The position numbers and the translations under genes are program-made. Below the pieces are notes generated by a model that did no database searches, was not told where the DNA came from, and saw only the letters and a program-made list of their open reading frames with translations. From Propionispira arboris (GTDB lineage: Bacteria; Bacillota; Negativicutes; Selenomonadales; Selenomonadaceae), in assembly GCF_900109225.1 (NCBI RefSeq), contig NZ_FNZK01000028.1:1-33829 (forward strand): a stretch of 33,829 bases of DNA. The letters are read 5' to 3'. The stretch's first letter is position 1. Each line of letters opens with the position of its first letter. This document shows positions 1 to 33,829 of the stretch, one piece after another.

Positions 1-2
1 GA

Positions 3-191
3 GCGCTTCTTCGTATGAATCGCTCCATTCAATCCGAAGGTACTTTTGGCATCATGAAAAATAACCGCTGGTACAAAAGAATCGTTCGAAAAGGCATGGA
101 ACAAGTACGTTTAGAGATTTTCCTGGTTTCTATCGGGCATAATCTTTATAAATACCACAATAAAAGACTACGTTTGAAGAAAGCCGCATAA
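3..191 (+). CDS. IS1182-like transposase, C-terminal fragment (cut by window edge)
   Basis: The plus-strand reading frame from base 3 is open to a TAA at 189-191 and gives 62 residues with no start inside the window. It contains NRSIQSEGTFGIMKNN followed by an Arg/Lys-rich stretch, VRLEIFLVSIGHNLYK and YHNKRL. That arrangement (a conserved Q-E-G-F-G block holding the last acidic catalytic residue, then a helix ending in H/YN-x-K-x-HN) is typical of the C-terminus of DDE transposases of the IS1182/IS1182-like group. It is the only protein-coding gene on the plus strand here. Whether the full transposase is intact cannot be judged because the left part lies outside the window. Family assignment is from motif memory, not from a search. 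Confidence 0.8.
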   Translation, partial: ALLRMNRSIQSEGTFGIMKNNRWYKRIVRKGMEQVRLEIFLVSIGHNLYKYHNKRLRLKKAA

Positions 192-217
192 ACTGTAGAA
201 AAACAGTTTTTATGGGG

Positions 218-239
218 AAAGGGGTTGTGTACCCTTTTT
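218..239 (+). terminator. Intrinsic terminator after the transposase
   Basis: A six-base stem (AAAGGG at 218-223 with CCCTTT at 232-237) closes an eight-base loop and runs into five T residues on the plus strand. A second, weaker hairpin (AAACTG 190-195 with CAGTTT 204-209) lies just before it, overlapping the transposase stop codon. Both fit the plus-strand transposase transcript. Confidence 0.55.
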
Positions 240-275
240 AAGGTAATTGCCCGCTTGTTTACTCAATATGCATAG

Positions 276-325
276 AAAAAGAGGATGTGGACAAAATGAT
301 TTCTCATTTTGTCACATCCCCTTTT
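276..325. terminator. Bidirectional terminator hairpin between transposase and ridA
   Basis: The arms are GGATGTG (283-289) plus ACAAAATGA (291-299) and TCATTTTGT (304-312) plus CACATCC (313-319), a 16-bp stem with one bulged G and a TTTC loop. A T run follows on both strands (TTTT at 322-325 on plus; the complement of 276-280 on minus). It therefore suits the end of the ridA transcript and of the insertion-sequence transcript. It could also be part of the insertion-sequence end, which cannot be decided without a second copy. Confidence 0.7.
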
Positions 326-347
326 AATTACCAACTATAAAATAAAT

Positions 348-734
348 TTATTCAGCAGCAGCTGCAATAACATCTATTTCCACCAAGGCATCTTTCGGTA
401 AATTTGCCACTTCAATGCAAACCCGGGCCGGGCAATTTTGTGTAAAATATTTTGCATAGACTTCATTTACTGTAGCAAAATCACTGATATCTTTCAAATA
501 AACCGTTGTTTTTATTACAGAATCCAGCGTGCAGTCAGCCGCGCTTAAGATAGCTTTCAGGCTGTCAAGCACGCGTGTTGTCTGCGCAACAATACCACCT
601 TCGACAATATTTCCCGTCTTTGGATTAAGAGGAATCTGCCCCGAAACAAAAAGCAAACTACCATTTGTTTTTATCGCCTGTGAATATGGGCCAATCGCTG
701 CTGGAGCCTGATCCGTTGAAATTATTTTTTTCAT
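348..734 (-). CDS. ridA: RidA/YjgF/UK114 family reactive imine deaminase
   Basis: The 128-residue length is normal for the RidA family. Visible family blocks are GPYSQAI near residue 16, FVSGQIPLNPKTG near 30, VIKTTVYLKDISDF in the middle, NCPARVCIEVANLP with the carboxylate-binding Arg near 105, and ALVEIDVIAA at the end. RidA hydrolyses enamine/imine intermediates released by PLP enzymes such as threonine dehydratase, protecting cells from 2-aminoacrylate; it is a cytosolic trimer. A GGGAGAGAG ribosome binding site precedes the ATG. It is the last gene of the cluster, 17 bases after the permease, and is followed by a strong terminator. A pyrimidine-catabolism role of the RutC type is less likely because no other rut gene is present. 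Confidence 0.93.
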   Translation of the reverse strand: MKKIISTDQAPAAIGPYSQAIKTNGSLLFVSGQIPLNPKTGNIVEGGIVAQTTRVLDSLKAILSAADCTLDSVIKTTVYLKDISDFATVNEVYAKYFTQNCPARVCIEVANLPKDALVEIDVIAAAAE

Positions 735-751
735 AATATTCTCTCTCCCTA

Positions 752-2086
752 TTATAAATATTCTTTTTGTGCTATTTCCGTCGTATTTTTTTCAGCTCCA
801 TTTAAAATCGCATTCAAAACAACCGCCATGACACTGCCGACTGTAATACCGCTGTTTAAAATAAGCTGTGACCACTCGGGAAATTTATTATAAAATGTTG
901 GCATCGCAACTGGAATCAGTGCCACTCCGATGCTGATTGCGACCACCATCATATTATAACTGTCATCAAAATCAACTTTTGATAATGTTTTAATCCCGCT
1001 TGCCGCTACCATACCAAACATTGCAATGCCGGCACCACCCAAAACAGAATTTGGAATCGATGCAACGACTGCTGCCATTTTAGGGAAAAGGCCTAAAATC
1101 ATGAGTAGACATCCCGCCATAGCAACAACAAACCGGCTCCTAACTCCAGTCAAACTGATCAAACCAATATTTTGGGCAAATGCCGTATACGGAAAAGCAT
1201 TAAAAATTCCACCCAAAATTGTTGAAAAGCCGTCAGCACGAAGTGCTTTTGCCAGTAGTTTTTCATTGATTGGTTTATCGACGATTTCTCCTACAGCCAT
1301 GACATCCCCCGTTGTTTCTGCCATTGTCACCAACATAACAATTGTCATTGCAAAAATAGATGCCGGATCAAAAATAGGCCAGCCAAAAGCAAAGGGGGTA
1401 GTAACGCCAAAAAAAGCAGACTGTCCAACCGATGAAAAGTCAGTCACACCTAAAGGTATCGCAATAAAGGTACCACTGATCAAACCCAAAAGCACTGCTA
1501 TGTTACTCCAAAATCCGGTAAAACAGCGATAGAAAAATAGAACAATTGCCAAAACAATCGCTGCCAAAAAGATTAAAGATGGATTACAATATTCTGGTGC
1601 TGCAGGATTGCCGCCCCCAGCCCACATTACAGCAACCGGCAATAAAGAAATTCCCATGATCGTAATAACGGAACCCGTCACTACTGGTGGAAAAAAACGC
1701 AGCATTTTACTAAAATATGTACTGATAACGAAAGTTACAAGCCCCGCCACCATCGCTGAACCATAAATGCCGCGGAGTCCATGTGCTCCGCCAATCATAA
1801 TCATTGTGGTTACCGCACCAAATGTACACCCCTGCACAATCGGTAATTTAGACCCAATTTTAGGTCCAAGGCCTAATGTTTGAATTAAAGTTGCAATACC
1901 ACACGTAAACAAATCTGCATTAATTAAATAAATCAACTGTTCTTTATCAAGATGAATTGCACTAGCTAGCACAAGCGGAACAGCTACCGCCCCCGCATAC
2001 ATCGCTAAAACATGCTGAAAGCCATAGATCAGCATTTTCACTAAGGACGGTTTTTCATCGACTGGATGAATCATTTCTTGCTTCAT
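752..2086 (-). CDS. NCS2 family xanthine/uracil-type permease
   Basis: This 444-residue, strongly hydrophobic protein has about 12-14 membrane segments and NCS2 (nucleobase:cation symporter-2) hallmarks: LPIVQGCTFGAVTTMI near residue 85, MAETTGDVMAVGEI near 255 in the substrate-binding helix, and a PNSVLGGAGIAMFG block near 345. The family imports xanthine, uric acid or uracil with protons or sodium. The QGCTFGAV and ADLFTCGI blocks resemble xanthine/urate members (PbuX, PucJ/K, XanP) more than uracil carriers (UraA), but the ligand is inferred. It lies between aroH (23-base gap) and ridA (17-base gap), so it is almost certainly co-transcribed with both. Start ATG follows AGGAAAA. Confidence 0.88.
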   Translation of the reverse strand: MKQEMIHPVDEKPSLVKMLIYGFQHVLAMYAGAVAVPLVLASAIHLDKEQLIYLINADLFTCGIATLIQTLGLGPKIGSKLPIVQGCTFGAVTTMIMIGGAHGLRGIYGSAMVAGLVTFVISTYFSKMLRFFPPVVTGSVITIMGISLLPVAVMWAGGGNPAAPEYCNPSLIFLAAIVLAIVLFFYRCFTGFWSNIAVLLGLISGTFIAIPLGVTDFSSVGQSAFFGVTTPFAFGWPIFDPASIFAMTIVMLVTMAETTGDVMAVGEIVDKPINEKLLAKALRADGFSTILGGIFNAFPYTAFAQNIGLISLTGVRSRFVVAMAGCLLMILGLFPKMAAVVASIPNSVLGGAGIAMFGMVAASGIKTLSKVDFDDSYNMMVVAISIGVALIPVAMPTFYNKFPEWSQLILNSGITVGSVMAVVLNAILNGAEKNTTEIAQKEYL

Positions 2087-2109
2087 TACGTTTATTTTCC
2101 TGCTTTCTC

Positions 2110-2469
2110 TTATTTATTTGTCAAATCAGGTCGAAGACAGACTGCTTTTTCCAAATACACATGGTGTATTTCCTGCTGCTTTTTCTCCGTATTGACTAAT
2201 AAAAGCACACGAATGCACTTTTCTAAACTGTCTTCAACTTCCATCTGCCTCGCATCAAAAAGTGGTACAAATTCCCAGCCAAGTTTGCGAGCTGCCGCCG
2301 CTGGAAAAGCTGCCGTAATGTCATCCGTTGCACTAAAAAGTGCCGCTCCAATATCTTCCGTTTCTATCTGATTTTGGCTTACCATTTCATTTAATAAATT
2401 TTCAACAGCCAAAAAAATTTCATTTTTATCATTTTTTTCGACTGTAATTGCTCCTCTGATGCCTTGCAA
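2110..2469 (-). CDS. aroH: Chorismate mutase, AroH type (TTG start)
   Basis: AroH converts chorismate to prephenate in the route to phenylalanine and tyrosine. The 119-residue length and the blocks QGIRGAITVEKND at the start, ALFSATDDITAAFPA near 45, GWEFVPLFDARQM near 65, and VLLLVNT with the C-terminal VYLEKAV match the small trimeric Bacillus-type AroH fold rather than AroQ. The initiation codon is TTG at 2469-2467, supported by an AGGAGG eight bases upstream; no ATG fits better. It sits 26 bases after the HAD phosphatase and 23 bases before the permease, in the middle of a run of closely spaced genes. Confidence 0.92.
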   Translation of the reverse strand: MQGIRGAITVEKNDKNEIFLAVENLLNEMVSQNQIETEDIGAALFSATDDITAAFPAAAARKLGWEFVPLFDARQMEVEDSLEKCIRVLLLVNTEKKQQEIHHVYLEKAVCLRPDLTNK

Positions 2470-2495
2470 AGAATAGCCCTCCTCATTTACTCAAA

Positions 2496-3158
2496 TCAAT
2501 CGACAAACATTTGTCGTATCTCATCCACAGAATACACGATTTTATCCGGAGCAGCTTCCATCAGCTCGTTCTCCGTGCCATAGCCATATGCCACGGCAAC
2601 GGAAGCTAATCCATTTTCCTTAGCTCCGATCACATCATGTTTGCGGTCACCAATCATAACAATCTGCTGTTTATTTACCTGTTCTAATTTTGATAATGCA
2701 AACTCAATCACAGCCCCCTTATCCTCACGTGTTCCATCAAGATTACTACCACAAATTTCCGTAAAATAGGAATCAATTTTGTGATACTGAAGGATTTGTT
2801 TTGCATGTACCGTTGGCTTAGCTGTTGCCAAAACAATCTTTTTATCCATATTTTTTAGTGTTTCCAGCAACTGCAGTACGCCATCATACAGTAGATTTTC
2901 CCTGATGCCTTCTTTTTCAAAACGTTCCCGATAATATTTAGTTCCCTGCCTTGCCTGCTCAGCCGTCAGACCATACCACTGCTGGTACGTAAACGAAAGC
3001 GACGGCCCAATACAGCGTGTCAGCTTCTCGATATCATTTTCTTCGATACCAAATTTTTCTAAAGAATATTGTAAACATCGAATTATGCCAATTTTCGAAT
3101 CCGTCAATGTCCCATCCAGATCGAAAAATACGGTTTCATATTTTTTTAACTCCTGCAT
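2496..3158 (-). CDS. HAD superfamily IA phosphatase, phosphoglycolate-phosphatase-like
   Basis: The 220-residue protein carries the HAD motifs in order: FFDLDGTLTDS near residue 11 (nucleophile Asp and acid/base Asp), VLATAKPT near 110 (motif II Thr), Lys in the 140-150 region, and MIGDRKHDVIGAKENG near 170 (motif IV acidic pair). The alpha-helical cap between motifs I and II is the Gph/PGP type. The physiological substrate is not visible; phosphoglycolate, nucleotides or pyridoxal phosphate are all possible. ATG follows an AGGTGA site. It lies in the cluster with UbiB upstream (23 bases) and aroH downstream. Confidence 0.85.
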   Translation of the reverse strand: MQELKKYETVFFDLDGTLTDSKIGIIRCLQYSLEKFGIEENDIEKLTRCIGPSLSFTYQQWYGLTAEQARQGTKYYRERFEKEGIRENLLYDGVLQLLETLKNMDKKIVLATAKPTVHAKQILQYHKIDSYFTEICGSNLDGTREDKGAVIEFALSKLEQVNKQQIVMIGDRKHDVIGAKENGLASVAVAYGYGTENELMEAAPDKIVYSVDEIRQMFVD

Positions 3159-3181
3159 AGATTCACCTGCCGCTTTCTTTA

Positions 3182-4792
3182 CTATTTCTTTTTCATAATA
3201 CTAAATACCAGTCGCGTACACAGTATGAGTGCTGCAATATAACCAAAAACACCTAACAGTGGAATTTCCATAATTTTGGGCGTCATCTGTGTCGTGCAAA
3301 TGATGCTTGAGCCTAAAAGCAGTGCCGAACTAATAATACCAACAATCAATTTATTAATCATCTTATCAACCTGCCGCAACGGTTCTTCTGATCCTGTAAG
3401 ATCAAAATTCACTTTTGTCTGCCCACTCATCGTCATTTTTAGAATATCCGATACTTGTTCCGGCAGGCGCATTGACTTGCGCAGCAGGTTGTAACCATCT
3501 CGTTTTGCTTTTTCTATCTCTTCGCGCAGATCAAAATTCTTACGAAAATCAGCCTGCATATGGGTCGCAAAAATCTCAACAAAATGGACATCCGGGCAAC
3601 AAATTCGCATAACGCCTTCAATGGTAACGACGCCACGAGCAAACATACTAATACCCGGTACGATCGCAATTTTATGCCGACTCAAAATGGCTAAAATTTT
3701 ACGAGCCAGCGGACCTAAATGCAGACTTGTAAAATCCAAACCAACATATTCATTCATCATTGCATCGATATCTTCGTATAACCGCGTATGATTAATACGC
3801 TCTTTTGGAACCCCTAAGGCTAAAACTGCGGCCTTCATCTCATATGTATCATTATTGACGACAGCAAAAACTGCTTTTTTGAGTGCCGCACGGTCGCGAG
3901 TTGACAATCTTCCCATCATGCCAAGATCAAGCCAAACAATCTTGCCAGATCGAATCCAAATATTTCCAGGATGCGGATCGGCGTGGAAATAACCGTCATC
4001 AATAATTTGTTTTACATAATTTTCGCCCAGTTTTTTCCCGATATCATTAATATCATAGCCTAAAGCTTTAATTTCATTGATTTTATCGATTTGTATCCCA
4101 TCGATATATTCCATTACAAGAATACGTGAAGTAGTCAATTGTCGATTGACTATAGGGCAGGTTACATAATCGATATCACTATTGCATTGACGAAATTCAT
4201 CATTATGATTTGACTCCATCAAAAAATCCATCTCTTGCTTGGCTATCGCCCACATCTCGTCTAGTATCCTGTTAAAATCAATCAGACCACTTGATTCACT
4301 GATAACCTTCAAAATAGTCGCAGCACGCCGCAGCAAGACAATATCTTTGGACATTACATCATAGATTCCCGGTCTTTGAACCTTAATCACGACTTTTTCA
4401 CCAGTTTTTAAGACAGCACGATGTACCTGAGCAATCGACGCCGATCCCAGGACTTGTTCATCAATGGATTGAAAAACTTTTGTCCATTTTGTTTTATATT
4501 CTTCCTCAATGACGATTTGAATCGTTGCAAATGGCAAAGGTTTGACCTCTGTCTGTAATTTGACCAATTCATCACAATATTCCTGAGGCAGAAAATCCGG
4601 CCGCATTGACATAACCTGTCCTAATTTTACAAAGGTTGGTCCTAAATCTTCTAAAATCATGCGCAATTTTTCCGGAGTCAGTCCATGCATGATTTCACGA
4701 TTCCGCAATACCACCACTAATTCTTTTAAACGATTCGTCGCAAGGTGATCTTCTTTCGTATAATTTGCATTCTTGATCAGATTACCTAACAT
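3182..4792 (-). CDS. UbiB/ABC1 (AarF) family atypical protein kinase-like ATPase
   Basis: Motifs of the UbiB family appear in order: the KxGQ motif (TFVKLGQVMS) near residue 50, the Ala-rich loop GSASIAQVHRA near 115 that replaces the usual glycine loop, the Lys in VVIKVQRPG, HADPHPGN in the catalytic loop near 270, and VWLDLGMMG near 285 as the metal-binding Asp. Two hydrophobic helices close to the C-terminus should anchor it in the membrane. The family supports quinone or isoprenoid-lipid metabolism by ATPase activity. I start at ATG 4792, which has GGGGA seven bases upstream; an in-frame ATG six codons earlier has no ribosome site. A TATAAT-like box lies about 25-30 bases upstream but I see no convincing -35. 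First gene of the cluster. Confidence 0.88.
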   Translation of the reverse strand: MLGNLIKNANYTKEDHLATNRLKELVVVLRNREIMHGLTPEKLRMILEDLGPTFVKLGQVMSMRPDFLPQEYCDELVKLQTEVKPLPFATIQIVIEEEYKTKWTKVFQSIDEQVLGSASIAQVHRAVLKTGEKVVIKVQRPGIYDVMSKDIVLLRRAATILKVISESSGLIDFNRILDEMWAIAKQEMDFLMESNHNDEFRQCNSDIDYVTCPIVNRQLTTSRILVMEYIDGIQIDKINEIKALGYDINDIGKKLGENYVKQIIDDGYFHADPHPGNIWIRSGKIVWLDLGMMGRLSTRDRAALKKAVFAVVNNDTYEMKAAVLALGVPKERINHTRLYEDIDAMMNEYVGLDFTSLHLGPLARKILAILSRHKIAIVPGISMFARGVVTIEGVMRICCPDVHFVEIFATHMQADFRKNFDLREEIEKAKRDGYNLLRKSMRLPEQVSDILKMTMSGQTKVNFDLTGSEEPLRQVDKMINKLIVGIISSALLLGSSIICTTQMTPKIMEIPLLGVFGYIAALILCTRLVFSIMKKK

Positions 4793-4866
4793 AAGACTAT
4801 CCCCATTCAAAATTTGCTACAGTCATATTATAATATAAATTTCCTGTTTTAGGTATACAACCTTAC

Positions 4867-4902
4867 AAAAAAAATAAAACGGAGGGCAACCCCTCCGCTT
4901 TT
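4867..4902 (-). terminator. Intrinsic terminator downstream of the ABC-F gene
   Basis: On the minus strand a seven-base GC-rich stem (CGGAGGG 4880-4886 with CCCTCCG 4891-4897) and a four-base loop are followed by a long T-rich tail complementary to the A run at 4867-4879. It begins right after the ABC-F stop codon and separates that gene from the UbiB cluster. Confidence 0.85.
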
Positions 4903-6522
4903 TTATTGTTTGTATTTTTCAGCAAGCTGCTGTTTTATCGTATCATTCGATAAATATTCATCATAGGTCGTCACTCGATCAATGATACCCTCCGGCGTGA
5001 TTTCAATAATACGATTTGCAATCGTTTGAATAAATTCATGGTCATGTGATACAAAAAGCATGGTTCCCGTAAACGCAATCAACCCATCATTCAAAGATGT
5101 AATGGATTCCAAATCCAAATGATTCGTTGGTTCATCCAAAAGCAATACATTTGCACCACTTAACATCATCCGGGAAAGCATACAGCGGACCTTTTCACCA
5201 CCGGATAATACCGAAGCTTCTTTTAAGCTTTCTTCACCTGAAAAGAGCATCCGACCTAAAAATCCACGAATAAAAGATTCATCCTGATCTTGTGAAAATT
5301 GACGAAGCCAGTCAACCAGGCTTAATTTCACACCATCAAAATAAGTCGAATTATCCATCGCCAAATAAGCTTGTGACGTCGTCACACCCCATTTAAATGA
5401 CCCTTCATCCGCTTCTAGTTCGCCCATAAGAATTTTAAACAATGTTGTTTTTCCAATACTATTTGGACCTACCAAGGCAATTTTATCACCTTTTTTCAAC
5501 GTAAAGCTAACATTGTCCAATACTTTTTCGCCATCAATTGTTTTTGAAATTCCCTCAACCGTAAGCAGTTGGTCACCAGCTTCACGATCCGGTTTAAACG
5601 CAACATAAGGATAGCGGCGCGAAGATGGTCTAAGATCATCAAGTGTAATCTTATCCAATAATTTTTTACGCGAAGTAGCCTGTTTTGACTTGGATGCATT
5701 CGCACTAAAACGCTGAATAAATGCCTGCAAATCCTTGATTTTTTCTTCTTTTTTCTTATTTGCATCTTTCGCTAAAGCCGAAGCCAACTGACTTGATTGC
5801 AGCCAAAAATCATAATTTCCGACATACAGCTGAATGTTTTCATAATCCACATCGGCAATATGTGTGCAAACCTGATTCAAAAAATGACGATCATGCGATA
5901 CCACAATAACTGTATTTGTAAAATCAGCTAAAAAGTTTTCGAGCCAGTTGATCGAGTCTAAATCAAGATGATTTGTCGGTTCATCTAAAAGCAAAATATC
6001 AGGATTACCAAACAAAGCCTGTGCAAGAAGTACACGTACTTTATCCGTACCATCCAGTTCTGCCATTTTTGACTCATGTAACGATTCAGGAATCCCCAAA
6101 CCATTTAACAGCCGTGCTGCTTCCGGTTCTGCTTCCCAACCATCCAGTTCAGCAAATTCACATTCTAATTCGGAAACCCGCATACCATCTGCATCAGAAA
6201 AATCCGGTTTAGCATAAAGTGCTTCCTTTTCATCCATGATTTCAACGATACGTTTATGTCCCATAATAACCGTTTTAATCACCGCATAATCATCAAATTC
6301 ATAATGATTCTGCTTAAGAACAGCTAAACGTTCCCCTGGCGTAATATCAATACTACCATTTGTCGGTTCAATATCGCCGCCCAAAAGTTTTAAAAAGGTA
6401 GATTTCCCAGCACCATTGGCGCCAATCACACCATAACAATTCCCAGGTGTAAATTTGATATTGACATCTTTAAACAAGATCCTTTTACCAAATTGAAGTG
6501 TTAGTCCACTTGTACTAATCAT
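4903..6522 (-). CDS. ABC-F family ATPase, YbiT/YkpA-like
   Basis: The protein has 539 residues and two ATP-binding cassettes without membrane segments, the mark of ABC-F translation factors. Domain 1 has Walker A GANGAGKST near residue 35, Walker B LLLDEPTNHLD near 180 and HDRHF; domain 2 has Walker A GPNSIGKTT near 355, LSGGEKVR near 440, a second LLLDEPTNHLD and HDHEF. The linker near 245-300 is rich in Lys and Arg, as in ABC-F interdomain linkers. The first signature is degenerate (LDGTDKVR), as is usual for YbiT-like members. The family acts on the ribosome; whether this one gives antibiotic resistance or only assists translation cannot be told. It has its own promoter and terminator. Confidence 0.9.
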   Translation of the reverse strand: MISTSGLTLQFGKRILFKDVNIKFTPGNCYGVIGANGAGKSTFLKLLGGDIEPTNGSIDITPGERLAVLKQNHYEFDDYAVIKTVIMGHKRIVEIMDEKEALYAKPDFSDADGMRVSELECEFAELDGWEAEPEAARLLNGLGIPESLHESKMAELDGTDKVRVLLAQALFGNPDILLLDEPTNHLDLDSINWLENFLADFTNTVIVVSHDRHFLNQVCTHIADVDYENIQLYVGNYDFWLQSSQLASALAKDANKKKEEKIKDLQAFIQRFSANASKSKQATSRKKLLDKITLDDLRPSSRRYPYVAFKPDREAGDQLLTVEGISKTIDGEKVLDNVSFTLKKGDKIALVGPNSIGKTTLFKILMGELEADEGSFKWGVTTSQAYLAMDNSTYFDGVKLSLVDWLRQFSQDQDESFIRGFLGRMLFSGEESLKEASVLSGGEKVRCMLSRMMLSGANVLLLDEPTNHLDLESITSLNDGLIAFTGTMLFVSHDHEFIQTIANRIIEITPEGIIDRVTTYDEYLSNDTIKQQLAEKYKQ

Positions 6523-6583
6523 AAATTATTATCTCAATCCTTTATATTAAATTTCATATATAGCAAAGATACATATACTTACT

Positions 6584-6613
6584 ATTCTATCATATTCTAA
6601 ATCGCAAGTCTAA
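6584..6613 (-). promoter_or_regulatory. Sigma-A type promoter for the ABC-F gene
   Basis: On the minus strand TTAGAC (6613-6608) and TAGAAT (6589-6584) are 18 bases apart, with a TG dinucleotide one base before the -10 box (extended -10). It lies about 60 bases before the ATG of the ABC-F gene. Confidence 0.5.
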
Positions 6614-6666
6614 CAAATCACTCGATAAAAACAGCGATTGTAAAACATTTATGACCTTCTGAATAC

Positions 6667-8139
6667 TTATGAAGGCAGCAGCAAACGTTTCAGAATTTTT
6701 CCCGTCTGGCTTTTGGGCATTTCAGCAATCACATGAAATTCACGCGGCACTTTATAAAGAGCCAGTTTATTTTGTAAATATTCTTTTAAGGCATGTTTAT
6801 CAAAAACTGTCCCCTCTTCTAAAACAAGGAAGGCACTACCAACCTGTCCTCTCAGTTTATCCGCTATCCCTACAACGGCTGCTTCACGAATCCCCGGATA
6901 CAAATATAATAATTCTTCAATTTCTCTCGGATATACATTTTCTCCCATACTAATGATCATATCTTTTAAACGATCTACGATAAAAATAAACCCATCGTCA
7001 TCGCGATAAGCCATATCACCGGTATGCAGCCAGCCGTCTTGAAGAACCTGCATCGTCGCTTCCGGCAAATGCCAATAGCCCTGCATGACATTATCCCCCT
7101 GAGCAGTGAGCTCACCAACCTCACCATCTGGCAGCAGAATTCCCTTAAAATCCATGATTGCAACCGTCACGCCGGGAAGTTCCATACCAATCGAACCAAC
7201 TCTTACGTTCGTTGGTGTATTGACCGAAATGACGGGTGATGCCTCCGACAGACCATACCCTTCCAAAATCGGCACGGCAAATTTCGCCATAAAATCAGCG
7301 GCAATTTTCGCAGGCAGTGTTGTCCCCCCTGAAACAACAAATCGCAAACTAACTAAATCGTTTGTCGACGCCAGTCTCGTCAATAAACTACAAATAGAAG
7401 GCACCGCATATAATATGCTTACCCGGTTTTTGGCAATCGCTTGAATTGTTTCTTTTGGTGTAAATGCCCCCAAAATCGTAATTGTCGCCCCAACAAGCAA
7501 TGGGTTCAAAACTGCACAGGTCCAGGCAAAACAATGATACATTGGCAATACACATAATATATGATCAGTCGATTCTATCATTAAAGCATCTTTAAACATT
7601 TGTGCATTTCGTACGAGATTTTTATGGGTAAGAACCGCACCTTTTGGTTTTCCAGTTGTCCCAGATGTATAAATGATCATAGCTATTTCTTCCCAGGAAA
7701 AGCTTTCCGGCAAAACTGGTGAAGCTTCATAACAAACCAGTTCAATTTGGTTTTTAATATCCTCCAGTAAAATTTGCTGAACATTCACCTTATATGACTG
7801 TTCTTCTAATTGTGCAGTTAGTTTCAGACGATCCTGCGTAATGAAATATTTCATTGCAGCATCTTTCATGATATAAACAATCTCTCTGGGGCTCAGCTGA
7901 AAATTGATGGGAACCACTACTATGCCTAAGCTAACAAGAGCCATATAGGCATAAATATATTCAATGGAATTTCTCGATAAAAGCCCGACATTTTCGCCGC
8001 GTTGAATTCCTAAATGATAAAAATAATTTTTATATTTTTCGACATTTTTTTGTAAGGTAAGATATGTAATCCGGTTTTCTCCAGCAATCAATGCGATCTG
8101 TTCTGGTTTTCCCTGCACAATAAGCTCATGTATGAACAT
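6667..8139 (-). CDS. AMP-forming acyl-CoA synthetase (fatty-acid-CoA-ligase-like)
   Basis: The enzyme activates a carboxylic acid with ATP to an acyl-adenylate and transfers it to CoA. ANL-superfamily core motifs are all present: the P-loop IIYTSGTTGKPKGAVLTH near residue 155, EGYGLSEASPVIS near 290, WLHTGDMAYRDDDGFIF near 370 with the ribose-binding Asp, VDRLKDMI at the hinge, and the catalytic Lys in PKSQTGKILKRLL at the C-terminus. At 490 residues it is shorter than FadD (about 560) and nearer to FadK or bacterial medium/long-chain ligases. The exact acid is unknown. ATG follows GAAAGGAAG. It is a single gene between two terminator-like regions; no fatty-acid degradation genes are next to it. 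Confidence 0.85.
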   Translation of the reverse strand: MFIHELIVQGKPEQIALIAGENRITYLTLQKNVEKYKNYFYHLGIQRGENVGLLSRNSIEYIYAYMALVSLGIVVVPINFQLSPREIVYIMKDAAMKYFITQDRLKLTAQLEEQSYKVNVQQILLEDIKNQIELVCYEASPVLPESFSWEEIAMIIYTSGTTGKPKGAVLTHKNLVRNAQMFKDALMIESTDHILCVLPMYHCFAWTCAVLNPLLVGATITILGAFTPKETIQAIAKNRVSILYAVPSICSLLTRLASTNDLVSLRFVVSGGTTLPAKIAADFMAKFAVPILEGYGLSEASPVISVNTPTNVRVGSIGMELPGVTVAIMDFKGILLPDGEVGELTAQGDNVMQGYWHLPEATMQVLQDGWLHTGDMAYRDDDGFIFIVDRLKDMIISMGENVYPREIEELLYLYPGIREAAVVGIADKLRGQVGSAFLVLEEGTVFDKHALKEYLQNKLALYKVPREFHVIAEMPKSQTGKILKRLLLPS

Positions 8140-8201
8140 AAAAAAATTTACTTCCTTTCAAAACAACAACCTGCATAATAATCTTAGTAGAACACAAATC
8201 G

Positions 8202-8238
8202 AAAAAGAAGGCAAGTAATCATTTGACTACCTGCCTTC
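8202..8238 (-). terminator. Intrinsic terminator downstream of the glucosaminidase
   Basis: GAAGGCA (8207-8213) pairs with TGCCTTC (8232-8238) and the stem extends inward to about 15 pairs. The two imperfect positions become G-U pairs only in minus-strand RNA, and a five-T tail (complement of 8202-8206) follows on that strand. Both facts orient it to minus-strand transcripts entering from the glucosaminidase side. Confidence 0.8.
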
Positions 8239-8304
8239 TCTACATGAAATAGAACAAGATGATCTTATTCAATGTATTAAATATGATACCTATCCTATTA
8301 GGCT

Positions 8305-8373
8305 GTCAGGAATGGGGTATAGGGCATCGTTTGCTTCCTACGTAACGCCACGAGCCCTACCCCCATTCCTGAC
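8305..8373. repeat. Long palindromic intergenic element
   Basis: GTCAGGAATGGGG (8305-8317) and CCCCATTCCTGAC (8361-8373) are perfect 13-base inverted arms. The stem continues with TAGGGC/GCCCTA and TCGT/ACGA, leaving a small apical loop of about 18-20 bases. It is much more GC-rich than the intergenic DNA around it and has no T tail on either strand, so it is not a terminator. It could be a repetitive extragenic palindrome, a miniature inverted-repeat element or a small structured RNA. Only one copy is visible in the window. Confidence 0.7.
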
Positions 8374-8410
8374 GATTGCCATATAAAATGTTTAATGCCA
8401 CTTATCTATT

Positions 8411-9151
8411 TCACTGCCGCAAAATATCCTGATAAATATGTAAAATTGTTTCACCATAATCATTGCCTGGAACTGCCCATCGCCCATTTAAATCTGTCCA
8501 AGTTGCTGCTGAAGCACTATTGCCAGCGGCACGGACAAAACTATACCGAGGATCGACAATATCCACCTGTGGCTGTCGCATCGATGAATATGCTAAAAGA
8601 TGCTGGATATGAGCTCTGACGCCCAGCTGCGGATTGGGAAAATAAGCCCCATTGGCACTACTACTGGTTGAACCAAGTCCACAATAATTGTTTTGATTAT
8701 ATTGTACTGATCCGCCATAGCGAAAATACCCCGTTTCTTTTAATGCCTGAGCAAAAGCAATATCGGGTCTTATTCCCTCGCGGGTACCCTCCTCATAATA
8801 ATAATCAACCAATTTATCTGGTGAAACCAATAGATTGGGTGATGGATTTACACTGAGCAGATACCGCAAGCACTGCTCTTTCGTAGCAACAGGCGGTCCC
8901 ATAATGGTTAAACTTTCATTAAAAGCTGGCGGCATCTGAACTGGCTGCATAAGCACAACCGGTTTTTGAATCAGGTCCTGCCCTGTCTTTGTATTTTCTA
9001 ACTGCAACCGAATTGCAGCTGACTCTTTTTCCACACTTTTATCATGATAATGTATTGGTGATTTTGCCAAGGCTGTCGTATGAAATGGAACCATTAAAAC
9101 TCCACTTATTACGAGAATCATAGCAATCTTTTTTTCACACAATTTTTTCAT
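8411..9151 (-). CDS. Secreted N-acetylglucosaminidase-domain protein (peptidoglycan hydrolase)
   Basis: The 246-residue protein starts MKKL after a GGGGGAAAG site (an ATG five codons earlier lacks one) and has a signal peptide: basic start, hydrophobic core, then TTALA before the likely cleavage near residue 30. After a variable linker to about residue 105, the rest matches the glucosaminidase (GH73-like) fold: VDYYYEEGTREGI, AFAQALKETGYFRYGG with the catalytic Glu in ALKETGYF, NNYCGLGSTS, GVRAHIQHLLAY and a C-terminal Y-G-E-T-I block. Such enzymes cut the glycan strand of peptidoglycan. The gene is monocistronic, with the palindrome and terminator downstream. Role in cell separation or in sporulation/germination is not decidable here. 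Confidence 0.85.
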   Translation of the reverse strand: MKKLCEKKIAMILVISGVLMVPFHTTALAKSPIHYHDKSVEKESAAIRLQLENTKTGQDLIQKPVVLMQPVQMPPAFNESLTIMGPPVATKEQCLRYLLSVNPSPNLLVSPDKLVDYYYEEGTREGIRPDIAFAQALKETGYFRYGGSVQYNQNNYCGLGSTSSSANGAYFPNPQLGVRAHIQHLLAYSSMRQPQVDIVDPRYSFVRAAGNSASAATWTDLNGRWAVPGNDYGETILHIYQDILRQ

Positions 9152-9206
9152 GAAGCTTTCCCCCAAATGTCTTTTTTAAGCCTTAAGCTGGCTTATATTT
9201 TATAAA

Positions 9207-10511
9207 TCAATGATTTAAGAACCCTAATTGAACAATAAATAAAATCATAAATATATACATTAAAGGATGTACCTGTGCCGCTTTACCGCGGAAAATCTTG
9301 AGCAAAGGATAAATAATAAAACCGATACCAACACCCGTGGTAATACTATAACAAAGCGGCATCATTAATAAAACAAGAAATGCCGGGAATGCTTCTTCCA
9401 TATCATTCCAATCAATTTTACGCAGACCATTCATCATCAAAAACCCAACTATAATCAAAGATGGTGCGGTAACTGCCGGTAAAGATGCCAGCATCTGAGC
9501 AATCGGTGCACAAAATAGCACCAGAGCAAACAGTAGTGCCACAACAACCGCCGTGAAACCAGTACGTCCACCAGCTGCAACACCAGCTCCTGATTCTACA
9601 TAAGACGATGTAGGGCTTGTCCCCAAAATCGCCCCAAAAGTACTCCCAAATGCATCAGCAAGCAAAGCACCTCTGATATTGGGGAATTTTCCTTCTTTAA
9701 TGAGACCCGCTTGTTCGCCAATTCCCAGCATTGTTCCTGTAGTATCAAATAAAGTAACAATCAAAAAAGTAAAAATTATCGCATACAAACTACCATCAAA
9801 AACTCCCTGAACATCCATTTGCATGAAAGTTTTGTCAAGCCCTGAAGGCATGCTAAAGAACGTATCCGGTAAAACTAAAAGTCCCTGAAAAAAAGCGATA
9901 ATAGCAGTTAGGATCATTCCCAAAAACAAAGCACCTTTAACGCGATTGACCATCAAAACCAAACTTATAATAAGCCCAATCACCGTTAAAAATGTCATTG
10001 GATCTTCCAAATTGCCTAAAGTTACAAGTGTTGCAGGTGATCCCACAACGAGCTTCGCATTTTGTAGTCCAATAAAAGTAATAAACAAACCAATACCGGC
10101 TGTAATTCCCTGTTTTAAGCTAATTGGAATTGCATCAATTAAGCTATTACGAAATTTAGTAAACGATAAGATCATAAAAATAACCGATGCAATAAAAACA
10201 GCCCCTAAAGCCTGTTGCCAAGCAACACCCATAGCGAGTACAACGGCAAAAGCAAAATACGCATTCATCCCCATCCCCGGTGCAATTGCGATAGGGTAAT
10301 TTGCAACGATCCCCATAATTAACGTACCAATCATACTGGCCAAAATTGTAGCAACAAAAACACCATTGAAATCCATACCTGTTTTACTGAGAATTGCCGG
10401 ATTAACCACAACAATATAGACCATCGTAACAAATGTTGTCATTCCAGCGATAATTTCTGTAGAAAAATCTGTTTTTCTTTCAGAAAACTTAAACCATTCT
10501 TTTAAATTCAC
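9207..10511 (-). CDS. pbuG: AzgA/PbuG-type guanine/hypoxanthine permease (NCS2), GTG start
   Basis: I start at GTG 10511, seven bases after a perfect AGGAGG, giving 434 residues beginning with Val-Asn-Leu-Lys-Glu-Trp-Phe; an ATG 15 codons upstream overlaps the leader and has no ribosome site. The protein has about 12-14 membrane helices and AzgA-branch motifs: TDFSTEIIAGMTTF near the N-terminus, PGMGMNAYFAF near 75, FDTTGTMLGIGEQAG near 255 and GTSPTSSYVESGAGVAAGGRTG-like sequence near 300. Members import guanine, hypoxanthine or adenine with protons. A leader terminator and an extended -10 promoter precede it, suggesting control by purine supply. It is distinct from the other NCS2 permease at 752-2086, which is of the xanthine/uracil branch. 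Confidence 0.88.
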   Translation of the reverse strand: MNLKEWFKFSERKTDFSTEIIAGMTTFVTMVYIVVVNPAILSKTGMDFNGVFVATILASMIGTLIMGIVANYPIAIAPGMGMNAYFAFAVVLAMGVAWQQALGAVFIASVIFMILSFTKFRNSLIDAIPISLKQGITAGIGLFITFIGLQNAKLVVGSPATLVTLGNLEDPMTFLTVIGLIISLVLMVNRVKGALFLGMILTAIIAFFQGLLVLPDTFFSMPSGLDKTFMQMDVQGVFDGSLYAIIFTFLIVTLFDTTGTMLGIGEQAGLIKEGKFPNIRGALLADAFGSTFGAILGTSPTSSYVESGAGVAAGGRTGFTAVVVALLFALVLFCAPIAQMLASLPAVTAPSLIIVGFLMMNGLRKIDWNDMEEAFPAFLVLLMMPLCYSITTGVGIGFIIYPLLKIFRGKAAQVHPLMYIFMILFIVQLGFLNH

Positions 10512-10559
10512 GTTTTTTCCTCCTAAAACATATAATATCAAATTCATAGCATGCAAAAA

Positions 10560-10594
10560 GCAAAAAAGCCCATAACATAAACAAAGTTATAGGC
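10560..10594 (-). promoter_or_regulatory. Terminator-like hairpin in the leader of the purine permease
   Basis: In minus-strand RNA GCCTATAAC (10594-10586) pairs with GTTATGGGC (10576-10568), eight to nine pairs, and six T residues follow directly, then a second T run. It lies between the promoter and the GTG start, so it is an attenuator rather than a gene end. A competing antiterminator stem and a known ligand-binding fold were not found. Confidence 0.6.
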
Positions 10595-10626
10595 CAATCA
10601 AACATTAAATGTATCCTACTAGAGTT

Positions 10627-10635
10627 ATTCTATCA
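10627..10635 (-). promoter_or_regulatory. Extended -10 promoter element for the purine permease
   Basis: TGATAGAAT on the minus strand (10635-10627) is an extended -10 box (TGn then TAGAAT). No good -35 accompanies it. Start of transcription would be near 10620, giving a leader of about 110 bases that holds the attenuator hairpin. Confidence 0.45.
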
Positions 10636-10662
10636 CATTTCTATAAATTTTAACATCTCATT

Positions 10663-11598
10663 TTAGAAAATGCTGCCGAAATGAAAACGATCCAAAGCCA
10701 GTGTGAATTCTTGTTTTGTTGGATAGGATCCTTGGGTGCCTGTTTTTGTCACACTGAGTGCAGCAAACAACGTTGCTTGCTGTATCGCTTGTAAAATATC
10801 CTTTGTTTTTACATAGACCGCTGCAAAGCATCCAATAAAAGCATCACCGGCACCAGTTGTATCCACAGCCTGTACAGCATACGCCGGGACATGTTCACAA
10901 TGTTCTTTATTGACCCAAAGTGATCCACGACTGCCCATTGTCACAATGACATTTTTGAGTCCCCGATCAACCAAAGTTAATGCCGCTTTTTTAATTTCTG
11001 CTTCCGATTCAACAGGAAGTCCGGTGATTATATTAAGTTCTGTTTCATTCGGTACAAAAAAATCACATTTACAGGCCATGTCAAGATCAAGATCCGCTAT
11101 CGCCGGAGCCGGATTGAGTAATACCGGAATCTGATGTTTATTGGCAAATTCAATCGCTGCATAAACCGTATTCAGCTCTATTTCTAATTGCAAAATACAA
11201 AGAGCACATTGTTGTAAATCCGTGGCAGCAGCTTCTACATCAACTGCCGTTAAATATGTATTAGCACCTTTATTTATTAAAATACGGTTTTGTGATGATT
11301 CATCGACTAAGATTGTAGCGATTCCATTGGAGCTGCCTTTCGCTGTCCGTACGTATTTCGTATCAACCTGATACGCATTAAAATTCTCAAGCACCATTTT
11401 CCCAAATACATCATCACCAATTGTGGTAAGCATAAGAACATCTGCACCCAATTTTGCCGCTGCAATAGCCTGGTTAGCCCCTTTACCACCACAGTTAATA
11501 GCAAAGTCTTTCACTTCGCGCGTCTCTCCGGCAACGGGTATTATATCCGTATACGATATAACATCAATCATATTAGAGCCAATTACGGCGAGCTTCAT
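10663..11598 (-). CDS. rbsK: Ribokinase, PfkB family
   Basis: Ribokinase phosphorylates D-ribose to ribose-5-phosphate. The 311-residue protein has the PfkB signatures: CGGKGANQAIAAAKLGA near residue 38 and DTTGAGDAFIGCFA near 250 with the catalytic Asp and the anion hole; VTMGSRGSLW near 220 is the usual ATP-side segment, and the N-terminal VIGSNMIDVI starts the fold. ATG 11598 follows GAGGGG; a TTG one codon earlier is less likely. It is the last gene of the pentose operon, 18 bases after rbsR. No strong terminator is visible between it and the leader of the purine permease. Confidence 0.92.
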   Translation of the reverse strand: MKLAVIGSNMIDVISYTDIIPVAGETREVKDFAINCGGKGANQAIAAAKLGADVLMLTTIGDDVFGKMVLENFNAYQVDTKYVRTAKGSSNGIATILVDESSQNRILINKGANTYLTAVDVEAAATDLQQCALCILQLEIELNTVYAAIEFANKHQIPVLLNPAPAIADLDLDMACKCDFFVPNETELNIITGLPVESEAEIKKAALTLVDRGLKNVIVTMGSRGSLWVNKEHCEHVPAYAVQAVDTTGAGDAFIGCFAAVYVKTKDILQAIQQATLFAALSVTKTGTQGSYPTKQEFTLALDRFHFGSIF

Positions 11599-11616
11599 CA
11601 AAAACCATCCCCTCGA

Positions 11617-12624
11617 CTAGTTTGTTTTTAAATAAGCAACACTATCACGTTCAACCAATTCATTGCAAATCTGCATTTTTACTTTTGTTTTTGTATTTGT
11701 TTTCATCAAAGTAATCAAACGCTGTACCGCAAGTTGTCCCATTTCTTGCTTAAACACCCGTACGGTTGTAAGTGCTGGTGTAAATACACTGCAAAAAGAG
11801 ATATCATCGAATCCAATAATTGAAATATCTTCAGGAATTCGATAGCCATTTTTTTGAAAAGCCTTCATCGCACCCAAAGCAATCATGTCATTTTCAGCAA
11901 AAAAAGCAGTTGGCAGCTCCGGCTTCGTTTGTAAAAATGAATCGACTGTGGTAAACACTTCATCCATCGTCGTCGGAACCTCGATAATATATTTGGGCTG
12001 GTTTGTTAAATTATGCTCCTGCAAAGCCCGTTCATACCCTTTTTGACGACATTGGAAATTCTGAATACGAACATCTCCTTTTAAATAACCAATTTGACTA
12101 TGACCATGATCGACCAAATAATTTACAGCCTGCGAAACCGAATCTATATTGTTCATAAGTACAGCGTTAAAAGATAAATTTTCAAACCAGCAATCGAGTA
12201 ATACCAACGGAACAGCTGCTTGTTGAAATGCTTTCGCATTTTGTTCATTAAGTTCTGTTCCAACTAGCAAAATAGCGGATGATGTATCATTTAGGATCTG
12301 ATTGACCCGTTCTTCATAATCTGGACTATTTCTATATAAGTTAAATATTGTTGTTTCATACCCGGATTGTCGACTTGCATTTTCTACACCTTCAAGCAAT
12401 GCTGCAAAAAAAGGTGAATCTGAAAATACTTTACCGCTATCACGGTATGTCACAACCTTGATATTCTTGATTTTTGTTTCATTCAAATAACCATACTCTT
12501 GGGCGATTTTAAAAATTTGTTCGGACGTGTCTCGATTAACCCCTTTTTTATTATTTAAAGCATTTGAAACGGTTGCAGGGGAAAAGCCGGACAATTCACT
12601 TATTTTTTTTATACTGATTTTCAT
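11617..12624 (-). CDS. rbsR: LacI-family transcriptional regulator of the pentose operon
   Basis: The 335-residue protein opens with a LacI helix-turn-helix (ISELSGFSPATVSNALN, residues about 6-23) and the hinge segment, followed by a periplasmic-binding-protein-like ligand domain with GYLKGDVRIQNFQCRQKGY near 185, PTAFFAENDMIALGAMKAF near 235 and IIGFDDISFCSVFTPALTTVR near 265. It most likely represses this operon until the sugar or a metabolite binds. AGGAGAG precedes the ATG. It lies 84 bases after rbsD, an AT-rich gap that could hold its own promoter, and directly before rbsK. I name it rbsR from context; the effector is not known. Confidence 0.88.
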   Translation of the reverse strand: MKISIKKISELSGFSPATVSNALNNKKGVNRDTSEQIFKIAQEYGYLNETKIKNIKVVTYRDSGKVFSDSPFFAALLEGVENASRQSGYETTIFNLYRNSPDYEERVNQILNDTSSAILLVGTELNEQNAKAFQQAAVPLVLLDCWFENLSFNAVLMNNIDSVSQAVNYLVDHGHSQIGYLKGDVRIQNFQCRQKGYERALQEHNLTNQPKYIIEVPTTMDEVFTTVDSFLQTKPELPTAFFAENDMIALGAMKAFQKNGYRIPEDISIIGFDDISFCSVFTPALTTVRVFKQEMGQLAVQRLITLMKTNTKTKVKMQICNELVERDSVAYLKTN

Positions 12625-12708
12625 TCCGCACTCTCCTCTCGCAATATATTCTAAACCACATTGCTCAAAATCGCAAATTCTATTATATTTATAAATTTTT
12701 TTCTTCGC

Positions 12709-13110
12709 TCATGCCGAAAAAGCTACACCGGCACGCAGTATAATATTGGGATACGGAGTAAATTCACCCGTACGAATTGCAAAGCGAACCTGTTTTGATT
12801 GTTCTTTTAGATCCTCATGCAATATAAATTCATGTTCCACGCCCTGAAGTTTCTGCTGAATATGCTGTAAAAGTGTTGGATTTTTTTCTTTAATATCTTC
12901 AGCCAACGAATAAAATTCGACTTCAGCTTCTCCAATAACTGCATCTAATGTCTGTTTAAAAGTTGGTACACCACCGCATAATGCCAAATCTACAATAGGT
13001 ATCCCCTTAGGTATTGGCATCCCGGCATCACCAATCATAAATAAATCCTTATGACCAAGTGCTGCAATGAAACCAGCCAGCTGCGCATTCAAAATCCCAC
13101 ATTTTTTCAT
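12709..13110 (-). CDS. rbsD: D-ribose pyranase
   Basis: RbsD interconverts the pyranose and furanose forms of ribose so that the kinase can use the sugar. The 133-residue length and the blocks NAQLAGFIAALGHKDLFMIGDAGMP-like start (catalytic His in GHKD near residue 20), VDLALCGGVPTF near 41, and the C-terminal FAIRTGEFTPYPNIILRAGV match the family throughout. GGGGGAC precedes the ATG. It follows rbsC by 16 bases. Its presence argues that at least one substrate of the operon exists in pyranose form, as ribose does. Confidence 0.93.
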   Translation of the reverse strand: MKKCGILNAQLAGFIAALGHKDLFMIGDAGMPIPKGIPIVDLALCGGVPTFKQTLDAVIGEAEVEFYSLAEDIKEKNPTLLQHIQQKLQGVEHEFILHEDLKEQSKQVRFAIRTGEFTPYPNIILRAGVAFSA

Positions 13111-13126
13111 ATTCAGTCCCCCAGTT

Positions 13127-14218
13127 TTATATTTTTATTTCCTCTTTCGGTTCCGTCTTAGAATCATTTCTTGCCTGCAATGCAATCTTCGCCTGCAAAT
13201 TACGTTGGAACTGATCGACAATAACAGCGAGTATAATGACAACCCCTTTGATAATCATCTGCCAAAATTCCGAAACACCACACATAACCATGCCATCTGA
13301 AATAACACCGATTACAAAAGCACCAATAATCGTTCCCCCGATGGTACCAATCCCACCAGCCATTGAAGTCCCGCCCAAAACCGCAGCAGCAATTGCATTC
13401 ATTTCCCAAGTTTCGCCCGATGCCGGATGAGCTGCTTCAAGCTGCGATGCTGTAATAATTCCGACAATGGCCGCACAAACTCCGGAGAATATATAAACCA
13501 AAATTTTTACTTTATCCACTTTTACGCCCGATAATTTTGCAGCCCGTTCATTTCCCCCAATTGAAAAAACATGCCAGCCAAATGTTGTTTTTTTCAATAA
13601 AATGCCAGCAATAATGGCAATAAAAACTAAAATCAAAGCCCCGACTGGCATCCCAAATACGCGACTGCCAAATACACTGAGCCCCGTATTACCTAATGCT
13701 TCATTACCGATAATATTAGAATAGGTTGCACCATTTGAATGGAGCATTGCAAAACCACGGGCAATATACATCGTTCCCAGCGTCGCAATGAAAGGTGCGA
13801 CACCAAATTTTGTGATGATGATCCCATTTAACCAGCCAACAAATGCACCAACCATAAGTGTAAAAAGAACTACGATCGGTACACTAAAATACAGAGTCAC
13901 ACCAAACATTGTCAGTGTAAAGCCATTATTAATCAGACCGCCAGCAATCATCCCCGCCAATCCGACAACAGCCCCAACGGATAAATCGATACCCCCGGTA
14001 ATAATAACATATGTCATGCCAATCGCTAAAATACCATATAAAGCAACATGTTTAGCCAATAATAAAAAGGTATTCGTTGATAAAAAATTAGGAGTTGCAA
14101 AACTAAAGAAAAGTAAAAGCAACGCCAAAACAATTAAGGTGCGGCCCTTTAATAACGTAAGTGCCAAAGAATTACTGCTCTGTTTTTTATGCAAATTGCT
14201 TGTAAGATCAGTCTTCAT
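13127..14218 (-). CDS. rbsC: Ribose-type ABC transporter permease
   Basis: This 363-residue inner-membrane protein has 8-10 hydrophobic helices and the BPD_transp_2 pattern of sugar permeases: GMTYVIITGGIDLSVGAVVGL near residue 80 (shown in part: ITGGIDLSVG), FIATLGTMYIARG near 140, SGVCAAIVGIITASQL near 245, and AIAAAVLGGTSMAGG near 275 for contact with the ATPase. I prefer ATG 14218 with AAGGA about ten bases upstream; an in-frame ATG seven codons earlier (14239) is possible. It lies 33 bases after rbsA and 16 before rbsD. Confidence 0.9.
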   Translation of the reverse strand: MKTDLTSNLHKKQSSNSLALTLLKGRTLIVLALLLLFFSFATPNFLSTNTFLLLAKHVALYGILAIGMTYVIITGGIDLSVGAVVGLAGMIAGGLINNGFTLTMFGVTLYFSVPIVVLFTLMVGAFVGWLNGIIITKFGVAPFIATLGTMYIARGFAMLHSNGATYSNIIGNEALGNTGLSVFGSRVFGMPVGALILVFIAIIAGILLKKTTFGWHVFSIGGNERAAKLSGVKVDKVKILVYIFSGVCAAIVGIITASQLEAAHPASGETWEMNAIAAAVLGGTSMAGGIGTIGGTIIGAFVIGVISDGMVMCGVSEFWQMIIKGVVIILAVIVDQFQRNLQAKIALQARNDSKTEPKEEIKI

Positions 14219-14251
14219 TATCCAAATCATTCCTTTCATGCAAGTTTCCGT

Positions 14252-15793
14252 CTATGATACATTTTTTTTGATTACATGACCTTGATAGGAAGCGAGTACT
14301 AATTTGTCTTCCGTAATGTCATTTTTCATCATTTCACGCGTTTTTATTCCATTCGAAAGAACCATAATACGGTCCGCAATGGCCATGATTTCTTGCAATT
14401 CAGAAGAAATCACCACAATCGACAATCCCTCATCTGCATATTGGTTGATAATTTCAAACACTTCCGTTTTGGCACCAATATCAATGCCGCGGCTTGGTTC
14501 ATCCAACAGCAAAATCGTTGGCTGTGTCAAGATACCTTTTCCAATGACTACCTTTTGCTGATTTCCACCAGAAAGGGAAAGAATCGGCAGTCTTTTATCA
14601 GCAACTTTAATATGAATATCTTTAATTTCGGCATCTACACTACGTTCTTCTTTTTTTTCATTCAAAAAGATAGATCGTGCATATTTCTGCAGGCTTGATA
14701 ATGAAATATTCTTGCCAATATCCATTGTCTGTACAAGCCCCTCACGCTGCCTATCTTCCGGCACCATTGCAAAACCTCGGTCAATCTGACCGGATACACT
14801 TTTTATACGCAAAAGCTCCCCATTTAAGAAAATATCACCCGTGTGCTCTGGACGCAGACCCATTATACATTCAAATATTTCAGTACGTCCTGCTCCCATT
14901 AGACCATAAATACCCAATATTTCGCCTTTTTTCAAGTCAAAATTAACATGATCTAATAAATAGCCTCCGCCCTTTTTCGGCACCGTCAAATTTTTGACTT
15001 CCAGTACTTTTTCTCTGCGACTCCAGTCAATTTCTTCTTTACGTTTTGGATATACTTTTCCTTTGCCAACCATCTCTTTAACAATCCATTGAATATCGAT
15101 ATTCTTTACAGGTGAAGAAGCTACAAATTTCCCATCACGGAGAATCGTCACGTAGTCACCAATTTTCATAATTTCTTCTAGTCTATGTGAAATATAAACA
15201 ATTGAAATTCCTTCGGCTTTAAGTTCTTTGATTATTTTAAACAAAACCTGAACTTCTTGTGCACTTAAGGAAGATGTTGGTTCATCCATAATCAATATTT
15301 TTAAATCATCTTGGATTAAATTCCGGGCAATTTCGATCATTTGCTGCTGTCCCACCCGCAAATCACCCACTAAAACATGTGGATCAATAGGATGTTCCAA
15401 TTTCTCCATGATTTTTTTTGTAAGCTCAATATGTTTTTCATTATCTAAACGTATCGATCCATGTGTTTTTTCTCGAGCCATAAAGATATTTTGATATACA
15501 TTGAGATTTGGAAATAAACTGAGTTCCTGATGAATAATACCAATACCATTTTGTTTTGCTTCTGTCACATTCTGAAACTGTACTTTTTTCGTTCCCATAA
15601 AAAGCTGTCCCTCGGATTGCTGCTCAATCCCGGCAATAATTTTCATGAGAGTGGATTTTCCGGCACCATTTTCACCAATCAATACATTGACTTTTCCTGT
15701 ATATACATCAAAAGAAACTTCATCCAAAGCTTTCGTACCAGGATATATTTTTGACACTTTTTCGGCATGCAGACAAATATCCATTTTCTCCAC
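14252..15793 (-). CDS. rbsA: Ribose-type ABC transporter, double ATP-binding subunit
   Basis: The 513-residue cytoplasmic subunit energises sugar import and contains two fused ATPase domains, as usual for carbohydrate CUT2 transporters. Domain 1 has Walker A GENGAGKST near residue 40, LRVGQQQMIEIAR and ILIMDEPTSSLS near 165. Domain 2 (from about 260) has the expected degenerate Walker A (GLMGAGRTE), LSGGNQQKVVIGKG near 405 and LLLDEPSRGIDIGAK near 430. An excellent AGGAGGTGGAG site precedes the ATG, only a few bases after the DUF2291 stop, so translation is coupled. Confidence 0.93.
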   Translation of the reverse strand: MEKMDICLHAEKVSKIYPGTKALDEVSFDVYTGKVNVLIGENGAGKSTLMKIIAGIEQQSEGQLFMGTKKVQFQNVTEAKQNGIGIIHQELSLFPNLNVYQNIFMAREKTHGSIRLDNEKHIELTKKIMEKLEHPIDPHVLVGDLRVGQQQMIEIARNLIQDDLKILIMDEPTSSLSAQEVQVLFKIIKELKAEGISIVYISHRLEEIMKIGDYVTILRDGKFVASSPVKNIDIQWIVKEMVGKGKVYPKRKEEIDWSRREKVLEVKNLTVPKKGGGYLLDHVNFDLKKGEILGIYGLMGAGRTEIFECIMGLRPEHTGDIFLNGELLRIKSVSGQIDRGFAMVPEDRQREGLVQTMDIGKNISLSSLQKYARSIFLNEKKEERSVDAEIKDIHIKVADKRLPILSLSGGNQQKVVIGKGILTQPTILLLDEPSRGIDIGAKTEVFEIINQYADEGLSIVVISSELQEIMAIADRIMVLSNGIKTREMMKNDITEDKLVLASYQGHVIKKNVS

Positions 15794-15796
15794 CTC

Positions 15797-16438
15797 CTAT
15801 TGAACCGTCAACTCGACTGGCGTAATCAATATTTCTTTTTGGTTGTTAACACTAAAGCAGCCAACAAAAGATACACTCTTACCTTGGATTGTATCTAAAT
15901 CCTGCTTAGCGATAAGTTCGGAATTGATGATGTCATGAATACTCTGGGAAATCTTCGCCCAATCCACTTGATTTTTATAATCTTCATATTTTATAAACGT
16001 AAGACTATCACGAACTGCTGACCCTTTATAGACGCTGCCTATTTGCAATTGAACGACAACCGGACCGTCATAACCATCTAATTTCAAAGTCATGAATCCA
16101 GCTTTTTTTTCTCGGTTCACCGCGGTAACTTGACCTTTGCCTTTTACAACATAACTCAATTCACCTTTATCTCCCATAGAGTATTTACCATATTTACCAG
16201 CTAAAGATTTAAGATCCCCATTCGAATCCTTCAAAAATCCAGACAAATCTACCGCTTTCTTTTCCAATTCAGGAATGGCTTTCGTCTGCCAAATTCCTGC
16301 TACATTATCTGCCGCATTAAAAGCTACATCTCCTGTTAAATCTCCTTCATGACCAATCTGAACAACTTTGACACAGCCAGTCATAAAAAATGCCATCAGT
16401 AAACAAGCAATCAGTACAATCAATACACGTTTTTTCAT
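15797..16438 (-). CDS. DUF2291 family lipoprotein
   Basis: I start at the ATG giving MKKRVLIVLIA; the upstream ATG adds seven residues ahead of the signal. The 213-residue product has a lipoprotein signal peptide with the lipobox Met-Thr-Gly-Cys near residue 21, so it should be exported and lipid-anchored. The mature part shows blocks such as NAADNVAGIWQTKAIPEL, a GKGQVTAV segment and KIDYKNQVDWAKISQ-like sequence (seen: YEDYKNQVDWAKI) that I associate with DUF2291. This family is found beside ribose-type sugar ABC transporters; its function is unknown to me. Its position between the binding protein and the ATPase suggests an accessory role in uptake. Confidence 0.8.
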   Translation of the reverse strand: MKKRVLIVLIACLLMAFFMTGCVKVVQIGHEGDLTGDVAFNAADNVAGIWQTKAIPELEKKAVDLSGFLKDSNGDLKSLAGKYGKYSMGDKGELSYVVKGKGQVTAVNREKKAGFMTLKLDGYDGPVVVQLQIGSVYKGSAVRDSLTFIKYEDYKNQVDWAKISQSIHDIINSELIAKQDLDTIQGKSVSFVGCFSVNNQKEILITPVELTVQ

Positions 16439-16494
16439 AAGCCGCCTGCTCCTATCCATTCCGCATTACAGCACGTTTTTCAAATGAAACGCTT

Positions 16495-16535
16495 AGCTGT
16501 GAGCATACCTGTGTTATCCCGATATGCTCACAGCT
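16495..16535. repeat. Perfect 13-bp intercistronic hairpin between rbsB and DUF2291
   Basis: AGCTGTGAGCATA (16495-16507) and TATGCTCACAGCT (16523-16535) are perfect inverted arms around a 15-base loop, starting ten bases after the rbsB stop. No T run follows on either strand. Hairpins placed like this commonly protect the 3' end of the highly expressed binding-protein mRNA or cause partial termination, so that the binding protein outnumbers the membrane parts. Confidence 0.75.
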
Positions 16536-16544
16536 GCTCTTTCA

Positions 16545-17600
<1,056 letters not shown>

Positions 17601-17638
17601 TTATCAGGACTTTAACCTGTTAAATCCAATTATTAAGC

Positions 17639-19120
17639 TCAAAACAAGGTGCGATTTACCGCTTTTTTCCAGCCATCATATAAAAATTCACGACGACTTA
17701 CTTGTATCTTCCCATCATATTTCAGTCTTTTCCGCTCGCGAAAAATATCCGGTTGCGTATAAATTTTCATAGCAATTCCGGCGGCTATGGCAGACCCCAT
17801 ACCCGATAATTCCAACGTTTGGGATACTTGGACCGGAATTTTTAAAATATCAGCCTGAAACTGCATAAGATATGCATTCTTCGTCGGACCTCCATCAACA
17901 CACAATTCCTTAATTTCTATAGTAGATTCTTTTTGCATGAGTTGGACAATATCCGTAATCTGATATGCAATGCTGTCAAGTGCGGCCCGAACCATTTCAG
18001 CCCTGCCTGTTACACGTGTAATTCCGGTAAACAAGCCGGTTGCTTCACTATTCCAGTAAGGCGCCCCTAACCCTGAAAAAGCTGGTACAAAATAACTTTG
18101 ATCATCGTTATTTGAATTTTCCGCTATTTCCTGTGATTCTTCGGCACTAGCCAACAGTTTCAAATCATCTTTCAGCCATGTTATAACAGCACCTGCATAA
18201 TTGATATTACCCTCAAGTACATAACTGATCTTCCCATTAAAGCGCCAGGCAATTGAAGTAACAAGCCCCGACTTACTAGAAAATATATGTTCCCCCAGAT
18301 TCATCATCACGGAAGACCCTGTACCGTAGGTTGCTTTGACCATTCCTGGACTATTGCAATTTTGAGCAAAAAGTGCTGCCTGAGAATCGCCAAGTACTGC
18401 ATGGATAGGAATCGGTTCATCCAGCCAGCCGTCAAACGTAGTGGTACCATACAAAGCATTTGAATCACAAACCTCAGGTAAAGCCCGGCGTGGAATCCCA
18501 AACATTTGGCACACATCTAAATCCCAGGTCAGATCTTTAATATTAAACAGCTGCGTTCGCGATGCATTCGAATAATCTGTTTTAAACGCAGTACCACCCG
18601 TCAAACAATAAACAAGCCAACTATCCATTGTTCCAAAACAAAGTTCATTTGCTTCTGCTCTTTGGCGAGCTCCCACGATATTTTCTAACAGCCAGCTTAT
18701 TTTGGCCGCAGAAAAATATGGTGATAGTGGCAGACCTGTAATCGCTTTTATTTTTTCACCATATCCTTCTAACACAATGCGTTGACATATTTTTTCCGCA
18801 CGAGCACATTGCCAGACAATGGCATTATAAATTGGTTTACCATTTGATTTTTGCCATGCCATTACGGTTTCTCTTTGATTACTGATACCAATTGTGGCAA
18901 TACTTGTTTTATTGATACCGGCTTTTTCTACAACTGCTTTTACAACCGCCAATACATTTTGATAAATTTCGACTGGATCGTGTTCAATCCAGCCTTTTTC
19001 ATTGATAATCTGCTTATGCAGCAAATCACAGCGTGCTACTAAAGAACCTGTTTCATCAAACAATAGACCTTTTGTTCCCTGCGTGCTTTGGTCTATTCCC
19101 AATACAAATGTATCCGGCAT
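17639..19120 (-). CDS. FGGY-family sugar kinase (candidate apulose or pentulose kinase)
   Basis: The 493-residue protein has both actin-like domains of the FGGY family: LGIDQSTQGTKGLLFDE at the N-terminus, GWIEHDPVEIYQNV near 42, ISNQRETVMAW near 78, YGTGSSVMMNLG near 265 and the C-terminal CVDGGPTKNAYLMQFQADIL-type block (seen: LCVDGGPTKNAYLMQ) with VQVSQTLELSGMGSA near 420. The family phosphorylates ketoses, polyols or glycerol; sequence alone leaves xylulokinase-, glycerol-kinase- and apulose-kinase-like options. Lying two bases after the transketolase C half and in the operon of an isomerase, it should act on the keto sugar made by that isomerase. Substrate is inference. Confidence 0.85.
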   Translation of the reverse strand: MPDTFVLGIDQSTQGTKGLLFDETGSLVARCDLLHKQIINEKGWIEHDPVEIYQNVLAVVKAVVEKAGINKTSIATIGISNQRETVMAWQKSNGKPIYNAIVWQCARAEKICQRIVLEGYGEKIKAITGLPLSPYFSAAKISWLLENIVGARQRAEANELCFGTMDSWLVYCLTGGTAFKTDYSNASRTQLFNIKDLTWDLDVCQMFGIPRRALPEVCDSNALYGTTTFDGWLDEPIPIHAVLGDSQAALFAQNCNSPGMVKATYGTGSSVMMNLGEHIFSSKSGLVTSIAWRFNGKISYVLEGNINYAGAVITWLKDDLKLLASAEESQEIAENSNNDDQSYFVPAFSGLGAPYWNSEATGLFTGITRVTGRAEMVRAALDSIAYQITDIVQLMQKESTIEIKELCVDGGPTKNAYLMQFQADILKIPVQVSQTLELSGMGSAIAAGIAMKIYTQPDIFRERKRLKYDGKIQVSRREFLYDGWKKAVNRTLF

Positions 19121-19122
19121 TT

Positions 19123-20052
19123 TCAGATCAACTCCATTACCGTTTTTGCAATACCTTCCGCATTCAATCCGTAGTGATCAAAAACCTCCTGTGACTTCCC
19201 TGTTACGACTGGTGCATCCGGCAACGCCATATTGATAACTTTGGTTGGATAATGCGCCGCTGTAATCTGGCTTACCATCGACCCCAGACCGCCATATATC
19301 GTGTGCTCTTCAACCGTCACAATTGCTTTCGTTTCTTTGGCCGCTTTAATAACAGCCGCTTCATCAATTGGTTTTACGCAGTACATATCCAATACCCGCG
19401 CCATGATGCCTTTGCTCCTTAATAGCATTGCTGCATCTTTCGCTGGTTTCACCATTTCTCCGCAGGCAATGATAGTAACATCCTGACCTTCATTTACAAC
19501 CATCGCACGGTCCATTTCAAATGAAATCGTCGCCGCGTCATAAATCGGCTCAACTGCATTGCGGCCTACTCTTACATAGGCAGGTTTTTCATCCTGCAAA
19601 AGTGCTTGTATAAGCTTACCGGTCTGTAGATGATCACTTGGCAAATAGACTCTCATATTTGGAATGGACGCCATCGCAGCAATATCATTTGCTGAATGAT
19701 GTGTCATCCCCAATGCTCCATAGCTAACGCCCCCGCTAATCCCAATCAAGCTAACATTCGTATTCGAATAAGCTACATCGACCTTTGCTTGTTCCATACT
19801 TCGCGTTGTTAAAAAACTGGCCGGTGAAACAGCAAAAGCTTTTTTACCACAACTGGCAAGTCCGGCACTAATTGAAACTAGATTTTGTTCTGCAATGCCC
19901 ACTTCAACAAATTGTGCTGGTCGTTTTTTGGCAAAATCAGCCAGTGATGCCGAACCACGAGAATCACTACACAAAACAATGATGTCTTTATCTTGAGCCG
20001 AAGCTTCCAATAACACATTGCAAATTTCCTGCTTATTGGCAATTTTATTCAT
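19123..20052 (-). CDS. Transketolase, C-terminal subunit (split type)
   Basis: This 309-residue subunit carries the pyrimidine-binding and C-terminal domains of transketolase: FVEVGIAEQNLVSISAGLA near residue 48 with the Glu that activates thiamine diphosphate, GMTHHSANDIAAMA near 115, PAYVRVGRNAV, VTIIACGEMVKPAKDAA near 190 and VTVEEHTIYGGLGS near 245. It pairs with the N-terminal half encoded just upstream; the two genes overlap by eight bases with the AGGAGG inside the first gene. Split transketolases dedicated to one catabolic pathway are common in Firmicutes; a published example is apulose-4-phosphate transketolase (AptA/AptB). Which acceptor or donor is used here is not visible. Confidence 0.9.
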   Translation of the reverse strand: MNKIANKQEICNVLLEASAQDKDIIVLCSDSRGSASLADFAKKRPAQFVEVGIAEQNLVSISAGLASCGKKAFAVSPASFLTTRSMEQAKVDVAYSNTNVSLIGISGGVSYGALGMTHHSANDIAAMASIPNMRVYLPSDHLQTGKLIQALLQDEKPAYVRVGRNAVEPIYDAATISFEMDRAMVVNEGQDVTIIACGEMVKPAKDAAMLLRSKGIMARVLDMYCVKPIDEAAVIKAAKETKAIVTVEEHTIYGGLGSMVSQITAAHYPTKVINMALPDAPVVTGKSQEVFDHYGLNAEGIAKTVMELI

Positions 20053-20863
20053 ATTGAGCCCTCCTCTGGTTCAATTCATTGATTGCTTGTTCATATTCTG
20101 CATCCGTTGGAACCCGATGATGCCAGCCAGCTTGATTTTCCATAAAAGAAACACCGCAGCCTTTCGTGGTGTTCGCAATGATTACAGTCGGCATACCTTT
20201 GGTTGTTTTCGCTTCCGTAATGGCCTCATCCAAAGCATCTATATCATTTCCCAAAACTGAAATTACGTGCCAGCCAAATGCCGCCCAGCGTTCTTCTTGT
20301 TTATCCTGCATCATAATATTTTCAGTCGTACCAGAAATCTGTAAATGATTCCGATCGACAAATGCGGTTAAATTGTCAAGCTTATAATGAGCCCCTGCCG
20401 TAACCGCTTCCCAAACCGACCCTTCTTCCATCTCACCATCACCCATAACTGCATAAACACGATAGTCCAGCCTGTCCATCTTCCCCGCCAGCGCCATGCC
20501 AACACCAACAGACAAACCATGCCCTAATGAACCAGTATTCATTTCGATCCCATTGATTTTGTTATTCGGATGACCAATATATTTCGAAGCATAGGCTGAA
20601 TAGGTTTTTAAATCTTCCTTTGGAAAAAATCCACAATCTGCTAAAACACAATAAAGTGATTCCACAGAATGTCCTTTGCTTAAGATAAATCGATCACGGT
20701 TTGGATCGGCTGTATTTTCCGGTGTCACATTTAGATGCTTATAATATAAAGCAACCAAAATGTCCGTTACGCTTAAATCGCCGCCAATATGCCCCGTTTT
20801 GGCACGATGGATCAAGGTGATAATATCTTTTCGAATATCACATGCTTTTAACTGCAAATTCAT
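20045..20863 (-). CDS. Transketolase, N-terminal subunit (split type)
   Basis: The 272-residue subunit is the diphosphate-binding half of transketolase: TGHIGGDLSVTDILVALYY near residue 23, FILSKGHSVESLY near 58, GSLGHGLSVGVGMALAG near 110 and the thiamine-diphosphate/Mg motif VMGDGEMEEGSVWEA near 142 with the Asn in DRNHLQISG. It moves two-carbon units between sugar phosphates together with its partner. A GAGGGGGGA site overlapping the isomerase stop precedes the ATG, so expression is coupled to that of the isomerase. It is catabolic by context: isomerase upstream, kinase downstream. Confidence 0.9.
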   Translation of the reverse strand: MNLQLKACDIRKDIITLIHRAKTGHIGGDLSVTDILVALYYKHLNVTPENTADPNRDRFILSKGHSVESLYCVLADCGFFPKEDLKTYSAYASKYIGHPNNKINGIEMNTGSLGHGLSVGVGMALAGKMDRLDYRVYAVMGDGEMEEGSVWEAVTAGAHYKLDNLTAFVDRNHLQISGTTENIMMQDKQEERWAAFGWHVISVLGNDIDALDEAITEAKTTKGMPTVIIANTTKGCGVSFMENQAGWHHRVPTDAEYEQAINELNQRRAQYE

Positions 20864-20866
20864 TAT

Positions 20867-22270
20867 TTATTCCCCCCTCAAATATGCTTTAATCTCATCT
20901 TCAATCGGATCATATAAATCCGCTTTGATTTTCATATATTTACAAGCTTCATAAAGAATTGGCACAATATTTTTATGAATTCCCACACAATGATGAATGT
21001 ACGGTCCACAAACAATTTTTTCTTCCAGTCGTTTAATATTATCTACAACAATCCAAAGATATGTTCCCATTCCCTTTGGTCCATCAACCCCCTCTGCATT
21101 TCCTAACAGCATGGAATATTCACCATTATCACCATCAAAACGACAAAGAGTCAATGAACCGTGTTTTGCTTCTGCCGTAATGCTTCCTGGATAGTCAAAA
21201 GCCAAAGGATATGTAAGCGTTGGTTTCTCTTTGGCGATTGAAATCGGCCATGGACCACAATGCTGGAGCAACTCTCCATTTGCCAGATCCGGATGACGAA
21301 TCGTCCAATCAGCAAAAAACGATCTCGTTTCATCCATGCCAGCGGCTTCCACCAAAAGAGCAGTAATCGCACCATGGATATCTGTTTCACAGACAACGGG
21401 AATCCCTTCGTCGTTCAGCAGTGCATTCGCAGCACAAGGCATGATACCAAGTTCAGACTGCAATTCATTCCAGCATTGCAATGCAACTGCATTACAATCA
21501 TATTTTTTGATCAGGTTTTGCATCGCGACCTTAAGAGCTGCCACATTTTCAAGTTCCTCATCTCGAATCTTGATTTCCATATGCGCTCGTAAATACCCGA
21601 TTGTTTTAGTGACTTCACTGCCTTCTTCTTTTTTTGCTGCTTTAACAGCTTTGGTGAGCTCCGGCATCGGTATCGGTGCCAGCTGAATATTAAATTTTTC
21701 GAGAAGTTCACCTTCATTGCACATGGTCGACCAAAAATCAAATGGACGTGTTGAAATTTGCAAAATGCGAATATGCTGAAACGTTTTCACAACATTACAA
21801 ACTGCCATAAAGTCTTTGATTCCCCGTTCAAAAACAGGATCATGTAAGCGACAATTTGTCATATATGTAAACGGAACGCGAAATCTTCTGAGAACTTTTC
21901 CCGTAGCGAACAAACCACATTGTGTATCACGAAGACGAACACCATTTTCATCTGGTTTTTCATCAAGCGGCCCCCATAACAAAACAGGAACATTTAACTC
22001 TTTTGCCAGTCTTGCGCACTCATATTCAGTACCAAAATTACAATGCGGCAAAAACAGTCCATCTATTTTTTCTTTTTTGAATTTTTCGACTATTTTAAGC
22101 AGACCAGCATCATCATATAATAAACCTTCATCATTAATATCACTAATATCAACAAATTCAATCCCCAATTCTTTTAGTCGCTCACTAATCAAACCTCGAT
22201 ATTTGATAGCATCCGGCGCACTAAAAATACTTCTTCTGGTCGGTGCAAAACCTAATTTAATCAAAGCCAT
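20867..22270 (-). CDS. L-fucose/L-arabinose-isomerase-like protein (candidate D-apiose isomerase)
   Basis: The 467-residue protein resembles the L-fucose/arabinose isomerase superfamily: an N-terminal Rossmann-like domain (IKLGFAPTRRSIF, then DGLFLPHCNFGTE near 71 and VPVLLWGPLDEKP near 94), then a metal-site region with CWNELQSELG (Glu269) and VVCETDIHGAITALL (Glu295, Asp297, His299). These acidic residues are positioned like the Mn ligands of fucose isomerase. It is first in the operon, 88 bases after the predicted transcription start, and its GGAGG site is good. With split transketolase and an FGGY kinase downstream, it should convert an aldose to a ketose; D-apiose to apulose is my leading idea, with other pentoses or 6-deoxy sugars as alternatives. 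Confidence 0.82.
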   Translation of the reverse strand: MALIKLGFAPTRRSIFSAPDAIKYRGLISERLKELGIEFVDISDINDEGLLYDDAGLLKIVEKFKKEKIDGLFLPHCNFGTEYECARLAKELNVPVLLWGPLDEKPDENGVRLRDTQCGLFATGKVLRRFRVPFTYMTNCRLHDPVFERGIKDFMAVCNVVKTFQHIRILQISTRPFDFWSTMCNEGELLEKFNIQLAPIPMPELTKAVKAAKKEEGSEVTKTIGYLRAHMEIKIRDEELENVAALKVAMQNLIKKYDCNAVALQCWNELQSELGIMPCAANALLNDEGIPVVCETDIHGAITALLVEAAGMDETRSFFADWTIRHPDLANGELLQHCGPWPISIAKEKPTLTYPLAFDYPGSITAEAKHGSLTLCRFDGDNGEYSMLLGNAEGVDGPKGMGTYLWIVVDNIKRLEEKIVCGPYIHHCVGIHKNIVPILYEACKYMKIKADLYDPIEDEIKAYLRGE

Positions 22271-22364
22271 TATTCATTCCTCCAATAAAATTTTTATTTG
22301 TATTATCAGTACAGGTCAGATCCGTTAAGACAATTCAAAATATTTAGTTTTATTTCTCAGCGTT

Positions 22365-22393
22365 ATTATAATACTTTTATATAAATATTTCAA
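22365..22393 (-). promoter_or_regulatory. Sigma-A promoter of the pentose operon
   Basis: On the minus strand TTGAAA (22393-22388) and a consensus TATAAT (22370-22365) are exactly 17 bases apart. The predicted start near 22358 leaves an 88-base leader before the isomerase ATG. A short inverted repeat TGTA/TACA (about 22296-22310) lies in that leader and might be an operator for the LacI-type regulator, but this is weak. Confidence 0.75.
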
Positions 22394-22560
22394 TAATTAT
22401 TTTAAATTAAAAGTAAAATTATTATATATTTAAAATAAATTATCGTTATATTTACTTTTAAATTTTATTTTTACATAAATTCGTATAAAAAAAAGATATT
22501 TTATATAAAATATTCATATAAATATTTATATAAAACATCAAAAAAAACTATATTAAACTA
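22394..22560. other. Very AT-rich intergenic DNA upstream of the pentose promoter
   Basis: This stretch is almost entirely A and T with phased A/T runs (for example repeated AAATATTT- and TATAAA-like words) and contains no reading frame or gene-like signal. It sits just upstream of the -35 box, where an UP element or curved DNA would act. Nothing else is seen in it. Confidence 0.6.
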
Positions 22561-22593
22561 AAAAATACTGCCAAAAAATCCGGCAGTATTTCT
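22561..22593 (-). terminator. Intrinsic terminator of the hydrogenase operon
   Basis: AAATACTGCC (22563-22572) and GGCAGTATTT (22582-22591) form a perfect ten-base stem with a nine-base loop; on the minus strand the stem ends in five T residues. It starts nine bases after the hypE stop codon. Confidence 0.88.
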
Positions 22594-22599
22594 TGAATT

Positions 22600-23610
22600 T
22601 TAACAAATTCGTGGAATTTGTACGCCCAACGGCATATCAACAATACGGATACCACCAATATTGGTTTGCAGACCGACCTGGCCTATCGATTCGTTCGTTA
22701 CTTTTCCAATAACGCAGGCATCTTTGCCATAAGGATGCTGATGCATCACGTCAAGTAAAGTTTTCGTGTATTTTGCATCAACAAAAACCAACATTTTACC
22801 TTCATTTGCCAGATACAGTGGATCAAACCCCAGTATTTCACAAACTCCCTGTACTTCCGAACGCACAGGTATGGCATTTTCTTGTAGTAAAATTCCGGTT
22901 TTCGATTGCTCGGCAATTTCATTTAGCGTAGCTGCTACGCCACCACGTGTCGGGTCGCGTAAAGCTGCTATTTGCGGCACAGCTTTGAGCATTTTCTGTA
23001 CCAAACCGTTAAGTGGCGCACAATCACTTTGCAGTGTTGCCGGTAAAACTAATTCATGACGCCCTGCCATAATAGTCGTTGCATGATCACCAATATAGCC
23101 ACTGACAATGACATCACACCCCGGCTTAACACACTTCGGTGAAATATGACTGCCAGATATTATATCACCAATCCCCGCTGTATTGATAAAGATTCCATCT
23201 GCTGCACCTTTATTAACGACTTTCGTATCCCCGGTAACAATTAGCACATTGGCTTCCTTCGCCGCCAGACGCATCGACTCCACAATTTTCCGGAGATCAT
23301 CCATTAAAAATCCCTCTTCCAGAATAAGTCCCACTGAAAGATACCGCGGCACCGCACCAGTCATTGCCAAATCATTAACTGTACCACAAACAGCCAATTT
23401 ACCAATGTTACCACCAGCAAAAAATAAAGGTTTCACAACATATGAATCCGTTGTAAACGCCACATTCGTCCCTGCCATATTTACCGAAGCTCCATCATGT
23501 AACTCATTAAGCAGCGGATTGCCAAATGCCGGTAAGATTACCTGCTCCACTAACTCCTGGCTAAGTTTTCCGCCGCTTCCATGAGCCAAACAAATCTTTT
23601 CATGTTCCAT
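22600..23610 (-). CDS. hypE: Hydrogenase maturation factor HypE
   Basis: HypE dehydrates the carbamoyl group received from HypF on its C-terminal Cys to a thiocyanate, the source of the cyanide ligands of the NiFe site. The 336-residue product has LAHGSGGKLSQELVEQV near the N-terminus, FTTDSYVVKPLFFAGGNIG near 60, ATP-binding DPTRGGVAATLNEIA near 225 and ends in the required Pro-Arg-Ile-Cys. I choose ATG 23610, eight bases after GGGAG, giving a length normal for the family; upstream ATGs extend a frame into hypD and encode sequence unlike HypE. It overlaps the hypD end by about 11 bases and is the last gene of the operon. Confidence 0.95.
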   Translation of the reverse strand: MEHEKICLAHGSGGKLSQELVEQVILPAFGNPLLNELHDGASVNMAGTNVAFTTDSYVVKPLFFAGGNIGKLAVCGTVNDLAMTGAVPRYLSVGLILEEGFLMDDLRKIVESMRLAAKEANVLIVTGDTKVVNKGAADGIFINTAGIGDIISGSHISPKCVKPGCDVIVSGYIGDHATTIMAGRHELVLPATLQSDCAPLNGLVQKMLKAVPQIAALRDPTRGGVAATLNEIAEQSKTGILLQENAIPVRSEVQGVCEILGFDPLYLANEGKMLVFVDAKYTKTLLDVMHQHPYGKDACVIGKVTNESIGQVGLQTNIGGIRIVDMPLGVQIPRIC

Positions 23611-24706
23611 ACGTATATCTCCCGCTTCCATATTTATACCATGCCGCACAAGATCCTTCAACAGATACCATGCAGGCTCCAATTGGGTGTTCAGGAACGC
23701 AAGCCTTGCCAAACAATTGGCAAGCCGTTGGTTTAATGATGCCGCGCAGTACTTCACCACAACGACAGGCCGTTTTCTTTGCAATGGTTTTTGTTACCAT
23801 CGGCAAAACCACCTGTGCATCAAATGCAGAATATTGCTCTTTCATCCGCAGCCCTGAATCCGGAATCATACCAATCCCCCGCCAGACTGCGTCTGTTGGT
23901 TCATAAACTTCCGACAAAATTTGTCTGGCGGCCGGATTACCATCCGGTTTCACAATTCGCTTATATTCATTTTCTATAGTCGGCTGATCATCATGAATCT
24001 GCCTCGCCAATCGATAAATCGTCCGCAAAATCTCTAACGGTTCAAAACCAGCAACCACTGCTGGCATATGATATGTTTCCGGTAAAAAATCAAACGGTCT
24101 TTCTCCTGTAATAGCACAAACATGACCCGGCAATAAAAAGCCATCAATGTTGACTGCTGGATCTGCCAGTAAAACTTTGAGTGCCGGAGGAACTATTTTA
24201 TGAGAAGACAATAAGAATAAATTCGTCAAATTTTGTTTTTTTGTTGCCAGTACGGTAGCCGCTGCAGTAGGTGCCGTTGTTTCAAAACCAACTGCCAAAA
24301 AAATAATTTTTTTGTGTGGATTTTGTGCCGCTATCGTAAGACTTTCCAATGGTGAATAAACAACTCGAATATCTGCACCAGTCGCTTTTACTTCGCCCAA
24401 GCTTGATGTTGAGCCTGGAACACGCAGCATATCGCCAAATGTAGTCAAAATTACATCTTCGCATCTCGCATAAGCAACCGCTTTATCTATGTATTCGTCC
24501 GGTGTAACGCAAACCGGACAGCCAGGTCCACTCACCAAATCGACCTGTGGTGGCAGTAATTGTCTTATACCCGCCCGAAAAATGGCTACCGTATGTGTAC
24601 CGCAAACTTCCATCAACCGCACTGGTTTCGTAACCAGGCGATCGATCTCACGAATGAGAAACTGTGCCATTTCTTTTGTTTCATTATTATGTTCAGGCAC
24701 TCCCAT
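23600..24706 (-). CDS. hypD: Hydrogenase maturation factor HypD
   Basis: HypD is the iron-sulfur scaffold on which, together with HypC, the Fe(CN)2CO unit is built. The 368-residue protein has the conserved blocks LMEVCGTHTVAIFRAGI near residue 36, SGPGCPVCVTPDEYID near 60 with the CPVC motif, FLAVGFETTAPTAAA near 140, and the C-terminal Cys cluster (CRCGEVLRG, IKPTACQLFGKAC, GACMVSVEGSCAAWY) that binds the 4Fe-4S centre. It overlaps the end of hypC by 14 bases, so both are translated together, as fits a HypC-HypD complex. Confidence 0.96.
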   Translation of the reverse strand: MGVPEHNNETKEMAQFLIREIDRLVTKPVRLMEVCGTHTVAIFRAGIRQLLPPQVDLVSGPGCPVCVTPDEYIDKAVAYARCEDVILTTFGDMLRVPGSTSSLGEVKATGADIRVVYSPLESLTIAAQNPHKKIIFLAVGFETTAPTAAATVLATKKQNLTNLFLLSSHKIVPPALKVLLADPAVNIDGFLLPGHVCAITGERPFDFLPETYHMPAVVAGFEPLEILRTIYRLARQIHDDQPTIENEYKRIVKPDGNPAARQILSEVYEPTDAVWRGIGMIPDSGLRMKEQYSAFDAQVVLPMVTKTIAKKTACRCGEVLRGIIKPTACQLFGKACVPEHPIGACMVSVEGSCAAWYKYGSGRYTYGT

Positions 24707-24911
24707 TCATCTCCCTAAGCAATTGATTTGTCAGAGTGGCTTCCTCTTCATCAATAGCCTGAATTGCAAAACCCGCATGAATCAATACAAAATCACCAAT
24801 TCCCGCTTCTGGCAATAACATAAGACTTACCTGACGTTGAATGCTGTTGACTTCCACAACGGCCATTTGATCTTTTTTATCAATAATTTTTGCTGGTACT
24901 GCCAAGCACAT
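24693..24911 (-). CDS. hypC: Hydrogenase maturation chaperone HypC
   Basis: HypC carries the iron group from HypD to the large-subunit precursor. The 72-residue length and the start MCLAVPAKI, with the essential Cys2, are diagnostic; VEVNSIQRQVSLMLLPE, GDFVLIHAGFAIQAIDEEEA complete the OB-fold chaperone. I use ATG 24911, which has AGGAGG seven bases upstream inside the last codons of hypF; a start eight codons upstream would bury the Cys2 motif. Start-proximal overlap with hypF regulation and a 14-base overlap with hypD indicate coupled translation. Confidence 0.96.
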   Translation of the reverse strand: MCLAVPAKIIDKKDQMAVVEVNSIQRQVSLMLLPEAGIGDFVLIHAGFAIQAIDEEEATLTNQLLREMNGSA

Positions 24912-24912
24912 T

Positions 24913-27150
24913 TTAACGCCTCCTTTCTCGTGCAACCACCGCCTGCCCTAAAGACAATCCTCCATCATTGGGAGGAATTTGTCGATTAAGCAAAACAGTA
25001 AAATCTATTTCCAACATACGAATCACTTGCTGTAATAATGTCATATTTTGAAATACGCCTCCGCTTAAAGCAACCGTTGATACCCCCGTCATTTTATGCA
25101 AACGCCGAATCATCACAACAATTGCATCCGCCATCGTTGTATGAAAAGCTGCTGCTAAATCTCCAATTGCTGCCTGACGATTCGTCAATGCGGCGAAGGT
25201 TGGTCTGAAATCAAGTTCATTTGTCGAAGTAATATCATAAGGTAAAATTTCCCCAACAGCACCATGTGCAGCCATTTCCAGTTCTATGGCCGCCTGCCCT
25301 TCATAATTATTATAGAGCCGTAAGCCTAGAAGTGCCGCAGCTGTATCAAACAGACGTCCAGCACTTGATGATAAGGGGGCATTAATGCCTTTCGCTGTGG
25401 CTTGCAGCAGCAGTTTCCAGCCATTTGGTATATTTTTAATTCGATTGGCTTTATGTGATGAAAAATCCACCCCATAAAGCTCCTGTAAAATCCATACAGC
25501 CTGGCGCCAAGGCTGCCGAACTGCCTTTTCTCCGCCAGGCAGGGGCAAATAGGAACAATGTGCCAAACGCTCATAACTATGGCAGTCTGCCAGCAAAAAT
25601 TCGCCGCCCCATAACGTTCCATCATCACCATACCCCGTACCATCAAAGGCAACCCCGATTACTGGATCGTTAACATTATGCTCGGCAAGAACTGAGACAA
25701 TATGTGCATAATGATGTTGAACCCCCATTGATGGTATAGCAAGTTGTTTGGCATATTTTGTTGATAAATATTCGGGATGCAGATCACAAACGACAACTTC
25801 AGGATCAATACCAAACAAACGCCGATAATGTTCGATCAATTTTTGGTAAGATAACAATGTCTGTTGATTTTCCAAATCACCGATATGTTCACTGACGAAA
25901 GCTTCCCTCCCCTTCGTCAAGCAAAAAGTATTTTTGGCCTCACCACCACAGGCAAGCACAGACAGACCATCTTTATGCAAATGTATAGGTGCTGGCGCGA
26001 ACCCACGGCTGCGCCGCAATAAATAGGGCCGTTTGCGAAATACCCTTACAACTGAGTCATCAACACGGCAATGGATTTCACGATTATGAACTAAAAAATA
26101 ATCCGCAATACCTTTTAATTTTGGATATACCTCATCATCTTTATAAATAATTGGTTCTGCACTTTGATTTCCACTTGTCATGACCCAAACATCATCCGGG
26201 TCCAAAAGCAAGAAATGTACTGGAGCATAAGGAAGCATCACCCCAAGATACGGATTTCCGCCTGCAATATCATCAGCCAAAGTCTCGACTGCTCTTTTTT
26301 GCAATAAAACAATCGGACCAATTGGTCCAGTCAATAAGATCTCTTCTTCTGTTGACAAAAAACAAATTCGGCGAACCGCTTCTATACTACCACACATAAC
26401 AGCAAATGGTTTATCCTCACGAATCTTACGAGTTCTTAAGGATCTAACAGCGAACGAATTTTTTGCATCACAAGCTAAATGATATCCGCCAATTCCTTTA
26501 ACGGCCAAAATTGACCCCTGCTTTATAAACGAATGTGCCATTTTCAATGGATCCGTCACAGCCATTTCATTTCCACTGTGATCTAAAAGTGCATATAACG
26601 GTCCACACTTTTGGCAGGCATTCGGCTGAGCATGAAATCGCCGATCATCCGGATTATCATATTCTGACTGACAGGACTTACACATCAAAAAAGGCTCCAT
26701 CGTTGTCTGCGGACGATCATAGGGAACGTCTTTAATAATCGAATATCGCGGACCGCAATTCGTACAATTTGTGAATGCATAACCAAAACGACGATTTTCC
26801 GGATGACTCAGATCGTGGCGACAGTCTGAACACGTCGCAATATCTGGCGAGATAAAAGTTGCTCTATCAGCAGATGAGATGCTCTCTTTAATTATAAAAG
26901 CCTCGTCTCCCTGCAATGCTATAAAATTAGTTACAATCTCTTCAATTTTAGCCATGGCCGGAGCTTTAACAGGCAAATCTTTCAAAAAATTTTCCAAAGC
27001 AATTTCCGTTCCCTGAATTTCAATCAGAACACCTTGTTCATCATTTAATATCCAGCCATGCAAGCCAAAATTTTTGGCTAAACGATAAACAAAAGGACGA
27101 AAACCTACCCCTTGAACAATACCCTTAACACGAATACCGACCCGCTTCAT
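24913..27150 (-). CDS. hypF: Carbamoyltransferase HypF
   Basis: HypF makes carbamoyl-AMP from carbamoyl phosphate and ATP and transfers the carbamoyl group to HypE. The 745-residue protein has all four parts: an acylphosphatase domain (VKGIVQGVGFRPFVYRLA near residue 10), two C4 zinc fingers (CSDCRHDL...CTNCGPRYSI and CKSCQSEY...CQKCGP) near 110-185, a YrdC-like domain from about 200 (LAVKGIGGYHLACDA), and a Kae1-like domain with HHYAHIVSVLAEH near 470 and GVAFDGTGYGDDGTLWGGEF near 500. ATG 27150 overlaps the protease stop (ATGA); a start 15 codons upstream lies inside that gene. Confidence 0.96.
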   Translation of the reverse strand: MKRVGIRVKGIVQGVGFRPFVYRLAKNFGLHGWILNDEQGVLIEIQGTEIALENFLKDLPVKAPAMAKIEEIVTNFIALQGDEAFIIKESISSADRATFISPDIATCSDCRHDLSHPENRRFGYAFTNCTNCGPRYSIIKDVPYDRPQTTMEPFLMCKSCQSEYDNPDDRRFHAQPNACQKCGPLYALLDHSGNEMAVTDPLKMAHSFIKQGSILAVKGIGGYHLACDAKNSFAVRSLRTRKIREDKPFAVMCGSIEAVRRICFLSTEEEILLTGPIGPIVLLQKRAVETLADDIAGGNPYLGVMLPYAPVHFLLLDPDDVWVMTSGNQSAEPIIYKDDEVYPKLKGIADYFLVHNREIHCRVDDSVVRVFRKRPYLLRRSRGFAPAPIHLHKDGLSVLACGGEAKNTFCLTKGREAFVSEHIGDLENQQTLLSYQKLIEHYRRLFGIDPEVVVCDLHPEYLSTKYAKQLAIPSMGVQHHYAHIVSVLAEHNVNDPVIGVAFDGTGYGDDGTLWGGEFLLADCHSYERLAHCSYLPLPGGEKAVRQPWRQAVWILQELYGVDFSSHKANRIKNIPNGWKLLLQATAKGINAPLSSSAGRLFDTAAALLGLRLYNNYEGQAAIELEMAAHGAVGEILPYDITSTNELDFRPTFAALTNRQAAIGDLAAAFHTTMADAIVVMIRRLHKMTGVSTVALSGGVFQNMTLLQQVIRMLEIDFTVLLNRQIPPNDGGLSLGQAVVARERRR

Positions 27151-27647
27151 ACAGTTAGACTTTCTGCTTTCCTTAAAGTAGGGATAATATCCCACTTTTT
27201 CAATTGATCCAAAACAATTTCAATGGTCTTATCGACAACTGCATCCATTTCCGGAGTCATTTCTATTCCGGGAGAAACAACAAATGGCTGCACTCCCATA
27301 ACAATAACCTCATCAATTGGTTCATCTACCACTTGCAATGCAGACAATACATCTTGAATTCCCAATTCATGCATGGATATCTTTTCTTGAAAATACGCTT
27401 GTACCTGATTACCGGTAAAAAAGAAAAAATCCCCCGGTTTTCCATTGCCATTGATTGCATCAATAACGAGCATTTTTTTCGATCCACTAACAAAACGCAT
27501 CAATTCCAGCCCGAGTGTACCACCATCTAAAAGCTGTACTTGTTCTGGAAATTCATAACGCTTTTGCATTTTATCAATCGTCCATACCCCAAAGCCTTCA
27601 TCTTTCAATATAATATTGCCAATTCCTAACAAGGTAATGTCGCTCAT
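27147..27647 (-). CDS. hyaD: [NiFe]-hydrogenase maturation protease (HyaD/HupD/HybD type)
   Basis: The protease removes the C-terminal tail of the large subunit after nickel is inserted. The 166-residue product shows LLGIGNIILKDEGFGVW near the start with the metal-binding Glu (KDEG), LLDGGTLGLELM near 43, LVIDAINGNGKPGDFFFF near 63 with the second acidic ligand, and SMHELGIQDVLSALQ near 95 with the His ligand. ATG 27647 overlaps the hypB stop as ATGA; a longer frame exists upstream but lies within hypB. Being in the same operon as the hydrogenase it most probably serves that large subunit only. Confidence 0.94.
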   Translation of the reverse strand: MSDITLLGIGNIILKDEGFGVWTIDKMQKRYEFPEQVQLLDGGTLGLELMRFVSGSKKMLVIDAINGNGKPGDFFFFTGNQVQAYFQEKISMHELGIQDVLSALQVVDEPIDEVIVMGVQPFVVSPGIEMTPEMDAVVDKTIEIVLDQLKKWDIIPTLRKAESLTV

Positions 27648-28321
27648 GTTTCCCCCTCCGTACACAACGCTTTTTTCGCCGCTGTTTTGCTGCGCAGCCA
27701 ATCATACCAGGCAAGAAGTCCAGTTTCTTTCTGGCAGGAAACTTCTAGAACATTGATTTGCGGATGAATGCTCGTAATATCATTTTGCGCTGCTGCCATA
27801 TCAAAATTTGTATAAGGCAGGAGGTCTACTTTATTTAATACGACAATAGCAGATTCTTTAAAAATCAACGGGTACTTCAATGGTTTATCATCGCCTTCCG
27901 TGATACTCAAAACCACTGCTTTTGAATCTTCACCTATATTAAATTCTGCTGGACAAACAAGATTACCAACATTTTCAATAATTAACAGGTCTAAATTGAC
28001 TAAATCTAATTTTTGCAATACTTTTTGCACCATCAATGCATCCAGATGGCATCCACCGCTTGTATTGATTTGTATAACTGGTACACCATATTGTGCAATA
28101 CGATCCGCATCTTTTGAAGTAAATAAATCGCCTTCAATAACCGCCATATGTATTTCATCTTTTAGCGCTGCCATGGTTTTTTCTAACAAAGATGTTTTGC
28201 CTGAACCTGGTGAACCCAATAAATTCAGGACAAAAATACCTTCTTTTTTGAACAGAACCTGGTTTTCCATGGCGATCTGATCATTTTTCCCTAAAATATC
28301 TTCCATCACCTGAATTTCCAT
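27644..28321 (-). CDS. hypB: Hydrogenase nickel-incorporation GTPase HypB, lacking the N-terminal CxxCGC site
   Basis: HypB is the GTPase that helps HypA load nickel into the large subunit. In 225 residues it has the P-loop LLGSPGSGKTSLLEKT near 35, VIEGDLFTSKDA near 63, NTSGGCHLDALMVQ near 87 with the Cys-His of the G-domain metal site, IENVGNLVCPAEFNIG near 115, SITEGDDKPLKYP, and NKVDLLPYTNFD near 165. It starts at once with MEIQVMEDILGKND: the N-terminal CxxCGC motif and His-rich stretch seen in other HypB proteins are missing. ATG 28321 shares one base with the hypA stop. Confidence 0.95.
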   Translation of the reverse strand: MEIQVMEDILGKNDQIAMENQVLFKKEGIFVLNLLGSPGSGKTSLLEKTMAALKDEIHMAVIEGDLFTSKDADRIAQYGVPVIQINTSGGCHLDALMVQKVLQKLDLVNLDLLIIENVGNLVCPAEFNIGEDSKAVVLSITEGDDKPLKYPLIFKESAIVVLNKVDLLPYTNFDMAAAQNDITSIHPQINVLEVSCQKETGLLAWYDWLRSKTAAKKALCTEGET

Positions 28322-28662
28322 CACTCTACCTCCAAAAACTCTACTTGAAGTTCTCTCCCCGACACAATTTCCAAATTTGCCGAATCACAATGCGGACACA
28401 AAAATCGATATCGTTCTATCTGGGTCGTGGCATCACAATCTTTGCAATGCCCCATAAGTGGTACTCTATGCAATGTAAGATTTGTACCTTCCGCCAGTGT
28501 CTTTTTTGACAATGCTTCAAAGCAAAATTGCAAAGCATCCGTTTCGACTCCACTCATTTCCCCCAAAAGCAGCTGAATTTTAGTTACCTTCGTTGCCTGA
28601 TTACGTGCTGCATAATCTAAAACAATATCTAAAATCCCCTCTGCTATTGCCATTTCATGCAT
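28321..28662 (-). CDS. hypA: Hydrogenase nickel-incorporation protein HypA
   Basis: HypA is the small nickel carrier that works with HypB. The 113-residue product begins MHEMAIAEGILDIV, with the His2 nickel ligand, has the usual GEMSGVETDALQFCFEAL block near 35, and two CxxC knuckles (GHCKDCDA near 73 and FLCPHCDS near 90) that hold the structural zinc. GGAGG precedes the ATG, immediately after a strong hairpin that separates it from the small metal-domain gene. It is coupled to hypB by a one-base overlap. Confidence 0.95.
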   Translation of the reverse strand: MHEMAIAEGILDIVLDYAARNQATKVTKIQLLLGEMSGVETDALQFCFEALSKKTLAEGTNLTLHRVPLMGHCKDCDATTQIERYRFLCPHCDSANLEIVSGRELQVEFLEVE

Positions 28663-28673
28663 ATAAAACCTCC

Positions 28674-28697
28674 ACAGCCGGGCTTATGCCCGGCTGT
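28674..28697. repeat. Strong GC-rich hairpin next to the hypA ribosome site
   Basis: ACAGCCGGGC (28674-28683) and GCCCGGCTGT (28688-28697) form a perfect ten-base stem with a four-base loop. In minus-strand mRNA the stem is followed directly by the hypA GGAGG. The T run needed for termination exists only on the plus strand, where no gene comes in, so a role in mRNA processing, stability or hypA translation seems more likely than termination. Confidence 0.75.
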
Positions 28698-28702
28698 TCT
28701 TT

Positions 28703-28945
28703 TTAAATAACGGCATCTAACCCATGTTCAGAGAAAATTGCTGTTATTTCTGATAATCTTGTTTTTGCTGGATTATAATCAATCGTCGTTTCGCCATCAT
28801 GGGCATGGATATGTACATGATACACTCCTGGCAGCCCCAATAAAGTACGTTCTACTTCATCCACAGTATCTTCTTTATAGCCTTTTACAAAAAACTGAAT
28901 TTTGGTATTACTGCTTTGTGCCGAGCAGCCACATTCCTTACACAT
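28703..28945 (-). CDS. Small protein with N-terminal CxxCGC motif and heavy-metal-associated-like domain
   Basis: An 80-residue protein starts MCKECGC after a good AGGAGG, 21 bases after the cytochrome b gene. Residues 15-80 look like a ferredoxin-like heavy-metal-associated (HMA) fold: a beta strand (KIQFFVKGYK), a helix (VDEVERTLLGLPG), a strand with alternating His (VYHVHIHAHDGE), TTIDYNPAKT and a helix (LSEITAIFSEHGLDAV). The usual HMA CxxC is absent; possible metal ligands are instead the N-terminal Cys residues and the His row. The N-terminus matches the nickel site of HypB proteins such as E. coli MCTTCGC, which HypB lacks here. A nickel carrier for hydrogenase maturation is inferred; no function is established. 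Confidence 0.85.
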   Translation of the reverse strand: MCKECGCSAQSSNTKIQFFVKGYKEDTVDEVERTLLGLPGVYHVHIHAHDGETTIDYNPAKTRLSEITAIFSEHGLDAVI

Positions 28946-28966
28946 AAAATACCTCCTACAACTACA

Positions 28967-29683
28967 TTATTTTACAGTGTCTGTTTTTTTATCAATAATT
29001 TCACCAATATCAACCGGTTCATGACTCAACGCCTTCACCCCGGAAAACATACTCGAAACTTCACCTTCGCCTTCCATAAATTCGGATCTAATTACCATAT
29101 ATACATGACCAATGGCCGATAAAACAATCAACCACGCCACATAATGATGAATCAAGTGAACCGTAAACTCACCACCAACCATTGGATTAATCCAACCAAA
29201 TAAAAAAGCACCCATACCATTTGGATTTACCATCAAATACATAGCAAAGCCCGTTAATATTTCAACCAAAATCATCAAATACAAAGCAACATAAGACATT
29301 CTCGCCAATGAATTACGCAAATATGACTTATGTGTTGGCTGAATCAACATATAATGAAGAGAAACATCCATCATACACAGCCAAAAGCTCTTTTCCCATA
29401 CGCGCGGAAATAAACGATCACCTTTATTTACAATAAAGCCATAAATTTTCAAAATAAAGGAAGCCGTCAACGTAAAGGCTGCTAAAAAATGTATATTGCG
29501 GATCATATTCAATGACAAAACCATAGCACCAAAAGTTGGTTCTCCATTTACACCACCCGATATCGGTTTAGTAATATATAATCCAGTGAAAAAAAGAGTA
29601 ATAATACAAAGTACCATAATCCAGTGAAAAATACGTAAAAATGGGCTAAATATATAATATACCTTTCGATAATTTTCACTCAT
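28967..29683 (-). CDS. hyaC: Ni/Fe-hydrogenase cytochrome b subunit
   Basis: This 238-residue membrane protein anchors the hydrogenase and passes its electrons to the quinone pool through b hemes. It has four main hydrophobic helices, with the expected His ligands in FLRIFHWIMVLCI near residue 19, NIHFLAAFTL near 64, and HLIHHYVAWLIVLSAIGHVYMV near 195. A cytosolic loop with LHYMLIQPTHKSY lies in the middle, as in other HyaC/HupC proteins. It follows the large subunit by 79 bases and precedes the small metal-domain gene by 21. Confidence 0.93.
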   Translation of the reverse strand: MSENYRKVYYIFSPFLRIFHWIMVLCIITLFFTGLYITKPISGGVNGEPTFGAMVLSLNMIRNIHFLAAFTLTASFILKIYGFIVNKGDRLFPRVWEKSFWLCMMDVSLHYMLIQPTHKSYLRNSLARMSYVALYLMILVEILTGFAMYLMVNPNGMGAFLFGWINPMVGGEFTVHLIHHYVAWLIVLSAIGHVYMVIRSEFMEGEGEVSSMFSGVKALSHEPVDIGEIIDKKTDTVK

Positions 29684-29762
29684 GACAGTTGCTCCCGGCT
29701 ACAAGTCTGACTCGCAGCTTTTCCTTTCCTGATATTTGGTTGTAAAAAATTCTGCAAACCCT

Positions 29763-31673
29763 TCATTCGGTTTTTGTTCCAAGATACGGATCGGTCGTTA
29801 CTACCCGCAATTTTTTACCCGCAGCATTATATAAATGCGTTGCACAAGCCATACATGGGTCAAAGGAACGAACTACTTTCAAAATTTCCAATGGTTTATC
29901 AGCAATCTTAACTTTTGTATCCATCATAGCCATTTCATAAGCACCATGACCGGCTTTTCCATCACGTGGGCATGCATTCCAAGTAGTTGGAACAACCGCT
30001 TGATAATTGCTTATTTTCCCATTTTTAATTACAACCCAATGACTCAATGCACCACGTGGTGCTTCATATAGTCCCACACCTTTGCATTCTTTTGGCCAAG
30101 TTGAAGGATCCCATTTTGTCATGTTGGCAACAGCAGTATCACCAGATTTAATATTTTTAACTAATTTATCAAAGAAATATTTACCAATATACGCGTGAAC
30201 CTGCGCTTCCAAACCACGCACCGCCGTCCGTCCGACCATCGTTGTCATCCATACTTCTGGTTTCAGATTCAAGACTTTGGATACAGCTTCAATTTGATCA
30301 ACAATCATTTTTTCGACCCAGGTAGGTTCTGGCAATAAACCTTTTTTCATCTTGGTATATACAATAATATAACGAGCTAGCGGACCAACTTCTGCCATTT
30401 TTCCTCGCCATTTTGGCGTTTTAAGCCAAGAATATTTTCCTTCTTCATCTAATGTTTTCCAATTTGTCTTCGTACCTTCTTTTGGGCCGGTATAATTCGC
30501 TTTTGTTACACCATCCCATGGATGCAAATCTTTTCCTTCTGCATCTGGATATTTATACCAAGAGTGTTCAACCCCCTCATTCAAAACATCCGGATCTGAT
30601 AAATCTTCTGGTTTAAACTCATAGAAAGTCGCTGCTTCTACGCCCTTGGAAAAGTTTTCAACGATACCGTTGGAACGCAGCAACAAGTTTTTGTGGAAGC
30701 TTCCATTGGTCGTTCCTGAAAAAGTATCTTCAGGATAGTCGCCAAAGCCAATAACACGTTCTTTGGCCAAGCCGCCGCCATCGATATAACCTTTTTGCAC
30801 ATACAATTGTCCGATAGCTAAAATATCTGGTACGTAGAAATAATTCACCAAATCTATTGTCGTGTTAATAGAACGATCAACGACTGCAAGTCGCTCCGTG
30901 TTGACTGGTGCATTCATATCATTCATCGAGATCGAACATGACATTCCACCAACTACATAGTGTGGATGTGGATTTTTACCACCAAATACAACATGTGATG
31001 TCACAATGTCACGTTGTTTGTCTAACATTTCCAGATAATGTGCAACTGCCATAAGATGTACTTCTGGCGGCAAAATGTCATAATCAGGATGATCCCACCA
31101 CTGAGCAGCAAAAATACCCAATTGACCGCTTTCAACGATTTTTTTAATTTTATCTTGCATTGCTTTGAAATATACAGTTGTTGACTTTGGAAATTCTTTC
31201 GGATAAGCATTCGTATCAAATTCAACAGGACCTGCAAATGGTAATTTATATGTTTCTAAAATTGTATTTTGTAAAGCTGCCGTTGCCGCTGGATCTGCCT
31301 TTAATGCCGAAACAGGGCTGACCCAGTCCAAGGCATGCAAGTGGTAAAAATGGATCACATGATCTTGTACGGATTGTGAAGCAGCCATGATATTTCTTAT
31401 ATAATTCGCATTACGCGGAATTTCGATTTGCAACGCATCTTCTACTGCGCGTAATGAAGATAACGCATGTGCCGTCGTACATACACCACAAATTCTTTGA
31501 ATAAATGCCCAGGCATCACGTGGATCCCGATCATTCATAATAAGCTCTAATCCGCGCCAGGCTGTGCCGCTGGACAGTGCGTCTTCTACTTTTCCTGTAG
31601 TTTCATCTAGCTTTACCTCTACCCTTAAATGCCCTTCAATACGGGTTACCGGGTCGACTACGACTCGTTTCAT
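29763..31673 (-). CDS. hyaB: [NiFe]-hydrogenase large subunit
   Basis: The 636-residue catalytic subunit binds the NiFe(CN)2CO site. It has the N-terminal DPVTRIEGHLRVEV, the first cysteine motif FIQRICGVCTTAHALSS (Cys62, Cys65 in RICGVC), and the second, DPCMACATH (Cys607, Cys610, His613). Everything after His613 (23 residues) should be removed by the protease. Start ATG 31673 overlaps the small-subunit stop by one base; a TTG one codon earlier is in frame but less likely. Full-length and intact, it belongs to group 1, membrane-bound uptake hydrogenases judging from the Tat-type small subunit and cytochrome b partner; the subgroup is not assigned. Confidence 0.96.
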   Translation of the reverse strand: MKRVVVDPVTRIEGHLRVEVKLDETTGKVEDALSSGTAWRGLELIMNDRDPRDAWAFIQRICGVCTTAHALSSLRAVEDALQIEIPRNANYIRNIMAASQSVQDHVIHFYHLHALDWVSPVSALKADPAATAALQNTILETYKLPFAGPVEFDTNAYPKEFPKSTTVYFKAMQDKIKKIVESGQLGIFAAQWWDHPDYDILPPEVHLMAVAHYLEMLDKQRDIVTSHVVFGGKNPHPHYVVGGMSCSISMNDMNAPVNTERLAVVDRSINTTIDLVNYFYVPDILAIGQLYVQKGYIDGGGLAKERVIGFGDYPEDTFSGTTNGSFHKNLLLRSNGIVENFSKGVEAATFYEFKPEDLSDPDVLNEGVEHSWYKYPDAEGKDLHPWDGVTKANYTGPKEGTKTNWKTLDEEGKYSWLKTPKWRGKMAEVGPLARYIIVYTKMKKGLLPEPTWVEKMIVDQIEAVSKVLNLKPEVWMTTMVGRTAVRGLEAQVHAYIGKYFFDKLVKNIKSGDTAVANMTKWDPSTWPKECKGVGLYEAPRGALSHWVVIKNGKISNYQAVVPTTWNACPRDGKAGHGAYEMAMMDTKVKIADKPLEILKVVRSFDPCMACATHLYNAAGKKLRVVTTDPYLGTKTE

Positions 31674-32761
31674 CAATCCACCTTCTTATCTTCAGGTTTA
31701 TTTCCATCCGCCTGATGTTTTTTCTTTTGTATAACAGATGCAACTGCATGAACTGCTACACCAGCAACAGTCAACCCAGCCACGGCTGCGCCAACTTTAT
31801 CGATATCACCTACTGGTTCATAGGACGGCAGACGGTTATAAAACGGTGCATCATCCCAAAAGTTAGGGTTACTACAACCAATACAACCATGACCTGATTG
31901 AATTGGATAGGACAAACCGTTCCACCATCTCATATTACCACACGAGTTATATGTTTCTGGTCCACGACAGCCCAATTTATATAAACACCAGCCTGCTTTC
32001 GAGCCAGCATCGTCAAATTTTTCCGCAAACATTCCTGCATCAAAAAAAGGACGACGATAACACGTATCATGAATACGATTCGCAAAAAATTGTTTTGGTC
32101 GGCCTTCACTATCGAGTGGCGGTAATTGACCAAATAATGCATAATGCATAATAACACCCGTCATAACTTCCGGTATTGGTGGGCAGCCTGGAACTTTGAC
32201 AATAGGTTTATTCCCAACCACATCTGTTACACTAACCGATCCAGTCGGATTTGGTTTTGCAGCCTGAATTCCTCCCCAGGTAGCACAAGATCCATATTCA
32301 ATAATAGCTGCTGCATTTTTCGCTACTTCTTTGACCACTTCGACAAAAGGTCTGCCCCCAGTCATGCAGTAAATTCCATTGTCGGCTGTCGCGACGGCAC
32401 CTTCGACTGCTAAAATATATTTTCCCTTAAACTGTTCCATAATTTCATGCAGATGTGCTTCGAATGGTTCCCCTGCGGATGCACTTAGTGCATGGCTGTA
32501 TTCCAAAGAAATCATATTTAATACAACATCTGACGTAAGTGGTGTTTCCGATCTTAAAAATGACTCATCACAACCCGTACATTCATGCCCATGAAGCCAT
32601 ATAACAACCGGTAAAGCATTTTTTTCTGCTGCTGCCACCACGGTTGACAACATATCTGTACTAAGCCCTAAAATACTGGTAAGTGCAACACATGATTTGA
32701 TAAAACTACGACGATTCATGCCCTTTCTCAGGTAGACTTCCCACATTGATTCTCTCTTCAC
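31673..32761 (-). CDS. hyaA: [NiFe]-hydrogenase small subunit, Tat-exported, GTG start
   Basis: The 362-residue subunit holds the electron-transfer iron-sulfur clusters. A twin-arginine signal, MNRRSFIKSC, begins near residue 15 with a hydrophobic stretch after it, so the enzyme works outside the cytoplasmic membrane. Cluster ligands appear in order: WLHGHECTGCDESF (Cys61, Cys64), EYGSCATWGGIQAA, VPGCPPIPEVMTG, LGCRGPETYNSCGNMRWW, and GHGCIGCSNPNFWDD. A hydrophobic helix near 330 followed by a Lys-rich tail is the membrane anchor. The start is GTG 32761 with AGGAGG six bases upstream. It opens the operon. Confidence 0.95.
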   Translation of the reverse strand: MKRESMWEVYLRKGMNRRSFIKSCVALTSILGLSTDMLSTVVAAAEKNALPVVIWLHGHECTGCDESFLRSETPLTSDVVLNMISLEYSHALSASAGEPFEAHLHEIMEQFKGKYILAVEGAVATADNGIYCMTGGRPFVEVVKEVAKNAAAIIEYGSCATWGGIQAAKPNPTGSVSVTDVVGNKPIVKVPGCPPIPEVMTGVIMHYALFGQLPPLDSEGRPKQFFANRIHDTCYRRPFFDAGMFAEKFDDAGSKAGWCLYKLGCRGPETYNSCGNMRWWNGLSYPIQSGHGCIGCSNPNFWDDAPFYNRLPSYEPVGDIDKVGAAVAGLTVAGVAVHAVASVIQKKKHQADGNKPEDKKVD

Positions 32762-32871
32762 TATAACCCTCCTCTTCTGTCCTCGTCTGCAAATGCAACT
32801 ACAGATAAAATCTCATTCAATCTTTACATCGCCTGCCTTTCAGGTATTTTCATGAAGGTATTTAAATACTA

Positions 32872-32901
32872 TAAAAGCTTCCTTAACAAAGTAAAGAAGC
32901 T
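32872..32901 (-). promoter_or_regulatory. Leader hairpin upstream of the hydrogenase small subunit
   Basis: In minus-strand RNA AGCTTC (32901-32896) pairs with GAAGCT (32881-32876) and the stem extends by four more pairs, one of them G-U. A short T run follows (complement of 32873-32876). It could attenuate the operon, but the tail is short and the position relative to the promoter is unknown. Confidence 0.4.
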
Positions 32902-33227
32902 ATTTATATTTTATTTCAGATTACCTATTTGCCATCGTTCTTGTAAATAAAAGTAATCACTTTGTGAAAACAACTTACTCTTCCGTACATATAAAACAAA
33001 ACTAAAATAATACAATATTAAATTTTATTCCATTATATACCGAATCAAAAGAAAAATCTAGACTTATAATTGCATACTCATATTATAACTTTTAATAATA
33101 TGTTCATAACGAATCTGCGAATATCATTTCCTTTATTCGTCTAGTAAAAAGAATTAATTAATTTTGTGTACTTTTTACAGACTGACAATTTTTAATTAAT
33201 TATAATACTTTAGTACATAATCTAATA

Positions 33228-33249
33228 GTATAATATAATTATATTATAC
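33228..33249. repeat. 22-base perfect AT palindrome
   Basis: The sequence is self-complementary over 22 bases with only G and C at its two ends, centred between 33238 and 33239. In such AT-rich DNA it may be chance; it might also be a regulator site or cruciform near the hydrogenase promoter region. Confidence 0.45.
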
Positions 33250-33346
33250 GCATCTATTTTTAACAAGAATCTATTCATTTCTATAAAGACCATAGTATAT
33301 ATTCCATTACTCATAAAATATTGTTTAATTTCTATATAAAATTGAG

Positions 33347-33384
33347 CACAAAAAAACACATACAAAATATTTTGTATGTGTTTT
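33347..33384 (-). terminator. Terminator of the rRNA-tRNA operon
   Basis: A perfect 16-base inverted repeat (33353-33368 with 33369-33384) is followed on the minus strand by a run of T residues. It lies about 40 bases past tRNA-Ser and ends the 5S-tRNA transcript before the hydrogenase upstream region. Confidence 0.85.
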
Positions 33385-33421
33385 CTATATAGGTTGTACA
33401 CCTATTAATGATTAAATTAAA

Positions 33422-33510
33422 TGGCGGAGTGGGAGAGGTTCGAACTCTCGCACGCTTGCGCGTCTAACGATTTAGCAAACCGTCCTCTTCAGCCACTTGA
33501 GTACCACTCC
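33422..33510 (-). tRNA. tRNA-Ser (anticodon GCT)
   Basis: The 89-base gene has a seven-base acceptor stem GGAGTGG/CCACTCC, a discriminator G and an encoded CCA. The anticodon stem ACGGT/ATCGT encloses the loop TTGCTAA, so the anticodon is GCT (reads AGC and AGT). A variable arm (GCGCAAGCG-like) and the GTTCGAA T-loop complete a class II tRNA. Confidence 0.95.
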
Positions 33511-33535
33511 GCAGATAAAAACTATTCATTTTTAA

Positions 33536-33611
33536 TGGCAGGGGCAGAAGGACTTGAACCCTCAACCAATGGTTTTGGAGACCACTACTCTACCAATTGA
33601 GCTATGCCCCT
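33536..33611 (-). tRNA. tRNA-Trp (anticodon CCA)
   Basis: The 76-base gene starts AGGGGCA and ends TGCCCCT-G-CCA with encoded CCA. Its anticodon loop CTCCAAA gives CCA (reads TGG). D-loop GCTCAATTGGTAGAG and T-loop GTTCAAG are standard. Confidence 0.96.
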
Positions 33612-33617
33612 AGAATA

Positions 33618-33694
33618 TGGGGTGACTGAAGGGAATCGAACCCTCGAATACCGGAGCCACAATCCGGCGTGTTAACCACTTCACCACAACCACC
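33618..33694 (-). tRNA. tRNA-His (anticodon GTG)
   Basis: The 77-base gene has the extra 5' G at -1 facing the discriminator C, as in bacterial tRNA-His, an anticodon loop TTGTGGC giving GTG, and an encoded CCA. It follows the 5S rRNA closely. Confidence 0.96.
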
Positions 33695-33721
33695 ATGATT
33701 CAAAGTCAAAAATGACTTGCA

Positions 33722-33829
33722 ACCAGCAATTTTCTATCCTCCCAGGGCGTTTCCACCCAAGTACTTTCGACGTTCAAGTGCTTAACTACTGTGTTCGGTA
33801 TGGGAACAGGTGGGTCCACTTGGCTATCA
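33722..33829 (-). rRNA. rrf: 5S ribosomal RNA (5' end cut by window edge)
   Basis: The minus strand reads the conserved 5S core CCACCTGTTCCCATACCGAA, then ACACAGTAGTTAAGC and GTACTTGGGTGGAAACGCC, and ends near GATAGAAAATTGCTGG. About 108 bases lie in the window; roughly the first ten are beyond the right edge. The 3' boundary is approximate to a few bases. Confidence 0.93.

Follow-up and report, generated by a model that had tools for sequence, protein, structure and literature searches.

The HypA/HypB core is accompanied by further nickel binders, among them CooJ and Hpn. According to an excerpt of a review (PMC7055735), His-rich HypB tails and SlyD are also nickel binders beside this core, and the CXXCGC site at the very N-terminus of E. 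coli HypB, a hydrogenase maturation protein, binds Ni(II) with sub-picomolar affinity. HypB proteins without the N-terminal region are referred to as 'type 1' in an Acetobacterium study, likewise cited from an excerpt (PMC10134865). In the locus described here, a CxxCGC motif is again found at the very N-terminus of a protein linked to hydrogenase maturation, but it stands on a separate HMA-fold protein, for which no homology to E. coli HypB is apparent outside the motif. By description, this protein also differs from the His-rich HypB tails, SlyD, CooJ and Hpn, as these carry His-rich stretches rather than a compact set of cysteines and histidines on an HMA fold. Among the matches listed for the PMC literature, no title or abstract start names such a protein. 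On balance, we favour the view that it is a free-standing metal carrier, likeliest for Ni(II), in [NiFe]-hydrogenase biogenesis in Negativicutes. The family offers a small, testable candidate for the nickel route to HypA/HypB where HypB has no N-terminal nickel site.

The window, by which we mean the whole stretch of DNA analysed (33,829 nucleotides), comes from contig NZ_FNZK01000028.1 of Propionispira arboris (GCF_900109225.1), and all coordinates are positions in it. Its minus strand carries a [NiFe]-hydrogenase operon with structural subunits, cytochrome b, the 80-residue protein and hyp genes, transcribed in the order small subunit, large subunit, cytochrome b, 80-residue gene (hereafter the small gene), hypA, hypB, protease, hypF, hypC, hypD and hypE; the order of the last four is repeated in two further loci (L003 and L013). 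The features are as follows.

31673-32761, minus strand: [NiFe] hydrogenase small subunit (family library match)
29763-31676, minus strand: [NiFe] hydrogenase large subunit (family library match)
28967-29683, minus strand: cytochrome b gene, 21 bases upstream of the small gene (family library match)
28952-28957, minus strand: AGGAGG ribosome-binding site of the small gene (read in the DNA)
28703-28945, minus strand: 80-residue protein with MCxxCGC and a CxxC-less HMA fold (open reading frame, profiles, alignment, model)
28925-28945, minus strand: MCKECGC motif, residues 1-7 (C2, C5 and C7 invariant in alignment A1)
28799-28819, minus strand: row H43/H45/H47/H49, of which H45, H47 and H49 are general (model and sequence comparison)
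28674-28697, no strand assigned: 10-bp hairpin between the small gene and hypA (z -5.8)
28321-28662, minus strand: hypA (family library matches)
27644-28321, minus strand: hypB without N-terminal metal region (start taken at ATG 28321; the listed frame starts at GTG 28324)
27147-27647, minus strand: HyaD/HybD-type hydrogenase maturation protease (start taken at ATG 27647; the listed frame extends to 27701)
22600-27195, minus strand: hypF, hypC, hypD and hypE in transcription order (named from translations)

The 80-residue protein (MCKECGCSAQSSNTKIQFFVKGYKEDTVDEVERTLLGLPGVYHVHIHAHDGETTIDYNPAKTRLSEITAIFSEHGLDAVI) begins with MCKECGC and thus has the CxxCGC start; its score against the Pfam HMA family (PF00403) is 22.1 bits, below the gathering cut-off of 24.8. 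In an AF2 model (pLDDT 85), residues 14-79 form an HMA fold, with the order strand-helix-strand-strand-helix-strand of the ferredoxin-like bab-bab fold; the first ten residues are placed poorly (mean 51). The best Foldseek matches to this model are CsoZ and CopZ (6ff1 and 2qif; TM 0.78 and 0.77 by query length), copper chaperones of PF00403 with which the protein would share its fold. Unlike them, it has hydrogenase genes as neighbours, an HxHxH row and an N-terminal CxxCGC, and it lacks the MxCxxC metal site: the sequence GYKEDTV stands where HMA domains have GMxCxxC, and CxxC is missing in all 19 rows of alignment A1. The preliminary description, which had placed an 80-residue gene with an MCKECGC start upstream of hypA and had ascribed to its product an HMA-like fold without CxxC, is borne out on both counts. 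The nearest named relative is found in Propionispira raffinosivorans (class Negativicutes, 96% identity), and a PADLOC search gave no match. Since the genome of the window encodes further HMA proteins, including an 82-residue frame 2.2 kb from a 757-residue one, the 80-residue protein need not be its copper chaperone.

Alignment A1 comprises 19 sequences with 48-96% identity to its first sequence, and M1, C2, C5, G6, C7, H45 and H47 are invariant in it. Because seven residues are unchanged across this range, the residues shared by the small protein exceed chance, as judged from the alignment. Across 73 distinct CxxC-less sequences, many of them near-copies and including the odd rows L104, L177 and L190, the conserved residue is present in 72 for C7, 68 for H45, 66 for H47 and 62 for H49; the pattern behind these rows fixed C2, C5 and G/H6 beforehand. 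Position 43 is His in 14 of the 73 and mostly Tyr otherwise. The row of four histidines noted earlier is therefore present in the window, with H45, H47 and H49 recurring in general and H43 not. The general candidate metal set would accordingly consist of CxxCGC and HxHxH, one His fewer than first described. [M]CxxCGC together with VHxH is found in 30 of the 30 loci L028-L057.

We envisage that an HMA (CopZ-like) scaffold would have done without its Cu(I)-binding CxxC and would carry the N-terminal CxxCGC and the HxHxH row in its place. Ni(II) may be held by CxxCGC, HxHxH or both at the site of hydrogenase production, and would then be given to HypA, directly or via HypB, so that the protein would fill the role of the E. 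coli HypB N-terminal site without descending from HypB. Given the sub-picomolar affinity of this E. coli site, nickel is the most plausible metal for the tail of the small protein. The identity of the metal, its transfer and the direction of transfer we infer from sequence, fold model, conservation, co-occurrence, operon position, the neighbours of relatives and a natural variant with a leader on HypA, described below. More tentatively, and with some doubt, we consider it possible that a Cu(I)-chaperone scaffold turned Ni(II) carrier represents a new, convergent nickel-delivery family, whose clients would be [NiFe] hydrogenase and, among relatives, further nickel enzymes.

A scan of named genomes yielded 18 loci, all labelled Selenomonadales, relatives or Bacillota. 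The preliminary description had counted homologues that mostly lie away from hyp genes as evidence against its reading, and half of this picture is indeed seen: hydrogenase and hyp genes adjoin the small gene in five of the 18 loci, and the other 13 revealed neither kind of gene over stretches of 3.7-12.2 kb. In a census of 380 genomes of the class, the small-protein family was matched in 214 (E <= 1e-5; this number includes CxxC-bearing relatives) and HypB in 261 (E <= 1e-30), with both in 205, the family alone in 9, HypB alone in 56 and neither in 110 (Fisher p 1e-41, kinship ignored). With the family match absent from 56 of the 261 HypB genomes, the small protein is not found wherever HypB is, and it is not indispensable to some genomes with HypB and hydrogenase.

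Within the family of the window (f1, 189 genomes), the small gene was compared with the [NiFe] large subunit: 152 genomes have both, 20 neither, 8 the small gene alone and 9 the hydrogenase alone. The positives include a 38-residue match (G192) and two divergent members (G213 and G214). All eight genomes with the small gene alone are less than 90% complete. Of the 28 genomes without large subunit, 8 were identified as the complement of a list. The small gene, HypB and the large subunit are all missing from the 16 genomes of one genus (g3), and likewise from a genome that is 99% complete (G121).

Outside f1, a family match of any type was found in 29 of 56 genomes with a PF14720 hydrogenase small subunit versus 2 of 24 without, and the protein therefore tracks the PF14720-type hydrogenase rather than HypB as such. 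These 80 genomes are 79 with HypB plus one further genome (G289), and they take in 5 of the 28 genomes of family f35. The 22 genomes with neither belong to f2 (18) and f32 (3), together with G087; among the 49 HypB genomes without family match, 27 have a PF14720 hydrogenase. The additional genome, G289, is near-complete and has family members and three PF14720 matches, with no HypB match. A broader model, A2, matched 311 of 398 genomes of the phylum, and we drew no family count from it: beyond the class, its scores reach at most 57 bits among the matches listed, many of them in HMA frames of 700-970 residues, and ten f1 genomes listed by place score 104-130 bits.

Among the matches listed, which include three places from the A2 search, the distance from the small gene to a large-subunit gene is at most 4.5 kb in 77 of 128 genomes and in 24 of 26 genera; hypB lies no farther than 3.5 kb away in 43 of 96 genomes, again among the matches listed. 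In genus g10, a large-subunit gene was near the small gene in 0 of 44 cases and hypB in 0 of 40 (among the matches listed), despite the presence of HypB and hydrogenase in most of its genomes, and the small protein would need to act in trans there. In g18, a large-subunit gene adjoins in one of five listed cases, and in two of its genomes (G229 and G231) the 7 kb read around the small gene contain neither hydrogenase nor hyp genes. The single listed case of g13 is not linked to a large subunit; its small gene lies directly 3' of hypF, apart from the hydrogenase subunits (G217, locus L249, G217:C16). In seven loci of Selenomonadaceae/Quinella type (L005, L006, L008, L011, L015, L018 and L019), the small gene is found apart from hydrogenase genes, between crcB-like or nicotinamidase-like and metallo-hydrolase-like genes, as named mostly by eye.

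The arrangement around the small gene also bears on an alternative that we regard as unlikely, in which the protein would be a hydrogenase-specific assembly or redox factor, such as a scaffold or iron carrier, that acts on the structural subunits and is not a nickel donor. A strong hairpin separates the small gene from hypA in 19 of 21 measurable gaps, 8 of which come from one genus (24 loci, three without a hypA start); the remaining two gaps measure only 5-6 bases. The sequence of the hairpin varies between genera and its position is constant, with z values from -5.8 to -1.6 in the 11 gaps tested, all but one of which reach -2.8 or below. Several hairpins end in a T run and look terminator-like; that of the window has its T run on the opposite strand. 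With this hairpin before hypA, the small gene looks like the putative last gene of the structural operon, and the hairpins suggest stepped expression of structural and hyp genes. In genus g15, moreover, the small gene follows the hydrogenase genes, behind cytochrome b, and neither hypA nor hypB was found over the 1.6 kb beyond it in G221, up to the contig end, or over 5.4 kb in G222. Among genera g14, g18 and g30, the contig ends soon past the small gene in G220 and G286, and hypA follows it directly in G230. Both the hairpins and g15 are in favour of an assembly factor, as are the PF14720 distribution outside f1 and a relative next to an [FeFe] hydrogenase (L155, below). Against it stand the resemblance of CxxCGC/HxHxH to a metal site, a natural variant of HypA, and divergent relatives whose neighbours have nickel in common, and not hydrogenase.

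The variant is found in G129, a genome that is 100% complete and has hydrogenase and HypB, with the small gene absent. Here, the stretch between cytochrome b and hypA reads as MCKECGCGHRERTIHIHS... in frame with HypA, a putative MCKECGC...HIH leader that continues into HypA as MCKECGCGHRERTIHIHSRMRKRRESIVRKEEPK (L135, around position 1054). One stretch resembling a ribosome-binding site lies ahead of the leader and a second one within it. In both genomes of genus g11, the gene directly after cytochrome b has MCATCGC followed by a His-rich insert. Together with the genus that has neither the gene nor hydrogenase and with the many HypB-bearing relatives without the small protein, G129, which has the HypA leader only, provides a natural control.

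The divergent relatives have various neighbours, which are named by eye where a family match is absent. In L150, the member lies directly 3' of a HypE-like gene, and the cluster also encodes a HypC-HypD protein as well as a protein of the Prismane/CO-dehydrogenase family, read by us as CO dehydrogenase; in L157, a HypE-like gene again precedes the member, and hypF and the cytochrome b of a hydrogenase are found farther away. LarC (L146) and a nickel-pincer-dependent isomerase (L147) each adjoin a convergent member, and a further member comes after a solute-binding-protein transporter operon, whose top NCBIfam match, below cut-off, is NikA (L149). In L155 (G289:C99), a group A [FeFe] hydrogenase gene and one resembling cytochrome b precede the member, and CbiM is encoded close by; in L154, an Nramp gene lies about 3 kb away. 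No nickel gene was found in the stretches read around the members of L152, L153 and L156, and none adjoins the member of L151, where a transporter like that of L149 lies farther on. H45 and H47 are missing in the isomerase-side members (L094 and L095) and in the member beside the HypE-like gene of L157 (L108), which makes a common site less convincing.

Other relatives combine MCxxCGC with an HMA domain that keeps its CxxC (type A): these are found in f35 (L102, L103, L105, L109 and L111, with CxxC kept in five of five members read) and in L110, L112, L114 and L160. They agree with the small protein in the prefix and the HMA order (e.g. L102, L110 and L114), and differ from it in keeping CxxC and lacking HxHxH. 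MCxxCGC ahead of a CxxC-bearing HMA domain was seen within the class and once beyond it (L175). The CxxC-bearing relatives are presumably copper proteins; three of them have an HMA frame of 847-851 residues directly downstream, and the four type A loci read adjoin tatA-like or haem-biosynthesis-like genes (by eye). In line with the HMA fold and the unlinked genus g10, these proteins lend some weight to the notion that the small protein is a buffer for copper, zinc or another metal that came to lie in the hydrogenase operon by chance. We nevertheless consider this quite improbable, as all rows of A1 lack CxxC, hydrogenase genes are the usual neighbours, the small gene is missing where hydrogenase is missing, and nickel genes adjoin several relatives.

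The HypB of the window starts with (M)MEIQVMEDILGKND. It has no CxxCGC at its N-terminus, as the preliminary description had observed, nor any Cys motif in the open frame ahead of this start, and retains the Cys-His and Cys residues of the G domain (GGCHLD and NLVCPA). CxxCGC occurs in 0 of 71 distinct HypB sequences of the class, including those from genomes without the small protein (L086 was unparsed), and in 0 of 45 readable HypB loci of the phylum, with or without it. The latter were drawn from 112 HypB genomes as 29 of the best loci plus 20 with long frames, of which L239-L241 and L243 were unparsed; in two, an unrelated CxxC occurs far ahead of the probable start. HypB_prefix_1, a marker of fused forms, matched 0 of 61 phylum genomes and was positive in the E. 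coli control, and no fusion of MCxxCGC-HMA to a HypB G domain was seen in the HypB loci read; here, they are separate genes. Short HypB is thus ordinary in these lineages and does not testify to a split.

The proposal that an ancestral HypB was split, with its nickel-binding N-terminus now on a gene of its own and a short HypB as the remainder, is therefore rejected as very improbable: for it speak the resemblance of MCKECGC to the E. coli CXXCGC (excerpt of PMC7055735), the proximity to hypA-hypB and a weak match to the HypB N-terminal domain (NCBIfam NF053667, residues 1-60, 16.8 bits versus a cut-off of 30), and against it that no motif-bearing HypB was found, that HypB is short also where the small protein is absent, that the remainder of the protein is HMA, and that MCxxCGC also occurs on CxxC-bearing HMA proteins. 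What holds of the split nickel carrier first described is a free-standing, hydrogenase-linked candidate metal carrier, supported by co-occurrence and nickel-related neighbours; its descent from HypB finds no support. Instead, the protein looks to have been recruited from a copper-chaperone-like ancestor. In the simplest history, an MCxxCGC-HMA protein would have given up CxxC, acquired HxHxH and become established in the hydrogenase operon. In a tree of 88 rows, the type A proteins, plain HMA rows and seven long rows fall on the same side of a weakly supported branch (76/74), and the tree took in five of the seven plain HMA rows sought, with L025 from the window's own genome not among them.

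The genome of the window has one HypB above the family cut-off, and a second HypA (L002, G000:C19:126846-127178). No HypB and no small protein were found in the 3.3 kb read around this second HypA, which lies beside a NuoD-like hydrogenase large subunit (by eye), and the same locus carries a HypC-HypD-like fusion.
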